Below are positions 1-64,000 of a stretch of 64,000 bases of DNA, in pieces. The number at the start of each line of letters is the position of its first letter. Positions within the stretch are counted from its first letter, which is position 1. The stretch comes from Streptomyces sp. NBC_00289 (GTDB lineage: Bacteria; Actinomycetota; Actinomycetes; Streptomycetales; Streptomycetaceae): contig NZ_CP108046.1 in assembly GCF_041435115.1 (NCBI RefSeq), forward strand, positions 10,478,001-10,542,000. The letters run 5' to 3'. The translations under genes were made by a program, and so were the position numbers. The notes under the pieces were generated by a model, which saw only the letters and a program-made list of their open reading frames with translations, was not told the origin of the DNA and did not search any database.

Positions 1-2
1 CT

Positions 3-167
3 CACGCGGGCTGCGTCGTCGCGGAGGTGAGCGATGGGAAGATCCTTTGCCCGTGCCACGGCAGCCGATTCGATGCCGTGACGGGGCGGCCGGTTCACGG
101 CCCGGCGACTAAGGCCCTGCCCGTGGTGAAGGTCACCGAACGGGACGGAGTGATCGTCAAGGGCTGA
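3..167 (+). CDS. Rieske 2Fe-2S protein, C-terminal part
   Basis: The 5' end lies outside the window; 54 codons remain before the TGA at 165-167. The visible part starts inside Rieske box 1 (a Thr codon ending at base 2, then HAGC) and contains box 2, CPCHGSRFD, followed by the PVHGPA segment typical of the family. Together these give the two Cys and two His ligands of a Rieske 2Fe-2S cluster. Small Streptomyces proteins of this kind are usually Tat-exported electron-transfer proteins, but the N-terminus needed to judge export is not here. The family assignment is secure; the electron partner is unknown. Confidence 0.9.
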   Translation, partial: HAGCVVAEVSDGKILCPCHGSRFDAVTGRPVHGPATKALPVVKVTERDGVIVKG

Positions 168-508
168 GCCGCTGCAGCAAGCGTTCGGTAGGGACAGGAC
201 GACGGAGGCGGCTGCCCGACGTCCCATGAATCGATCCGCCTGCACGTTCTCGCAAGCATGGTTCGGCAAAGTGCCCCTGGCAGTCCTACTCCCGCGGCAG
301 GCTGACCCTTCAGCGGTCCAAGACCAACCGGGCAATTCCGAAACTCGATATTGTTGTGCACTTACATCCGGTAAAGGTGGTGCCGTTTAGACGGGCGCTG
401 TGGTTTTTCGTTTCTTCCGCGAATTGAATTTCGACCGGAAGATATCAGGGCGTCTGCAGTTACGAGTTTCGTTGTGTTTTCTCAGTACATTTCAAGGAGC
501 CATTTCGT
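168..508 (+). promoter_or_regulatory. intergenic region upstream of the RHS gene
   Basis: No gene was found in these 341 bases. The last 130 bases are clearly less GC-rich than the surroundings, as expected of a promoter and leader. An AAGGAG sequence near 497-502 lies about seven bases before the ATG at 509 and supports that start. I could not assign -35 and -10 boxes with confidence. Confidence 0.5.
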
Positions 509-3500
509 ATGTTGTCGAGGGTTGGCAGAGGAGGCGGGAGGCGTCGTGGTTCGGCGTTTGCTGCCGCTTTGGGGTTGTTGGTGGGTGTGGTGCCGGGGGT
601 GGTGTTTTCTTCCGGTGCATGGGCGGTGGATGGGCCGCCGGTGGCGAAGCATCCGGTCAAGTTGCCGGCGGAGTTGCCGCAGGTGGCTGGGGCGAAGGCT
701 GGTTTTCTGGCGGGTTCGGGTGGGGTGGGTCCGGGTGGTGCGTTCACTTACCGGGTGCCGTTGAGTGTGCCGGCGGGCCGGGCTGGTGTGGAGCCGGGTC
801 TGTCACTGAATTATTCCAGTGCCGGGCATGATGGGGTTTTCGGGCTGGGCTGGTCGGCGTCCGGGATGTCGTCGTCGATTAGTCGGTGTGGGAAGAATCC
901 GGAGGATGACGGGACCCGCAGCGGTGTGCATTACGACAAGAACGACCGGTTTTGTCTCGACGGGGCCAGGCTCGTCGGGGTGGATGCGGAGCAGGGGACG
1001 TCGGGTGATTATGGTGCCGACGGAACGGTGTACAACACCGCGGAATCGAGTTTTGCCAAGATCGTGTCGGTGAACGACGACGGGTCGAGTGCGAGTTTGG
1101 ACAGTGGTCCGGACAAGTTTGTGGTTGCCGGGAAGAACGGTCTGATCAGCACGTATGAGGCGCAGACCGGGGTGCGCGTCGGTGCGGATTCGGCGACGTT
1201 GACGAAGAGTTGGCTGGTGGACCGGGAGGTCACGGCGACTACGCCCGGCCCGCCTAAACCTGATGGAAGCCCCGGTACCCCGTTCACCGAGAAGGGGACG
1301 GTTCGAGACAAATTGTCGGATCAGTTCCTGCAGCAGCATTCCGATGAGGTTTCCACGCCGCGTGTGGTGTGGCTGCTGAAGAAGATGGCAGACCGCAACG
1401 GCAATGAGATGCGGTACTCCTACGACGTGCAGACTTCTCTGCTTTTCGGGAACCGCTTCTTGCCGAAGGCGATCGACTACACGTTCGGTCCGGGCCGTCA
1501 GGCGGAGCGGTCAGTTGAGTTCGGGTATGAGAGCAGACCCGACCCGACGTCTTCGTATGTGGCTGGTGTCCGTTACAGCAATACGCAGCGACTCAAGACG
1601 ATCAAAATGTTTGCGCCGAATCCGGGTAAAAAGGCTTTGGTGCGGACGTACAATCTCTCTTACCTTGGTGCGGGGACTGCTGATCACGATAAGACGCGAA
1701 GTCTGCTCTGGCGAGTTCAGGAGTGCGGTGCGCTGAGCGGCTGTCTGCCGTTCAAGGAGTTCGACTGGTTCAATGCGGAGAACAGGCCGTCGTTTGACGG
1801 ACAGTTCCTCGGGGGTACCTGGCATCCCGCGCCCGCTTCACCGACGGACGGCGACACGTCGATGGACCCGGTGATGTCCGTTCAGGACCTGGACGGGGAC
1901 GGCGTCGATGACATTCTGACGCAGAACAACCTGTCGACCGGCCGGGGGGTGCAAGCCCGCCTCGGTGTCCGCGACGGCAGCTCGGTGGCGCCGCTGTCGG
2001 ATGTGCGTGCGGTGAGCGGGGTCGGTGCGTTTCCTCCGGTCGAGCCGCAGGGCGCCAATCCGGGGCTGGACCTCGCACAGGGACGGCCCCTGGACTCGGA
2101 CGGGGACGGCAAAACAGAATTCATGGTCCGCTCGGCGGACCTGACGGGCCTGCACGAGAAGGTGCTGCACTGGAATCAGGCCAAGCACGAGTTCGAGAGC
2201 ACCGGCCTCGTTTTCGACGATGACGGGTACTACTCCAACTATGCGGATGTCAACGGCGATGGCCTGGTGGACCGTATTGCCGCGGATGTTGCGGCAGGAA
2301 GTGACGACCCGGACAACCGTAGGGATCTGTCGGTGCGGTTGAACAAGGGCGACAACCATTTCGCCAACCGCGTCGATTCCACCATCAAAGGCAAGTGCCC
2401 CGGAGCCAGGATCGCGGACGTTGATGGCGACGGCCGAGCGGACATGATCATCGACACGCCGCTGCTCGTCAAGGACCGGAACGGCAAGTACGTATGCGGT
2501 GTGGGATTCCACACCAATGCGGTCCACGTGGACGATCAGGGTGCCCTCAAGATCGAGCTCGGTCGGGGCTCGGACAGCAATGTTGGTGATCCCGGCTGGA
2601 AGTTCCCTCCGCTCGCACCGCAGCACCCCGAGTGGGAAAGGGAGATGAAGGACCTCGAAGGACACAATGTTCCCCCCTTCCCGACCGCTGACGAAAACGG
2701 CGTCTACGGGTGGCATTCCTACCAGGCCGACCTCAACGGGGACGGCCTCAAGGACACTTTGTTGATGGGGAGGGTGCCCGGCTACCACGACGTCATCCTG
2801 TGGAACACGGGCGAGGGTCTGTTCTGGGACGGCAAGACACTCGACGACAGCCTGCAGATCGATCACGATGCGATCGACTTGTGGCAGGATTCCACCGTGC
2901 AGATCGCGGACGTCAACAAGGACGGCCGCGACGATGTGGTCACCTTCGCCAAGACCGGCACGTCGTCGGTGTCCCTGCTGCTGTCCAAGGGCGACGGTAC
3001 GTTCGACCTGGAGAAGGTCGCCGCCGGGCCGATGGACCGCATCGCCAGGCTGGGAGATTTCAATGGCGACGGGAACACGGACATCCTCAAGGCCGAGGCC
3101 AACCAGCTGGAGCTTTTGACGCAGACCTCCGACTCCGGCACCCGGATCACCAAGGTCCGGGACGAGGGCGCGGGCTGGAACCGGGAGTCGGTGACGTATT
3201 CCAGTGACTTCAGTGACCAGGCTGGTGCCGGAAACGCCGAGTGTGACTTCCCGCTGATGTGTGTGCACCGGGGTATGACGGTGGTGCGTCAGGTGACGTC
3301 GCGGGAAGGATCGTTCAAGAACGCGTCGGAGAATGCGCGTTCGGTGTTTTATTCGTACCGGGATCCGGTGGCGCATGTTCGGCAGGGCGGTCTCGGGTTC
3401 GGACAGGTGTCGGTGTGGGATCCGACCCGGCCCTCGATAACGGTCACCAACTATGATCTGCGGACCACGAAGGACGGCGGGAAACACTATCCGTTCGCCT

Positions 3501-6500
3501 CGCTGGCGAAGAATACCATGACCGCCACTCCGGTGCTGACGCAGAATCAGGTCAACAGCAAGGTGGCCTCGGCGACCGCACGGGTCACCCGGGTGGCGAA
3601 TACGCCGGAGTTCCGTCCGCTGGACGGCGGGAAGACATTCGCGGTGTTCCCCAAGACGTCGTCTACCCAGGTGTGGGAGCAGAACGTCAGCCTCGACTGG
3701 GATGCGGCGGCCTCGAGCCATGTCGGCGGCCTGCAGGTTCCCGACCCGGCGGATGTGAAGCGGCAGGTGGACTCCACCACCACGTTCGACGACTACGGCA
3801 ACCAGACCGACGCCAAGAGCGTGACGGTGGGAGGTGCGGCCGTCGAGTCGCACACCGACTACGACCTCTCCCCGCAACGCCAGCAGGACTGGCTGACCGG
3901 ACTGCCGTCCAAGACGACGGTGCAGCGGACCGAGCACGGCAGCACCACTCCGGTGGTGCGGGTGACCGGGTTCACTCACGATGATCTGGGCCGGCGGACC
4001 GCAGTCAACACTGAGCCGGACAACACTGAGCCGGGCAACGCGGATCTGCGCAGCAGCGTGAAAACCGACTACACCGGCCTGGGCATGGTGTCGAAGGTGA
4101 CCGCCACGACGCCGGGCCGGCCGGACCGGGTCACCCACACCGAGTACGCGCCGGCGTTCAGCGATCAGCCGGATGAGGGCATGTTCGTCTCGCAGGTGTG
4201 GTCTGAGCACAGTGTGGCCGCGCACCGGCCCTCGGTGTGGCAGGCGATGCATCCGGCGTTCGGGTTCGCGGTCGCCTCGGAAGACGTCAACGGCGTTGAT
4301 TCCACCGTCTCCTCCTGGGACGACCTGGGCCGGCCCTTGACGGCGGCGACCACCGGCAGGCCGTCGGTGACCACCGCCTACAGTGCACACCTCGACGCCG
4401 GCAACATCACCGGCACGGAGGTCAAGACCACCAGTACCGACGGCGGCCAGGCCGTGAGCGTGAGCGACCCGGCCGGCCGGCCACGGACCAGTTCGGTGAA
4501 GGGTTTCAACGGCACCGCCAGTGTGTCGGTCACCGACTACGACCTGCTGGGCCGGGTGTTTGTGCACTCACGCCCCTCCACCGCTGCCGACCCCTACGAC
4601 GGTTCCTCGGGCGTCACGGTGACCACCTTCGACAGCCTGGACCGGCCGATCCAGACCGAGAGCCCAGACCACAAGTCCACCGTGTTCACCTACCCGTCGT
4701 TCTTCACCAGCCAGGTGCAGTCCCCGCGCGGCAACACCACCCGGTCCACCGTCGACGTCGACGGCCGGCCCGTCAGCGCCACCGCCGTCCTGAAGAACAA
4801 GGACGGCTCCACCACCCCCGTCACCACCACCTACACCTACCCCCGGCTGCAGGCGAAGGCCACCGACACCAAGGGCAACGTCACCACCAGCGACTTCGAC
4901 ATCCTGGGCCGGACGGTCAAGTACACCGACCCCGACCGCGGCACCAGCACCACCCAGTACTTCGGCAGCGGCGAGGTCCGCCAGAGCGCCCGGCTCAAGA
5001 CCAACGGCACCGACGCGATCGTCTCCAGCTACGACTATGACGACCTGGGCCGCCAGACCACCGTCACCGACACCGACAAACTCGCCGGCAAAACCCTCAC
5101 CACCAGCTTCGTGTGGGACACCGCCGCCAACGGCAGCGGACAGATGGCCTCGGCCACCAGCCCCGACCAGGTCACCACCGCCTTCGGCTACGACACCCTC
5201 GGCCGCCTGGAGACCACCAACCTGAGCGTGCCCACCGGCGCCACCACCAAGACACTGCGCGCCGACACCACCTACGACTCCCTCGGCCGGGTCAAGGACC
5301 TCATCTACCCCGCCGCGGGCGCCAGCCGTATGTTCCTCACCACCGGCTACAACGCCAGCGGCTACCCCGAAACCGTCACCGACACCACCCCCGGCCAGAG
5401 CGCCAAGCAGCTGTGGAAGACCACCGGCCGCAACGCCGACCTCTCCCTGGCCACCGCAACCGTCGGCCCCAACGCCCTCAACCGCACCCAGGGCTACGAC
5501 ACCACCGGCCGGCTCACCGACATCGACATCACCAAACCCAGCAACGGCACCAAAATCCTCGACCTGCACTACACCTTCCATCCCGACGGAATGGTCAAGG
5601 ACCGCATCCAGGACGACCCCACCGCCAAACGCGGCGAAACCTTCGACTACGACTCGATGGGCCGGCTCACCAACTGGACCCTGGCCAACGCCACCGACCC
5701 CGAAAAACCCGTCACCTACAGCTACGACACCATCGGTAACCTCACCGGCGTCACCGGAGCCAACCAGGCCGAAACCCGCACCATCGGCCGCCCCGACGGC
5801 ACCCTGCCCCACGCACTGACCGCACGGGACAAAGAAAAATTCGTCTACGACGACCTCAACCGCATCCAGGAAACCAACGACGAACAAGGATCACAGGCCA
5901 CCACCACCTACACCCCCTTCGACCTACCCCGCACCCAGACCTTCCGCGGTGACACCACACCCACCACCTACCTCTACGACGCCTTCGGCACCCGCGTCTC
6001 CAAGTCCGGCCCCAACGGCACCACCCTCTACGCCGGCAAACTCTTCGAACAACGCACCGACAAAAACAACAAAACCAGCTACATCCACTACCTCACCGGC
6101 CCCGACGGACCCATCGGCCAGGCCGTCACCGACACCACCGGCACCACCATCCAGTACACCCACGCCGACCACCTCGGCTCCACCAACACCGTCACCGACG
6201 CCACCGGCACCATCCAGCAGACCACCTACAACGACCCCTACGGCGGCCGCATCAAAGCCGACGGCACCCCCGACACCACCCCCCTGGGCACCCTCACCCG
6301 CGGCTTCACCGGCCACGAACACGACAACCCCGCCCAAATCAACATGAACGGACGCATCTACAACGCCTCCGCCAAAACCTTCCTCACCCCCGACCCCGTC
6401 ACCACCAACCACCCCTACACCTACGTCAACTCCAACCCCCTCAACGCCACCGACCCCACCGGATACGACGACCTCGCCACCTACAACCAGCCCATGGCCA

Positions 6501-7441
6501 CCTACACCGCCGACGAAATAACCGTCACCGGCGAAGCCATCGACACCTCCTCCACCATGACCATCAACCCCTGCGCCAGCATCATCGCCACCGGACCCGC
6601 ATGCGGCAGCGGCAACACCGGCAGCGACAGCAACGGCTACACCACCGTCCAAATCGGCGACGGCACCAACGCCGTCTTCAACCAAGCCCTCCGCAACGCC
6701 GGCTACAACGTCAACCCCTACGGCGGCCCCGACGGAGACTTTTCACCCGCTATAGGCCCCCTCGAAACGGGGGAGGCCCTGTCTCCGGTACAAACAGAGC
6801 TGGAAAATGCAAATGCCAGAGTCGGGTTTTCTGGAGATAATCGCCTGATAGGCACGGGACCCATGTGGGTGACGGAAGGTGCAAATTATGCGTTCGTCTG
6901 GAGGGTTGGTTCGATTGAGGCTGGGGACACCGCAGAAAGCAAGATGGGCGTCATGCAAGAAGATCCGAACGCAATCTTCCCTTTCACGGTGCAACCCGTT
7001 GACCCTAGCACTCATCAGTCATGGGATTCAGGCCTCCCCCCGGCAAGCGCCAGAAGGGTCCGAGTGGGGAATGAATATAATCTATACAATGTCGAGACTG
7101 AAAGTGTAGTCGCGCCGAAGGGGTGGCTTCCGACTATTTCAAACAGTCCGGTACGGGTAATTTCAGCCACCCCGACAAGCTTCACGTTCGTGACACTTCC
7201 TGGGCATATTGACGGACCGGGAGCTCATGTGAGCTTCAGTACATTCTCGTCAGGTGACGATGTACTGCTAATGCAGCGAGGCTACGCGCCAGGAGCTAGT
7301 CGTGTGGTTACAACCGTGCAGCCTCTTTCCCTCTATGGGTGGGCTTGGCGAACGCAGGCCAGGAATCTTGCGGGATATCCCAATGGTCCAACGGGCCTCG
7401 TAGCAGTGGACTATTCGCACGAGCCGTTCGTGAATCATTGA
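509..7441 (+). CDS. secreted RHS/YD-repeat polymorphic toxin-like protein
   Basis: This 2310-residue protein has a signal peptide (Arg-rich start, hydrophobic stretch 16-35, likely cleavage after AWA at 39). An SpvB-like N-terminal region follows (around 80-330, with VPLSVPAGRAG and FGLGWS). Residues about 460-860 hold seven FG-GAP/VCBS-like calcium loops of the DxDGDG type. YD repeats run to about 1850, and the RHS core (HADHLGSTN at about 1885) ends at NATDPTGYDD near 1980. In this family the repeats form a shell and the tail after the core is a variable toxin. The tail here is about 320 residues. Its last 234 (from base 6738) differ sharply in base composition and contain FVTLPGHIDGPGAHVSF, a faint DUF1990-like pattern. 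I could not identify a catalytic motif. No immunity gene follows directly; SUKH proteins occur at 34 and 38 kb. Confidence 0.88.
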   Translation: MLSRVGRGGGRRRGSAFAAALGLLVGVVPGVVFSSGAWAVDGPPVAKHPVKLPAELPQVAGAKAGFLAGSGGVGPGGAFTYRVPLSVPAGRAGVEPGLSLNYSSAGHDGVFGLGWSASGMSSSISRCGKNPEDDGTRSGVHYDKNDRFCLDGARLVGVDAEQGTSGDYGADGTVYNTAESSFAKIVSVNDDGSSASLDSGPDKFVVAGKNGLISTYEAQTGVRVGADSATLTKSWLVDREVTATTPGPPKPDGSPGTPFTEKGTVRDKLSDQFLQQHSDEVSTPRVVWLLKKMADRNGNEMRYSYDVQTSLLFGNRFLPKAIDYTFGPGRQAERSVEFGYESRPDPTSSYVAGVRYSNTQRLKTIKMFAPNPGKKALVRTYNLSYLGAGTADHDKTRSLLWRVQECGALSGCLPFKEFDWFNAENRPSFDGQFLGGTWHPAPASPTDGDTSMDPVMSVQDLDGDGVDDILTQNNLSTGRGVQARLGVRDGSSVAPLSDVRAVSGVGAFPPVEPQGANPGLDLAQGRPLDSDGDGKTEFMVRSADLTGLHEKVLHWNQAKHEFESTGLVFDDDGYYSNYADVNGDGLVDRIAADVAAGSDDPDNRRDLSVRLNKGDNHFANRVDSTIKGKCPGARIADVDGDGRADMIIDTPLLVKDRNGKYVCGVGFHTNAVHVDDQGALKIELGRGSDSNVGDPGWKFPPLAPQHPEWEREMKDLEGHNVPPFPTADENGVYGWHSYQADLNGDGLKDTLLMGRVPGYHDVILWNTGEGLFWDGKTLDDSLQIDHDAIDLWQDSTVQIADVNKDGRDDVVTFAKTGTSSVSLLLSKGDGTFDLEKVAAGPMDRIARLGDFNGDGNTDILKAEANQLELLTQTSDSGTRITKVRDEGAGWNRESVTYSSDFSDQAGAGNAECDFPLMCVHRGMTVVRQVTSREGSFKNASENARSVFYSYRDPVAHVRQGGLGFGQVSVWDPTRPSITVTNYDLRTTKDGGKHYPFASLAKNTMTATPVLTQNQVNSKVASATARVTRVANTPEFRPLDGGKTFAVFPKTSSTQVWEQNVSLDWDAAASSHVGGLQVPDPADVKRQVDSTTTFDDYGNQTDAKSVTVGGAAVESHTDYDLSPQRQQDWLTGLPSKTTVQRTEHGSTTPVVRVTGFTHDDLGRRTAVNTEPDNTEPGNADLRSSVKTDYTGLGMVSKVTATTPGRPDRVTHTEYAPAFSDQPDEGMFVSQVWSEHSVAAHRPSVWQAMHPAFGFAVASEDVNGVDSTVSSWDDLGRPLTAATTGRPSVTTAYSAHLDAGNITGTEVKTTSTDGGQAVSVSDPAGRPRTSSVKGFNGTASVSVTDYDLLGRVFVHSRPSTAADPYDGSSGVTVTTFDSLDRPIQTESPDHKSTVFTYPSFFTSQVQSPRGNTTRSTVDVDGRPVSATAVLKNKDGSTTPVTTTYTYPRLQAKATDTKGNVTTSDFDILGRTVKYTDPDRGTSTTQYFGSGEVRQSARLKTNGTDAIVSSYDYDDLGRQTTVTDTDKLAGKTLTTSFVWDTAANGSGQMASATSPDQVTTAFGYDTLGRLETTNLSVPTGATTKTLRADTTYDSLGRVKDLIYPAAGASRMFLTTGYNASGYPETVTDTTPGQSAKQLWKTTGRNADLSLATATVGPNALNRTQGYDTTGRLTDIDITKPSNGTKILDLHYTFHPDGMVKDRIQDDPTAKRGETFDYDSMGRLTNWTLANATDPEKPVTYSYDTIGNLTGVTGANQAETRTIGRPDGTLPHALTARDKEKFVYDDLNRIQETNDEQGSQATTTYTPFDLPRTQTFRGDTTPTTYLYDAFGTRVSKSGPNGTTLYAGKLFEQRTDKNNKTSYIHYLTGPDGPIGQAVTDTTGTTIQYTHADHLGSTNTVTDATGTIQQTTYNDPYGGRIKADGTPDTTPLGTLTRGFTGHEHDNPAQINMNGRIYNASAKTFLTPDPVTTNHPYTYVNSNPLNATDPTGYDDLATYNQPMATYTADEITVTGEAIDTSSTMTINPCASIIATGPACGSGNTGSDSNGYTTVQIGDGTNAVFNQALRNAGYNVNPYGGPDGDFSPAIGPLETGEALSPVQTELENANARVGFSGDNRLIGTGPMWVTEGANYAFVWRVGSIEAGDTAESKMGVMQEDPNAIFPFTVQPVDPSTHQSWDSGLPPASARRVRVGNEYNLYNVETESVVAPKGWLPTISNSPVRVISATPTSFTFVTLPGHIDGPGAHVSFSTFSSGDDVLLMQRGYAPGASRVVTTVQPLSLYGWAWRTQARNLAGYPNGPTGLVAVDYSHEPFVNH

Positions 7442-8228
7442 CCGATATTGAAATGATCATCGCACTGCAAGGCGCCGTGATCACATAGGCGGCCCTTCTC
7501 GTTCAGGGCTCTTGTAAGGTCGGCGTGATCTCGCGTTAAGGCGCTGGTCAGGCGGGGTGTGACCGAATAGATCGAAGCTCTGTTGGGGCGAGCGATTCAT
7601 CAATCGCTTGTCACCAACGGAGCTTCGATGCGTTGCACACCGAACACCCGCCTGGCTTGCCGGGCACGGACCCGATGGACCCGGCGCCGAGAGAGGCGAC
7701 CGACTGGCACCCGTCCCGGCGCACCTGCCACGGTTCCATGTGAGCGGCCCGACGGAAAGCTGTTTCGAGGAGGCCCTATGACTGGGCGCGGGACCTGCCC
7801 GACAAGGAATGCATGAAGCGCCACCTGCTCGGTATCGACTCAGCCTCGCCTTCGGTGCGGCCGCCAACGGCGCCGTCGTCGGCCTGGCCTCGCCGCCCGT
7901 GCACGTCACCGATCCGGCTTTCGATGCGGCGCTGCCGGGCCCATGGCTGGTCGACCTCTCCCACGTCGATCTGAACCGGGTAAAGGTCGGCAAGCAGTAG
8001 CGCGACCTCGACGGCGACCTGTTGCCCAGCCGCTCACGCCGACCGGCCAACGTCCCAAGGGCCCAGCTTGGTATGGCCCCCCACCGTGGCCTACGCGATG
8101 GAGCTGGGCTACGAGGTGGAACCTGGGGAGGCCTGGTGTGTGCTTCCCCTCGTAGCGTGGAGCCCTGAACCGTTCCGACTTCTCTGCCGCTCCGTTGTGA
8201 GCCATCAGAGAGGATGGGATACGTGCCT
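7442..8228. other. no intact gene; degraded sequence
   Basis: This 787-base stretch separates the RHS gene from IS debris. It holds an inverted repeat before an ATG at 7629 (listed separately). There are also short plus-strand reading frames (7809-8000 and 8068-8265) that read like remnants of a coding region, for example VAYAMELGYEVEPGEAW. They are interrupted by stops and frame changes, and I do not recognise a family. No immunity gene for the RHS protein could be supported here. Confidence 0.4.
7568..7630 (+). repeat. start-codon hairpin of a lost IS (inverted repeat)
   Basis: ATCGAAGCTCTGTTGG (7568-7583) is complementary, with one mismatch, to CCAACGGAGCTTCGAT (7615-7630). The downstream arm carries a GGAG ribosome-site-like sequence and runs into an ATG. 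Similar hairpins precede other transposase genes in this window (19613, 22220, 33807, 41593), so this is probably the 5' end of a degraded IS. The reading frame after the ATG begins with an NTRL motif faintly like IS481 transposases but decays quickly. Confidence 0.35.
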
Positions 8229-8322
8229 GTCAATGGACACGGGCTTCTCCCCGATGGCGGACTGATCACATCCCCACTGATGGACAGCAGATCTCCCCGC
8301 CGATGGACAGGCCGTTTCCCCA
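8229..8322. repeat. direct repeats at the right end of an IS21-type element
   Basis: Four units beginning ATGGACA or ATGGCGG and ending in a TCCCC tract start at about 8233, 8254, 8280 and 8303, spaced 21-26 bases. They lie just after the istB stop codon at 8331. IS21 elements carry multiple transposase-binding repeats of this kind at their ends, so this is read as the right end of the IS21 element whose istB is split at 8331-8399 and 11084-11757. Confidence 0.6.
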
Positions 8323-8330
8323 GGTGAGAG

Positions 8331-8399
8331 CTAGTTCAAGGGGACCACCCCCTCTCCTGCGGTGGCCTGGGTGAGCCGGAAGCTGTCACCCTGGGTGGC
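8331..8399 (-). pseudogene. istB: istB, 3' end (split gene)
   Basis: The minus strand encodes ATQGDSFRLTQATAG and then VVPLN and a stop, the usual C-terminus of Streptomyces IstB helper ATPases of the IS21 family. The rest of the gene is at 11084-11757, separated by the serine-recombinase element. Joining bases 11084 and 8399 gives codons for HVV followed by ATQGDSF with no frame change, so this is one gene split by an insertion. Confidence 0.82.
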
Positions 8400-10020
8400 C
8401 ACCAACGGAACGCAGATGGTCTTGGCTGGACGGTGCGGGGCGGCGGGGCCAGGGACTGGGTGGGGTGGGCTGCTGAGGTGGCTCGTCGAGTGGGATCCGT
8501 AGGTGGATCTTGACGTGCCGGCCGGTGACTTCGATCTCCTCGATGACTGTGCGGAGGAGGGCTTGTTGCCGGTCGAAGTCGAGGGCGTCGATTCCGGCGC
8601 GGGCCCGACTGGTGAAGTCGGCGATCCTGTCGCGGAGTTGGCCTGTCTGGGCAAGTTCGTGGCGCCGGGCTGCGAGTGCGTCACGTCGCTGGGCCAGGTC
8701 GTGGCGGCGGTGGTCGATCGCGGTGGCGCGTCGTTGCAGGTCGAGGAGGTCGATCAGACCGGCCTGATAGAGATCCGCCAAACGGCTCCGCTCGGCTTGA
8801 GTCGCGGCGATCTTGCGGTCGAGGCCACTCAGTTCCTTCGCCAGCAGTTCATCGCTGGATGCCTTCTGCGCGATTGCGTGCTGGCCAGCGAGGAGGACGT
8901 CGGGACGCAGGAGGACGTCGCGGACCTGGGCGATGACGAAGGCGTCCAGGACGTCGGCGCGGATGTTGCGTTCGGTGCAGCGGCGGTCGCTGCCGCCGGC
9001 TCGGATCGGGTCGTGGTTGCGGCAGTAGTAATAGCGGTGGAAGGCGCCGTTGCGGCCGCGCATCTTGTGACAGTTCGTGCCCACGTGGCAGGAGCCGCAT
9101 TTGACCAGTCCGCGCAGCATCCACTGGCCGGGCTCGGTCCGGCGCGGGCTCCACTTGCTGTTGTTACGGCTCACGCGACCGACCGCGAGGAAGGTCTCTT
9201 CGCTGATGAGGGCGGGCACCGTGATGGCGGTCCAGTCCTCCCGCGGCCTGGGGACCTGGCGGGGACGGCGTTCTGGGCGCGGGTCGGGAACCGTGGTGGT
9301 GCGGTTGAAGTAGACCCGGCCGACGTATGCCTCGTTGTGAAGGAGCCGGGCGATGGTGGAGGATCCCCAGACGCCGTTGCCCTTCTTCGGGGTGGGGATG
9401 CGGTCGGCGGCGAGCCCGTGGATGATCTCGCGCATCGACAGATCGCGCACCGCGTAGTCCTCGAAGATCCGCCGGACCACTGCGGCCTCCGGCTCGAAGA
9501 CCTCCAGGTGAGCGGCCCGTTCACCCTCTCGGGGAAGTCGCCGGTAGCCGTAGGGCGTGCGCCAGGAGATAACCTCGCCGGCGCGAGAGCGGAAGAGTTT
9601 GCCGCGCCGGTAGCGTTCAGCGATCTTGGCCCGTTCGTACTCGGCGATCACGCCCTGGACCTGTGTCAGCAAGATTGCCTGTGGATCGTCTGTGATCGGC
9701 GGGGCGTCGGTGAAGCAGACTTTCACCTGCAGGCGGGCCAGTTCGTCCAGGACGACGACCTGGTAGGCATAGACCCGGGCGAGTCGGTCCGGCGACAGGC
9801 ACCACACCCGCTCGAACAGCCCGGCCTCGGCCGCGTCCCGCAGCGCGTCCAGGCCCGGCCGGTCCAGGTGGGCTCCCGAGCAGCCGTCGTCGGTGAACTC
9901 GGCGACCAGCTCGTCGCCCTCGGCGGCCACCCGTTCGTGCAGCACGGCCAGTTGAGAGCCGATGGTGCCGCGGGCCTGCTGCCCCTCGGTGGACACCCGC
10001 GCATAGAGCGCGGCCTTCAC
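8386..10020 (-). CDS. large serine recombinase
   Basis: The protein has about 544 residues. The resolvase-type catalytic domain comes first, with the nucleophile in LYARVST (Ser10 from the GTG start). A Recombinase domain spans roughly 150-260. A zinc ribbon follows (CGSC, then YYYC and a further Cys, about 310-360), then a Leu/Arg-rich coiled coil (about 390-460), the standard order for large serine recombinases. The GTG at 10020 overlaps the upstream stop as GTGA, suggesting translational coupling; an ATG at 10035 is an alternative. It is presumed to move the element at 8400-11083. The TGA at 8386-8388 lies outside the element in istB, so the last residues (after SSQDHLRSVGG) come from the target. 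Confidence 0.92.
   Translation of the reverse strand: MKAALYARVSTEGQQARGTIGSQLAVLHERVAAEGDELVAEFTDDGCSGAHLDRPGLDALRDAAEAGLFERVWCLSPDRLARVYAYQVVVLDELARLQVKVCFTDAPPITDDPQAILLTQVQGVIAEYERAKIAERYRRGKLFRSRAGEVISWRTPYGYRRLPREGERAAHLEVFEPEAAVVRRIFEDYAVRDLSMREIIHGLAADRIPTPKKGNGVWGSSTIARLLHNEAYVGRVYFNRTTTVPDPRPERRPRQVPRPREDWTAITVPALISEETFLAVGRVSRNNSKWSPRRTEPGQWMLRGLVKCGSCHVGTNCHKMRGRNGAFHRYYYCRNHDPIRAGGSDRRCTERNIRADVLDAFVIAQVRDVLLRPDVLLAGQHAIAQKASSDELLAKELSGLDRKIAATQAERSRLADLYQAGLIDLLDLQRRATAIDHRRHDLAQRRDALAARRHELAQTGQLRDRIADFTSRARAGIDALDFDRQQALLRTVIEEIEVTGRHVKIHLRIPLDEPPQQPTPPSPWPRRPAPSSQDHLRSVGGHPG
8400..8414 (+). repeat. left terminal inverted repeat of the recombinase element
   Basis: CACCAACGGAACGCA is an exact inverted match to the sequence at 11067-11081. 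The recombinase reading frame passes through this repeat and ends only in istB DNA. Confidence 0.75.
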
Positions 10021-10349
10021 CGCACCCACCTCCATGCCTGATCACTCCCGAAGCCGAGACGGTCGGCGGCCTCCAGCAGCACCGCGAACACGGCGGCAAG
10101 CACGTCCATTCGCGGGTCATGGTGCGGTGTCCATGCAGGTCGACGCGCTCCGGACAGTTCGGCCATAAAGTCTGTCTCACCGGCCGGCCAGGAGATGAGT
10201 CCGACCAGTCCGCGGCGGGCGAAGCGGGCCGCAGCCAGCGAGGACGGCATCCTGCTGTGTTCGAGGACGTGACTGCGGAGCAGTTCGTACTCGGCCTGTG
10301 CGTGCTCGCCCGGCAGCGGAAACCAGCCCTGCCCCGACGATGTGGTCAT
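10017..10349 (-). CDS. small HTH-like protein of the recombinase element
   Basis: This 110-residue protein starts at the ATG overlapping the upstream stop (ATGA, 10346-10349) and ends overlapping the recombinase start. Residues 18-50 (QAEYELLRSHVLEH, then SLAAARFARRGLVGLISW) resemble the helix-turn-helix segment of the preceding protein (QVKYEMLRAHVVEG and so on), so the two appear to be paralogues. The tail is helical with no known motif. Its tight coupling suggests a DNA-binding accessory or directionality role in movement of the element. That role is inferred; no function is established from the sequence. Confidence 0.65.
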   Translation of the reverse strand: MTTSSGQGWFPLPGEHAQAEYELLRSHVLEHSRMPSSLAAARFARRGLVGLISWPAGETDFMAELSGARRPAWTPHHDPRMDVLAAVFAVLLEAADRLGFGSDQAWRWVR

Positions 10350-10773
10350 GGCCGCCGGATCCGTTCCACCGTGCGCCGGTGCAACAGCTCGCCGAAGATT
10401 CGTTCCACCTCGTCGGCCAACACTGCACTCGAGAGGCCCGCGGGTGCCGCCTGGATGAAGGCACGATGTCCTCGGTGACCTTGACCGGGCCGTGCCGTCC
10501 GGGCCGCCCGTCCAGCAGACCCGTCATGCCTGCTTGTGTGAAGGACGCCTTTACCAGGTAGAACGCCGAACGTGAATAGCCGTGAGCCGCCGCTGTGGCG
10601 CTCACGCTCCGGCCCTCGACCACGTGCGCCCGGAGCATCTCGTACTTGACCTGGACCTTGTCGTGGGCCAGGAAGAAGCCGCCCTCTGCGAACAGCGGCG
10701 AGGTGACCATCTCCGGGTTCGGGTGCAGCAGTCCGGAGGTTTCCAGGACCTTCACTCTCGTCGGTTCGCTCAT
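10346..10773 (-). pseudogene. HTH protein of the recombinase element, frameshifted
   Basis: The gene opens at 10773 with a protein whose residues 40-85 form a homeodomain-like helix-turn-helix (EMLRAHVVEG, SVSATAAAHGYSRSAFY). This type is commonly found beside serine recombinases in Streptomyces. After VKVTEDIV the frame breaks near 10463. The expected continuation, FIQAAPAGLSSAVLADEVER, is in another frame and ends at the TGA that overlaps the next start. One missing base (GTG followed directly by CCTTC) explains the break. Without repair the ribosome would read out of frame across the next gene. The first gene of the cassette is therefore probably inactive. Confidence 0.7.
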
Positions 10774-11066
10774 CGGCCCCGCCTCCTACTTCGGAAGGTA
10801 AGGCGGCCGCGAGTCCGTGTCGACCGTTTCCCGCCGCACTCTTTGAACGCGCCGGAACTACCAACAGCGCACGCCCTGTTGACGGCTCCTCGCACCGAAT
10901 ACCGAGGTCATGAAGCGGTGCTTCTCGCTGAACACGGCGGCAACGGTCACTGCACATCTGGGACCCTCTCCACGATGGGTCGTCGAAGACGTCGACGGTG
11001 CTCAGGACGCGAGTACAGCCCCTCCACCGACTCCTCGGATGCCAGCGTGACCGTCAAGTACAGCTT

Positions 11067-11081
11067 TGCGTTCCGTTGGTG
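11067..11081 (-). repeat. right terminal inverted repeat of the recombinase element
   Basis: TGCGTTCCGTTGGTG is the exact reverse complement of the left repeat. The adjoining bases 11084 onward resume the istB coding sequence on the minus strand. Confidence 0.75.
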
Positions 11082-11083
11082 AC

Positions 11084-11757
11084 GACGACGTGGGCGTGGT
11101 GGAGGAGCCGGTCGACGGTCGCGGTGGCGAGGGTCTTGGGCATGATCTCTTCGAAACCAGCCGGGTGGAGGTTGCTGGAGACCGCGAGAGAGCGTTTTTC
11201 GTAGGCGGCATCCACCAGGCGGTAGAAGCCCTCGGCGGCGTCCGGCGCGATGGGCAGGAGTCCGATGTCGTCAACGATGACGAGGTCTGCCCGCATGATC
11301 CTGGACATGGCCTTGGCCATGGAGTCGTCCGCGCGGTGGCGTCGCACCAGTGTGCCGAGGTCTTCGATGGTGAACCAGCAGGTGGTCATCCCGGCCTCGA
11401 TGGCCGCGTGGCCGAGTGCTTCGCACCAGTGGCTCTTGCCCGTGCCGGAGGGTCCCACGATGCAGAGGTTCTCTTGCCGTGAGATCCATTCCAGGGTGCG
11501 CAAGGCGGTCTGGGTTGCGGTGGGGATGGAGGACTTCGTCTCGTCCCACACCTGGAAGGTCTTCCCGGCTGGGAAGCCTGCCTTTTTGCGCCGGTTGACC
11601 AGCATCGCGGCGTCCCGGCCGGCGGCCTCTTCCGCCAGCAGGACGCGGACGAGTTCGGCGGGGTCCCAGCGCTGGGCGCGTGCGGTGGGGATGAGGTCGC
11701 TCAGCTGCCGTCTCACGTGCGGGAGCCGAAGCCGTCGGGTGAGCTCGATCGCCTCGT
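11084..11757 (-). pseudogene. istB: istB, 5' and central part (split gene)
   Basis: The minus strand encodes an IstB-type AAA+ ATPase, the target-selection helper of IS21 transposition. Codons begin at the IS junction with NEAIELTRRLRLPHVRRQL. Walker A is GPSGTGKSH and Walker B is LVIVDDIGLLP. The coding region stops matching at HHAHVV, exactly where the recombinase element starts, and resumes at 8399. The start codon was lost when an IS701-type element entered at 11757-11761. No istA from this copy is present. The gene is therefore broken twice by different elements. Confidence 0.85.
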
Positions 11758-11858
11758 TACCGGTAGTTCGTTAAATCCGGCCGGTGGTGGGGATTGACGA
11801 CGGGTTGGGTTGGTCGTAGGCCGGTGGTAGGAGTCAACTGCCTTGCTGGGGGCTGAAG

Positions 11859-13290
11859 ATGACTGCTCGCCGTCCGTGTCCGCCCGCGCCGGGTCCGTTG
11901 GAGGAGTACGCGGCCCGGTTCGACGACCTCTTCTTCAGCCTGGCCCAGCGGCGGGGGTTTCGCGAATACCTGACCGGGCTGCTGGCACCGAGAGAGCGGA
12001 ACAAGACGATCACCTGCCTGGCAGGGGCGGAACCGGTGGCAGGTGCAGGAATGCCAGGGGTGCAGCGGCTGCAGTTCTTCCTGTCCGAGTCGCCCTGGGA
12101 GGCCGAGCAGATCAACGACCGGCGGCTTGAGCTGCTGCACGAGGAGCCGGCGACCGCTCCGCACGACGGCGGGGTCATCGTGATCGACGATTCCGGAGAC
12201 CGCAAGGACGGCACCGCGACCGCGCACGTGGGCCGGCAGTGGCTGGGCCGGCTGGGCAAGACGGACAACGGCGTCGTCACGGTGACCACGGTGTGGACCG
12301 ACGGCCGCGTGTACTACCCGCTGCACGCGACTCCCTACACCCCCGCCCATCACTTCGCCCGCGGCCGGGCTGATCTGGCCTTCCGTACGAAACCGCAGCT
12401 GGCCGCCGCTCTCGCGGCCCGCGGGAAGGATGCGGGCTTCGGCTGCCGGGCCGTGGTCGCCGACTGCGCCTACTCCGTCAGCGACGACTGGTATCTCGCG
12501 CTGCGCGAGGCCGGCCTGGCCTACGTGGTCGCGCTCAAGCCGCACCGCGGCACCTGGGCTCCGGCCGACCAGCCGCACACCCCCATCGAGGCCGCGCACG
12601 CCCTGACCTGGAAGGGTGCCAGACGCCCTGGCGACTGGACGGCCGTGGAGCGTCACTTCCGCGACGGGCACACCGAGACCTGGTGGGCCGCCGATGCCCG
12701 CCTGGGCGGCTACGGTCCCGACTCGCCCTGCCGACTGGTCGTGGCCACCACCGACCCAGCCCGGCTGCCGGAGAAGGCCACCTGGTACCTGGCCACCAAC
12801 CTGCCCCACCCCGACGCACCCCACGCCGCCACCAGCCCGCATCCGCCGGCCGACCTCGCCGAGATCGTCCGCCTCTACGGCCTGCGGCCATGGATCGAGC
12901 AGAGCTACAAACAGATCAAGGACGAACTCGGCTGGGCCGACTTCCAGGTCCGCTCCGATCGCGCCATCCGCCGCCACCAGACCCTGGTCAACTGTGCCTT
13001 CTCCTTCTGCTGGGACCAGTGGTTCAACCCACCCGGACCCCTGGATGACACCGCCCCGGACCCGTGCCCCGACGAGGGGCCAGAGAGGGGGACCAACCGA
13101 ACCCCACCCACCCCAACTGCCCTGCTGGCCCAAGGCATTACGTTCGGTCCGCGCCTGGCTCACCCCCGCCACCACCCCGAACCGATGGTGGCGATCCTGG
13201 ACGGACAGAGACCCACCCCCCGACCTCCAGGCCCTGATCGACGCGGTCACCACCGGACACGGCCTTGATCTCTACCTCCGGATTTACTGA
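11859..13290 (+). CDS. IS701-type DDE transposase with a C-terminal frameshift
   Basis: The catalytic residues are visible: VIVIDDSGDRKDG (D, near residue 110), VVADCAYS (D, near 200) and WIEQSYKQIKDELGW (E, near 345). The frame that starts at 11859 runs to 13268. After GTNRTPPTPT its tail is nonsense-like. The expected family tail, QLPCWPKALRSVRAWL and so on to HGLDLYLRI, lies in another frame and ends at 13290. The same break is present in copy 2, so it predates the duplication or is a programmed shift. The final TGA is supplied by IS630, inserted three bases earlier. Whether this copy is active is unclear. Confidence 0.8.
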
Positions 13291-13300
13291 CTTCGGCGCA

Positions 13301-13924
13301 TCAGGGTGACGCTGGGTCGTCGAAGGTCAGGCCGGTGCCTGCTATGAAGCCGTCAAGAGTGTCGGGCCGGTACTGGAGGCGTTTGAGCCGGTTGCGTACG
13401 AGGACTTCGAGCCGGTCGAGGGCGACGACGGCGAGGTTGGCCAGGCTGCGCTTGACATGTGCCCATACCCACTCGACGGGGTTGAGGTCGGGCGAGTAGG
13501 CGGGCAGCAGGAATACCGTCAGCCATTCACGCTCGGCGATCAACTCACGTATGGCGTGGGAGACGTGGGTGTTCAGCCGGTCCCAGACCAGCACGATCGG
13601 GGCCTTGACGAGGTGGTGGACTCCGTCGATCAGCGCGATGAAGTCCCGTTCGCCTATGCTGCGGCGTTTGCCTTTGCCCGCGGGATGGGTGCGCAGGCGG
13701 TGACACAGCCGGGTGCGGGAGCCGGGCCGCATCGCGATGAGTCCGGCCACCGACAGGCGGCCCGAGCGTCGCCCGCTCACCGTGACCTGCGGGGTGCGGC
13801 CGCGCCGGCCCCAGGTGCGTCCTTTGGGCGGTCGTCGCGTGAAGCCCGCCTCGTCCTCGAAGCAGACGTAGCCCCCGCACGCCGCCCGGGCTCTTTTACC
13901 TCGGCCCAGGTCGCCTCCTTCCAC
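13301..13924 (-). CDS. IS630 transposase, second frame (DDE part)
   Basis: This frame carries the catalytic half: VCFEDEAGF (first D), VLVWDRLNTHVS (second D) and YSPDLNPVEWVWAHVK (E). It has no credible start of its own and is probably made by -1 frameshifting from the upstream frame near 13891-13900. The segment is uninterrupted to the stop at 13301, just inside the terminal repeat. With intact ends, this is one of the few potentially active IS copies in the window. Confidence 0.85.
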   Translation of the reverse strand: MEGGDLGRGKRARAACGGYVCFEDEAGFTRRPPKGRTWGRRGRTPQVTVSGRRSGRLSVAGLIAMRPGSRTRLCHRLRTHPAGKGKRRSIGERDFIALIDGVHHLVKAPIVLVWDRLNTHVSHAIRELIAEREWLTVFLLPAYSPDLNPVEWVWAHVKRSLANLAVVALDRLEVLVRNRLKRLQYRPDTLDGFIAGTGLTFDDPASP

Positions 13925-14379
13925 ACGGTCACGGCCTGCTCATCGCGCTCGGCCACCCGCCGCGCGGGTACTTGAGGACTGAAGCCGAGCCGGTGCATCA
14001 GCCTCGTGGCACCCGAGACGCTGTAGGAGACGTGGAACTTCCTGCCGATCAGCGTGGCCACCCGGGCAGCCGTCCACACCTGGTCCTCCACCCAGCCATG
14101 CGCGGCAGGCCCCTCATCGAGGTACGCAGCCAGCTTTTCCAGACAGCCCGGGGACAGACGGCATCGCGATCCACTCGAGCCACGAGAGACCAGAGCCTGC
14201 ACGCCACCGTCCCGCCACATCTGCTGCCACTGGTAGGCCGACTTCGGGCTCACCCTCAGGCGCCGTGCGACTTCCGGCGGCTTGATGTCCTGCTCGAACA
14301 GCTCCGCCGCCTGCATCCGTACCGTCTCCCGGCGCTGACGTCCCACAGGGGTCAGGCCGCCCCCATCCGCATACCTCAT
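13777..14379 (-). CDS. IS630 transposase, first frame (HTH part)
   Basis: This frame supplies the N-terminal helix-turn-helix half of the transposase: VARRLRVSPKSAYQWQQMW is the DNA-binding helix pair, followed by a winged segment ending in WKEATWAEVK. After about 13892 its reading becomes Arg-rich and non-homologous. On the minus strand the sequence GGTAAAAGAG at 13891-13900 offers an A-AAA-G slip site for a -1 shift into the second frame, as known for many IS630 elements. The fused product would be the active transposase. Confidence 0.82.
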   Translation of the reverse strand: MRYADGGGLTPVGRQRRETVRMQAAELFEQDIKPPEVARRLRVSPKSAYQWQQMWRDGGVQALVSRGSSGSRCRLSPGCLEKLAAYLDEGPAAHGWVEDQVWTAARVATLIGRKFHVSYSVSGATRLMHRLGFSPQVPARRVAERDEQAVTVWKEATWAEVKEPGRRAGATSASRTRRASRDDRPKDAPGAGAAAPRRSR

Positions 14380-14470
14380 ACACCACGGAATACAGACAAC
14401 ACTCCAGGCCCATCAGGGACGTCGAAGAAGATCACCCTAACGAGCCGAAGTCAGTAACGAACTACCGTTA

Positions 14471-15170
14471 CCGGTAGTTCGTTAAATCCGGAGGTAGAGA
14501 TCAAGGCCGTGTCCGGTGGTGACCGCGTCGATCAGGGCCTGGAGGTCGGGGGGTGGGTCTCTGTCCGTCCAGGATCGCCACCATCGGTTCAGGGTGGTGG
14601 CGGGGGTGAGCCAGGCGCGGACCGAACGTAATGCCTTGGGCCAGCAGGGCAGTTGGGGTGGGTGGGGTTCGGTTGGTCCCCCTCTCTGGCCCCTCGTCGG
14701 GGCACGGGTCCGGGGCGGTGTCATCCAGGGGTCCGGGTGGGTTGAACCACTGGTCCCAGCAGAAGGAGAAGGCACAGTTGACCAGGGTCTGGTGGCGGCG
14801 GATGGCGCGATCGGAGCGGACCTGGAAGTCGGCCCAGCCGAGTTCGTCCTTGATCTGTTTGTAGCTCTGCTCGATCCATGGCCGCAGGCCGTAGAGGCGG
14901 ACGATCTCGGCGAGGTCGGCCGGCGGATGCGGGCTGGTGGCGGCGTGGGGTGCGTCGGGGTGGGGCAGGTTGGTGGCCAGGTACCAGGTGGCCTTCTCCG
15001 GCAGCCGGGCTGGGTCGGTGGTGGCCACGACCAGTCGGCAGGGCGAGTCGGGACCGTAGCCGCCCAGTCGGGCATCGGCGGCCCACCAGGTCTCGGTGTG
15101 CCCGTCGCGGAAGTGACGCTCCACGGCCGTCCAGTCGCCAGGGCGTCTGGCACCCTTCCAGGTCAGGGCG
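14471..15170 (-). pseudogene. IS701-type element, copy 2, 3' half only
   Basis: This is an inverted, near-identical copy of 12598-13286, running from the terminal repeat at 14471 to a break at 15170. It encodes only the C-terminal half of the transposase (from WKGARRPGDW), including the catalytic E in WIEQSYKQIKDELGW. It carries the same C-terminal frame break as copy 1, with only a few base differences. At 15170 it is fused to an IS256 fragment. The right ends of copies 1 and 2 face each other across TTA. Confidence 0.82.
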
Positions 15171-15823
15171 CGGTTCCCGGACAGCGTGGCGCAACGGGCA
15201 CCGGGACAAGACCCTGACCACGCCGGCCGGCGATCTGGACCTGGAGATTCCCAAGCTCCGCACCGGCAGCTTCTTCCCCAGCCTGCTGGAACGCCGACGG
15301 CGCATCGACCAGGCCCTCTATGCCGTGATCATGGAAGCATATGTCCATGGGGTCTCCACCCGCTCGGTCGATGACCTGGTCAAGGCCCTGGGCGGGGACA
15401 GTGGCATATCGAAGAGCGAGGTCTCCCGCATCTGCGGCGAGCTCGACGAGCCGCTGACCGCGTTCCGCACCCGCCCTCTGGACCACACCCGGTTCCCCTA
15501 CCTCTACCTGGACGCGACGTACTGCAAGGTGCGGGTGAACCATCAGATCGTCTCGCAGGCTGTGGTCATCGCCACCGGCATCACTGAAGACGGCGGCCGC
15601 GAAGTCCTCGGGACCGCCGTGGGGGACAGCGAGACCGAAGCGTTCTGGAGTGAGTTCCTGCGCTCGCTCCGTGCCCGCGGCCTGGGCGGCGTCCGCCTGG
15701 TCATCGCGGACCACCACAGCGGACTGATCGCGGCGATCCGCAAGGTGATGCTGGGCTCCTCGTATCAGCGGTGCCGCGTTCACTTCCTGCGCAATTGCTT
15801 CGCGCACATACCCAAAGGCGCTG
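15171..15823 (+). pseudogene. IS256-type transposase, internal fragment (copy A)
   Basis: This 653-base segment is almost identical to 22433-23085. It encodes the middle of an IS256 transposase, with the first catalytic D in YLDATYCKVR and the second in VIADHHSGL, ending at CFAHIPKGA. Both the N-terminus and the C-terminal catalytic Glu are missing. It is fused upstream to antisense IS701 sequence and downstream to an IS630 gene. This produces one long open frame (14878-16350) that is a chimera, not a gene. Confidence 0.85.
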
Positions 15824-16510
15824 TCAGGCGGGCTCTGATCATCATGGCGTCGGCGTCGGGTACCCCGGTCACGGCGATCGCCCGGTTGGTGGCTGCTCAC
15901 GAGGACACCGTCCGCGACGTGATTCACGCCTTCAACAAGAAGGGCCTGGCTGCGCTGGACCCTCGGTGGGCGGGAGGCTGTCCCCGCCTGATCAATGATG
16001 AGGAACGCAAGTTCATCATTGCGACGGCCAAGACCCGCCCCGCAACGCTGGGACGTCCGTTCACGCACTGGAGTCTGCGCAAGCTCGCCGACCACCTGGC
16101 CCGCAACCGGGTCCGGACGGTCAGGATCGGCCGGGAGCGGCTGCGGCAGATCCTGCGCGAGCACGGGATCTCCTTCCAGCGCACGCGGACCTGGAAGGAG
16201 TCCAAAAGACCCCGACAAGGAAGCCAAGCTCGACCGTATCGAGCACGTGACCAGGCATTTCCCGGATCGGTGCTTCGCCTTCGACCAGTTCGGCCCGCTG
16301 TCGATCCGCCCTTGCCACGGCTCCGCCTGGGCTCCGGAGAAGAGACCTGAGCGATTGCCGGCCACCTACCACCGCACGCACGGCATCCGCTACTTCCACG
16401 GCTGCTTACTCCATCGGTGACGACCAGCTCTGGGGTGTGACCCGCCGCCGCAAAGGCGGCGACCACAGCCTGGCGGCCCTGAAGTCGATCCGGGCCGCCC
16501 GGCCCGACGG
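15824..16510 (+). pseudogene. IS630-type transposase fragment C, frameshifted
   Basis: From the fusion point the frame encodes an IS630 HTH region (VTAIARLVAAHEDTVRDVI), then PRLINDEERKFI and FTHWSLRKLADHLAR. After TWKESK at about 16205 the frame shifts to DPDKEAKLDRIEHVTRHF and CFAFDQFGPL (first catalytic D). A second shift near 16405 leads to YSIGDDQLWGVTRRRKGG. It ends at RAARPDGAP, short of the other catalytic residues, where IS3 DNA begins. The fragment is clearly dead. Confidence 0.75.
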
Positions 16511-16511
16511 C

Positions 16512-17267
16512 GCCCCAGAAGCAGCAGGAACCGGCTCCCGATGCAGAATTGACGGTGAACGAGCGGGTACGCCTGAAGGAACTCGAACGGCGGAACCGTG
16601 AGCTGGAGATGGAAAACTCCTTCCTGAAAAAATGCGCGGCGTACTTCGCGAAGGATCCCCGGTAGCAAGCAAGTACAGTTCATCGATGAGATGCGGCTCG
16701 ACACTGCGGAGTGCGCATATAGCGTCGAGTTCATGTGCGGCAGACTCGGCGTCTCCAGATCCGGCTACTACGACTGGCGATCCCGCCCGGAATCCGCGAC
16801 GGCACAGCGGCGCGAGGAACTGAAACTGCTCATCAAGAAAGCCTTCGACATTTCCGACAGCACCTACGGCCACCGTCGCATCCAAGCCCAGCTGCACCGC
16901 TGGGGCATCAGCGTCGGCCTGGAACTGGTCCGCCGCCTGATGCGCGAGCTGGGACTTGAGTCCTGCCAGCCACAGCCGAAGAGGTTCAACCTCACCAAGG
17001 CCGCGGCCGGCCAGGTGCCGGACCTCGTCGGCCGCAACTTCACCGCGGACGCGCCCGGCGAAAAGCTCGTCGGTGACATTACTTATATCGGGACCGGGGA
17101 AGGCTGGCTGTACCTCGCGACGGTAATCGACTGCTGCACGAAGGAAGTCATCGGTTACGCGATGGACGACCACTACCAAACCCCACTGATATCCAGGGCG
17201 ATCCGTAACGCGGCACGGAACAGGAACCTCTCGGCCGACGCGATATTTCACTCGGATCGCGGAAGTA
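16512..17267 (+). pseudogene. IS3-type element fragment (orfA end and orfB start)
   Basis: The end of OrfA is visible, with the leucine-rich VRLKELERRNRELEMENSFL ending at the TAG at 16663-16665. OrfB follows in a -1 frame across an AAAAAA run at 16626-16631. OrfB shows FIDEMRLDTAECAYSVEFMC, a HTH_21 segment (KAFDISDSTYGHRRIQAQL) and the first two rve catalytic residues (LVGDITYIG and FHSDRGSN). It is cut at GSN, where IS30 begins, so the third catalytic residue is gone. The first part of OrfA is also missing. Confidence 0.8.
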
Positions 17268-18765
17268 ACGGTGGATTCAACTGGTCGTCGCAACACCCTG
17301 ATCTCGGAGGTGTGCGACGTGGCCACGGCGGACTGGAGTTTGAAGACCAGCGATGTTCCGGAGGGGCGGCGTCGGCAGTGGCGCGCTGACCGTGCGTTGC
17401 GGCCGGCGATGCGTTCGCCGGGGCGGCCTGATCCTTCTCGGGTCGTGCAGCGCCAGTTCTGGCGACTGATCGCCACGGGGGTCACGACGGTGGAGGCGTC
17501 GTTGGTGGTCGGCGTGTCGTGGCCGGTGGGTGCGAGGTGGTTTCGTCACGCTGGCGGCATGCCTCCGATCTCGTTGGCCGAGCCCGCGGGCCGGTACCTC
17601 ACGTTCGAAGAGCGCGAGGAGATCGCGATCCTCATGGCGATGAGCAAGGGCGTGCGCGAGATCGCCCGCGCCCTGGGGCGAGACCCCGGGACAATCTCTC
17701 GCGAACTGCGCCGCAACGCCGCCACGCGCGGCGGCAAGCAGGAATACCGCGCGACGGTCGCCCAGTGGAAGGCTCAGCAGGCGGCCAAGCGCCCGAGGAA
17801 CGCGAAACTCCTGGGTAACGACCGGTTGCGTGAGTACGTAGAGGACCGGCTCGCCGGCAGCATCCGTCGCCCCGACAACATGACCGTCACCGGGCCCAAG
17901 ACGCCCGCATGGAAAGGGCTGAACAAGCCGCACCGTCAGGACAGACGTTGGGCGACGGCATGGAGTCCGGAGCAGATTTCGCACCGACTCCGTGTCGACT
18001 TCCCCGATGATGAGTCCATGCGCATCAGCCACGAAGCGATCTACCAGGCGCTGTTCATCGAAGGCCGTGGCGCGCTCAAGCGGGAACTGGTGACGTGCCT
18101 GCGCACCGGCCGGGCGCTGCGGGCTCCCCGTGCACGGTCGCAGAACAAGCCGCAGGGGCATGTCACCGCGGACGTCGTCCTCAGCGAACGCCCCGCCGAG
18201 GCCACGGACCGCGCGGTCCCCGGACACTGGGAAGGCGATTTGATTATCGGGACGGGCCGCTCCGCGATCGGCACGCTCGTCGAGCGCAGCAGCCGCTCCA
18301 CGCTCCTGGTGCACCTGCCCCGTCTGGAGGGCTGGGGCGAGAATCCGCCCGTGAAGAACGGCCCCTCGCTCGGGGGCTACGGCGCGATCGCGATGAACGC
18401 GGCGCTCACCACGTCGATGACGCAATTGCCTGAGCAGCTACGTAAGACCCTCACCTGGGACCGTGGGAAGGAACTCCGGTCATACCCAGTTCGCTCTCGA
18501 TACCGGGACGAAGGTGTTCTTCGCCGATCCGCACTCGCCCTGGCAACGACCGACGAACGAGAACACGAACGGGCTGCTGCGCCAGTACTTCCCGAAGGGC
18601 ACCGATCTCTCCCGCTGGTCGTTCACGGACCTCGAAGCCGTCGCCATGGCGATCAACAACCGGCCCCGCAAAGTCCTGGGTTGGCGGACGCCGGCCGAGG
18701 TCTTCGAAGAACAGCTACGCTCGCTGCAACAGCCCGGTGTTGCAACGACTGGTTGAACTCGCCCA
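17268..18765 (+). mobile_element. IS30-type element 1
   Basis: GGATTCAACTGGTCGTCGCAAC near 17273-17294 and GTTGCAACGACTGGTTGAAC near 18741-18760 are imperfect terminal inverted repeats around a single transposase gene. The element sits in the IS3 orfB gene at the SDRGSN codons. The sequence after its right end is not the rest of IS3, so the right flank was rearranged later. Confidence 0.65.
17319..18756 (+). pseudogene. IS30-type transposase, frameshifted
   Basis: A GGAGG precedes the GTG at 17319. The protein has the IS30 helix-turn-helix (LTFEEREEIAILMAMSKG, EIARALGRDPGTISRELRR) and catalytic core motifs GHWEGDLIIG and TWDRGKEL. At about 18475 the frame breaks. The continuation FFADPHSPWQRPTNENTNG, with the catalytic Glu, is in another frame and ends at 18756. 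A small indel at CTCCGG explains this. Without it the transposase would be about 470 residues, the expected length. Confidence 0.78.
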
Positions 18766-19093
18766 GACAACGACATCACCGATCAACAGTCACGAGATCT
18801 GAGGCTGTAGTACGAGCTGATCAGACCACAGGCGAATCGAGGTCAAAGATCAGTACTCCACGTTTGTCGAGGGGAATGTGGTCAACGGCGATAGCAACAA
18901 AGGGGGTTGTGAAAAATTCATGGTTCAGTCACGCGCCCGTACCTTACACCAACACCTTCGAAACGACTGCTTGAGAACTGATGGAACATCACAAATTACT
19001 GGCGGACGGGGAAGTAATTCAGTATCGATTACTCTGTCGGCCATTAGAATTTGGCGGGATGCTTTGATTTCCAACTACGCCTGAGGGGTGTAC
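18766..19093. other. intergenic, AT-richer, with a stray IS-end sequence
   Basis: No gene was supported. CAAAGATCAGTACT at about 18853-18866 is the inverse of the left end of the IS630 element that starts at 19809 (AGTACTGATCTTT), so it may be a lone IS end. A GAATCGAGGTC sequence at about 18835 also occurs near IS1380 borders (about 40068 and 40404). The last 100 bases are AT-richer and probably hold the promoter of the next gene. Confidence 0.4.
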
Positions 19094-19510
19094 ATGTCTT
19101 TGAGATCCCGATCCCTGGCACTCGGTCTAGCGGCCTTCGCTCTCGCATCTGTAGCAACCGGCACGGCCAACGCTTCGGTGATCCCTCAGCAGAGCGAGAG
19201 CACGACCTGGCAAGCCAGCGTACAGATGCCGCAGGGGGACCCTTGTTCTGTCCATGTGATAACCGAGTACCACGGCTACACGGATAATGAAGCTATGGTT
19301 GCATTTGCTAACCATGCGACTCATAATCTCTACAATTCCTCAGCCATTGCCAAGGAGCATTGCGGGGCTGCGTTCACTGTGTTCGACAGTGATACCTCTG
19401 CGCAGCTTTCCATTGGCCATGACTGCTCAGACGTCCCCCCGGAGGGTGGGCCGTGCAAGAAGGTCTACTACATCTCAAAAAACTACTACTACAAGCAGCT
19501 TGTTCAGTAG
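19094..19510 (+). CDS. small secreted protein of unknown function
   Basis: This 138-residue protein starts at an ATG preceded by GAGGGG at the right distance; a GTG two codons earlier is less likely. It has a clear signal peptide (RSRSLALGLAAFALASVATG, cleavage near ANA-SVIP). The mature part of about 110 residues contains four cysteines (PCSVHV, EHCGAAF, DCSDVPP, PCKKVYY), which could form two disulfides, and ends in a Tyr/Lys-rich tail (SKNYYYKQLVQ). GC content is lower than in its neighbours, suggesting acquisition. I recognise no family. IS elements flank it on both sides. Confidence 0.7.
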   Translation: MSLRSRSLALGLAAFALASVATGTANASVIPQQSESTTWQASVQMPQGDPCSVHVITEYHGYTDNEAMVAFANHATHNLYNSSAIAKEHCGAAFTVFDSDTSAQLSIGHDCSDVPPEGGPCKKVYYISKNYYYKQLVQ

Positions 19511-19612
19511 TGTAGCTGTGGGGGGTTCCACACCCAGCTACATTCCCAGTGCACCTGCTATCCCTGTTCCTGCGTGCGTTCTGGTCAACTGGGAAATGTA
19601 GATGCGCTGAAG

Positions 19613-19806
19613 CTCCGTTGGTTTAAGGTGAGCTACCAACTCGCTTGGAAGCAAAGGAGCTTCGATGCGATCCCGTCAAGCGTGAGTTGCATGCCGCCCT
19701 TCGGGGGCACGTAGCCGAGTATGAGCATCCCTGCGTTACTTTGATGCAGGGCGAGTTCTATAAACGCCTTGGCCGTGGCGCTCTTGTTAGAGCGTGCGTC
19801 CGCCAG
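19613..19806 (+). pseudogene. 5' remnant of an IS transposase gene
   Basis: GAAGCTCC at about 19613 pairs with GGAGCTTC at about 19658, just before an ATG, forming the same kind of start hairpin seen at other IS genes here. After a frame change the sequence reads ELHAALRGHVAEYEHP and QGEFYKRLGRGALV, resembling the N-terminus of the transposase type at 33799 and 41657 (RGEFY segment). It stops where IS630 element B begins. Confidence 0.35.
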
Positions 19807-19808
19807 TA

Positions 19809-20924
19809 CTGATCTTTAAGGTCTTGCTTGATGATCTGTCAGTTCGGGCATATGGGCGGTATGGGGACTTCGAATGCCGCGCGTTGGGGGCCGGCTGAGC
19901 GGGAGGCGCGGCGGATGCAGGCCGCCGACCTGTTCGAACAGGATGTGAGGCAGGCGCATGTGGCCCGGCTGCTGGGGGTGTCCCGGCGGGCGGTCGGCCA
20001 GTGGCATGCGGCGTGGCGGGAGGGCGGTCGTGAGGCGCTTGTGGCGCGGCCGAACGGGTCCCGCTCGTATCTGACGCCGCAGCAGGAGCAGGAGTTGCTG
20101 CGAGAGTTACGACTTGGGGCGTCGGCGCACGGCTGGGAGGGCCAGGGCTGGACGCTCGCGCGTATCGCGCGCGTGATCGAGGAGAAGTACGGGGCGCGGT
20201 TCACGGTGCCGGGGGTGTGGTACCTCATGGACCGTCTGGGCTGGTCGTGGCAGGTTCCGAAGACGCAGGCGGTCCAGCGCGACGAGGAGGCGATCGCCGC
20301 ATGGCGCACGGAGACGTGGCCGGCGGTGTCCCATCCGGTCAAGCCGTGACCGAGGGGCGCTGGATCGTCTTCGAGGACGAGTCCGGAGCGGCGCTCGCCG
20401 GCGTGGTGCGCCGCACCTGGGGACAGCGGGGCACCACTCCGGTGATCAAGCTGAACGGGTCGCGCGGGGACCGGGAGAACATGGTGGCGTTCGTCGCCTA
20501 CAGGCCCGGGTTCGAGCCGAGGCTGCTTGTGTGGCACAAGAGTCGCGAGGGATACACCAAGGAGCACTTCCCGCTCCTGCTGACCATGCTGTACGCCCGC
20601 CTCGGCGGCCCCGTCACGCTCGTATGGGACAACTACTCCAGCCACACCAGCGCCGGGGTACGCGAGTGGGCTGAGGGGCAGGAGCGCTGGCTACGAATCG
20701 TCCAACTGCCGCCGTACGCCGGAACTGAACCCGGTGGAGCTCCTGTGGAAGATCGTCAAAGATCTCCTCGCGAACCGCGCATTCCGTTCGATTCGTGAGC
20801 TGGCAGAAGCCGCCGACGCCGCACTCAGCAAGATCAAGCAAGCCCCGCACCTCCTGCGCGGATTCCTGGCCGGGACCGGGTTGGTATTGCTGGAATGACC
20901 GTCAAGCACCGAGATAAAGATCTG
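19809..20924 (+). mobile_element. IS630-type element B
   Basis: The ends are similar inverted repeats, CTGATCTTTA at 19809 and TAAAGATCTG ending at 20924, with shared inner bases (GCTTGA). TA flanks both sides (19807-19808 and 20925-20926). The element is about 1116 bases and carries a two-frame transposase gene. Confidence 0.8.
19828..20898 (+). pseudogene. IS630-type transposase B, two frames plus a deletion
   Basis: The first frame (to 20349) has a helix-turn-helix, VARLLGVSRRAVGQWHAAWR, and a winged segment to WPAVSHPVK. The second, in the -1 frame, has IVFEDESGAALAG (first D) and LVWDNYSSHTS (second D). The shift near 20340 may be programmed. A further break after LPPYA at about 20720, best explained by two missing bases, moves the catalytic Glu segment (ELNPVELLWKIVKDLL) to another frame that ends at 20898. 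The copy is therefore probably inactive although its ends are intact. Confidence 0.8.
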
Positions 20925-21226
20925 TAGTGCTACTGTTCCGTTTTCCTGGCCCGCCCGCCGAACCGGACGTGCCCGTCTCCGGGCATCCGGCTCTCCACGT
21001 GCTCTTGCCTCCAGTCAGCCGACGGCTGCCGGTATTGGCGTCCATGGTGTGGGTATGTTCCGTCCCCGGTATCGGTAGCGGATCACCGGAACCTTCTGGG
21101 GTTGGAACAGCGAGATCCCGTCCTCGGTCGGCCGTTTCCCCGGGAGGAAAACGGTTTCCCGTCCTGAGCTGGAGCGATCTTCAGAGGCTGTTCGAGATCC
21201 GGTGGGGGCTTTGTCACACTGCTGGC

Positions 21227-22063
21227 ATGAACGGAAAACGCCTTGATGAGGAACTCGCCGCGAACCGCGCCCTTTGGGACGCCCGCGCCCGGGCACACGG
21301 AACGACCCCGAATGACATGTTCTACGACGTCGATTCGTTCCTGGCCGGACGCCAGACGCTCTACGGGATCGAGCTGGAGCTAGCCGGTGATGTGACCGGC
21401 CAGGATGTGCTGCATCTGCAGTGCCACTTCGGCATGGACACACTCAACTGGGCCCGTCTGGGCGCCAGGGTCACCGGCATCGATTTCTCGTCGACGGCGA
21501 TCACCCGGGCACGTGAGCTGGCCGAGCGCGCCGGGCTGACCGCCGATTTCATCGAGGCGGACACGCAGAACCTTCCATCCGACCTGGCGGACAGGTTCGA
21601 CCGGGTGATCGCCACCTACGGGGTGCTGTGCTGGATCGCTGACCTCGATGCATGGATGCGCGGCACGGCAATGGCACTGCGGCCTGGTGGCAGGCTGGTA
21701 CTGGTCGACCTGCATCCCGCCTTCCAAACCCTGGCCAGCTACGAGCCGCTCGTGGCCGACTGGCCCTACGGCGGCGGCGAACCCCAGCGAGAAGCGGTCA
21801 CGGGCACGTATGCCGATCCGGACCTGCTGATGGAGGCGCAGGAAGTAGTCCAGTATCCTCACTCCGTGGGCGAGATCGTGACAGCGGCCGCCGGAGCCGG
21901 ACTGATCGTGGACCACCTCGGCGAACACACAGAGGCCGAGTTCGACGGACGCCGCATCCTGCCCCAAGGACCCGACGGCAACTACCGCTTCCCCTTCAGC
22001 GACACCTATCTCCCGATCCTCTACTCGTTGCGAGCGGTGTCACCTCAACCGACCGCAGAGTAG
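21227..22063 (+). CDS. class I SAM-dependent methyltransferase
   Basis: The 278-residue protein starts at the ATG at 21227; earlier in-frame starts would add a non-homologous stretch. The Rossmann motifs are visible: VLHLQCHFGMDTLNWAR (motif I, where the glycine loop is HFGMD), VTGIDFSS (acidic post-I), FDRVIATYGVLCWI (motif II) and LRPGGRLVLVD (motif III). This is the pattern of Methyltransf_11/25 enzymes that methylate small molecules. The substrate cannot be inferred. IS630 lies upstream and IS256 downstream, so it is an isolated cargo gene without an operon partner. Confidence 0.85.
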   Translation: MNGKRLDEELAANRALWDARARAHGTTPNDMFYDVDSFLAGRQTLYGIELELAGDVTGQDVLHLQCHFGMDTLNWARLGARVTGIDFSSTAITRARELAERAGLTADFIEADTQNLPSDLADRFDRVIATYGVLCWIADLDAWMRGTAMALRPGGRLVLVDLHPAFQTLASYEPLVADWPYGGGEPQREAVTGTYADPDLLMEAQEVVQYPHSVGEIVTAAAGAGLIVDHLGEHTEAEFDGRRILPQGPDGNYRFPFSDTYLPILYSLRAVSPQPTAE

Positions 22064-22219
22064 ATGCCACCCGTCCCTCAGTGTGAGCACACAGTAGGCC
22101 GCAGGGCTTGGGAGAAAGGGTCATGTCCCGCTTGGTGGTGTAGCCGATCAAGTTGTGGGCGTGCGCGGGCGGGTGCCCGGGGCGCACTTCTGCTGGTGTC
22201 CGACGCTCCCTGACGCGAG

Positions 22220-22285
22220 GAGGGCCATCACGTAACTCTTCTTGGTGAACGCCCAGTTCAACCATGAGGAGTACGTGATGGCCCT
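22220..22285 (+). promoter_or_regulatory. hairpin covering the IS256 transposase start
   Basis: GGGCCATCACGTAACTC (about 22225-22241) pairs with GAGTACGTGATGGCCC (about 22269-22284). The downstream arm includes the GAGGAG ribosome site edge and the ATG at 22278. In a transcript entering from outside, this fold would hide the start. A transcript starting within the loop would lack the upstream arm. Such hairpins are known to limit IS transposase expression from read-through. Confidence 0.55.
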
Positions 22286-23252
22286 GTCCCAGTCTGACCT
22301 GATAAGGATGCTGGAGTCACTACGCTCGTCCGACGGAATCGAGCTCGTCCGCAGCGTGGCAGAGCGAATGCTGCAGGAACTGATCGAAGCCGAGGTGAGC
22401 GCGCACATCGGTGCCGGCTGGAATGAGCACACCGGTTCCCGGACAGCGTGGCGCAACGGGCACCGGGACAAGACCCTGACCACGCCGGCCGGCGATCTGG
22501 ACCTGGAGATTCCCAAGCTCCGCACCGGCAGCTTCTTCCCCAGCCTGCTGGAACGCCGACGGCGCATCGACCAGGCCCTCTATGCCGTGATCATGGAAGC
22601 ATATGTCCATGGGGTCTCCACCCGCTCGGTCGATGACCTGGTCAAGGCCCTGGGCGGGGACAGTGGCATATCGAAGAGCGAGGTCTCCCGCATCTGCGGC
22701 GAGCTCGACGAGCCGCTGACCGCGTTCCGCACCCGCCCTCTGGACCACACCCGGTTCCCCTACCTCTACCTGGACGCGACGTACTGCAAGGTGCGGGTGA
22801 ACCATCAGATCGTCTCGCAGGCTGTGGTCATCGCCACCGGCATCACCGAGGACGGCGGCCGCGAAGTCCTCGGGACCGCCGTGGGGGACAGCGAGACCGA
22901 AGCGTTCTGGAGTGAGTTCCTGCGCTCGCTCCGTGCCCGCGGCCTGGGCGGCGTCCGCCTGGTCATCGCGGACCACCACAGCGGACTGATCGCGGCGATC
23001 CGCAAGGTGATGCTGGGCTCCTCGTATCAGCGGTGCCGCGTTCACTTCCTGCGCAACTGCTTCGCGCACATACCCAAAGGCGCTGGTGAAATGGTCGCCG
23101 CGACGATCCGGACCGTCTTCGCCCAGCCCACTGCGGAACTGGTCGCCACCCAGCTGGACACCGTTGCCGACATGCTCGGCGAGCAGTTCCCCAAGGTGAA
23201 AGAGATGCTGCTGACGGCGAAGAGCGGCCGCCTTACCGCCGGACGGCTGTAG
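22278..23252 (+). pseudogene. IS256-type transposase, C-terminally truncated (copy B)
   Basis: The N-terminus is complete (MALSQSDLIRMLESLRSS, GAGGAG upstream). The two catalytic Asp motifs, YLDATYCKVR and VIADHHSGL, are present. Homology ends at KVKEMLLTAK near 23215, and the last residues to the stop are unrelated. The C-terminal third with the catalytic Glu is missing, so the enzyme cannot be active. Bases 22433-23085 are nearly identical to copy A at 15171-15823. Tn3-type debris on the other strand follows. Confidence 0.85.
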
Positions 23253-23300
23253 GCCGAACAGCCCACCCATCAACTCGTAGGCCAAACAGACGAATCACAC

Positions 23301-24243
23301 CTAATTCCTGATAGACCCGTGCTTCACGGAGAGGGCGACCTGCATGAGGTCGGGCCAGTGGCGGCGGATCAACTCCCAGCCGATCGCGGTGCGCGGGTCG
23401 GTGGAGAACAGCGGGTCGATGTGCCGGTAGCGCACGGCGGGGTGGGGGCGGTGGAAGGTGGTGAGGTCCTGGAAGTTGCGGATCCTGGGCAGCAGGTCGA
23501 TCCCCAGGAGATGGGCGAGTCCGAAGACTGGGAAGGACTGGCCTTGCGTGTCGGCGTGGACCTGGCCCGGGCCGGGCCGCCGACTGGTTCTGGAGCAGGG
23601 AGTCGATCAGGTAGACGGCCTCCCAGACGCCACAGGGAACGAACCGGGAGAACAGGGCGAGGTAGGTGTCGGCGACCAGGTGGTGGGCGATGCCTCCGTA
23701 GCCGCCGTACCGGATCGAGGTCTCGGCCAGGAGGTTGTCGACTGCGGCGTCCATTATGGTGCCGTCCACGGCGGCCACCGACCCGTCGCCCCACGCCCGG
23801 ACCAGGTCCAGGTCGAGGTGGGCGTCGACCACGTCAGCGCCGGCCCGGGCAAGGTTCGTCGCGGTGCAGTGGCGTTTGGCGATCGCGGCCAACTCGTGCG
23901 CCGTCACGGTGTTCATGTGCGGGGCCGCCTGGGTGGCGCCGAGGCCGGAGCCGTAGGTGAACGCGGTGACCACGTAGCGGGCCAGCGGGTCCTTCAGCTT
24001 CGCGGATCCAACCCCGACAGTGGTCCGAGGCGGTGCCACCAGCCGGTCCAGTGTGCCGCCCGGGCGAGGTGCTCCAGGATGCCCCGGGCTGGTAATCGCA
24101 GGGTGAGCTCGGCTTCCAGTGCCTCCGCGGAGGCGGTGCGCTCGCGGCCGACGCGCTGTTTGAGTGATGGCACCCCGGTCACCGGGTCGATCGTCAGGTC
24201 CCGGGTCCTGCCGGTATCGCTCCAGGATTGCGCGTTAAAGGAT
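23301..24243 (-). pseudogene. tnpA: Tn3-family transposase fragment
   Basis: The minus strand encodes the C-terminal DDE region of a Tn3-type TnpA in three frames. PARGILEHLARAAHW leads through a shift near 24000 to DPLARYVVTAFTYGSGLGA and VAAVDGTIMDAAVDNL. GIAHHLVADTYLALFSRF and GVWEAVYLIDSLLQN follow. A second shift near 23575 leads to VHADTQGQSFPVFGLAHLLG and FHRPHPAVRYRHIDPLF. It stops at VALSVKHGSIRN before the normal end. The N-terminal two thirds are also missing. Only a remnant of a Tn3 transposon remains, next to its resolvase. Confidence 0.85.
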
Positions 24244-24246
24244 TGA

Positions 24247-24807
24247 TCATGGTGTGGCGGTCTTGCCGAGGTGGCGGTAGATGGTGGGGCGGGTGACGCC
24301 GAACTCGTCGGCGATCTGTTGGACGGTCAGTTCACCGGCGTCGTACATCTCCCGGGCGAGCTTGATCTGGCGGGGGCCGAGTTTGGGTTTCTGGCCGCCG
24401 GTGCGGCCGCGGGCGCGTGCGGCTTCCAGGCCGTCGACGGTGCGCTCGGACATCAGGGCGTGCTCGAATTCGGCTACTGCGCCGAGGATCTGGAAGAACT
24501 TCCTGCCGACGGCGGTGGAGGTGTCGATGCCCTGGTCGAGCACGACGAGGTCGACGCCGCGGGCTTGGAGGTCTTTGGCCAGCTCGATGAGGTTCTCCAG
24601 CGAGCGGCCTAGGCGGTCGAGTTTGGTGACGACGAGTTGGTCGCCTTCGCGGGCGACGAGGAGGGCTTTGTCGAGTTCGGGGCGGCGGGCGAGCTTGCCG
24701 GATGCCTTGTCGGTGAAGATCTGTTCGCACCCTGCGGCTTTGAGGGCGTCTTGTTGCGCTTCAGGGTGTTGGTCCCGTTTCGATACGCGGGCGACGCCGA
24801 TTCTCAT
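24247..24807 (-). CDS. tnpR: Tn3-type resolvase/invertase (small serine recombinase)
   Basis: This 186-residue protein has the full family architecture. The catalytic Ser is in GVARVSKRDQ. The arginine motifs are in KLDRLGRSLENLIE. The sequence GAVAEFEHALMSERT precedes the long E helix, and a C-terminal helix-turn-helix follows (LTVQQIADEFGVTRPTIYRH). Resolvases act at a res site, usually next to the gene; the 60 bases upstream (24808-24868) contain imperfect TGCG/ACAT repeats that could be part of one. The transposase partner is decayed, so this is a leftover that may still act on res sites elsewhere. Confidence 0.9.
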   Translation of the reverse strand: MRIGVARVSKRDQHPEAQQDALKAAGCEQIFTDKASGKLARRPELDKALLVAREGDQLVVTKLDRLGRSLENLIELAKDLQARGVDLVVLDQGIDTSTAVGRKFFQILGAVAEFEHALMSERTVDGLEAARARGRTGGQKPKLGPRQIKLAREMYDAGELTVQQIADEFGVTRPTIYRHLGKTATP

Positions 24808-24982
24808 GTCTGAACCGTATCGTGAACGGGGTTGTGCGTTGCACAGGTGCGTACACGGGTAGCGTTACATGTGCGACCTGGGAATGTCAGGTGGATCTTC
24901 GTGTTTCGCGAACGATCGTTACCGTACGCTCGATGCCAGAGGCGTGCCGCTTCGCTTCGGCACCGATGGTGAGGCAGTGGGC

Positions 24983-25687
24983 ATGTCGGCGGTGAGCTCT
25001 GTGACGGGTATCACTGCAACGGGCTTGGGTGGTCGGACAGGACTGTGTGTGGAGATATCGTTGCGCGCCCGGGTGCGTGCCGGGGACCCGACCGCATTCG
25101 GGCAGATCTTTGATGAGCACGCCCGGGTCGTGTACAGGCATGCGGTGCGCTGGACCGGCGACTGGGTCGCTGCCGAGGACGTGGTGTCCCTGACGTTCCT
25201 GGAGGCGTGGCGGCTGAGGAAGAAGCTGCGTCCGGACGGAGAGAGTCTGCGGCCTTGGTTGCTGGGGATCGCGACCAATGTGCTGCGCAACACCGCCCGC
25301 GCCGCGCGCCGGCACCAGAAGGCGCTCACGCAACTGCCGCCGCGTGAGACTGTGCCCGATTTCGCGGAGGAGCTCGTGGGGCGGCTGGCCGACACCGAGC
25401 AGCTGGCCGCGGCCAAGGCTGCGCTTGAGCAGTTGCGGCCGGCAGAGCGGGAGGTGTTCGCCTTGTGCGTGTGGTCCGGCTTGGAGCATGCGGCGGTGGC
25501 CGAGGCGCTGGGGGTGCCGGTCGGCACGGTTCGTTCCCGGCTGTCGCGAGCTCGCAGTCGGCTGCGGGAGCTCACTGAGCAGGAACTGGCCCGGGTTCAA
25601 AAAAACATGCAACGCGCCTCTGGCAGCGGACAGATACCGGGTGACCGCACATCCGCGGTCCGGTCGATTCAGGAGAAGAACCGATGA
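24983..25687 (+). CDS. ECF-type RNA polymerase sigma factor
   Basis: Region 2 is visible in FGQIFDEHARVVYRHAVRWT and AEDVVSLTFLEAWR. Region 4 is LEQLRPAEREVFALCVWSGL with the recognition helix in AEALGVPVGTVRSRLSRAR. The ATG at 24983 is chosen because it has a GGTGAGG upstream and leaves a short N-terminus; a GTG at 25048 is possible. The stop overlaps the next gene as ATGA, so the two are translationally coupled. The partner is a single-pass membrane protein, which fits the sigma/anti-sigma arrangement. The signal sensed and the regulon are unknown. Confidence 0.88.
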   Translation: MSAVSSVTGITATGLGGRTGLCVEISLRARVRAGDPTAFGQIFDEHARVVYRHAVRWTGDWVAAEDVVSLTFLEAWRLRKKLRPDGESLRPWLLGIATNVLRNTARAARRHQKALTQLPPRETVPDFAEELVGRLADTEQLAAAKAALEQLRPAEREVFALCVWSGLEHAAVAEALGVPVGTVRSRLSRARSRLRELTEQELARVQKNMQRASGSGQIPGDRTSAVRSIQEKNR

Positions 25688-26424
25688 ATGCCACCCCGCA
25701 GTCGCCGCAAGGGTCGGAGCGCGAGGAACTGTCCCGGCTGCTGCCGGCACCGGCGGACCCGGATCTCTCTCGCGACCGCCACCTTTTGCTGAAGGAACAC
25801 CTCATGAACCACGTGCAAGAAGAGTCCGGCCTCACCGCGAGGCGCTGGCGTCTGGCGACGCGATTTGTTGCCCCGGTGGCGCTGGCGGCGGCCGTGGCCG
25901 GTGTCGCGGTGAGTATCGGCCAGACGTCCGGGAACACCGACACCGTCGCGGCCGGCCCAGACCGGATCAGCAACGTGGCCTACACCCTCGACCAGGAACC
26001 CAACAACACGGTGAAAATGAGCATGCGGGTTGAGGGAGGGGAGCTGAAGTGCGTCAACGGCAATTGCAGTGTCCCTCCGACCGGCCCTGAGCCTGAGAGG
26101 GTGCTGGCTGACCCTGCCGGCTTGCAGCACGATCTGGACCGTATGGGCGTACATGCCCGCGTTTACCGTGAAGACCCCAGCTGCCCTGTCGACCAGAGGG
26201 ACCTCAACCGGGACAGGGGGGTCACCAGGGCTGCGATCGGGAAGATCGAACGCGAAAACAACCGCCTAGTCACAACCATTCACCGGGACAAGATTCCCGA
26301 TGGCTCGACCCTGGTGGTCTTTCTTCCGTCCAATGAAGACACGCCTCACGGGCTGTTCGGCGTAGATGTCCTCAAGGGAGAGCTCCCCTCCTGCTACCAC
26401 GCCCAGAACGAGGAACTTCGCTAA
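25684..26424 (+). CDS. membrane protein coupled to the sigma factor, anti-sigma candidate
   Basis: The 246-residue protein starts at the ATG that overlaps the sigma-factor stop. The N-terminal about 60 residues are cytoplasm-like (LSRLLPAPADPDLSRDRHLL, LKEHLMNHV). One transmembrane segment follows (FVAPVALAAAVAGVAVSIG, about 62-80), and then an outer domain of about 160 residues with three cysteines (ELKCVNGNCSVPP and SCPVD) and one near the C-terminus (LPSCYHAQ). The layout resembles CU044_5270-like proteins that accompany ECF sigma factors in actinomycetes. A role as anti-sigma or sensor is inferred from position and topology, not from a known zinc anti-sigma motif. Confidence 0.7.
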   Translation: MNATPQSPQGSEREELSRLLPAPADPDLSRDRHLLLKEHLMNHVQEESGLTARRWRLATRFVAPVALAAAVAGVAVSIGQTSGNTDTVAAGPDRISNVAYTLDQEPNNTVKMSMRVEGGELKCVNGNCSVPPTGPEPERVLADPAGLQHDLDRMGVHARVYREDPSCPVDQRDLNRDRGVTRAAIGKIERENNRLVTTIHRDKIPDGSTLVVFLPSNEDTPHGLFGVDVLKGELPSCYHAQNEELR

Positions 26425-26743
26425 CCCAGGACCATGCCTGGCCGGTGAGCCCAGACGAACATTACTCACCGGCCAAGGCCACTCTTACCAGATCGCCGAC
26501 TGTCAGTTCTTCCGGGCCAGTCGCCAGGTCATGAGGGTGACTCGCCCAGGTGACGAGTGCCGCAGTCCCCGGAGTCACCAGCCGGCGTCGGCCGGGTCGG
26601 CGGTGCCGGGGAATCGAATCGCAGAGGCCTATGCCCTCGCTCGTCGAACTGGGCGAGCTCGCGTTCATAGTCGACGGTGATGAGCCGTAGTAGGTCTTGG
26701 GAGGAGATGCGCGTGGTAGCGCCGGGACATGTCCCGGCGCTAC
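26425..26743. other. intergenic, no gene; contains a long palindrome
   Basis: I see no supportable coding region. The notable item is the perfect palindrome at 26712-26747. The sequence before it is ordinary GC-rich DNA with short open frames only. Confidence 0.5.
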
Positions 26744-26747
26744 CACG
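26712..26747. repeat. perfect 36-bp palindrome
   Basis: CGTGGTAGCGCCGGGACA is followed immediately by its exact complement, giving 18 paired bases with no loop. The right side merges into the left terminal repeat of the ISAs1-type element. It could be a rho-independent-type terminator for the genes to its left or a paired IS-end structure. No T-tract follows. Confidence 0.7.
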
Positions 26748-27849
26748 GCCCCGGAGTGTTCCGGGATTGTCCGGTTTGGTCATGTGATGCCATGGAGCTT
26801 GAGGATGGTGGCCGGGGTGGTGTGGGCACGTCTGGCGCTGGCGGTGTTGGCCCAGCCGACGGCCCGCAGCGTGCCACGGACGATGTCGCTCAGGGTGGCC
26901 ATGACGGCGGGGGTGTTGCGGGTGCGGATCGTGCGGGCGTCCTCGCCGAAGACGACGTCGCGGATCCAGTGGACGGAGTTCTCGATGGTCCAGTGGTCGC
27001 GGGCCCAGGCGGCGATCTCGGCGGGGGTAGCCTGCTCGGCGGGCAGGTCGGTGACCGCGTAGACGATCTCCAGTCCACTTCTTCTTGCCGAGCGGGCGGC
27101 TTCTGCGGCGGATGCGTACGACCTGGCGGGCGTGGGGAACAGGAGCCCGTTGACGCTGGCGACTTGCAGTTCGCGGATCTCCTCTCGGCCGTGACCGCGC
27201 TCGGCGGTGCGGTGCAGGACCGGTATCTGTTTCCAGGGAAGAGACTTGAGCTGGCGGGCGAGGTTCTTCTGGTTGCCCCCAGCGCGCTCGCTTCACCGGC
27301 GGTTGCTGTCTCGGCCAGGGCGGCCAGGCGTTGATAGCCGGCCCGGGTCAGCTTGTCGGGGCTGACCTTGGCGTAGGCGTCGCGCAGTGTCTTCTCGTCG
27401 GGGCAGCAGATCCGCCCGGCCAGCGGATCGTAGGGACATCCGAGGTCGGCCAGGGTCTGCTGATCGCAGCGGCGGACCCACTCGCCCACCGAGACAAGGG
27501 AGTTGTGGGCCCACCGTGGCCATCAACAGACGCCGATCGCCAGCAGAGTAGCCAGTTGATATCGCACTCCGCGCGGATCACGCGGGTCGGGCACCTGCGC
27601 CAGGACCTGCAGCAGCCCCTCGGGAACGACCGAGTCCACGCAGGTCGGCGATGCGGTCAGACGGGACGCGTCCGGAAGCGCAACGGACATGGGGGAAGAT
27701 GGAGCGACGAGCACGGCACCCTTGCAGATCGTGGCAGCGTAGAGAACTTCCATGATCCACAAGCGCCGTGCTCGCCCTGCATCCGGGACCCGCCAGCGAT
27801 CACCAGGTCAAACCGGACATCCCGGAAACGCTCCGGGGCCGTGGGGTGT
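26744..27849 (-). mobile_element. ISAs1-type element 1
   Basis: Long inverted repeats bound the element. CCACGGCCCCGGAGTGTT continues to GTCCGGTTTGGTC at 26744-26782, and its near-complement runs from GGTCAAACCGGACA to GGGGCCGTGG at 27811-27849. About 35 of 39 positions match. The enclosed transposase gene is frameshifted several times. Confidence 0.7.
26780..27690 (-). pseudogene. ISAs1-type transposase, multiply frameshifted
   Basis: The N-terminal part is MSVALPDASRL with VPDPRDPRGVRYQLATLLAI. After a break near 27525, VGEWVRRCDQQTLADLGCPY and CCPDEKTLRDAYAKVS follow. After further breaks near 27290 and 27075 come KKKW, VYAVTDLPAEQATPAEIAAW and ENSVHWIRDVVFGEDARTIR. The end is ILKLHGIT with the stop at 26780. 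These segments match the order of a full ISAs1-family transposase of about 380 residues. At least three frame breaks make it inactive. Confidence 0.75.
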
Positions 27850-27917
27850 TTACAGCCGGATGTGTGCTGTCAAGTTATGCGAGTGTTGTCGGTGAAGTTT
27901 TTGAGCACGGAGTTGCG

Positions 27918-28046
27918 ATGCCAAGAGAATCGTTACTGAAAAAACGTATCAAACTTACCCAAATGCTTACAAATAGCCCCTCGCAGGCCGAAGTGCTGTT
28001 CGAGCGTGCGCTCGTCAATGCACAGTTAGCCTCGCGCTTTCGCGAG
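27918..28046 (+). pseudogene. truncated gene, 5' end only
   Basis: From an ATG at 27918 the frame encodes MPRESLLKKRIKLTQMLTNS and then SQAEVLFERALVNAQ before running into the IS1380 element. The GC content is low for the window. The piece S-x-AE-x-LFERAL resembles the start of Vsr/DUF559-type nuclease domains, but only about 40 residues remain and the assignment is a guess. The IS insertion removed the rest of the gene. Confidence 0.4.
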
Positions 28047-28151
28047 TGGGTCTGTCCGGGTCTTGATCAAAAAAGCGGAGAGTGCTGCTGACCTGCAACG
28101 ATGGGACTTGTCGAGGGTCCTGTCACTGCAAGGAAAGAAGCACTCTCCAGG

Positions 28152-28800
28152 TGAAGAAGAGTAGCGGGTCGTACCCGCGCGTCCGTGTCGAGGGCGGCGG
28201 CCGCGGGGTGGTCTCGCAGGCCGGGGCGGTGCTGCTGGTCGAGACGGCCCGCAAGTGTGGCCTGGACGGTGCGATAGCGGCGGCACTGGCACCGTGGCGC
28301 AAGCCGCGGGCCGTGCACGACCCAGGCAAGATCCTGCTGGATGTGGCGCTGGCCGTCGCGCTCGGCGGCAACTGTCTGGCAGACGTCGGCATGCTGCGGG
28401 CCGAGCCGGCTGTGTTCGGCCCGGTGGCCTCCGATCCGACCGTCTCCCGCCTCGTCGACGCGCTCGCCGCCTCCGGCCCGAAGGCTCTTGCGGCAATCCG
28501 GGGCGCACGTTCCGAAGTACGCACGCGGGTCTGGGAGTTGGCCGGGACAAGCAGTCCGGCCGCCGACGGCCAAGTGATCGTGGACATCGACGGGGTACTG
28601 GTGCTCGCACACTCCGAGAAGCAGGACGCCACCCCGACCTGGAAGAAGACCTTCGGCCATCACCCGCTCGTCGCGTTCGTCGACCACGGCCCAGCCGGAT
28701 CCGGGGAACCGGTGGCCGCCCTGCTGCGGCCCGGCAACGCGGGCTCCAACACCGCCGCCGACCACATCGAAACCGCCCAACTCGCCCTGGCCCAAGACCC
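28152..28800 (+). pseudogene. IS1380-type transposase 1, 5' part (split by IS1182)
   Basis: The GTG at 28152 begins VKKSSGSYPRVRVEGGG. VIVDIDGVLVLAH has the first catalytic D of an IS1380/IS4-type transposase, and HHPLVAFVDHG and LRPGNAGSNTAADHIE are family motifs. GGAGAGTGCT (28077) and AGCACTCTCC (28137) form an inverted repeat just upstream of the start. The frame is cut at LALAQD by the IS1182 element and resumes at 30612. Confidence 0.85.
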
Positions 28801-30611
28801 TGATGGTTAATTCGTGCGGCTGAGGGTGCTGGTGGGAGTGGGTGGGCAGGTTCCTCCTGTGCCGGGAGGGTCCGGCCGGGGAGGGGCTCGTTTTGTCGAT
28901 GTCGCCGCGGTCGTGGCCGGAACCGTCGCCGGAGATCGCTGCGGCGGTGCGGAAGATATACGCGCGTAAGGAGCCGCCGCTCGCGGTGGCGATCCGGGAC
29001 CAGTTGCCCGAGGTGTTCCCGGACACGGAGTTCTCCGGTGCGTTCGGTGCACGGGGCCGACCGGCACTCTCGCCGGGCCTGCTGGCGCTGGTCACGGTGC
29101 TGCAGATGGCGGAGAACCTCACCGACCGGCAGGCCGCCGATGCCGCCCGCAAGGACCTCACCTGGAAATACGCGCTCGGGCTCGGCCTGGCGGACGAGGG
29201 GTTCGACGCGTCGGTGTTGTCGGAGTTCCGCACCCGGGTGGTCGAGCACGGCCTGGAGGAGCGGGCCTTGGACCTGCTGCTGGCCGCGTTGAAGGAGAAG
29301 GGCCTGGTCAAGCCGGGCGGGAAGCAGCGGACAGACTCCACTCACGTGATCAGCGCGGTGCGGGACATGAACCGCCTGGAGTTGGCCGGTGAGAGTGTGC
29401 GGGCCGTGCTGGAGGCGCTTGCGGCCGCGGCACCGGGCTGGCTCGCCACGGTCGTGGACGTCGAACCATGGTCCAGGCGTTATGCGGCCCGGGTCGATTC
29501 CTGGCGGCTGCCCGTCACCGCGTCCAAGCGCGCCGACCTGGCCGTCGCGTTCGGAACGGATGCGGTCACACTGCTGGAAGCGGTCTACCGCGCCGACGTG
29601 CCGGGATGGCTGCGCGAGCTGCCCGCGGTGCAGGTCTTGCGGACCGTACTGGTGCAGAACTACCAGGTCACCGACACCCCCAGAGGACGGGAGGTGCGGC
29701 GGCGGGCGGCGGACGAGGACGGTCTCCCGCCGGCCAGAGTCCGTCTCGGCTCTCCGTACGACACCGACGCCCGCTGGGCGGCCAAGGGCGAGGACTTGTT
29801 CTGGCTGGGATACAAGATCCACCTGTCCGAGACCTGTGACGACGATGATGGCGACAACCGCGCCCCGAACCTGGTCACGAACGTGGCCACGACCGATGCC
29901 ACCGTGCCGGACGCGTCGATGACCGAGCCGATCCACCAGACCCTGGCCGGCCGGAAACTGGCTCCGGGCGAGCACTACGTCGACTCCGGCTATCCCTCCG
30001 CGGCGCTTGTCGCCTCCTCGCTCAAGGACTTCGGCACCGTGCTGATCAGCCCGCTGTTGGGCGACTGCTCGCCCCAGGCCAGAGCCGGTGCCGGCTACGA
30101 CCGGGCCGCGTTCGCCATCGACTTCGAACAGCAGAACGCCGTCTGCCCGCAGGGCCGCACCAGCTCGTCCTGGAGCCCCTGCACCCAGCGCGGCACCGAC
30201 GCCGTGGTCATCAAGTTCGCCAAGACCACCTGCCAGCCGTGCCCGGCCCGGGGCCGGTGCACCACCTCGAAGGCCGGATACCGGCAGCTCACCGTCCTGC
30301 CCCGCCAACTCCACGAGCTCCAGCACACCGCCCGCCTCGCCCAGGCCACCCGTGACTGGCAGCACGAATACCGACGACGAGCAGGCGTCGAGGGCACCAT
30401 CCGCCAGGCCGTCGCGGTCACCGGCACCCGCCGTGCCCGCTACCGCGGCCTGGCCCGGACGCACCTCGAGCACGTCTACTCGGCCGTCGCTCTCAACCTC
30501 ATCCGACTCCACGCCTGGTGGAACGGCCACCCCATGGACCGGACCAGGACCAGCCACCTCGCCCGCCTCGAACTCGCCCTCGCGGCTTGACCCCGAATTA
30601 ACCATCAGGGT
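28797..30611 (+). mobile_element. IS1182-type element, complete
   Basis: The ends ACCCTGATGGTTAATTCG (28797-28814) and its perfect complement (30594-30611) enclose one intact transposase gene. The target is the IS1380 transposase gene. No direct target duplication is obvious; the outermost bases of the repeat may belong to a palindromic target, as seen for IS1182 elements. Confidence 0.85.
28899..30590 (+). CDS. IS1182-type DDE transposase, intact
   Basis: The protein has about 563 residues from ATG 28899 (MSPRSWPEPSPEIAAAVRKI), which matches the usual family start; ATG 28842 would add 19 residues. Catalytic features are KQRTDSTHVISAVRDMNRLE (first D), HYVDSGYPSAALV (second D) and EGTIRQAVAVTGTRRARYRG (E). 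A cysteine cluster (CQPCPARGRCTTS), common in IS1182 transposases, precedes the last motif. No frame break was seen and both element ends are perfect, so this copy is a candidate for an active element. Confidence 0.9.
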   Translation: MSPRSWPEPSPEIAAAVRKIYARKEPPLAVAIRDQLPEVFPDTEFSGAFGARGRPALSPGLLALVTVLQMAENLTDRQAADAARKDLTWKYALGLGLADEGFDASVLSEFRTRVVEHGLEERALDLLLAALKEKGLVKPGGKQRTDSTHVISAVRDMNRLELAGESVRAVLEALAAAAPGWLATVVDVEPWSRRYAARVDSWRLPVTASKRADLAVAFGTDAVTLLEAVYRADVPGWLRELPAVQVLRTVLVQNYQVTDTPRGREVRRRAADEDGLPPARVRLGSPYDTDARWAAKGEDLFWLGYKIHLSETCDDDDGDNRAPNLVTNVATTDATVPDASMTEPIHQTLAGRKLAPGEHYVDSGYPSAALVASSLKDFGTVLISPLLGDCSPQARAGAGYDRAAFAIDFEQQNAVCPQGRTSSSWSPCTQRGTDAVVIKFAKTTCQPCPARGRCTTSKAGYRQLTVLPRQLHELQHTARLAQATRDWQHEYRRRAGVEGTIRQAVAVTGTRRARYRGLARTHLEHVYSAVALNLIRLHAWWNGHPMDRTRTSHLARLELALAA

Positions 30612-31353
30612 CGCCCAACTGCCCAAACACCTGCGGCGGGGACGGCAGACACTGATCCGCACCGACTCCGCCGGCGGCACCCACACCTTCCTCGACTGGC
30701 TCTCCCGCCGGGGCCGGTGGCTGTCGTATTCCGTCGGAATGACCACCACCGACGCCATCCACCAGGCCGTACTGAAGATCCCGAAGAAGGCATGGACACC
30801 CGCCTACGACGCCGACGGCACCGAGCGGCCCGGCGCCTGGGTCGCCGAGATCACCGACATGCCCGACCTGAGTACCTGGCCCACGGGCATGCGGCTGATC
30901 GTCCGCAAAGAACGCCCGCACCCCGGCGCCCAGTTGCGCTTCACCGACCTCGACGGCAACCGGCTCACCTGCTTCGCGACCAACACGAAAGGCGGCCAGC
31001 TCGCCGACCTCGAACTGCGTCACCGCAGACGGGCACGCTGCGAGGACCGCATCCGAGGCGCCCGTGCCACCGGCCTGCGCAATCTGCCCCTGCACGACAC
31101 GGCCCAGAACCAGATCTGGCTGGAGATCGTCTCCCTCGCGCTCGACCTCCTCGCCTGGATGCCGATGCTCGCGCTGACCGGCGAGGCCCGCCGCTGGGAA
31201 CCCAAGAAGCTCCGGCTGCGGCTGTTCTCCGCCGCCGCTCAGCTCGTGAACACCGGCCGTCGCCGCTGGCTCCGCCTGCCCGCCCGATGGCCCTGGACCG
31301 CTGTCATCAGCCACGCGATCGTCAGGCTCCACGCCCTGCCGAACCCCGGTTGA
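30612..31353 (+). pseudogene. IS1380-type transposase 1, 3' part
   Basis: The frame continues the 5' part with RVAQLPKHLRRGRQTLIRTD, the second catalytic D. It goes on through DWLSRRGRWLSYSVGMT to RRRARCEDRIRGARATGLRN, the Glu motif of the family, and ends at HALPNPG. Apart from the IS1182 insertion the gene is uninterrupted, so exact loss of IS1182 could restore it. Confidence 0.85.
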
Positions 31354-31556
31354 CCAGCCACATCGCCCGTCCCGACAAACCCGCACCACCACACCGGTGA
31401 AGTGGAACCCGGCGCCCATCCGACGCGAGAGCCGGGCCCTCGGCCTGCCCCAGCCCCGAAAAGACCCCACCACACAAACGCAGAGTCCCCGTCAACAAAC
31501 CGACAAGGACTCATGAACGATCGAGGTTAGGACGGCGGGGGCGCGCAGTACGTGAC
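31354..31556. other. right end region of IS1380 element 1
   Basis: This region has no gene. It probably contains the right end of IS1380, near the GATCGAGGTTAGG at about 31520, a sequence related to GAATCGAGGTC near the other IS1380 copy (about 40068). The exact border was not determined because the left end could not be matched. Confidence 0.4.
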
Positions 31557-32255
31557 ATGGCCAGTGCGCTCGCGCTCAACGATGACCTGATCGAGCGAGC
31601 GCGGAGGGAATTCACAAAGTACGCTGGTGATCCCTTCGTTGTTGATGTCCTGGCACCGCAAAGCCCTATGGCGAAGGTCGTTTGGATGCTGCATTCCGAG
31701 AAATTTGCGAAGGCTCAGAAGCGGCTCACCCCCCTGCTTGCCGCCGAGCCGGAGAATCCGTCACTTCTCTTTCTTGCATCTCAGGCAGCAGCCGCACTAG
31801 ACAGCTACGAGGCGGCGATATCGTTCGCAGAGAAGTGCATTACAATAGATCCCGACTTCACTGATGCACACTTCAACCTCGCTTTTGCTCATGAGGCGCT
31901 TCAGCATCACGAACAAGCTCTCGGGTCCTACCGCGCGGCACTGGCGCTTGAAGACGACCACGAAAGCTCGGCGTTCAATCTGATTCTGCTGTTGCGGAGG
32001 CTGGATCTTCATGTGGAGGCTGCCGAAGTCGGCGGGAGAACGTTGGCCGCATTGCCGATGGCTCTCATGGTGCGCTACAAACATGCTGAGACTCTGGCGA
32101 TCTTGGGGAGACCCAACGATTCGCTGCGCGAACTTGAGAAGATAGTCGAGCGCGATCCCGCAGCAAGCAAATCCGTGGCTGACAATGAGCACTTTGCGCC
32201 TTACCTTGAAATCCAGGAATGGCAGTTGCTGATCGAATGTGATCACATCGTCTGA
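31557..32255 (+). CDS. TPR repeat protein
   Basis: The 232-residue protein contains tandem tetratricopeptide-like helices (AAEPENPSLLFLASQAAAAL, YEAAISFAEKCITIDPDFTD, ALGSYRAALALEDDHESSAF). Its N-terminus is short and acidic, and no other domain is seen. The frame is open upstream of the ATG to the IS1380 end, so it may be the C-terminal part of a longer gene. If the IS at 32334-33942 is removed, the SUKH gene follows 106 bases later on the same strand. That makes the two a likely functional pair. Base composition is lower in GC than the IS around it. Function is unknown. Confidence 0.7.
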   Translation: MASALALNDDLIERARREFTKYAGDPFVVDVLAPQSPMAKVVWMLHSEKFAKAQKRLTPLLAAEPENPSLLFLASQAAAALDSYEAAISFAEKCITIDPDFTDAHFNLAFAHEALQHHEQALGSYRAALALEDDHESSAFNLILLLRRLDLHVEAAEVGGRTLAALPMALMVRYKHAETLAILGRPNDSLRELEKIVERDPAASKSVADNEHFAPYLEIQEWQLLIECDHIV

Positions 32256-32333
32256 TCAGAGACTTGCGGGTCTATCGGCGATACCGAGTGGATCGACATC
32301 GGTGGCTCTTGTCTTTACGGGTGCGCAAGCTAG

Positions 32334-33938
32334 CTTGATCTTTAACCTGTGCGGCGTGGTCGTGGGGTGGTCGACTTCTTCGTTCGTTGTTTCGCCGCCG
32401 GTGTTTTGCGGGGTGTGTGAACGTCGTGGCGTGGGGTGGGTCGGGTGTTCTTTCGGCCTGGTGGTCGTCGGGGGCCAGGACGGGTGGGTTTCGGTGCTTG
32501 GGCCGGGCAGCTGGCCTTGGGGCGGATGTGCCGGAAGTCGCGGCGGACTCGGGCGGGGGTGAGTCTGTCCGGCGGAGTTGGTCTTTCCCAGGGGCGACGT
32601 CGGTCGGCCGCCAGCGGCCGGGCGAGCCGCAGTTGGGTGTAGGCGGCGAGGATCAGCCAGGTCCATCGGTCGGCTGCCTCGGGGGTGCGGATCTTCGGGG
32701 AGGTCCAGCCGAGGGTCTGTTTGAACAGGCGGAAGGTGTGCTCGATGTCGAAGCGTCGCAGGTATACCTGCCAGAGACGGTCGGCATCTGCCGGGGTGGC
32801 GTCGGTGCCGGACCACCACAGCCAGACTGGCTTGGGGGTTGCTCCGCTGGGCAGGTGGTCGATGTCCAGGCGGATCACCGTCCCTTCGACGATCGGGAGG
32901 GTGCCGTCGGCAGCGGCCCAGGAGGAACGGTGGGTCAGTTTGGGGTGCAGGCGGTCCCAGGAGCGGGCCCTGGCGGTGCCGTAGAGACGGGTGTCGGCGA
33001 CGGCCTCGGTGTCCGGGGTGCCCCAGGTGTCGGGCTGTCCGAAGACGAACTCGCCACCGTGCCGGGGCGGCCGGCCCTGGGTGTGCGGCAGCCGCGGTGG
33101 GACAGCCCTGCGCAGGACCCGGTCGGATCGCATCCTGGCCAGCACCTGGACCGGCAGGTCTTTGAGGAGAAAGCCAAGGCGGGGCGCGTCGTATCCGGCG
33201 TCCGCGACGACGAGGATGTCCGGGTCACCCGCCTGCCACTGCCCCGCTGCGATCAGTCGCTGCAGTAGATCACGCAGTTGCCGGGCGGTGACGGTGGCGG
33301 TGTCATCACCGGGCGCCAGCCGCAGTGCGTCCAGTGGTGCGGTCCATGAGCTGCGGCCCGGCTCCAGCGCGCAGATGATCGAGTAGGGCCAGCCCGGGAC
33401 CGGGATGTGGTGGTCCTTGCCCCGGCCGTACGTGTGGCACAGGATCCGCTGCGGTGAGGTGTGCGCGTCGGGCCGCAGCCAGCAGGTGACGTCGATGGCC
33501 AGGACCAGCCGGCCGTCGGCAGCCCGTGGCAGTTGCACCTCGGCCAGTGCCCGCCGCAGCCGGCCGGCATCGATGCGACCACGGGCCACCGCCGCGTAGA
33601 GCCCGCCATGACCGCGACGGTGTTCACCCACCAGCGACAGCTCGGCCAGAGACCTCACCGGCCCGTCACCGCACAGGATGGCATCAGCGAGCTCGAACAA
33701 GGCGTCCGAACGAGCGGTCAGACAGGCGTAGAACTCGCCCCGGAAGCATGACAGTTGTGCCAACGCCTCCGATTGGGCGTCGTGATGCAGCAGACTCATC
33801 CTCACGGCCTTCGTTCTGAATGTGTGTGTTCCTTGGTCGGAGCACATGTTCAGACGAAGGCCGCCTCCACGTACGGCAGTTACCGGACCGAGTGATCAAG
33901 TTCGACGCGTCATTCGACGCCAGGCGTTAAAGATCAAG
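32334..33938 (-). mobile_element. IS4/IS701-like element (NF041680-type), copy A, with CTAG duplication
   Basis: The inner repeats are CTTGATCTTTAA (32334) and TTAAAGATCAAG (ending 33938), flanked on both sides by CTAG (32330-32333 and 33939-33942). That is the four-base target duplication expected of IS701-like elements. One intact transposase gene fills the element. Confidence 0.88.
32342..33799 (-). CDS. IS4/IS701-like transposase, intact (copy A)
   Basis: The 485-residue protein starts at ATG 33799 (MSLLHHDAQSEALAQLSCFR), with a GTGAGG ribosome site that lies in the downstream arm of a hairpin (33807-33866). Catalytic residues are in LVLAIDVTCWLRP, DILVVADAGYDAPRLGF and YLRRFDIEHTFRLFKQTLGW. 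The C-terminus is Arg/Pro-rich. The protein resembles what annotation pipelines call NF041680-family putative transposases. Element and gene are intact, so it may be active. Confidence 0.88.
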   Translation of the reverse strand: MSLLHHDAQSEALAQLSCFRGEFYACLTARSDALFELADAILCGDGPVRSLAELSLVGEHRRGHGGLYAAVARGRIDAGRLRRALAEVQLPRAADGRLVLAIDVTCWLRPDAHTSPQRILCHTYGRGKDHHIPVPGWPYSIICALEPGRSSWTAPLDALRLAPGDDTATVTARQLRDLLQRLIAAGQWQAGDPDILVVADAGYDAPRLGFLLKDLPVQVLARMRSDRVLRRAVPPRLPHTQGRPPRHGGEFVFGQPDTWGTPDTEAVADTRLYGTARARSWDRLHPKLTHRSSWAAADGTLPIVEGTVIRLDIDHLPSGATPKPVWLWWSGTDATPADADRLWQVYLRRFDIEHTFRLFKQTLGWTSPKIRTPEAADRWTWLILAAYTQLRLARPLAADRRRPWERPTPPDRLTPARVRRDFRHIRPKASCPAQAPKPTRPGPRRPPGRKNTRPTPRHDVHTPRKTPAAKQRTKKSTTPRPRRTG

Positions 33939-33970
33939 CTAGGGCATGTTTCGTAAATAAGACTGGGTAA

Positions 33971-34771
33971 ATGTTTACTCGAGTGGGGCATTTCCGTGCA
34001 CTTTATGGAGGCGTTCGCAAGTTGAGTTACTTTTCGGCAGCGTTGACCCTTGCTGGCGCAGCGGCGAATGTGTCTGATGCCGCCGTAGATCGCTTGGACC
34101 TGCTGGAGGCCACGCACGGCGTTGTCTTGCCTGCAGCGGTCCGCGAATGGTACTCCCGCCCCAAGCTGGTGGATCTCCTCGCTGCGACATCGAGCCTGGA
34201 ACGAATCTACCCAATAAGGGACTTCGGGTATTGGGGGCCGTATTGGCGTTTTCCCGGTGGCGCCAGCGACCAGGAGGCGGAGCCCGGCGAGGAAGCTTCC
34301 AGGGTCGATCCGTTGGCTCTCGGCCTCCTGCCGTTCATGGAGGAGGATCAAGGCGTGTGGTTCATGGTCGCGCGCCTCAACGGCGCAGATGACCCGCCGC
34401 TGGTAGTTTCTTTTGATGTGGTGGGACCCGAGATGCAGTGGCAGCCGCATGTGGCGCGCTTCTCCGATCTGATCTACACCCGCCTGTGGGACGTATTCCC
34501 GGACGGATTTTCCCTAAGCGGTCGAGCGCTACCAGTAACCCAGGTCGATTTGACGACGCTCGGAACAGAGCTCCAACAGATGCAGTCTTCGTTTGAAGTT
34601 CCTGCCGGGACCACTTTCCGGTATGCCGACCGGTCCGGCGACCAGCGGGTGCTTTTGGTCGAGAGGTCACCGAACTGCTGGGATATCACCTTGTGGTCGG
34701 CAGGGAGAGAACTACTGAAAGATCTCGCTGCAAGGCTGGGATCAGTCAGCTTCCTACCAGAGCTTGCCTGA
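33971..34771 (+). CDS. SUKH (SMI1/KNR4)-type immunity-like protein
   Basis: The 266-residue protein has a SUKH-like core: VDRLDLLEATHGVVLPAAVR followed by EWYSRPKLVDLLAATSSLER, the family pattern of an L-x-x-x-H/N-G-x-x-LP-x-x-x-x-x-W segment. QGVWFMVARLNGADDPPLVV is a typical later strand. SUKH proteins are best known as immunity partners of polymorphic nuclease toxins. No toxin gene is adjacent; the same-strand neighbour before IS insertion was the TPR gene. A strong terminator-like hairpin lies 70 bases downstream. The N-terminal 30 residues may be non-native, since the start is close to the IS target. Confidence 0.72.
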   Translation: MFTRVGHFRALYGGVRKLSYFSAALTLAGAAANVSDAAVDRLDLLEATHGVVLPAAVREWYSRPKLVDLLAATSSLERIYPIRDFGYWGPYWRFPGGASDQEAEPGEEASRVDPLALGLLPFMEEDQGVWFMVARLNGADDPPLVVSFDVVGPEMQWQPHVARFSDLIYTRLWDVFPDGFSLSGRALPVTQVDLTTLGTELQQMQSSFEVPAGTTFRYADRSGDQRVLLVERSPNCWDITLWSAGRELLKDLAARLGSVSFLPELA

Positions 34772-34842
34772 TATCGCTGAACACCACAGCCACCCGCGCC
34801 TGACACTGCGGGGGAAACCTGTTGTGTTCATCCCCAGATGAG

Positions 34843-34870
34843 GGTTGTCCCGGCAGAAACCGGGACAACC
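34843..34870 (+). terminator. hairpin terminator after the SUKH gene
   Basis: GGTTGTCCCGG and CCGGGACAACC form a perfect 11-bp stem with a six-base loop, 72 bases after the stop. It lacks a long T-tract, as is common for Streptomyces terminators. Confidence 0.7.
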
Positions 34871-35123
34871 CCGCAGCCCCAACAACAACAAAAAGCTGCC
34901 TTCAGACGCGAAAGCAGCACTCGTGCGATCGCTCATCTGAAGGACAGGAAGATCCCCACCACCCACTACCGCGACCCCCTCGGCGCCCTTTCTCTCGTCG
35001 CCAAGACAATCACCGCCCTCGACTTCCAAGAGCTGGTGAAACCCCTGTCACCAGGCCAGCGGCCAAGGCGCGACACGAAATGCCGATCCGACCCCTCAGA
35101 ACAGCGCCAGGCCTTCACCCCTG
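34871..35123. other. no gene
   Basis: No supportable coding sequence was found between the terminator and the fragment at 35124. A short A-rich tract (34884-34900) marks lower-GC DNA. Confidence 0.4.
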
Positions 35124-35399
35124 GTGTCGGCGATGACCGGCCGGGACTGGGCGGGCAGGTCGTCCAGGCGGTCGGGGCCGGTATCCCGCTCCCTCGAACG
35201 GCAGCCTGTCGAAAAGATCCCGGCGCTCGATCCGGGACAGGCCGTATGGAAGGTCGGTCCGGACTACGTCGACATCATCCAGACCGTCCTCAGCGAAGAG
35301 GAAGCCACGCTCACCGACACATCCTCGCGCCGCCGCAAGGCGCAGCAGGCCCTGGCCTCGTTGTTTCACGGCGGCGGTCGGTTGATCTTGCGTCCGTGA
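35124..35399 (+). pseudogene. C-terminal fragment of an unidentified protein
   Basis: This 91-residue frame has strongly protein-like content, including LERQPVEKIPALDPGQAVWK and GPDYVDIIQTVLSEEEATLT, and an Arg-Lys-rich helix before the stop. The GQAVWKVGPDYV segment suggests the end of a larger protein, possibly an ATP-binding protein of plasmid transfer, but I cannot confirm the family. There is no ribosome site at the ATG, and the upstream sequence is unrelated, so it is probably a truncated remnant. Confidence 0.4.
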
Positions 35400-35536
35400 T
35401 GTCGCGTTGATTCCTGTCCGGGGACGGTGCCGGTCAGGGGCGCGCGTCGGCTGACGTACCGGATGACGCCGGGTTCCACGGGCCCGGGGCCTGCTGGTGG
35501 CCCCCTCTCGGCGTTCGATGTGATCGTTTGTGCTGG

Positions 35537-36005
35537 TCAGATGGGGTGCGGCAGAGCGAGGATGCGCCGGAAGGCGCGGATGATGATGCCGGCCCAGGGC
35601 CAGGTGCCGGGAAGTTTCAGGCGTCGTTTCCGCTGGCCGCGGACGAGGCGGGCGGGCACGTGGAGGACGCGGTAGCGCAACGTCTTCGGAGTGGCCCTGG
35701 CCATCTCGCCGTCCAGGGCGAGGAGCTGGAACCAGCAGCGGAGATCGGCGGCGAGGGTGGTGGCGGTGAGCCAGGAGGCGTTGACGTTCAACTCGCGCGA
35801 GGGCAACAGGCCGATCCCGGACGCCTTCTGATCGCGGATCTTGGGCTCGATCCTGGCGTGCTTGCGGTGCCGGCCGTCCAGATGGGCGATCTGTCCCCGG
35901 CGATGGTTGGTCGCGAAGGTCTGGTAGCGCGCCTCGTGCTTGATCTCGTAGGCGCTGGCGTCCTTGACGTAGCGGGGGTGGAGGGGTTCCTTGCGGGGTC
36001 TTCGA
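35537..36005 (-). pseudogene. IS1380-type transposase, C-terminal fragment
   Basis: The minus strand encodes EPLHPRYVKDASAYEIKHEA, AHLDGRHRKHARIEPKIRDQ (the Glu motif) and KASGIGLLPSRELNVNASWL, to ILALPHPI. This is the last 155 or so residues of an IS1380-type transposase of a different lineage from the two larger copies. It starts abruptly at 36005, where an ISL3 fragment ends. Confidence 0.8.
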
Positions 36006-36007
36006 AG

Positions 36008-36190
36008 TTAAGCGGTGCGGAGGTGTCCGCGGGCTCGGCGGGTGGTCACGCAGCGTGTGCGTAGGCGCTGGCTGACGGCATTGCGGAAACCGAACGCGTT
36101 GCGGGCGACCAGCTTGATCACGCGGTTGATTCCCTCGCTCTTGGCGTTGTGGTGTCCGGTGTCGATGAACTCGGCGATCTCGGGCGTAGC
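36008..36190 (-). pseudogene. ISL3-type transposase, C-terminal fragment
   Basis: EIAEFIDTGHHNAKSEGINR, VIKLVARNAFGFRNAVSQRL and RTRCVTTRRARGHLRTA form the well-conserved end of ISL3-family transposases of Streptomyces. About 55 residues remain, fused upstream to an IS5-like start and followed by IS1380 debris. Confidence 0.82.
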
Positions 36191-36392
36191 GCCAGGCGGT
36201 GGCCGTGCTGATGCCGAAGCCTGCGGCGATCTGTTCGAGGGTGTCGTGCTTGCGCAGGTAGACCAGGGTGCACCGGGCCCGGTCGTACGGACGCAGTCTG
36301 CAGCGCCGGCCGGCTTCACAGGACACGATCACCATCGTGACCAGCTCCAGGAGCTCCGGATCGACATCGCATCCGGCACCATAGGAGAACAC
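36190..36392 (-). pseudogene. IS5-like transposase, N-terminal fragment
   Basis: From a GTG at 36392 the frame encodes VFSYGAGCDVDPELLELVTM, LRPYDRARCTLVYLRKHDTL and EQIAAGFGISTATAWRYA. This is the HTH-containing start of a DDE_Tnp_4-type transposase. It ends at the junction with the ISL3 fragment near 36190. The combined open frame is a chimera. Confidence 0.75.
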
Positions 36393-36631
36393 GGGGCATC
36401 TCCGCAGGTGAAGGTTATGTCTGGCGACTCTCCAAACCAACGGGATGCCCCGTTCGGCACGCCACCGGCAACACTTTGCCGACCCTCACCCGCAGGCCGT
36501 ACAAGTGAAAAAGGCTCATTGACGTCGACTACTGAGACTGGGAGTCAGGACGCGAAATTCCTACCATCGATGACCCCCGAATCCTAGGAATATTATCGCC
36601 GCCCGTGTTCACCTCTCACGAGGCCGGAAGC

Positions 36632-37081
36632 TCAGAAGGGGTGTGGCTGCGTCTCGGCGCTGGGCTGTTGCGGCTGCTGACCCGGGACTGGTGCGGCTGC
36701 TCCGCTGCCGCTGGGCCGATAGGCCTTGGTGACAGACGCGGTCGCGTACGTGAGGGAGACCGCGACGTCTTCGGCATCCATCTCGACGACGGTGCGGCGC
36801 TGTCCCTCGTTGTCGTCGAAGGTCCGCTGCTTGAGCCGTCCGGTGACGATGATGCGCATGCCCTTGGTCAGGGACCCGGCAGCATTCTCGGCGGGCTGCC
36901 GCCACAGCGAACACCGCAGGAACAGCGGCTCGCCATCCACCCACTGGCCCCGTTCACGGTCGTACGTGCGCGGCGTCGATGCAACCGTGAAACCGGCCAC
37001 CGGAATTCCTGCCGTTGTGAACCGGAGTTCCGGATCAGCGGTCAAGTTCCCCACAACCGTCGCCAGCGTTTCGCCCGCCAC
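36632..37081 (-). CDS. ssb: single-stranded DNA-binding protein
   Basis: The 149-residue protein starts at the GTG at 37081, preceded by GGGAG. A larger frame extends upstream but is not homologous. The OB-fold is clear: [60 protein letters not shown] and [20 protein letters not shown]. The tail is Gly/Pro/Gln-rich and ends in QPHPF rather than the acidic DDDxPF of the housekeeping SSB. The short tail without the acidic tip suggests a plasmid- or island-borne paralogue with altered protein contacts. It sits alone between IS debris and a broken membrane-protein gene. Confidence 0.88.
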
Positions 37082-37152
37082 TGCCCACCACTCCCACCAA
37101 GATCGTTCAGGATGTCCGGCCACAGTAGCCGGTCCCCCTGACGGTGGAGGCA

Positions 37153-37599
37153 TCAACGGCTGAAGGCACAAGCGCAGACCGGCAAGGTGCGCGCGTACGC
37201 ATGCGGCAGCCGGGCTTGCTTCGAGCCGTGGCAGCCCGGGCTCAACAGACGGCGCCAGGTCAGATCCCGGGTCCGTAACCGGGGGCCGGGTGCTGGCGCG
37301 GGGTCCACCACTCCGTGAGCGCCCCACACCCCGAATGCGAGCGCGGCCACGGCCGCGAGTGCCGCGGCCCGGGGGCGGCGCACCCACCGTATGGTCAGCA
37401 CCCAGGCGAAGGCCGGAGCCAGAGCGCCGCCAAGCACGATGAGCGGCAGACCGACGAAGAGTACGCTCAGATCACGGCATGGCCTTCGAACCCTCCATCG
37501 ATACTGAACGCGGCCCGCGGCGCCCACACGAGCGCCGCGATAGCAGCACCGAGGCCGGCGAGGAGGCATCCGACGCCGCCGGAATTCTTCGAAGTCATG
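37153..37599 (-). pseudogene. small membrane protein, frameshifted
   Basis: From ATG 37599 the frame reads MTSKNSGGVGCLLAGLGAAI and a hydrophobic helix to GHAVI. A stop at about 37467 intervenes, but an overlapping frame continues with [20 protein letters not shown] and [20 protein letters not shown], two more hydrophobic segments, ending at 37153. Either one membrane protein has been split by a one-base shift near 37470, or these are two overlapping small genes. I favour the first. No family was recognised. Confidence 0.5.
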
Positions 37600-37753
37600 G
37601 TCAATGGCCTCCAGTGATGGTCGCTCGTGCTCGCGATAGACGTTGGCGGCACGGTTCGCAGTTCCGACCGGCAGGGAAGAGTGATCCCGCCGACCGGGAA
37701 ATCCGATTTCCTCAAAATGGGCAATCGCCTCTTCCAAGGTGAGTTTCAGACGG

Positions 37754-38365
37754 TCAGCCGCTGCTATCTGACCAATCCCGGTCCTGGATTTCTGTGCCCT
37801 CGGGGCCCAGTCCAGTGCGGTCGGCGTGTTCTCGCATGCGACTGCCGTACTCGGCGTGGTGGGTCAGCGAGGTGTAGTCGTCGAAGTCCAGGTCGATCAC
37901 TCCGGCGAGTTCGGCCAGGTACACATCGAGTCCCGGGTACATCACGGCGACATAGGGCAGGTCGTCAATATCGGTCACCAGGATGGGGTATTCACCGGTG
38001 GAGTCGGCTTCCCCCGGATACAGCAGGCGCCGGGAGTCGCAGCCACCGACGAGGGGGAAGCACCGCCCAGGCAGCAGCCCCTCGAAAGCGGTGAACACTT
38101 CCACCCATGGGCCGTCCTGTTCGGTGAACCCGTGCATCTGCGCCGTGGTCTCGCCCAACGGCTGGCCTTCCAGGAGGGGGTGCTGTGGGCTCTTGAGCCA
38201 GCCCAGCTCGGTGAGCCACGAGCCGTCGAAGGCGAGCCAGCGCTGCAGGCTCGGCGGCAACGACCTGTCTCCGGGCAGTCGCAATCGGGCTATCACTTCT
38301 GCTGGCACCGGCACCGGATCGGAAATGACCGGCGCATCCGTCGTGTCCCAACCGTGCTGCGTCAC
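37754..38365 (-). CDS. SUKH-like (SMI1/KNR4-type) protein
   Basis: The 203-residue protein starts at a GTG at 38365. Its core shows the family order: IARLRLPGDRSLPPSLQRWL and AFDGSWLTELGWL, then CFPLVGGCDSRRLLYPGEAD, PILVTDIDDLPYVAVMYPGL and DVYLAELAGVIDLDFDDYTS. These fit SMI1/KNR4 immunity-like proteins. It lies immediately downstream of IS1380 copy 2, which may have removed its toxin partner. On the same strand after its stop, a frame beginning LTLEEAIAHFEEIGFP reads on for about 60 residues and may be a small unannotated neighbour. Confidence 0.65.
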   Translation of the reverse strand: MTQHGWDTTDAPVISDPVPVPAEVIARLRLPGDRSLPPSLQRWLAFDGSWLTELGWLKSPQHPLLEGQPLGETTAQMHGFTEQDGPWVEVFTAFEGLLPGRCFPLVGGCDSRRLLYPGEADSTGEYPILVTDIDDLPYVAVMYPGLDVYLAELAGVIDLDFDDYTSLTHHAEYGSRMREHADRTGLGPEGTEIQDRDWSDSSG

Positions 38366-38413
38366 CTGCTCGACCTCGGGTATTCAGCCGGGCGAGCCGG
38401 TCTGACTCGGAGT

Positions 38414-38496
38414 TAGCGAAAGGTGCCCCGTGGCCTGCGAGGATGCGAGTGTCGAGGTCGTATCAGCGCAAGAGTCAGGTGCACCTTTCTGGGACC
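38414..38496 (+). repeat. inverted repeat before the IS1380 copy 2 transposase
   Basis: GAAAGGTGC at 38414 and GCACCTTTC at 38488 are complementary and flank the leader of the IS1380 transposase, as in copy 1 (28077 and 28137). Confidence 0.55.
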
Positions 38497-38502
38497 GGCG
38501 GC

Positions 38503-39894
38503 TGTCTGTGACGGCTGATGGGAAGGGGCTGGTCGGGCATGCCGGGGTGCTGCTGCACGGGTCGCGGACCAGGTCGGGCTGACCGCCGCGCTTGCGCGGC
38601 TGTGGCCGGCAGGCGGGAGCGCGAACTGGCGGGACCGTACGCACGTGCTGCTGGGCCTGGCCTCGGCGATCGTGCTCGGGGCGACGAACCTGTCCGACGC
38701 CGGGCAACTCCAGGCCCACCACCAGGCGATCTTCGGCCCGGCCGCGTCGGACTCCACCGCGCACCGTCTGCTGGCCGACCTCGACCGGCGGGCGCGCGGG
38801 CGGATCGCGAAAGCCCGCGCGCGGGTACGCCGCCGGGTGTGGGACGTGCTCGCGCTGCGTCCCGGCGGCTTCCCTGGCTGACGGTGGCCGGCAAGGTGCT
38901 GACCGGCTGGATCGTGATCGACATCGACGCCACGATCATCAACGCGTCCTCCAAGAAGGAGGGCGCCGCGGCCACCTTCAAGAAGACGTTCGGCTTCCAC
39001 CCGCTCGCGGCGTGGTGTGCCAACACCCAGGAGTCGTTGGCCATGCTGCTGCGCGAGGGCAACGCGGGCTCGAACACGGTCGCCGACCACCTCGCCGTGC
39101 TCGCGGACGCGCTTCGGCAGATCCCCGACAGCTCCCGCGCGAAGATCCTGGTCCGCGTCGACGGCGCGGGCGCCACCCACGAACTGCTGGAGCACCTGGA
39201 GAAGCTGAACACCGCCCGGCGCACCGTGCGCTACCTGACCGGCTGGACCATCACCGCCGACGACGAGCAGGCCATCGTGAAACTGCCGGCCGCAGCCTGG
39301 GACGCGCTGCTCGAACAGGACGGCACACCCCACGAAAGCTATGGGGTCGCGGAGTTGACCGGGCTGAACCGGCGGCCGGGCTGGCCGGACGGGATGCGGC
39401 TGCTGGTCCGCCGGGTCAAACCGTCCGGGCGGCAGGTCAAGAAGCTGACCGCGTTCGAGAAGAAGACCGGCTGGAAGTACAGCATCGTCGCCACGAACAT
39501 CCGCCACATGTGGGGCATCGCCGGCTCCCACCAGCCGCAGTGGCTCGATGCCCTCAGCCGCTCCCACGCCACGGTCGAGGACCGCGTGCGTGGTGACAAG
39601 GCGATGGGCCTGCGTAACCTGCCGTCCAAGAAGTGGCAGGTCAACCAGGGGTGGATGCTCGCCGCGAACATCGGCCACGACCTGGACTGCTGGGTCCGTC
39701 TCCTGGCCCTGCACGACCAGGACGATCTGGTGCGCGCCGAGCCCGACACGATGCGGTTCCGGATCTACCACCTTCCCGCCCGCCTGGCCCACCACGCCCG
39801 CCGCCGGTGGTTGCGGATCGAACGCACCTGGCCCTGGGCCCACGCGTTCACTCTGGCCTGGCAGCGGCTGACCGACCTCCCGGCCGTCACTTGA
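38503..39894 (+). pseudogene. IS1380-type transposase, copy 2, frameshifted
   Basis: The gene begins with VTADGKGLVGHAGVLLH. It shifts near 38565 to VGLTAALARLWPAGGSANWR and HVLLGLASAIVLGATNLSDA, and near 38875 to the last frame, WIVIDIDATIINASSKKEGA (first D). KILVRVDGAGATHELLEHLE has the second D, and SRSHATVEDRVRGDKAMGLR is the Glu motif. The end is QRLTDLPAVT. Two frame breaks in the N-terminal third make it inactive, although the catalytic part is whole. Confidence 0.82.
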
Positions 39895-40499
39895 CGGTCG
39901 GCCACCATCCCAGCGAGGACCAGGAAGGAGCAGACCGGAAGGACTCCGGCCCCGTGGAGGCCGGCGCACCCGCAGCGTCACGCGACGGCCCGTCCTCGAA
40001 CGGCAGAGGACAAAACGGGCAGCCCGCCAGGCCAGTCAGTCGATGGCCACCGCTGAAGAATCGAGGTCGATCACCCGATCGACCAGGTGGACCCCATGCA
40101 TATCCACGTTCATGGTCCGGACGATCTCATGTGCCGTTGACAGCGGCTGAGCGCAGCACGTACTCAGTCTCTGCTCTCTCGGTGTACCCGGACCCGGTCC
40201 TGTGGATTTCCGCTACCGCGGAGGTAAGTGTCCTGTGGTACCAGCACGACGCGCTCGATCAGCGAGTCCCGTTTCTCGACATGGTTACCGGGCTGTGAGC
40301 GTCGGGCATGCCGGTCCAGCGGCAGAGGAGGGAATCAGAACGAACGGCCGGAGGACATTACGGGCGAACTGTCGAGCAGGTCAGCTACCGAGTCCTGCTG
40401 ACGAATCGAGGTTGGGGACCTGGTGATCTGTAGGGTGAGCGGGGGCAGACCTTGGACTACTCGTGGGGCGCTGGAGCCTTGGACAGTGAAGGGGACTCT
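39895..40499. other. no gene; IS1380 right border region
   Basis: No coding sequence could be supported in these 605 bases. GAATCGAGGTC at about 40068 and GAATCGAGGTT at about 40404 are related to the sequence at the other IS1380 right border. This suggests an IS end here, and possibly a second lone end. An AAGGGG ribosome site at 40489-40494 belongs to the next gene. Confidence 0.4.
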
Positions 40500-40778
40500 G
40501 TGTCCGTGCAGCCCGAGCATCCGGCAGACAGCCGGGTTGCCGCGATCCCTCGGACCATTAGTGCCATCGGCGACTCTCTGACTGACGAGGACCGTGCGCG
40601 CTTTCACGGCGAGGTACTGACCGTTGAGGAGGACGAGGTTCCCGGCGTGATGCGCCGCTGGTGGAAGGCCGTCATGCTCGACCGTGCCCGGGAGGCCGAG
40701 ACCAGTCGGGTCAGCGCCAGCCGCCCTCTGTTCGCGGTCGAGGACCTGTTGGAGCAGGTAGAAAAGGGGGTCGGATGA
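40500..40778 (+). CDS. DUF6247-like protein, antitoxin candidate
   Basis: The GTG at 40500 is chosen because AAGGGG lies five bases upstream; an ATG at 40452 has no such site. The 92-residue protein reads RVAAIPRTISAIGDSLTDED and RARFHGEVL, then MRRWWKAVMLDRARE. This matches the DUF6247 pattern of small Streptomyces proteins that precede a toxin-like gene. The stop overlaps the next start as ATGA. Small size, acidity and coupling point to an antitoxin or regulator; this is inferred. Confidence 0.7.
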   Translation: MSVQPEHPADSRVAAIPRTISAIGDSLTDEDRARFHGEVLTVEEDEVPGVMRRWWKAVMLDRAREAETSRVSASRPLFAVEDLLEQVEKGVG

Positions 40779-41065
40779 CCGGCCGGCCACGGCGCGGCTG
40801 GACGGTATGGACGGAGGAGATCCCGGCGAGTGTCATACTCGATATGCCCCCGGAACTGTCCAAAATGGTCCTGCATTTCTTGCATGCCCTGGGAATCGAG
40901 GCGGGCACCGCTGTCGATGCCAACCGTAAGCCGCCCGGCGATCCGATGGACGACTCCGGCATCCGCTACTCGCTGGAAGTCCCTGAAGAGTCAGTCATCA
41001 TCGAATACGCGGTCATCCGGGAAGAACGGCAGATCAGGGTTTCGGCCCTGGTCTGGTTTCATTGA
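40775..41065 (+). CDS. small protein coupled to DUF6247, toxin candidate
   Basis: The 96-residue protein starts at the ATG overlapping the upstream stop. It has a Trp/Arg-rich beginning (RPRRGWTVWTEEIPASVILD). A helix follows (PPELSKMVLHFLHALGIEAG), then three strand-like segments ending in EYAVIREERQIRVSALVWFH. Length and a helix followed by a sheet ending in hydrophobic strands are in keeping with the RelE/ParE fold, but no family motif is certain. As the second gene of a coupled pair with DUF6247 it is a candidate toxin of a type II-like system. Confidence 0.6.
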   Translation: MTGRPRRGWTVWTEEIPASVILDMPPELSKMVLHFLHALGIEAGTAVDANRKPPGDPMDDSGIRYSLEVPEESVIIEYAVIREERQIRVSALVWFH

Positions 41066-41514
41066 GTCTCCCACGGCCTGGGCCTCGTCCTGGCGGACCC
41101 ACAGCGGGGTAGAGCACCTCCCTGGACCATCAAAATCCATTGTCAGGGTGTCCACTCCCAAAGATCAGCCTCACCGCGCGCGGGGTCGGGCAGGGGATAC
41201 TCACGGCCGTCGCTGTGCTTGAGAGCCTCGCCTCGATAGCCGGCCTGCCTTGAAGTCCAGCACACACACGGGTGGCCTTCGCGTCCGAGACGGCGTGCCA
41301 CAGCCGATGCCGACGCTGCTCCTGACGGACCTGAAGCCACCGGCTGGCCCACCGCTACGGGCCTGGAGAGGTTCTGGCCCTGCCGGGGACACTACGGGGC
41401 CCCGGAGGTTCAGTCTGGGCACGGCATACGAAGTACTTCCGCGACCTTGCTTCACCGCATCCTTGTTTGAGTGCTTCAGTCGCCTGCATACGCCGCCGCT
41501 CCAGATCAACTGGA
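41066..41514. other. no gene
   Basis: I see no supportable gene between the DUF6247 pair and the next IS. The short open frames on either strand lack protein-like composition or ribosome sites. Confidence 0.45.
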
Positions 41515-41518
41515 CTCA

Positions 41519-43077
41519 GCTTGTTCTTTTTCTTCCGGCCCCGAACGGTGTCTCGAACTAAGTCGCTCACCTGAGGGTTCGTCGGACGTGGGGGCGGCCT
41601 TCGTCTGATCATGTGCTCCGACCAAGGTGCACGTGACCACGACGAAGGCCGTGAGGATGAGTCTGCTGCCTGATGCTGTCCGCAGGGAAGCGTTCGCGGA
41701 AGCGTCACGCTTCCGGGGCGAGTTCTACGAGTGTCTGACCGCTCGGCGCGACGAACTGTTCGAGTTGGTGGACGCGGTGCTGTGTGCCGATGGTGCGGTG
41801 AAGTCCGCGGTGGACTTGACCCTTCTGCCCGAGCATCGGCGCGGGCACGGAGCGATGTACGGAGGCTTGAACCGCGGCCGGATCGACGTCGACCGGCTTC
41901 GGACGCTGCTGGCAGGGCTGCCCTTGCCGCGTTTCGACGGCGGGCGCCTGGTCTTGGCGGTCGATGTGTCGCCGTGGCTCCGCTCGGACGCGCCGTGCTC
42001 AGCCGACCGGCTGTTCTGTCACGTCTATGGCCGCGCGAAGACGGCATCGCAGTTCATTCCGGGCTGGCCCTATTCCTTCGTGGCCGTCCTGGAGCCGGGT
42101 GCCACGTCCTGGACCGCGATCCTGGACGCGGTCCGGCTCGGCCCGGCGGACGACGCGACCGCGGTCACGGCCTCCCAGCTGCGGGGTGTCATCGAACGGC
42201 TCATCGCCGCAGGCCAGTGGCAGGTCGGGGGCCCGGATATCGTGCTGGGTCCTGCGCGACCTGCCCGTCGAGCTGGTCGGCCGGGTCCGTTCCGACCGCG
42301 TCATGCGCCTGCCGAAGCCGCCTCGCGTCCACGACCCGAAGGGCGGGCGGCCACCCAAGCACGGCCCGGAATTCCGCTTCACCAGGCCGGAAACCTGGCC
42401 CGAGCCCGCGATCACCACGGTCACTGACACCACCAACTACGGCAAGGCCGAAACCCAGGCCTGGGACCGGGTCCACCCACGGCTCACCCACCGCTCCTCA
42501 TGGCTCGACCACGACGGTGAACTTCCCCTGGTCGAGGGGACGTTGATCCGGTTGAAAGTCGAGCATCTGTCCAAGGACCGCGATGCCCCGCCGGTATGGT
42601 TATGGTCCTCCAAGACGGGCGCCACCCCGGAAGACGTGGACCGCTTCTGGCAGGCATTCCTCCGCCGCTTCGACCTGGAGCACACCTTCCGATTCGCGAA
42701 GCAGACCCTCGGCTGGACCACTCCGAAACTGCGTACTCCCGAGGCGGCGGACCGCTGGACCTGGATCCTGATCGTCGCTCACACCCAGCTCCGGCTCGCC
42801 CGGCCCCTCGCCGAAGACCTCCGCCGGCCGTGGGAGAAACCCGCCACCTCCGACCGGCTCACCCCGGCCCGGGTCCGCCGGGGGTTCAGGAACATTCGCG
42901 CCTACCTCGCCTGCCCGACCCGTGTTCCCAAACCCCGAGGCACCGGCCCCGGACGACCACCCGGCGCCAAGAACAGACACCGGGCACCCCGCTACGACGT
43001 CGGCAAGACCGTCAAACGCCCCGAGAGCCTCAAAGCCATCGGCAAGCCGGGAAGGTCTTGGTAGATAAAGAACAAGC
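41519..43077 (+). mobile_element. IS4/IS701-like element (NF041680-type), copy B
   Basis: GCTTGTTCTTT at 41519 and AAAGAACAAGC ending at 43077 are the terminal repeats, flanked by TCA on both sides. The element is related to, but clearly diverged from, copy A at 32334. A CGGCCTTCGTC (about 41594) and GACGAAGGCCG (about 41641) hairpin precedes the transposase start. Confidence 0.75.
41657..43064 (+). pseudogene. IS4/IS701-like transposase, copy B, internal deletion
   Basis: The N-terminal frame (MSLLPDAVRREAFAEASRFR, LVLAVDVSPWLRS with the first D) runs to AAGQWQVGGPDIV at 42240. The next expected segment, which in copy A is the VVADAGYD motif with the second catalytic Asp, is missing. Reading resumes in another frame with LRDLPVELVGRVRSDRVMRL and continues through FLRRFDLEHTFRFAKQTLGW (E) to the stop at 43064. 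A deletion of about 40 bases removed a catalytic residue and shifted the frame, so the copy is dead. Confidence 0.85.
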
Positions 43078-43113
43078 TCAGTGTCTGTCTGAGATCTCTG
43101 GCCCTACGTTCCG

Positions 43114-43398
43114 GTGATCGGGATGCTGGGCGGTATGGCGTCTGGTGGGGTGGTTCGAAGGTATTGCCGGGAGTGTGGGGTGCCGCTGTCGCCGGCGAAG
43201 CTGGCGACAGCGGTGTTCTGTTCGGGTAGGTGCAGGTCACGGCGGTGGCGGGTGCTGGATCAGGCTCGCCGACGGGTGGCGGCGATGCAGCGTGGGGACG
43301 ATGCGGTGTGTCCGGTCTGCGGCCGGGGATGGACGGTGGGGGTTGAACATCGGCGATCGGCGGTGTTCTGTTCGTCGCGGTGTCGCACTCGGGCCTAG
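43114..43398 (+). CDS. small double zinc-ribbon protein
   Basis: This 94-residue Arg-rich protein has two similar metal-binding blocks. The first is CRECGVPLSPAKLATAVFCS with SGRCRSRRWR. The second is CPVCGRGWTVGVEHRRSAVF with CSSRCRTRA. Each block has C-x2-C then C-x3-C, as in small treble-clef or zinc-ribbon proteins on Streptomyces plasmids. The likely role is nucleic-acid binding. The start is a GTG at 43114 or the ATG at 43123; no strong ribosome site distinguishes them. The gene begins right after IS copy B. Confidence 0.6.
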   Translation: MIGMLGGMASGGVVRRYCRECGVPLSPAKLATAVFCSGRCRSRRWRVLDQARRRVAAMQRGDDAVCPVCGRGWTVGVEHRRSAVFCSSRCRTRA

Positions 43399-43639
43399 AG
43401 GGGCAGGGTGCCACGGGATTCCGTCACGGTGACGTCATAGGCGAACGCTGCTTCCGTCCCGGCAGGACCACAGGTTCCGCAGAGGGGTAACGGCCTCGTC
43501 GTCGCGCATCGCGCGCCTCCCTCGCGCCTGCCGCTGGGGAAAGCGGGGCTCCACTCTGGTCGTGACCTGGGCTGATGTGTTGTCGTGCGGCCGCTGTCCG
43601 GTGGGTGGCCCTGCCCGGGATGAAGAGGGTGGAGGCGGT

Positions 43640-44950
43640 ATGTCGGAGCGGGTCGGGAGCGTGTCACGGACGCGTTACGAACAGCTGGTGGCCGAAGCGA
43701 GGGAACTGGTCGCGCAGGTCGCGAAGACCCAGTTCGCTCTCGGGGACAAGGCTGTGGAGATCGAACCGATAAGGCCGGTGGGCGGATCGGTGGCCAAGGG
43801 CACCGAGGAGCTGTTCACGGTCGAGGAGCCGCTGCAGATGTTCGCCGACGACATCGGGGTGGCCCTGGCCACGGTGACGGACTGGCGGTGGACCGCGTCG
43901 CGCTGGCCGGCCGGCAGGCGCAAGGACGGAGTGCCGTTCACCGTCCACAAGATCCTTGCGTCGATTCCGGACGAGGCCGAGCGGTGGGCCGCCATCGAGG
44001 ACGCCCCGTTCAACCCTCGGGCCAACAAGAAACAGTGGACCACGGACGGGGCGAAACGCCTGGTCGGGCAGCAGGTCGACCGGCCGGTGACGGTCGAGGA
44101 GAAGGTCCGGGCGGTCAGGGATCTGACCCGCGACGACGAGGTCGCCGTGAAGGTCACGGCCAGTCTGCTGAGCCGTCCGGAGACCGCGGCCGCGCTGCCG
44201 GCCGCTGACCGGGTCCGCGTGGTGAAGGAGCTGACCCGCGATGACGAGGTGGCCACGCACGTCACCTCCGAGCTGCTGCAACGGCCCCGCGTCGCGCGGC
44301 AGGCCATGCGCAACGACGACACCCGCTTCACGGTCAACCGGGCCCAGTTCGACAACAGCGAAGAGACCCGGGAGAAGATCCGCGACCGTATCCCGGCGGT
44401 CCGCAGGATCGAGCACACCCTCGAATACTTGGACCTGGTCGGCTCCTGCCACCAGTATGTCGCCACCCTGGGCCGGCTCGTCCCGCGGATGCGCGACCAG
44501 GAGTTCACCAACGACGAGCGCGAGACGATCCGCGGCGGGATCGCGAAGGTCCGCGGTGCCGCGGACTGGCTGGAGGCCGCGGTCGACACCGGCCACTTCA
44601 CCCTGGACGAGCAGCTCGCCCAGCTCTCCTCAAGGGCGAATGAGCCATGGCCGCCCTCGCGCAGCACCGGCCGGCCAGACGATCTCCACAGGGAGCCCGT
44701 AGGCCTGGGCTGTGGCTACGACATCCGCCGTCCCACCGCGCCCACCCTGGATGCCGTCCCACACGGCCATCAGCAACTCGGCACGACCCAGGAGCACACG
44801 GTTGGCGGCAACATAGGCATCATGCGTGGTCCGCCGGTACGGCATCACCTTGATTTCAGCGGCCGCCTGGCACAGGCGATCAAAGTCATCGGCATGACTC
44901 GGATCCACCATGCGTTCCCGGTAGTCCCACGAGGGGATCACCGCGATTAA
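43640..44950 (+). CDS. DUF6192-like protein with a replaced 3' end
   Basis: A GGAGG lies five bases before the ATG at 43640. Residues 1-330 match the DUF6192 proteins common on Streptomyces plasmids and islands (RYEQLVAEARELVAQVAKTQ, FALGDKAVEIEPIRPVGG, FADDIGVALATVTDWRW, a ParB/KorB-like helix-turn-helix region, then KVRAVRDLTRDDEVAVKVTA). The family usually ends after FTLDEQLAQL. Here the native stop is missing. From about 44625 the frame runs another 107 codons antisense through the neighbouring SLOG gene, giving a non-homologous His/Pro/Gly-rich tail. A rearrangement at 44620-44630 joined the two genes tail to tail. Confidence 0.8.
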   Translation: MSERVGSVSRTRYEQLVAEARELVAQVAKTQFALGDKAVEIEPIRPVGGSVAKGTEELFTVEEPLQMFADDIGVALATVTDWRWTASRWPAGRRKDGVPFTVHKILASIPDEAERWAAIEDAPFNPRANKKQWTTDGAKRLVGQQVDRPVTVEEKVRAVRDLTRDDEVAVKVTASLLSRPETAAALPAADRVRVVKELTRDDEVATHVTSELLQRPRVARQAMRNDDTRFTVNRAQFDNSEETREKIRDRIPAVRRIEHTLEYLDLVGSCHQYVATLGRLVPRMRDQEFTNDERETIRGGIAKVRGAADWLEAAVDTGHFTLDEQLAQLSSRANEPWPPSRSTGRPDDLHREPVGLGCGYDIRRPTAPTLDAVPHGHQQLGTTQEHTVGGNIGIMRGPPVRHHLDFSGRLAQAIKVIGMTRIHHAFPVVPRGDHRD

Positions 44951-45130
44951 CCGTCCTCCCACGGCCAAAACGGCATCCGCGAAGACCCTGTCCGCACCTG
45001 CGGCCAGGCAAGATATACCAGCCAACTCCAAGGCTGGGTATCGGAGGAGCCTAGACACCAGGGCTTCTCTGATCAGAGGCTTGCTCACCTCCGTGAGGTT
45101 CGCATGCCCAGTCACTGCGATCGATGTCAT
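44630..45130 (-). CDS. SLOG/YpsA-like Rossmann-fold protein
   Basis: The protein has about 166 residues from ATG 45130 (MTSIAVTGHANLTEVSKPLI); an ATG at 45163 is also possible. The SLOG signature is present in ISCLAAGADRVFADAVLAVG, with AVIPSWDYRERM, VAANRVLLGRAELLMAVWDG and GGTADVVATAQAYGLPVEIV, the nucleotide-binding end. SLOG proteins bind nucleotide or nucleoside ligands and occur in conflict and stress systems. It converges with the DUF6192 gene. The C-terminus (AARGRPWLIRP) may also be affected by the junction near 44630. Confidence 0.78.
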   Translation of the reverse strand: MTSIAVTGHANLTEVSKPLIREALVSRLLRYPALELAGISCLAAGADRVFADAVLAVGGRLIAVIPSWDYRERMVDPSHADDFDRLCQAAAEIKVMPYRRTTHDAYVAANRVLLGRAELLMAVWDGIQGGRGGTADVVATAQAYGLPVEIVWPAGAARGRPWLIRP

Positions 45131-45791
45131 CTCATTCACTCGGTCTTTTAGCGGAGCTGGCATGGAAAACGGCTGATCGTGGCGCTGGAAACAAGGCGAG
45201 CACGCGCCCCTGCCACCCTACGAAATCCCGATGAAGCCAGACCATCTTCTCCAGCTGAGCAGATCACCTGGCCAGAGATTTCGAACACTCACTTAACGTG
45301 AAACATTGCTGGGCTGATGTCAACTCGACTCAGGAGAAGCGGAATTGGGCTTCTCATTTGTCGGTGTCGTGCCGTAGAAACGAGTGGCCCACACAAGACA
45401 AGGGGCGCGCCCTGACACTTTGGCGAGAGGCAGGCGCGCCCCTTGAGAGGATCAGGAGGGACATGTCCGTCCCGACCCCCAGTGCACCGCCCGATCGGCA
45501 GCGACGGCACTATGGGTACTGTTCCAGTCGCTGACTGATCACAGCGTTCGTCGACTTCAGGGGGGTGGGGTCTTGCCGGTGCACAGTCCGTTCACGGCGG
45601 TATGGGGCGACGGTCAGCGGGAGGGTAGCCTGCCAGCCCAACGACCCCGCCCTGAGTAGCCGACTTGTGTGAGGGCTCGTCAGACTGCAGAGTAAGGCCG
45701 TTGCTGTTGATGAAGGACGGGAACACAAACCGGGGCTTGTGAATCGCCCTCCCGGCCTCATCCCAACCGAAGCGGCGAGGCTAGCTCCAGA
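45131..45791. other. no gene; contains a strong hairpin
   Basis: No coding region is supported in these 660 bases. The strong inverted repeat at 45399-45445 is listed separately. The stretch 45290-45390 is AT-richer and could hold the SLOG gene promoter. Confidence 0.45.
45399..45445. terminator. GC-rich hairpin, bidirectional terminator candidate
   Basis: CAAGGGGCGCGCC and GGCGCGCCCCTTG are perfectly complementary (13 bp) around a 21-base loop. It stands in non-coding DNA between the lipoprotein and SLOG genes. Confidence 0.6.
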
Positions 45792-46511
45792 TCACGAGGT
45801 GAAGGCACCGACCTTGGCGGTTGTTCCTCCCATGTATATAGCTTCGCCCCACTTTTCCACCGCGAGGTAGCCAAACTCGTCAAAATTGAGCTGCGCGCTT
45901 TCAAGGGACGGCTTGGACGCGTCTACTGTGTACCAGAGTAGTGCTGTCGCCGTTGCGTGAGGCTTGAGGGTGATGGGGGCCTGGGCGGCGTCCGTAGTGC
46001 TCTTGACGGGCAAATCATTTCCGGCGGCGCCGAACGTGGCGTCCAAGACCTTCGGCAACACGCAGTCCTTGGACGACGTGTTCTCCACCATGAACCTGCC
46101 CTTGCCTCTGGTTCCCGCTTCGGAGAGACCGTCGAGACTGGCCTTCAACTTCTGCTTGTCGCACAGCATGGCGTGCTGTCCGTATCCATCGCCATCGCTG
46201 TATTCGTCTGGGCCAGGTGCGCCGTTTCCGTATCCATCGCCATCGCTGTATTCGTCTGGGCCGGGCGCGCCGTTGCTGCTGCCGTCCGTGGTGCCCTTCG
46301 ACCCGCCGGAGGAACCCGTTCCTTCGGAGCCCTTAGTGGGTGCCGACGGGGATGCCTTGCCGTTATCTCGACCGGCTTTGGTTGATGTGCTCGCGGAGGA
46401 CTTACTGGCCGCCTTGCCTGTCTCTTCGTCGGTAGTGCAGGCCGTCAGGGCCGCGAGACTGGCCAGCAGAAGGGCGGCGATGGTAAGCCGATCGCTAGTT
46501 GACAACACCAA
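45792..46511 (-). CDS. secreted lipoprotein, DUF4232-like domain
   Basis: The 239-residue protein has a lipoprotein signal peptide (LTIAALLLASLAALTAC, lipobox LTAC with Cys25). A Ser/Thr/Gly-rich linker with two tandem copies of NGAPGPDEYSDGDGYG (about 81-112) follows. The C-terminal domain of about 120 residues (GRFMVENTSSKDCVLPKVLD, LKPHATATALLWYT) resembles DUF4232-type domains of actinomycete lipoproteins. It would be anchored outside the membrane; ligand and role are unknown. The direct repeat of 48 bases (about 46185-46280) could expand or contract by slippage. Confidence 0.82.
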   Translation of the reverse strand: MVLSTSDRLTIAALLLASLAALTACTTDEETGKAASKSSASTSTKAGRDNGKASPSAPTKGSEGTGSSGGSKGTTDGSSNGAPGPDEYSDGDGYGNGAPGPDEYSDGDGYGQHAMLCDKQKLKASLDGLSEAGTRGKGRFMVENTSSKDCVLPKVLDATFGAAGNDLPVKSTTDAAQAPITLKPHATATALLWYTVDASKPSLESAQLNFDEFGYLAVEKWGEAIYMGGTTAKVGAFTS

Positions 46512-46849
46512 ATGCTCCTTGCGCCTTCGAAAGCAGGTCAGGTGGGGGATCCAAAGATTCTGGCACCCCCCGTTCCGCTGACTACCCTCAGCTCAGGCAG
46601 CGCCCCCTGACTAGAGCAGCCGATACTCGATAGCGTGAACTGTCAGGGTTTTCTGGATCTGATCCGAAAATGAAGTAGTGCCCGGGCAGGTCGAGTTGAC
46701 TCTCCGGCGTCGGTGTCCTGATGGATGCGGCAGGCGGGGAGGGTTCAGGTGGTGGCGGGGCAGGATTTTGGAACAGCCCTGGGCCCCACCTGATCAAGGG
46801 GTCGGTGTCCAGGGCGATTGCAAAGTCCTTCGATCGTGTGTCGCGCAGG
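46512..46849. other. intergenic; lipoprotein upstream region, no gene
   Basis: A GGAG-like sequence near 46515 on the minus strand serves the lipoprotein. Nothing else was identified. The last bases border ISAs1 debris. Confidence 0.45.
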
Positions 46850-47235
46850 TCAGTTGAGGCCGAGTAGGGCCAGTGGCCGCTCGTAGGGGCGGAGGGCTGT
46901 GGTGCGGAGTCCGGCGGCGATGTTGGTGTGGCCGGCGTCGCGGAGTTGGTTGATGGCGAAGCTGCGGAGGGTGGCCATGTTCTCCGGGCTGTGCCCGGTG
47001 CGGATCTTGGAGGCGTCTTCGCGGAAGGCGGTGTCGCGGACGAAGTGGAGCCTGTTTTCGATCACCCAGTGCGCCCTCAAGATCGTTGCGATCCGTTCGG
47101 GAGACGCTTGGCGGCTGGTCAGGTCGGTGATCACGTAGACCGTTTCCCGGCTCTGCTTGCCGGTCTTGGTGTCGGTGCGGTGGCGTACGGCCTTGGCGAC
47201 CTGGGCGGCGTGGGGTACTCGACCGTCCGGATCAC
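46850..47235 (-). pseudogene. ISAs1-type transposase, C-terminal fragment
   Basis: The minus strand encodes RETVYVITDLTSRQASPERI, HWVIENRLHFVRDTAFREDA and MATLRSFAINQLRDAGHTNI, ending LALLGLN. This is the last 125 or so residues of an ISAs1-family transposase, of a different lineage from the copy at 26780. It begins abruptly near 47235, next to a short IS256 piece. Confidence 0.85.
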
Positions 47236-47249
47236 AAGATCGTTGACAG

Positions 47250-47306
47250 AACCCTGATCTTGACGTTGATGGCATCGACGAACAAAACGGGGTAAACACC
47301 TTGAGT
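47250..47306 (-). pseudogene. tiny IS256-family transposase fragment
   Basis: About 19 codons on the minus strand read GVYPVLFVDAINVKIRV, the conserved block around the first catalytic Asp of another IS256 lineage. It is enclosed between ISAs1 debris and IS30 element 2. Confidence 0.65.
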
Positions 47307-47347
47307 TCTATTGGTTGTTGCGAACGCTCCGGAAGGAGAGTGTTTGC

Positions 47348-48508
47348 ATGCCGAGGTACGCCCCCAACAGAGTGCCGACTGCGGTGAAGAAGAGGTACTT
47401 CGAGCTGCTGCACGCGGGGTATCGAGGTGCGGCTGCCGCCCGCCAGGTCGGGGTGTCCACGAGCTGCGGTTCGTTGTGGTTCATCGATGCTGGGAGCATG
47501 ATCATTGCTGACCCCGGCCCGATATCGCCGCGCTTCCTCACCCAGGACGACCGCATCGCGATCGCCGACGGCCTGCACTCCGATCAGAGCGTGAAGCGGA
47601 TCGCGGCCTCGATCGGGAAGAGCTTTCAGAGCGTCTACCGGGAGATCGAGCGCAACAGCAAGCCGGACGGCCGCTACAACCCCTGGTGGGCCCACAATCG
47701 CGCCCTCCTGCGTCGCAGGCGTCCCAAAGAGGAGAAGATCCGGGTCGGCGAGCCGCTGCGGACGTTCGTGCGCGAGAAGCTCACTGAGAAGTGGTCTCCT
47801 CAGCAGATCTCGCGTCACCTGGCCCGCGAACACGCCCACGACACATCGATGCGGGCATGCCCGGAGACGATCTACCGGGCCCTGTTTGCCGGCCTCCTCG
47901 GCCGGCGCGACGCCAAGCTCCGCACCGGCCGAACCCGACGCAAGAAGCAGCGTCGCGGCGTGCCCACCCTGAACAAGATCAAGAACATGACGCTGATCCA
48001 CCGGCGCCCCGTTGAGGTCAACGACCGCAGATCTCCCGGGCATTGGGAGGGAGACCTCATCATCGGCCGCGGACAGGGCTCGGCGATCGGCACCCTGGTC
48101 GAGCGCACCACCCGTTACGTTCACCTGATCCACCTGCCCGGCGGCTGGAAGGCCCCGCAGGTGCGCAACGCGCTGATCACGCAGACCGCGCATATCCCGC
48201 CCCAGATGAAGAGAACCCTCACCTGGGACCAGGGGCGCGAACTGACGCTCCACGAGGACATCGAGGCCCTCACCGGCTTCCGGATCTACTTCTGCGACCC
48301 TCACTCGCCCTGGCAGCGCGGCACCAACGAGAACATGAACGGCCTGCTGCGGCAGTACTTTCCCAAAGGCACCGATCTGTCAGTCCACACCGCACAAGAC
48401 CTTCGCGCCGTCGCCCGCCAACTCAACCACCGACCCCGCATCGTCCTCGGGGACAAGACCCCGGCCGAGGCCATGCAAGAATGCCTCACAGGCCCATTGA
48501 CCAGGTGA
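47348..48508 (+). CDS. IS30-type transposase 2, intact
   Basis: The 386-residue protein starts at ATG 47348 with GGAAGGAGAG upstream. It has the IS30 helix-turn-helix (LTQDDRIAIADGLHSDQSVK, RIAASIGKSFQSVYREIER) and an uninterrupted catalytic core: RSPGHWEGDLIIGRG, TLTWDQGREL and FCDPHSPWQRGTNENMNGLL with the Glu motif. The end is QECLTGPLTR. Likely element ends are TGGTTGTTGCGAACGC near 47320 and GTGATTCGCAACCACT near 48506, imperfect inverted repeats. It has cut the glutamine-synthetase-like gene downstream and may be active. Confidence 0.88.
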   Translation: MPRYAPNRVPTAVKKRYFELLHAGYRGAAAARQVGVSTSCGSLWFIDAGSMIIADPGPISPRFLTQDDRIAIADGLHSDQSVKRIAASIGKSFQSVYREIERNSKPDGRYNPWWAHNRALLRRRRPKEEKIRVGEPLRTFVREKLTEKWSPQQISRHLAREHAHDTSMRACPETIYRALFAGLLGRRDAKLRTGRTRRKKQRRGVPTLNKIKNMTLIHRRPVEVNDRRSPGHWEGDLIIGRGQGSAIGTLVERTTRYVHLIHLPGGWKAPQVRNALITQTAHIPPQMKRTLTWDQGRELTLHEDIEALTGFRIYFCDPHSPWQRGTNENMNGLLRQYFPKGTDLSVHTAQDLRAVARQLNHRPRIVLGDKTPAEAMQECLTGPLTR

Positions 48509-48530
48509 TTCGCAACCACTGATGGAAACC

Positions 48531-48804
48531 GCCCTTGCTCCCAGCCGGTGAGGTCGAAGCCGTCGAGCGGCGCCATGTCGACGTCGGTGGCCAGGAGGTA
48601 GGCGCACATGTCGGCTCCGGGCAGCATGCGTTCCAGGAAGTTGCGGGCGTCGAAGATTTTGCCCTTCAGGCGTCCTTGCATGTCCGGTGCGGCGAGCATG
48701 ATCTGGGAGATGGTTCGCTCCTCGACCAGGGTATGGAGCGTTTTCATGGAGAGCGTGCGCCGGGGCCGGGGGCCTTCGACGGGGGTGGTGGGTGCTGTGG
48801 TCAT
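48531..48804 (-). pseudogene. glutamine synthetase family protein, N-terminal fragment
   Basis: The start overlaps the permease stop as ATGA. The frame reads LSMKTLHTLVEERTISQIML, AAPDMQGRLKGKIFDARNFL and VDMAPLDGFDLTGWEQG, the N-terminal domain of glutamine-synthetase-like ligases. Homology ends at GWEQG near 48531, where IS30 element 2 begins; the remaining codons run into the IS. The catalytic domain is lost. Together with the permease this was probably a uptake-plus-gamma-glutamylation operon for an amine or amino acid, as in GlnA3-type polyamine use. The substrate is inferred. Confidence 0.85.
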
Positions 48805-50318
48805 CAGTAGCCTCCGGTGAATCCGACGGCCTCACTGGGCAGAGCGGCGTGGGCTGCGGTGAGCTGGTAGTCGCGTTTGCCGCGGGTCATCCAGGTGATT
48901 GCGGCCAGCAGGAGAGCTACCAGAAGGCTCAGGCTGGCGTAGTTGAAGGATTGGGCGGTGATCGGCGCGGTCTGCGGCAGGCAGAACACCACGGTGATGA
49001 TTACGACGTAGGTGATGGCGATGACGCCGATGGGCCGCCGCCACCGCCCCAGGGACCAGGCCCCGGGCTGGTAGTGGCGGCCCTTGCGCAGGGCGAGGAA
49101 GACGGGGATGCCGTAGGCGGGGACCATGCCGACTGCGTTGATCGCTGTGATTGCGCCGTAGGCGGCCGGAGACCACAGGGCAGGCAGGGCGAGGATGAAC
49201 GGGACCGCGGTGCAGAGCCAGACGGCTCGGGTGGGGGTCTTCGTCCTCGCGTTGACCTGACGCCAGCTCTGCCAGCCGGGCAGGGCGCGGCTGCGGGAGA
49301 ACGCGTAGACCATGCGGCTGCCCGCGGCTACCTCGGCGTTGCCGCAGAACAGCATCGCGATGATGACGACCAGGAGGAGTGCCTTAGCGCCTTGGGCGCC
49401 GAGGACGTCGAGGAAGATCTGTGCGGGCGGCACGCCGGTCGCGGTGTTCTGGGTTCCGGCGTAGTCCTGGATCGCGAAGAGCATGCCGGCCAGCAGGACG
49501 AACCCGGCCAGCCAGGAGACCCAGATGGAGCGGACGATGCCCTTGGGGGCGGAGGTGGAGGCGTCGGTGGTCTCTTCGGCCACGTGGGAGCTGGCGTCGT
49601 AGCCGCAGAACGTGTAGCCGGCCAGCAGAGAACCGACGACGGCCACGTAGACGGGGCTGGTGAAGCCGGTGTCGTTGTGGAAGTGCGTGAACACGAAAGC
49701 AGCGGACTGGTGTGGGGCCGGGGCGAGCATGAGGGCGCCGACGATGGCCGTTACGCCCAGGAGCTGCCACCACACCGAGATCGAGTTCAGGACGTTGACT
49801 CGGCGCACGCCGGCTGAGTTGAGCAGTCCGTGCAGGAGGAGGATGGCCCCGAATATCAGCAGGGTGCCGGTAGTGGTGGGGGTGATGTCCCACTGGAGCT
49901 GTGCGAAGGCGCCGATGAAGGCCGCGGCTCCGTAGTCGATGCCGGCGATCGCGCCGAGCAGGCCGAGCAGGTTCAGCCAGCCGGTGTACCAGCCCCACCG
50001 TCTGCCGCCGAGTTTCTCGGCCATGAAGTAGGGGCCGCCGGAGGTGGGGTAGGCGGAGACCACGTCGGCCAGCGACATGCCCACCAGCAGCGTCATGCCG
50101 CCGATCACGGCCCAGCTGCCGAGCATGACGACCGGTCCGCCGTGGCCGAGGCCGAATCCGAATAACGACATGCCGCCGGCCAGGATGCAGATGACCGAGA
50201 AGCTGATCGCGAAGTTCCCGAAGGAGCCCATCTTGCGGGACAGCTCCGGCTTGATCCCGAGGGCGGCCAGGACGTCATCGTCATCCAGCACATGCGGACT
50301 GGCACTTCTGTGAGACAC
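48804..50318 (-). CDS. APC-superfamily amino acid/amine permease
   Basis: The 504-residue integral membrane protein has about 12 hydrophobic segments. SRKMGSFGNFAISFSVICIL and GGMSLFGFGLGHGGP form the first helix region with the broken glycine motif. SAYPTSGGPYFMAEKLGGRR is the conserved second loop, FCGYDASSHVAEETTDASTS is the helix 6-7 substrate region, and KTPTRAVWLCTAVPFILALP follows. This places it among APC-family GABA/amino-acid/polyamine permeases. It is translationally coupled to the truncated glutamine-synthetase-like gene, which suggests it imported that enzyme's substrate. The gene looks intact. Confidence 0.9.
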   Translation of the reverse strand: MSHRSASPHVLDDDDVLAALGIKPELSRKMGSFGNFAISFSVICILAGGMSLFGFGLGHGGPVVMLGSWAVIGGMTLLVGMSLADVVSAYPTSGGPYFMAEKLGGRRWGWYTGWLNLLGLLGAIAGIDYGAAAFIGAFAQLQWDITPTTTGTLLIFGAILLLHGLLNSAGVRRVNVLNSISVWWQLLGVTAIVGALMLAPAPHQSAAFVFTHFHNDTGFTSPVYVAVVGSLLAGYTFCGYDASSHVAEETTDASTSAPKGIVRSIWVSWLAGFVLLAGMLFAIQDYAGTQNTATGVPPAQIFLDVLGAQGAKALLLVVIIAMLFCGNAEVAAGSRMVYAFSRSRALPGWQSWRQVNARTKTPTRAVWLCTAVPFILALPALWSPAAYGAITAINAVGMVPAYGIPVFLALRKGRHYQPGAWSLGRWRRPIGVIAITYVVIITVVFCLPQTAPITAQSFNYASLSLLVALLLAAITWMTRGKRDYQLTAAHAALPSEAVGFTGGY

Positions 50319-50418
50319 CAGAAACCTCGTTCCAGACAGGAAGGGACGAGAAGGGGCGGGGTGGGGGTGGTGTGGAGTGAAGGTCAGATGCGGGAGCGGT
50401 GAGGCGGTGCGCGGATGG

Positions 50419-51501
50419 TCATGCGGACACGGCCCTATCGAGGACAGCGGTTCGGATGCGCAGGAACTCGTCCGCCCACTCTTTGGAGCGGCCGAGGCTG
50501 TCGTTGACGTCCTTCCACGGCTGCGGCGTCGCGTAGGGGCCCAGAGCGCGAAACACCTTCGCCGCCCGCGCGGTTTGTCCGCAGGCCACCAGGGCGTGCG
50601 CCAGGTGGTTCAGGTCCCAGTGCGACACCCAGCAGTACTCGGTCGGCGGGACATGGGCGAACCACTCCTCGTAGGCCCTGGTGGCGTAGTGGGCTACCTG
50701 GGCTGTCTGCCAGAACTGGAGTGCACCGCTCTGGCCTTTGCCGTGCTGAGCCCGGTAGAGGTCCATCAGCGCGTACAGCGGCAGCATCAGCAGCTCGGGA
50801 TTCTCCAGGCGGCCGGAGACGAGCCACTGCGCGTACTGGAGAGAGACACCGGCGCCGGCGCGGTACAGGAAATGCTCGCGCATGCGGTGGTGGCCGTCCC
50901 GGCTGCCGGGGTGACGCACATTGGCCTCAGCCAGAAGGGGCCAGGGCCCGGGGAAATGCATCGTGGGGTCGTTCAGCCGGTCCCAGGGCAGGGGACGGCT
51001 GCGCCGTAAGGGGTCTAAAAGGATCGGATCGAACGGCAGTCGGCTCAGCTGGAGGCGGCCGCACCACGGTTCCGGAGACTGCGGCCACAGGTCAGCCGCC
51101 CTCTTCCATTCCTGCTGCGCCATCGAGGCGGCGCGGCCCATCACGCTGAGGCTTTGGCCCCTGCGGGCGAGGTCGGTCGCTCCCTGGGTGAGCGCGCGAG
51201 CCCACAGCATGGACGCGTACTGGTTGGCCGGTTCCTCATCCCGCCACATCTTGAGGATGCCGCGCAGGCCCGCGTCTGCCGCCAGGAGCTGGCTGCGGCT
51301 GGCGAGGAGCGACCAGTTGGAGCCTGTCCGGTGCAGCAGGTCGCGGGCGGCCGCGTAGCGGCCCAGCTTCAAGTCCTCCAGTGCTGCCCGCAAATCGGAA
51401 TCGGCACCGACCGGGCTGAGGATGAGATGCATGCCATTGGGGGGCGCCGTACGGACTCCGCGGCGGGTGGGCGCACCACTGGTCACTGATGAATCGGGCA
51501 T
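50419..51501 (-). CDS. DUF4034-like protein of unknown function
   Basis: The start at 51501 (MPDSSVTSGAPTRRGVRTAP) is preferred because the longer upstream extension is low-complexity; M at 51432 is also possible. The roughly 360-residue protein reads SDLRAALEDLKLGRYAAARD, LLHRTGSNWSLLASRSQLL and PEPWCGRLQLSRLPFDPILL, with alpha-helical repeat character. This matches the outline of DUF4034 proteins of Streptomyces, whose role is not known. It lies upstream of the permease on the same strand, 100 bases away, and could be co-transcribed with it. Confidence 0.65.
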   Translation of the reverse strand: MPDSSVTSGAPTRRGVRTAPPNGMHLILSPVGADSDLRAALEDLKLGRYAAARDLLHRTGSNWSLLASRSQLLAADAGLRGILKMWRDEEPANQYASMLWARALTQGATDLARRGQSLSVMGRAASMAQQEWKRAADLWPQSPEPWCGRLQLSRLPFDPILLDPLRRSRPLPWDRLNDPTMHFPGPWPLLAEANVRHPGSRDGHHRMREHFLYRAGAGVSLQYAQWLVSGRLENPELLMLPLYALMDLYRAQHGKGQSGALQFWQTAQVAHYATRAYEEWFAHVPPTEYCWVSHWDLNHLAHALVACGQTARAAKVFRALGPYATPQPWKDVNDSLGRSKEWADEFLRIRTAVLDRAVSA

Positions 51502-51853
51502 GGGGAGCCTCGGCGAGGTTGGGGGTGGTGGGGCCGGTTCAGTCAAGGTCCGTCGGGGCCAACTGGGTCGCTCGAGGACGCCGACAGGACGGCCTGCACG
51601 GTCTTCCCGGTATGTCCGCCCGAGTGGTCCGAGAGGAGCTTCCAAAGCAGACGTCCTCGGTAGTGGCTCACCCACCAGGGCGTGGGGCTACGGCCTTGGC
51701 AGGGTGCACGAGGCAACGCCTCACGGTCTCGTGCTGTCGTCACGGTCCTCTCCCATCGATCGCATGTCACGTGGTGCGAGTCCGGCGCGGGGCGGGGTAG
51801 GCGGGGGGTTTCCCGCGCCGGACGCTCAGGCCTGCCCGATGGCCTTGGGATTG

Positions 51854-52585
51854 TCAGGCAGGGGTTTGTGCCTCTGCCAGCTCTCGTTGCAGCGTGTTGA
51901 GGTCGAGGACGCGGAAGCTGCTGAGCCGGCGGATGAGCTGGGAGGCGAGGAAGGTCGTCAGATTGGGGTGGCCGTAGGGCAGGGGCTGGTCGGGCTTGGC
52001 CACCACGTGGACGCCGTCACCGTTCAGGCCGTAGAGGGTGCCGGTCACCCCGTACAACGGGGCGCTGGTGGCCAGGAAAACCATCGGCTTCGCCTCCAGG
52101 TGCGGGCACAGCGCGGCAGCCGTACGGGCATGTCGTGGGCAGACGGGGGGCTGGTTGGTGAGGATCTGCGGCTGGGTGGGGTCGTGGTCGCCCGGCCCGG
52201 CGAGGAAGATGAAACCGAGTGGAGTGCGTGCATGTCGGGTACACACCTGGCAGCGCAGCGCCTGCATCGTCATCATCTGCCGGTAGGGATGCATGAGTTT
52301 CCATAACGGCGCGCCCGTTGGCATCCCACGCTCGTCGACCGCATTGAAGGCGCAGCGCGCCCACAGCACCCCGCGCAGGTCCCGGTCCCTTACGTCCTCG
52401 TCACGGTAGTGGAGCCGGTAGTTGCCGGGTCCGTGCTGGAGGATGAGCAGGTTGTCCGGTGCGGCCTGTTCACCTTCCCGGTGGGTGATGAAGGGAATGA
52501 GGCCCGGCTCGCTCACGGAGTGCATGGATCGGTTCGTCTTTCTCGTCTGCGACAGGCTGTAGGAGATGAGTGGGGGAGCGGTCAT
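51854..52585 (-). CDS. conserved hypothetical protein with Cys motifs
   Basis: The protein has up to 243 residues from ATG 52585; an internal ATG at 52525 (MHSVSEPGLIPFITHREGEQ) is plausible. It has paired cysteine motifs (LRCQVCTRHARTPLGFIFLA and PPVCPRHARTAAALCPHLEA), which suggest a metal or zinc-binding fold. The C-terminal region continues through VFLATSAPLYGVTGTLYGLN to RRLSSFRVLDLNTLQRELAE. Similar proteins accompany regulator/ATPase modules in Streptomyces. It overlaps the upstream gene at 52582-52585 and appears to be the last gene of that module. Function is unknown. Confidence 0.65.
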   Translation of the reverse strand: MTAPPLISYSLSQTRKTNRSMHSVSEPGLIPFITHREGEQAAPDNLLILQHGPGNYRLHYRDEDVRDRDLRGVLWARCAFNAVDERGMPTGAPLWKLMHPYRQMMTMQALRCQVCTRHARTPLGFIFLAGPGDHDPTQPQILTNQPPVCPRHARTAAALCPHLEAKPMVFLATSAPLYGVTGTLYGLNGDGVHVVAKPDQPLPYGHPNLTTFLASQLIRRLSSFRVLDLNTLQRELAEAQTPA

Positions 52586-53001
52586 GTCGCTTCGTTGAGT
52601 CGCTTGCCGCGGCCAGTTGATCGAGGAGCTCGTTGACGGTCCAGGCCATGCGGCGCAGGCGCTCGACGGCCTGCCTGACGTCTTCCGGCAGTTCCTGTGC
52701 GCGGAATTGCGTGCTGGCCAGCCAGCGGGTTATCGCTCGAGCCTTTGTGGCTGGCTGGGGATGCGGCGGCGATGTCGGCCAGCTGTATCAGGTGCTCGTG
52801 GAGCCGTTGGGCAAGGACGGCGAGGTTGTCCTTGCGAGGTGGCACATCGTCGAGGGCGTCACAGATGTCCTCGAGGGGCGCGTCACCGTCGAAAGTCCCC
52901 CACTGTCGCATCTTCCCCAGCAGCGCGCTCAGCGCTGTGGCATCCAGGCGTGATGCCCAGGCCTGCGCGGATCGGGTGGGCATGGTGGCGGTCGGTGTCA
53001 T
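52582..53001 (-). pseudogene. DUF6415-like protein, frameshifted
   Basis: The start at 53001 overlaps the ATPase stop as ATGA. The first 80 residues (ASRLDATALSALLGKMRQWG, LAVLAQRLHEHLIQLADIAA) match the helical DUF6415 family. The current frame then becomes Arg/Gly/Pro-rich. Another frame from about 52765 continues helically (TKARAITRWLASTQFRAQEL, PEDVRQAVERLRRMAWTVNE, LLDQLAAAS), which looks native. A one-base change near 52765 explains the difference. The gene sits between the ATPase and the Cys-motif protein, so the module is partly damaged. Confidence 0.6.
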
Positions 53002-53480
53002 GGTCGTTCCTGTGCCGAAACGGCCAGAGTGCACCAGGTGGTGGCGCCGGCGTTGTCGGTGCCCCACGTCCCGTTGTTTACCTCCGCGATGGCCTGGACG
53101 AGGTGGAGGCCGCGCCCTGATTCGCTGTGAGTGCCCCCTTGCCGGCGGGTGGCGGTGCCCGGCATTCCGTCCGTGACGGTGACGCGCAGGAAGCCGCCCT
53201 GGACCGTGATGACAAGGCTGATGTCCTGGCTGCCGCTGTGCAGGACGGCATTGGTCAGGAGCTCGGAGACGATGATCATGACGTCGTCCGTCATTGAGGC
53301 CAGTCCGCAGTACCTGAGTCGTGCGGCGGCGATCCGGCGCATGATTCCCACCCGGTATGCGTCCTCGGCACGGGGCGGGGCGTCATTGGGGCAAGGAGCG
53401 ACCTTGAAGCGCGCTTGCATCACTTCGCCGCTGCAGTGGGGTGCCGCGCGAGGCGTCCGTACGGATGTCGTCATCATCAC
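52998..53480 (-). CDS. ATP-binding protein, histidine-kinase-like ATPase (anti-sigma type)
   Basis: The 160-residue protein has the GHKL ATPase motifs of RsbW/SpoIIAB-like proteins: the N box in MIIVSELLTNAVLHSGSQDI, the G1-like box in RVTVTDGMPGTA and the G2 box in SESGRGLHLVQAIAE. In Streptomyces such single-domain ATPases control sigma factors or act with XRE/TPR regulators. It is divergently placed from the regulator at 53670, and its stop overlaps the DUF6415 start. Specific partners are unknown. Confidence 0.85.
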   Translation of the reverse strand: MMMTTSVRTPRAAPHCSGEVMQARFKVAPCPNDAPPRAEDAYRVGIMRRIAAARLRYCGLASMTDDVMIIVSELLTNAVLHSGSQDISLVITVQGGFLRVTVTDGMPGTATRRQGGTHSESGRGLHLVQAIAEVNNGTWGTDNAGATTWCTLAVSAQERP

Positions 53481-53669
53481 GTCCTCTGGGGGCAGGAGAG
53501 GGTGCAGAGGCGACTTGCCCCGCCACGCCTGCTTGCTTACGTGTAGTCAGACAACCGCTGTGCAAGGGGTCGTGTGGATGCCGTATAGGCCGGGACTTGT
53601 CTGCAACCCCTCTGCCGTTTTGACGCTCTCTTTAATCTTCGCTGTGGCGAGGAGACCTAACGTTTTGAC

Positions 53670-54929
53670 ATGCCGGAAGCACGGAACGACACGTTCGCAT
53701 CGTGGCTGCACGAGCACGGAGTGCCAGTGGGGGAGCTAACGTCCCTGGTCAACACGGCAATCAGTGATCTGACAGGTCGCTACGGAACAGTGCACGACCG
53801 GCACATCTACAAGCTGCTTAGCGGGGAGCACCGGTCGCCCAATGCACTGATGAAGGCAGCGCTCCACAAAGTGACGGGCCGAACAGCCGCAGAGTTAGGC
53901 TTCGTTCCCCGGGGAAAGCAGAACTCAGATTCCCCAGCACCCGAGGACGACCCCGTGTATCGACGCGCTTTCCTGGCCGCGGCCACCGCCGCAGGCGCTT
54001 CACTGACCGCGCCCTCCGCCACGCAACGCCGGCTTGGATCGGCCGACGTGGACCGGATGAATGCCAAGTTGGCGGCCGTCGTCAGTATGGATAACAAGTA
54101 CGGGGGCACGGCGGAGCTCCAACGGCACGCCGCCGGGCTCGCCGAGGAGACTGTGCGCCTGCAGAACTCTCATGCCGCATCCAACCGCATTCGGTCCGAG
54201 CTGTACGGTGTCGCGGCCGCATTCACGGCGAGCGCCATGTGGGCCGCTATCGACGGCCGGCGCCTCGACGAGGCAGAGCCCTACCTCAACCAGGCCGTCA
54301 CTCTTGCTGGCCTGGCCAACAACCGTCACGTCCTCTTCCGGGTATGGGGCCATGCCGGGATCATGTACCGGCACCTTGGCCGTCCCGCCGATGCCATTGC
54401 TGCCGCTGAAGCGGCCCGTGCGACGTCTATCACTCGCAGTGACCCGCTGTACGCTTCTCTGGCGCTGGCGCGACTCGCGACCTTCCACGCCGACGCGGGA
54501 GACGAGCGCAGTGCGCTCCGGTCGATCAGTCTCGCGCAGGCCAGCTACAACCGGGCCGACCAGACGAAGCACCGCCCGCCGTGGATGGGCTTCTACGATC
54601 AGGCGGAACTCGACAGCCTGGCCACCTTCGCTCACCTGCGGCTCATGAAGTGGGAGGACGCCGAACGTCACGCACACCGTTGCCTTGCTGCGCTGCAACC
54701 TGACCTCGAACGGAACCGCGCCCTGACGCATGCCAACCTGGCCCTCGCCCAGCTCGGTCAGGGCGACATCGAGCCAGCCGTCACGGCGGCTCGAACCGTT
54801 CCGGCTGGGATGGTTGGGCACGGTCGCATCTCCATGCTCTTGCACAAATTCACCACCCAACTCACGTCCGTGGCGCCGCGCAGTCCAGAGACCACTGCGT
54901 GGCTCGAGCACCGGAAGGCAGCCGCATGA
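53670..54929 (+). CDS. XRE/TPR-type transcriptional regulator
   Basis: The 419-residue protein has an N-terminal helix-turn-helix-like region (FASWLHEHGVPVGELTSLVN, DRHIYKLLSGEHRSPNALMK). A linker with YRRAFLAAATAAGASLTAP resembles the segment seen in Streptomyces regulators that carry a buried hydrophobic stretch. A TPR-like array follows from about 130 to the end (LDEAEPYLNQAVTLAGLANN, RPADAIAAAEAARATSITRS, WEDAERHAHRCLAALQPDLE). Regulators of this build usually pair with a divergent GHKL ATPase, as here. The stop overlaps the acetyltransferase start (ATGA). Confidence 0.82.
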   Translation: MPEARNDTFASWLHEHGVPVGELTSLVNTAISDLTGRYGTVHDRHIYKLLSGEHRSPNALMKAALHKVTGRTAAELGFVPRGKQNSDSPAPEDDPVYRRAFLAAATAAGASLTAPSATQRRLGSADVDRMNAKLAAVVSMDNKYGGTAELQRHAAGLAEETVRLQNSHAASNRIRSELYGVAAAFTASAMWAAIDGRRLDEAEPYLNQAVTLAGLANNRHVLFRVWGHAGIMYRHLGRPADAIAAAEAARATSITRSDPLYASLALARLATFHADAGDERSALRSISLAQASYNRADQTKHRPPWMGFYDQAELDSLATFAHLRLMKWEDAERHAHRCLAALQPDLERNRALTHANLALAQLGQGDIEPAVTAARTVPAGMVGHGRISMLLHKFTTQLTSVAPRSPETTAWLEHRKAAA

Positions 54930-55486
54930 ACGACAGGATCGCTTACCGTCGGACCCGTGACGTAGAGAAGGTCCGGGAACTCATTGTCGGGATCCACGTC
55001 GAAGTGCGTGGAGAGTTCGGGCTGATGGATCGGCCCTTCTACCAGCGTGAGCGGTTCAACGAGCGGCTGACGGCGTACTCGTCCCGCCCCGGCTGGGAGG
55101 CCGTCGTCGGATATCAGGGCGAGGAACCAGTCGGATACGTCTTCGCCGTGCCGCTCGGCGAGGACACCGGATGGTGGTCTGCCGAACGCGAGCCCCTCGC
55201 CGCCAAGTACGTGACGGAAGACGGCACGAGGACCCTGGCCCTCAACGAGATACTCGTACGCCGACAGTGGCGGGGAGCCAAGGGCAAGGGGGCTGCGCAT
55301 GCCCTGCACGAGGAGCTGCTGTCGCAACGCCAAGAGAAGCGCGTCACACTGCTGGTCAATCCAGCGCTTTCCGAGGGGCGCCTCAAGGTTGTGTACGAGT
55401 CCTGGGGCTACAAGCAGATCGGTACTCAGCAGCCGTTCGACGACTCGCCGGTCTTCGCGACGATGATGCGGGACCCGCTGCGTTAG
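54926..55486 (+). CDS. GNAT-family N-acetyltransferase
   Basis: The 186-residue protein starts at the ATG overlapping the regulator stop. The GNAT fold appears as GWEAVVGYQGEEPVGYVFAV (strands 2-3) and LALNEILVRRQWRGAKGKGA (strand 4 with the R/Q-x-x-G-x-G/A acetyl-CoA motif, here RGAKGKG). VTLLVNPALSEGRLKVVYES and WGYKQIGTQQPF are the C-terminal motifs. Substrate is unknown. Coupling to the regulator suggests it modifies a metabolite or protein under that regulator's control. Confidence 0.85.
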   Translation: MNDRIAYRRTRDVEKVRELIVGIHVEVRGEFGLMDRPFYQRERFNERLTAYSSRPGWEAVVGYQGEEPVGYVFAVPLGEDTGWWSAEREPLAAKYVTEDGTRTLALNEILVRRQWRGAKGKGAAHALHEELLSQRQEKRVTLLVNPALSEGRLKVVYESWGYKQIGTQQPFDDSPVFATMMRDPLR

Positions 55487-55592
55487 CGACAGGCTCCTTC
55501 TCGAGTGGGTCTCTCTTGTCAGCCGCGGCTGCCTCTTCCCCGGCGCGTGCCTTCTTCACCGCGGCATGCCAGGGATGGTAGGGCAGCCGGAG

Positions 55593-55979
55593 TCAGCTGG
55601 AGGGTTGGCGCAGGGATCGGAGCCGCTCGGCGATGTCGTACGAGTCGAGCTGCAGGGCACGGATGTCCGCGATCAGTTTGCGCCACTCCTCGAACTTCGT
55701 GTTCACTCGCTCCCCGTGCAGGCCCAGGTAGGCGACGGCCACACCGAAGCCGTACAGCTCGTTGCGGGTGGGCAGCGGGCGCAGCAGGATGCACTCCTCC
55801 AGCATCACCGCTGCCCGCCAGAATGCGTCGGGCTGGTGCTGGTCATGGCGGGGTGGGTCGACCTTGTGTCGGGCCGCAAGGCCTACGAACACGGAGTAGT
55901 CGTTGACCGAGAGGTCGTCCAGCAGCTCCGCTTGCCGTTCCAGGAACCACCGGTAATCGACGTAGTACTCGGCAGGCAC
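55593..55979 (-). CDS. Fic/Doc-type toxin-like component of a TA pair
   Basis: The 128-residue protein begins at a GTG three bases after the antitoxin stop. It reads DYRWFLERQAELLDDLSVND, YSVFVGLAARHKVDPPRHDQ, WRAAVMLEECILLRPLPTRN and ELYGFGVAVAYLGLHGERVN. This matches the short Streptomyces proteins annotated as toxin components of Fic-family systems, where RPLPxxNE-x-x-Y-G stands for the end of the Fic fold. The full HPFx[D/E]GNG catalytic motif is not present. It may be a diverged or non-AMPylating member. Confidence 0.78.
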   Translation of the reverse strand: MPAEYYVDYRWFLERQAELLDDLSVNDYSVFVGLAARHKVDPPRHDQHQPDAFWRAAVMLEECILLRPLPTRNELYGFGVAVAYLGLHGERVNTKFEEWRKLIADIRALQLDSYDIAERLRSLRQPSS

Positions 55980-55982
55980 TGG

Positions 55983-56222
55983 TCAGGCTGCCCGAGGGGC
56001 GTGCTCGGCTTGCGCCGGGCCGCCGTACTCGGCGTCGAAGGCCGCGACCGTGTCCGGGTCGCCGGTCACCCGGCGGAAGATCTCGGCGCCATCGGCCAGC
56101 GCACGCTCGCGCCGCTTCTCGTCGGCTACCTGGGCCAGATAGCCGTCGAGCGGCAGTCCAGCCGCGTCGGCTAGGGACTGCAGCGCATCCCGGGTGGTGT
56201 CGTCAATCTCGATGCCAGCCAT
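55983..56222 (-). CDS. antitoxin of the Fic-like pair
   Basis: The 79-residue acidic protein starts at ATG 56222. The N-terminus, MAGIEIDDTTRDALQSLADA, has the ribbon-helix-helix look of AbrB/RHH-type antitoxins. The C-terminal helix (ADGAEIFRRVTGDPDTVAAF DAEYGG) would wrap the toxin. It precedes the toxin with a three-base gap, the standard antitoxin-first order. Confidence 0.78.
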   Translation of the reverse strand: MAGIEIDDTTRDALQSLADAAGLPLDGYLAQVADEKRRERALADGAEIFRRVTGDPDTVAAFDAEYGGPAQAEHAPRAA

Positions 56223-56544
56223 GCGTCGAGTATGCCGCGTACCGCCCTCCTCAGAGTACCCACTGGGGAGAGTGGCCTGGACCTGCATCTTTATGACTCC
56301 GTCGTCTCCGGCGTCCAGCGGGTCGCCGGCACCCGGCGGACGGCCCGCACATCCTCTCGAATCCCGGCGAAGCGTCACTTGCCCCTGTGACTGGCATTCG
56401 TTTTGGTGGTGAAGGCCGGTGGGATACACCCATACTCGGTAGTGTTGACTACTTTCCGCTACCGTCAGTCACATGAGATAGCGCTGCTGGAGGATCTCGC
56501 GTGCCGGGTCGCCCGGGCCGTTGAGGAGCTCGGTCATGAGCTGC
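56223..56544. other. intergenic, with a minus-strand C-terminal fragment at 56469-56544
   Basis: No complete gene is present. On the minus strand, 56469-56544 reads QQLMTELLNGPGDPAREILQ and then QRYLM and a stop, a protein-like C-terminus cut by the IS21 element. The parent protein is unidentified. The promoter of the TA pair is expected near 56223-56300. Confidence 0.45.
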
Positions 56545-56612
56545 TGTGAACGATCACGTAATTCCCCGGGCCCGGCGTCACGTAATTCCCCAGGTCCTGG
56601 CCCTGTCCATGT

Positions 56613-56787
56613 CTACTTGATCGAGGGCTTGTTTGTCTTGTCGGTGCCCGCTCGGGGGCGCTTGTTGGGCCGGTAGCTGGGGCCGTTCATGATGACCTGG
56701 TGGCTGGTGTTGATCAGCCGGTCCAGGAGCGACTCGGCGACCACGGGGTTGGGGAAGAGCGGATACCAGTCGCTGGGTGCCCGGTTG
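56613..56787 (-). pseudogene. istB: istB of IS21 element 2, 3' part
   Basis: The minus strand encodes NRAPSDWYPLFPNPVVAESL, LDRLINTSHQVIMNGPSYRP and NKRPRAGTDKTNKPSIK and a stop, the end of an IS21 IstB ATPase. It continues the frame that ends at 58083 and is separated from it by the ISAzo13-type element. Confidence 0.85.
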
Positions 56788-58082
56788 GGGCTCAGTGTGA
56801 TTTAACGTCTGCGGGTTCGGGAGTGTCGGCGGGTGGGCTGATGGTGTAGTTCCACTGGCCGTGGGTTTCGTGACGGGTCAGCGGGAGGGCCTTCATGGCC
56901 TTGTCGCTGATCTTGATGCCTGTGGGGTAGACACCGGTGTCCAGGGCCGCGGACACGGTCAGGCCGGTCTCGGTCGTCGTCGCACCGATCAGGGAAACGG
57001 CGGCCTCGTGGCTGGTCAGTGGTGTCCCGCGCCAGTTCATGGTGATTGCGGAGAACAGCCGGTGCTCTATGCGATTCCACTTCGAAGTACCCGGCGGCAG
57101 GTGCAGCACGGTGATCGACAGGCCGGTCTCGGCGGCGAGGGCAGCCAGCCCGGTCTTCCAGGCCCGTAGTCGGCTGCCGTTGGATCCGCCGCTGTCCGCG
57201 GTGATCGTCAGTGTCGTGGCCTGCGGATATGCGGCCCGGCCGACGTTGTTCCACCAGGTCCGCAGGGTGTTCACGGCGAACGCGGCGGTGTCGTGATCCA
57301 TGCCGACGCTGACCCAGCCGGCGTTGGCGCCGATGTCGTAGACGCCGTAGGGGATGGCTTTGCCGGCCGGTCCGGGGAAGTCGTGGACGTTGACCTTCAC
57401 CGGGTCCCCAGGCGGTCGCCATTCCTTGCCGACGTTCTTGAAGTTCCCGATCAGTTCCTTTTTCTTGCAGTCCACGGACACGACGGGCTGTCCGGCAGCG
57501 AGGGCCGCCCTGACCTGATCGTTGAGGTAGCGGAACTGGGCGTCGCGGTCGGGGTGCTGCTTGCCCTCGACGGTTTTGGCGTTGCCCTGCAAGGAGTAGC
57601 CGGCCTCGTGCAGCAGTCGGGCCACGACGTTCTCGGTGCACCGGTGTCCCCGATTGACCAGCTCGGCAACCAGGTGCGACAGCGATTTCGTGGTCCAGCG
57701 CAGCGGGTTCATCGGATCACCACGAGTCTCCGGCTCGACCAGGGCATCCAGGTCCACGGCCAGTTGCGGGTCCAGGACCTCGGCCCGTCTGCGGCCGCCT
57801 CCCGGCCCCCGGGACCGCCCGACCGCCAGCGGCTGCGGATCGTCCAGTTCCCCGCGGCCCCGTCGGATCGTGTCCTGGGACACCCCGGTCGCCTCACAGA
57901 CGATCCGTGCACCGCCGCCACCCAGCTCACGAGCCTCGTTGCCGAGCCACAACCGTCGCTGCCGCTCGGTCAGGTGATCCCGGATCGCCTCGTAGCGCCG
58001 GGCCAGGGACTCCATATCGATCGGCATAGCAGGAAACGTACGCGCCGCGCGACTGATTCATAACTTGTTTCGCTACGAGCCC
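56788..58082 (-). mobile_element. ISAzo13-type element in istB
   Basis: GGGCTC at the left end (56788) and GAGCCC at the right (58077-58082) bracket one transposase gene. The adjacent bases suggest a two-base duplication (AA on the minus strand), not certain. The target is the IstB ATPase gene of IS21 element 2, just after the LILTS codons. Confidence 0.7.
56792..58027 (-). CDS. ISAzo13-family transposase, intact
   Basis: The 411-residue protein starts at ATG 58027 (MPIDMESLARRYEAIRDHLT). GGGGARIVCEATGVSQDTIR is a helix-turn-helix. Catalytic motifs are VVSVDCKKKELIGNFKN (first D), LTITADSGGSNGSRLRAWK (second D) and PGTSKWNRIEHRLFSAI (E). The length and order match ISAzo13/Rhodopirellula-type transposases. 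The stop lies within the terminal bases of the element. No frame break was seen, so it may be active. Confidence 0.9.
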   Translation of the reverse strand: MPIDMESLARRYEAIRDHLTERQRRLWLGNEARELGGGGARIVCEATGVSQDTIRRGRGELDDPQPLAVGRSRGPGGGRRRAEVLDPQLAVDLDALVEPETRGDPMNPLRWTTKSLSHLVAELVNRGHRCTENVVARLLHEAGYSLQGNAKTVEGKQHPDRDAQFRYLNDQVRAALAAGQPVVSVDCKKKELIGNFKNVGKEWRPPGDPVKVNVHDFPGPAGKAIPYGVYDIGANAGWVSVGMDHDTAAFAVNTLRTWWNNVGRAAYPQATTLTITADSGGSNGSRLRAWKTGLAALAAETGLSITVLHLPPGTSKWNRIEHRLFSAITMNWRGTPLTSHEAAVSLIGATTTETGLTVSAALDTGVYPTGIKISDKAMKALPLTRHETHGQWNYTISPPADTPEPADVKSH

Positions 58083-58684
58083 TTACTGGTCAGGATCAAC
58101 GACCGGCCCTGGCGGTCGCTGACCAGTTCGTAGAGGTCGTCGGCCTGGGCCGCGGTGAGCTGGCGCATCGCGAAGTCGTCGAGGATGAGCACGTCGGGAC
58201 GTACCAGCTCGCGCAAGTGTCGGTCCCAGGTGCGGTCCGCGTGGCCACCGGCCAGGTCCGCCAGGATGCGGCTGGTCTTGGCGAAGCGGACATTCGCGCC
58301 CTGCCGGATCGCCAGATGCCCCAGCGCCTGGGCGACGTGTGTCTTCCCGACACCGACCGGCCCGAACAAAATGACGGACTCTCCGGTGTGCAGCCAGCGC
58401 AAGGCCGCCAGGTCGCGGATCTGGGCGGCCGGGAGTTTCGGCGAGGCCGAAAAATCGAACTCCTCCAGGGTGACCTGATGCTCGAACTTCGCCCGGAGCA
58501 GGCGGCGTTGGAACGCGACGGTGTCTCGGCGGGTGATCTCATCCTGGCAGAGCGTCTGGAGGAATTCCAGGTGTCCGAGCTCGCCGCCGTGAGCCTGGGC
58601 GAGGCGGGCGTCCAGGGTTTCCAGCATGCCGGAGAGCTTCAGCGCGCGGAGCGCGTCGCGCAGGGCGGTGTCCATGATGCTCAT
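58083..58684 (-). pseudogene. istB: istB of IS21 element 2, 5' part
   Basis: The ATG at 58684 overlaps the istA stop (ATGA). The frame encodes an IstB AAA+ ATPase: ALRALKLSGMLETLDARLAQ, FLQTLCQDEITRRDTVAFQR, Walker A FGPVGVGKTHVAQALG and Walker B PDVLILDDFAMRQL. It is cut at SLILTS near 58083 by the ISAzo13-type element and resumes at 56787. Loss of that element would restore the gene. Confidence 0.88.
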
Positions 58685-60300
58685 CACGCGACTCCTTCTT
58701 CGTGACGGTGGTCATCACGGCCGGCGTTCGTCATGTCGGGGGTCGCCGCGGTCGCGAAGAGCCGCTTGGGGCCGTGCAGGAACGCGGCGGCTCCGCCGTC
58801 GCCGGAGCTCTCGGGTGCGGGTTCGGTCTCGGTGCCGGCGATGAGGATGCCCTTGATGGTGCGGTAAGACGGGTCGCCGACCGTGCTGGCCTTGGCGCAG
58901 GCGGCCTCCAGCCGGGCATCGCCGTAACTTCTTGCGCAGGCCGAGGACTCCCTGGGCGGCGCGGAGCCGGTAGAGCGCGTTGATCTCCAGCAGCCCGTCG
59001 ATCACCTCCTTTCCTTGCAGGCGGCGCCGACCTGCGCGGACTGGGTGCGGCACCAGGCAGGGGTCCGCATAGGGAAAGCGATTTTCTCCGGCGGGTAGTC
59101 GCCGTGGTGGGTGCGTTTGCCCTGCTCAAGTGCCGCGTGGGTCTTGACCAGTTCGCCGTCGTGGAAGATCTACACGAAGGCGGCCGTGGAGCGGACGTCG
59201 ACGCGGGCGCCGATGAGTTTCCAGGGCACCGAGTAGAGGGTGCGGCCGGCCTTGATGTGGATGTCCGGGCCGACGGTCGCCGTGCTCCAGCGGGCCAGCA
59301 CGAACGGCGTCTTCGGCAGCGGCAGCAGGGCGCCGGCCTCGACGGCCTCGAAGACCGACAGCGGAGAGGCCCCGCCCAGCGGCCGGCACTGCCGACGGCC
59401 CGCCACCTCGGCGCACCACTTGATGGCCTCGGTCTGCATCTGCTCGATCGAGACGAACTCCCGGCCCCGCCACCACGAGTCACGTATATAGGGCATAGGG
59501 CGCTCGACCCGGGGCTTGTCTTTTGGCTTCAGGGCGCGAGCTGGATCTACCAACGCGCCGTAATGGGTGGCGAGTTCGGCATACGCCTTGTTGATTTTCG
59601 GGTCGTAGAGGTCGGGCTTGTCCACCCCGGTCTTGAGGTTGTCGGGCACCAGCCGCCGCGGGATGCCGCCGAAGAAGCGAAATGCTTCGACGTGGGCTTC
59701 GGTCCAGGCGTCCTGGTCCAGGTGGATCACCGGCCGGACGAACATGTGCCGCGAGCACGGCAGCACCATCACGAACGCCCAGATCCGGTGCCGTTTCCCA
59801 CTGCGCGGGTTGATCCACTGGCCGAGGAAGCCGTAATCGATCTGGGCCTCCAGCCCCGGCTCGACCTCGTCACGCAGGACGGTGACCTGCGAGCGGCGGG
59901 TCTCCTCGGGCAGCGTCGCCGCTATCCACCGCCGCAAGCTGGACACCGACACCGTCAAGGCGTGTTCGTCCCGCAGCCGCTGGTGGATCGTGGAGACGGT
60001 CACCGTCCCCAGCAGGCTCTTGATGTAATCACCGTGTTTGTCGATCTCCGGCCAGGTCACCTGCCGCAGCCGGACGTCGCCGAGCTCGGGAAACCAGCCC
60101 TTGATCAGCCCGGCCCAGTCCCGCTCGGTCATCGCAGGGCCGCCCGGGGTGATCCCGGCAGCCTCCGCCGGGGCCAGGTACTTCCTGATCGTCTTGCGGT
60201 CTACTCCCAGCGACGCGGACAGCTCACTCTTCGAGCGGCCCGCATACCAGTGGACGTAGATCTCGGTCACGTCGACCACGTTGAACGTTCTCCTTGCCAT
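58684..60300 (-). pseudogene. istA: istA of IS21 element 2, nonsense and frameshift
   Basis: From ATG 60300 the protein shows the IS21 transposase order. A helix-turn-helix (IYVHWYAGRSKSELSASLGV, DRKTIRKYL) comes first, then the rve core with PGLEAQIDYGFLGQW (first D), FRFFGGIPRRLVPDNLKTGV (second D) and a later YGALVDPARALKPKDKPRVE (E). A TAG at 59170-59172 interrupts STAAFV-IFHDGELVKTHAAL, best explained by a CAG to TAG change. A one-base insertion near 58935 then shifts KKYGDARLEAACAKA out of frame before the end at 58684. The transposase is inactive unless suppressed. Confidence 0.85.
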
Positions 60301-60389
60301 CGTGCGCTTCCCTCGACCTCGAACCACTGATCGAGGAAGCGTGCGTCTTCTCAACGGCCAGGACTATGACCCCCGCCACCCGCGATCCC

Positions 60390-60472
60390 CCTGGGGAATT
60401 ACGTGACCGCGAGGGTGGGGAATTACGTGACGCGGCACCCGCCCCACCTGGGGAATTTCGTGATCGCTCACA
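60390..60472 (-). repeat. IS21 element 2, left-end direct repeats
   Basis: Three units of the pattern TGGGGAATT(A/T)CGTGA lie at about 60391, 60415 and 60449. Two matching units, inverted, lie at 56549-56600. They are likely transposase-binding sites, not a CRISPR array. Confidence 0.75.
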
Positions 60473-60473
60473 C

Positions 60474-60608
60474 GACCCGACCTTCAAGGCTTACCACGTC
60501 CTCGGCACCTCGATGGACCCCTACGACCCGGTCGCGAACATCACGGCGGCGTGCAACTACGCGGCGGTGAAGTACGGCTCGATCGACAACGTCAACGGCC
60601 CCTACTGA
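60474..60608 (+). pseudogene. C-terminal fragment of a transglycosylase/tape-measure-like protein
   Basis: After the IS21 end the plus strand encodes DPTFKAYHVLGTSMDPYDPV, ANITAACNYAAVKYGSIDNV and NGPY and a stop. The DPYDPVANI-x-A and YAAVKYG-x-I pattern is typical of the end of SLT/lysozyme-like domains of phage tape-measure proteins and secreted transglycosylases. The rest was lost when the IS21 element inserted. Confidence 0.65.
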
Positions 60609-60640
60609 GACACGCTCTCGCGGGGGCATGGTCAGGTTGA

Positions 60641-60905
60641 GTGGAGGCCTCCTCGGCTGGCATGATCGTCCGTCTGGTCGGATCGCCGGGAGGGCTGCTC
60701 GTGGACGCGGTGTCGTACCGGGGGTTCCGTTTCCCGCCGGAGGTTCATCTCCCACTATGTGTGGCTGTACCACCGGTTCAGCCTGCGCCTGGCGCGACGT
60801 CGGGGGAGTTGATGCTCGAGCGTGGTATCGAAGTCAGCCGCGAGACGATCCACCAGTGGACGCGCCGGTTCCCGCCTGTGCCGCCGCGCTGCGTCCGGGC
60901 CGCCC
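60641..60905 (+). pseudogene. IS6-type transposase, N-terminal fragment
   Basis: VSYRGFRFPPEV is followed by a frame change to SHYVWLYHRFSL and a further change to ELMLERGIEVSRETIHQWTR. This is the start of an IS6/IS26-type transposase with at least two small indels. It ends where IS5 sequence begins near 60905. The combined open frame across both is a chimera. Confidence 0.75.
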
Positions 60906-60919
60906 GGGGCAGGGCGACA

Positions 60920-61190
60920 AGTGACGTGGACCGTACCGGGGTTCAGTGGCGCTACCTTCCGCACGACTTTCCCCACTGGAACACGGTCTACGGCTACTTC
61001 GCCAGGTGGCAGCAGGAAGGCGTGTTCGCCCAGCTCAACGGCCTGCTCAGGCAACTCTTACGGCAGAAGGAAGGACGGGAGGCCGAACCGTCGGCCTGCG
61101 TGATCGACGCGCAGAGCGTGAAAACCTCCACCCGCGTGCTTGCCTCCGGCGGCATCGACGCCGGGAAGAAGATCGTCGGGCGTTATCTTG
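60920..61190 (+). pseudogene. IS5-type transposase, internal fragment
   Basis: The frame encodes GVQWRYLPHDFPHWNTVYGY, FARWQQEGVFAQLNGLLRQL and ACVIDAQSVKTSTRVLASGG with the first catalytic Asp, and then GIDAGKKIVGR. It stops at 61190, where unrelated sequence starts. The N-terminus and the rest of the DDE domain are absent. Confidence 0.8.
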
Positions 61191-61296
61191 AGCCCGCTGA
61201 TCTTGTAGGTGCCTGACCTGGTGCGTTGTGTGGAGGACGCTGTCCTTGACGGTCTCCTCAGCACGGTCCCATGACGGCAGAAGATTTCTTGTTCGG

Positions 61297-61641
61297 CATC
61301 ACGCAACTCCCGGTTCTCGGCCTCCAGTTGTCGGTTGCGCTCGGTGGCAGCCTCCAAACGTCGCAGAAGGGAGGCGTCGGAGGCTCGTTGCCGGTCTGGA
61401 ACCGGCCGGGCCGCGGGGATCGGCCGGCGGCCGGCGCGGAGTCGCTCGAGCTCGGCTCTCAGGTCCGCCTGGTTGTAGAGCCAGGACCGGGAGACGCCCG
61501 CTTCGCGGGCGACGGTCTCGAAGGTGATCGCGGTGCCGGTGGCGTCCATCCGCAGCAGGAAGCGGCGACCGCCCGTCGGCGGGTCGCCGCGGATCGGCGA
61601 CGGGCCGCGTCGACGATCAGGTGGGAGTTGTCAGCCGGCAT
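61297..61641 (-). pseudogene. DUF6262 (TnpC-like) protein, frameshifted
   Basis: From ATG 61641, overlapping the end of the tyrosine recombinase by 11 bases, the frame starts MPADNSHLIVDAARRRSAAT RRRAVAA. A one-base shift near 61563 leads to MDATGTAITFETVAREAGVS, RSWLYNQADLRAELERLRAG and EAATERNRQLEAENRELRDA. This HTH plus coiled-coil build is the DUF6262 protein that forms the third gene of Tn554-like integrase sets. It ends without its native stop near 61300. Confidence 0.75.
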
Positions 61642-63850
61642 CCGCGGTCTCCTCGCCCTCGCCGTGACCTTCTTCCATCTCGCCGATCATGCGGTCGAGG
61701 TTGTCGGCGACCTGTTGGTTCATCTCGGTCATGCGGCTGTGACCACAGCTCTTTGCGTTGTCGATCAACGTCAGGGTGCGGGTGCGCTGTTCGCGGAGCT
61801 CCGGCAGAAACTCCGGCCCGGTGAGGAAGACCGGGCAGGTCAAACAAGCATTGGCGTGTGGGCAGGTCTTCTGAACAGGCAACCCGCAGTAGCCGTTGGG
61901 TAGGGTCTGGGTGGCGATGCCGTAGCGCGTCTTGGCCCACTGGGCCTGACCGAGCGGTCCGTCGGGATCAAGGACTACGCGTTCGCCCTTGATGTTGACC
62001 TTGGTTGCCTGTTCCCAGTGCCGCCGCACCGTCTGGTCGGTGATCTTGGCGTAGTGCGAGGTCATCTTGTGCGAATCGTGGTCCAGGAGGACGCGGACAA
62101 CCTCTTGCGGGACGTCTCGGTTGATGAGTCGGCAGGCGAAGGTATGCCGCCATTGATGGGGTGTCAGGTGTACTGGCCGGCCGTGTTCGTCACGCACCTC
62201 GCAGGTCTCCAGCCAGCGGCCGAGCATCCGCCGGTAAGTGCCGTCCGCCAGCGGGAGGTTCCCCGAGACGTTGGCGCGTTGGCGGGGAAACAAGCAGACC
62301 GTCCCGTCCGGCCACCGGTCCAGCATCCGGCGTTGTTGCTCGCGTATAGCTGCTTCGAGTTCCTCGTCAATGGGCACGGCCGCCCCGCGCCTCATCTTGG
62401 TGTTGAAGTAGGGCGCCCTGGCCGTCGTGGAGGAAGCAGTCGAAGTCGAGGGCCAGAGCGCTGGAAATGCGCAGTCCGCAGCGGGTGAGGATGAGGGTGA
62501 CCAATCGGCCTGCCGCGTCGGGCCAGCGGTCCAGGTTGCCGGGCGACTCGATCTGGGTCATGACGTACTCGGCAAGGCGCCGGTCGACTTGCTCGGGGAC
62601 CGGCGGGACGTCGCCGACGTAGAAGGCCGCGGTGCCGGACAGGGTCTCCTCCCAGCCGTACTGCCGGATGTTCTGGAAGAACAGGTTGAGCGCGCCGATC
62701 CTCGTCTTCTTCATGCTGTGCCCGCCGGGTTGTGACATCACGTGGGCGAGGTAGCGCTCCAGCAGCGGCCGGTTCACTTCGGCGAGCGCATCGACGCCGG
62801 CGGACGTGAGGAAACCGCCGAAGCAGATGAGCGCGTCGACCCCGGCGCGGGCCGCACCAATGCTCAACCCGGACGTCAGCCGCAACCTCGTCCATCGTTT
62901 GCCCAGCTCACGGAGCCAGAACTGGGGGATGCGGTCGAATCGCAGCCGGGCGCGTGGACAGGGACGTCCAGCCGGGGTGGTGATGCCGGGCAGTTTGTGG
63001 AGCCGCCACACATCTCTGGGGTACTCGATCCCCCAGCCAGTTCCGTCGCGCAGGGCCTCCAGCCCGTCACGGGCGTCGAGGAGGAACAGAGCCGACTCGT
63101 CGGCCTGGGCCCCGACCTTTTGGCGCCGCTGCTGTTCCGATAGGTCCAGCAGCGAGGCGACCCCGAGTGCCTTGACGCGTCGGACTGCCGGCATGACCAG
63201 GCGAGGGGCGGCGATGCGGGAGCGGGCGTCGTGGCGGCATTGCAGCGCGTACTGGATCTCCAGTTTCAGTTGTGGGGCCAGGTCACGCAGATCGATGCTG
63301 GCGGTTCCGACCAGTTCGCAGTCGGCGATGAAGTGGTCGGGGTCGGGGCGGCCGTGGCGGTGCCAGCGGTCGTCGTGTCCGTGCAGAAGAGCTTGGCGGG
63401 GTTTTCGACCAAGAGGTTGCAGAACGGCAGACGGCACTCGGACGTCGTGGTGTCACGTGGGGCCAGGTCAGGGGCATTCCAGGTGGCCGGGTCGGGCTTG
63501 CCGGCCCGGCTCCAACGGTCGTGGTGTTTGGAGCACAAGCCGTTTCTGGCGCGGCGTCCGTAGCGACAGCCGTCGATGACGCAGGCGGCCAGCGATCTGC
63601 GGCCTCGGACCGGTGGGCCGGGTTCGGCGAGGAAGTCCGTCATCGGCGGGCGGCCGCGCTTGCGGAACCGGATGTCGTGGGCGTTGCAGAGTCCGCGCCT
63701 GGCCGACGCTGCCGTCGGTCGCAGTCCATGACCGCGCACTCGTCGGCGATGAAGACGGGGTCGTCCGGAGCGGGGACGTAGATCTCGGTGCGGAACTCGG
63801 ATCGGACGACGGCCATGAGCTGCTCAAGCAGCTCGTCCGTCCCGATGCCT
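61631..63850 (-). pseudogene. Tn554 TnpB-like tyrosine recombinase with zinc-finger repeats, decayed
   Basis: Reading from 63850, fragments in different frames give GTDELLEQLMAVVRSEFRTE, then three Cys/His repeats (CAVMDC and GLCNAH; CVIDGCRYGRRARNGLCSKH; CRLPFCNLLVENPAKLFC and HGHDDRW). A long core follows (IPQFWLRELGKRWTRLRLTS, RYLAHVMSQPGGHSMKKTRI). The catalytic part is RLVTLILTRCGLRISSALAL (first Arg), LTPHQWRHTFACRLINRDVP (HxxR) and LLDHDSHKMTSHYAKITD (His and Tyr). Frame breaks occur near 63720, 63395 and 62410. It matches the second recombinase of Tn554-like elements and is inactive. Confidence 0.78.
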
Positions 63851-63917
63851 TCTCGGCGGGAAGGTGCGGACGCTGGAGGCCGCAGGCTGGTTCACCGGCC
63901 GGGAGGTCCGGCTGTGA
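63851..63917 (+). pseudogene. possible tyrosine-recombinase C-terminal fragment, plus strand
   Basis: GKVRTLEAAGWFTGREVRL followed by a stop at 63915-63917 resembles the end of TnpA-type integrases. It lies opposite in strand to the neighbouring recombinase pieces, which suggests a small inversion or a junction between two elements. This is weak evidence. Confidence 0.3.
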
Positions 63918-64000
63918 CACTCCTTCACCGTCTCCATCCCGGCCCCGCGGCGAAGCAGCCAGGTGGCGTAGGTGTGGCGGTATGGGTGGGGTTCAAAAGC
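63918..64000 (-). pseudogene. TnpA-like tyrosine recombinase, C-terminal part, window edge
   Basis: The minus strand entering from the right edge reads EPHPYRHTYATWLLRRGAGM and then ETVKE, the HxxR block of a tyrosine recombinase. The expected LLGHSS segment is disrupted (VKE is followed by CHSRTS). It would be the first gene of the Tn554-like set. Most of it lies outside the window. Confidence 0.65.

Follow-up and report, generated by a model that had tools for sequence, protein, structure and literature searches.

A candidate family of large serine recombinase mini-transposons with palindromic ends and a preference for istB

As generally understood, a serine integrase requires central dinucleotides that are aligned and equal, and this also gives it directionality in genome engineering. 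In a section of PMC3783163, established large serine recombinases (LSRs) carry out efficient strand exchange only when the dinucleotides are in parallel alignment, and serine-integrase attP sites are described, in part of PMC5311408, as inverted repeats that flank the crossover. Tn4451 is said in a passage of PMC5704250 to recombine at 2-bp identical sequences. Excerpts of PMC10083194 describe a clade of multi-targeting LSRs, 63% of them with DUF4368, whose example has one conserved TT core. According to part of PMC6188088, IS607 is without terminal inverted repeats and inserted at a GG core. Here we describe an LSR-encoding element that interrupts an istB gene in Streptomyces sp. NBC_00289, and compare it with its relatives and with these systems.

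Anatomy of the element and its genes

The element lies in a 64,000-nucleotide stretch of DNA, hereafter the window, and occupies positions 8400-11081, a length of 2682 bp; its termini are perfect inverted repeats of 15 bp. The features of the locus are as follows.

8331..8397, minus strand: 3' part of istB, the interrupted gene
8398..8399, minus strand: dinucleotide beyond the LSR end, reading GC on the istB strand, found in 0/6 intact alleles examined
8400..8414, plus strand: terminal inverted repeat at the LSR end, 15 bp, read as an attP half-arm
8386..10035, minus strand: large serine recombinase (LSR), 549 aa, with resolvase, recombinase and zinc-ribbon domains
10017..10349, minus strand: HTH2, 110 aa, a conserved small protein and distant paralogue of HTH1
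10346..10773, minus strand: HTH1, about 142 aa in relatives, with a frameshift in this copy at about 10441-10462
11067..11081, minus strand: terminal inverted repeat at the HTH1 end, 15 bp, read as an attP half-arm
11082..11083, minus strand: dinucleotide beyond the HTH1 end, reading GT on the istB strand, found in 6/6 intact alleles examined
11084..11716, minus strand: 5' part of istB (IS21-family helper ATPase), the interrupted gene

The arm at 8400-8414 reads CACCAACGGAACGCA and that at 11067-11081 is its exact reverse complement; the chance of an exact 15-bp inverted match inside 3 kb is, by our estimate, about 0.004. A sequence-only reading of this DNA had placed the unit at 8400-11083, between identical inverted repeats. 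The repeats and the start stand, and the repeats recur in relatives; the end moves to 11081, since 11082-11083 is not part of the inverted repeat. We read 11082-11083 and 8398-8399 as the two copies of a crossover dinucleotide. Joining the istB flanks with two unspecified bases restores the frame (HVV-x-TQGDSF), as that reading had proposed, and the uninterrupted alleles that it had advised looking for exist: related intact alleles span the join as a single ungapped alignment, and GT occupies this position in all six examined (five from 142 plasmid records, the sixth from contig C2 in this genome). The interrupted gene appears mosaic, in that the allele closest to it on the 5' side (58/60) is the most distant on the 3' side (33/45).

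An IS701-family transposase gene at window 11859-13268 begins about 140 bp upstream of where istB starts. No istA lies between the two, which makes the IS21 element look truncated on that side. A 2310-aa open frame at window 509-7441 resembles, by eye, an RHS/YD-repeat secreted protein. A second, identical copy of the element occurs near the opposite end of the same contig (its LSR at C1:138136-139782), and its mirror-like position points to terminal repeats of a linear chromosome.

All three genes run leftward, in the order HTH1, HTH2, LSR. The LSR is intact in the window copy and has the domain order of its class, with PF00239, PF07508 and PF13408 all exceeding the Pfam cut-offs; YokA, A118, TP901-1 and TnpX (catalytic domain) are its structural matches among PDB chains. 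Its frame passes through the element end into istB, and its stop codon lies outside the element. HTH1 exceeds the Pfam cut-offs for HTH_29 and HTH_23 and falls short of those for HTH_32 and HTH_28. Its structure model is confident, with several helices, and in structure comparisons it comes closest to bipartite paired-type DNA-binding domains, those of Tc3 and IstA among them, at scores too low for a claim of kinship. The frameshift in the window copy is judged against 11 relatives whose HTH1 frame was read. HTH2 has no Pfam match and owes its label to weak similarity to HTH1. Of the cassette of two HTH-type proteins and an LSR first proposed, the LSR holds, HTH1 holds in a frameshifted form, and HTH2 is kept as an HTH protein with that qualification. 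Both HTH1 and HTH2 probably serve as accessory factors that bind DNA, with a role in directionality, in regulation or in binding of the ends.

Inverted repeats at the termini are a usual mark of DDE transposons, and their presence would suit an unseen transposase, of DDE or other type, that acts in trans with the LSR as a passenger. Against this, none of the eight other open frames of the window's element has a Pfam match, no further conserved gene was seen by eye in 12 elements (frames of at least 80 aa, first 1.7 kb), and the target duplication is two bases at most; we consider such an origin extremely improbable. The ends are best read as putative attP arms, unusually perfect ones, which do not by themselves mark a new class. 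The sequence-only reading had taken them as a break from known LSRs; serine-integrase attP sites, however, are also inverted repeats around a dinucleotide (as set out in part of PMC5311408), so that inverted ends are to be expected. The locus shares with LSR elements the inverted-repeat arms around a central dinucleotide, here arms of 15 bp with two bases from flank to flank. The ends are ordinary in kind, and what is unusual is the near-perfect palindrome, the preference for istB and the mostly unequal left and right dinucleotides.

Relatives, targets and orientation

One scan of species genomes yielded 16 loci, and the element is not restricted to Streptomyces, the genus in which the sequence-only reading had placed the class. 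Whole-genome searches at thresholds of 1e-80 to 1e-130 gave a match in 2/199, 5/396, 2/4, 3/297, 2/66, 2/394 and 2/297 genomes, counts that take in the window's own genome or the centre genome whenever one of these was drawn. Metagenomes hold 1716 LSR homologues at 1e-100, of 7996 scored candidates, and 2215 HTH1 homologues at 1e-5. By record titles the hosts are actinobacteria, one alphaproteobacterium and one 'Acidobacteria' assembly (L009), a label that is doubtful because the same contig recurs as L024 in a genome assigned to the window's phylum.

Fourteen insertions are complete, with both ends and both flanks: the window's own copy (W) and 13 others, mostly actinobacterial (L006, L007, L008, L009, L010, L012, L015, L016, L017, L018, L025, L059 and L060). 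Duplicates of the same contig were left out (L024 and L045, equal to L009; L028 and L046, equal to L010), and several of the loci come from metagenome assemblies. Cassette and ends are present in all 14. Element length is 2641-2716 bp among the elements measured, and LSR identity to the window's LSR is about 53-92% among those compared. The LSR of S. diastatochromogenes ATCC 12309 is 92% identical, and there the frames of all three genes are open. HTH1 is present in W; a pattern found it in 11 relatives, and a profile in L059 and L060. HTH2 was found by pattern in seven relatives and by profile in W, L059 and L060, and was not resolved in L007, L010, L017 and L025. The relatives have the same ends as the window's element, with an inner arm portion, GGAACGCA, that is nearly invariant across elements and an outer portion that differs, often being similar at both ends of one element. 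Sequence comparison establishes this anatomy and its conservation, and the recurrence of the HTH-HTH-LSR cassette with inverted ends at different target sites bears out the earlier call of a serine-recombinase mobile element.

Two further loci, L011 and L013, have both ends present, and in each the contig stops exactly at the right end, as expected if multiple copies break the assembly. A single-contig genome, G580, carries three copies (L025, L059 and L060), of which L059 and L060 have a broken LSR frame.

In 9 of the 14 complete insertions istB is found on both flanks, interrupted at the same codon, with the element in sense in five (W, L018, L025, L015 and L008) and antisense in four (L006, L016, L059 and L060). 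One gene continues in frame across the element, with exactly two bases missing, in 10 of 12 joined cases (the continuity of L009 being judged from the open frame alone), and in these 10 the gap falls on codon positions one and two. In the other two, L010 and L007, the gene on the left flank is not resumed on the right. The target of L012 is a Kribbella secreted-type protein (by eye and from homologues), and that of L009 another secreted-type protein (by eye). The element at L017:2637-5338 lies in a tyrosine-recombinase-like gene (by eye), with GA on both sides and outer arms that match poorly. Target position, two-base spacing and insertion both ways round are shown by sequence comparison. Ends in direct orientation at one fixed attB had been named beforehand as the finding that would speak against a transposon; one codon is indeed strongly preferred, while the element also occurs both ways round and in other genes.

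Since the LSR frame extends into the target, the tail of the protein reports the right flank. The matches listed (120 of 1716, including the query) comprise 119 homologues, of which 12 are without a usable tail and 107 were used. At 50% identity or more, 70 of these 107 tails among the matches listed match istB, 37 antisense and 33 sense, against a mean of 2.1 and a maximum of 6 for shuffled tails. Within the same matches listed, a 40% cut-off gives 38 antisense and 41 sense (shuffled, 10.5) and a 60% cut-off 27 antisense and 12 sense (shuffled, 0.06), so the ratio of sense to antisense shifts with the cut-off. Ten more tails among the matches listed resemble IS110 transposase by an ad hoc pattern; the Pfam domains on P0024 and P0029 are those that we take to belong to IS110 transposases. 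The residue encoded by the final base of the arm together with the dinucleotide is G in 43, D in 16, S in 11, R in 11, V in 10 and A in 7 of the 107 tails among the matches listed, with others in the rest; as it varies among read-through tails, the right-hand cores look diverse.

Half-sites adjoining the dinucleotide match the arm sequence CACCAACGG at 4.8 of 9 positions, against a background of 2.5 in the flanks (37 half-sites). In istB the half-site on the 3' side resembles it at 4-8/9 and that on the 5' side at only 2-4/9, and half-sites outside istB match as well (L012, 8/9; L009, 7/9). This suggests a recombinase-binding motif near the core that may be common to attB and attP. Insertion in both orientations at one codon is not ordinary in kind, and neither are the unequal junction dinucleotides, which sequence comparison likewise shows.

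Junction dinucleotides and a proposed mechanism

In element orientation (left/right), the commonest pair of junction dinucleotides is GA/GA (L006, L016, L008 and L017). The other pairs are GT/GC in W, AC/AC in L025, CT/GA in L018, TA/AA in L012, AA/AT in L010, AC/AT in L015, TA/AC in L009, GA/TG in L007, GC/AA in L059 and AC/TT in L060. Left equals right in 5 of 14, or 5 of 12 when L010 and L007 are left out, a rate above 1 in 16 (P 0.001) and not clearly above the 0.17 given by observed frequencies (P 0.08). A low-specificity serine transposon of TnpX/TndX type, with GA-core targets and istB merely a frequent one, would account for the commonest pair. It would also fit the TnpX catalytic domain among the PDB matches and the Tn5397 targets in B. 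subtilis, always with a central GA in a passage of PMC4430133. However, 10 of the 14 insertions are without GA on both sides, GT, AC, AA and TA junctions exist, and the position in istB is one codon without scatter, and we hold this explanation to be very unlikely.

In W the HTH1 side (GT) agrees with the six alleles examined, and the LSR side (GC) does not. In L060 one side has the AA of both alleles examined and the other has GT (istB strand); its flanks are both near the same two AA alleles (57 and 55 of 60; 28 and 28 of 30). Exactly one native side is demonstrable for W and L060 only. L059 has TT and GC (istB strand), and its closest alleles (58/60 and 44/45 flanking bases) have AC; of seven alleles compared, the four nearest have AC and three others GC. 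At 30 intact istB loci these bases are GC in 13, AC in 10, TC in 5, AT in 1 and GG in 1, and TT in none. Neither side of L018 matches the alleles found (AC, CC), and neither side of L012 matches the homologues found.

We consider it probable, from these comparisons, that the unit is a minimal transposon mobilized by its LSR, an enzyme that can recombine without core identity and so inserts the element either way round. The LSR would pair both ends and make a two-base staggered cut at the dinucleotide beyond each 15-bp arm. We infer an excised circle whose joint would be an attP close to a perfect palindrome (arm, NN, reversed arm); since this site is symmetric, the central dinucleotide alone could set orientation. 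The circle would recombine with a target built as half-site, NN, half-site, in which one half is arm-like (CACCAACGG; in istB often CATCAACGG or similar), and the enzyme may complete the exchange despite unequal dinucleotides. Once replicated, the product would have the target's dinucleotide at one junction and, at the other, the one brought from the previous site, which is what W and L060, each with a single native side, look like. With no need for core identity, insertion could follow in either orientation, and with a single codon of the conserved 3' portion of istB as the preferred target, the element would mostly sit inside other transposons. This core-tolerance reading does not account for L059, L018 and L012.

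In the main rival, the LSR needs core identity, and unequal pairs arose later through homologous recombination between copies in different istB alleles, mutation or assembly error. Several copies per genome are possible, as the three in G580 show, the flanks of L010 and L007 are not from one gene, and the 30 intact istB loci differ at these two bases, so that chimaeras would show such pairs. The flanks of W look mosaic relative to six alleles, and L059 carries two pairs absent from its nearest alleles. Yet the flanks of L060 are both near the same AA alleles with GT on one side, the TT of L059 is in 0/30 loci, and unequal pairs also occur outside istB (L012 and L009). If orientation is set by a core that is not a palindrome, both orientations at one codon would be unexpected from a single attP; differing cores among alleles could nevertheless permit them. 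We find this rival rather unlikely as a whole; recombination between copies nonetheless remains the main, serious rival for the mismatched junctions, given the misfit of L059, L018 and L012 and the mosaic look of W's flanks. W (GT/GC) departs from the LSR-element feature of the same dinucleotide at both junctions, which lowers the case for membership without excluding it, as later recombination between copies could explain some unequal pairs.

Judged from sequence, this is a real family of LSR mini-transposons with a predicted palindromic attP that nests mainly in istB. More tentatively, as a possibility that we put somewhat below even, it may be a family of transposons preying on insertion sequences, with an orientation-blind LSR that has no need for equal dinucleotides and mismatched junctions that record the source site. 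As part of that reading, and at the same tentative level, the arms and the conserved istB coding sequence may have a half-site in common. If true, a natural LSR tolerating unequal cores would challenge the matching-dinucleotide rule, and a large group of elements would be nested mainly in other transposons, with recombinase tails that record their location.

Comparison with known systems

The element group was not found in the literature searched. RIT elements (recombinase in trio) are three-gene units bounded by inverted repeats, with three tyrosine recombinases. The present element likewise has three genes between inverted repeats, these being instead one LSR and two small proteins. As a cassette recombinase of the SCC type the LSR scores 104.6 bits for CcrB and 87.3 for CcrC, against cut-offs of 900, and 32 for CcrA, against 700. 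IS607 similarly uses a serine recombinase to move a small element; the score here is 23.6 bits against a cut-off of 110, and inverted repeats are present. Several different target genes, as seen here, are also a trait of the multi-targeting LSRs in passages of PMC10083194. DUF4368, which is typical of most and not all of that clade, is absent from the LSR's Pfam hits at 0.001.

The Streptomyces serine integrases and minimal SCO2603-type elements (phiJoe family) are likewise driven by an LSR, with an attP inverted repeat around a dinucleotide, and some elements there carry recombination genes only, like the present one, as far as described in part of PMC5311408. In the same part, their attB lies close to the end of a radical-SAM gene, their attP repeat is imperfect and their RDF is a different one, whereas the present element targets istB and other genes in both orientations, and has HTH1-HTH2 and near-perfect arms. 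TnpX and TndX (Tn4451 and Tn5397) are also LSRs acting as transposases, with more than one target and a two-base core. Membership of that group did not hold, with GA at both junctions in 4 of 14 insertions only and GT and GC in W. Compared with Tn4451 and Tn5397, the cores of the present family are variable and often differ between left and right.
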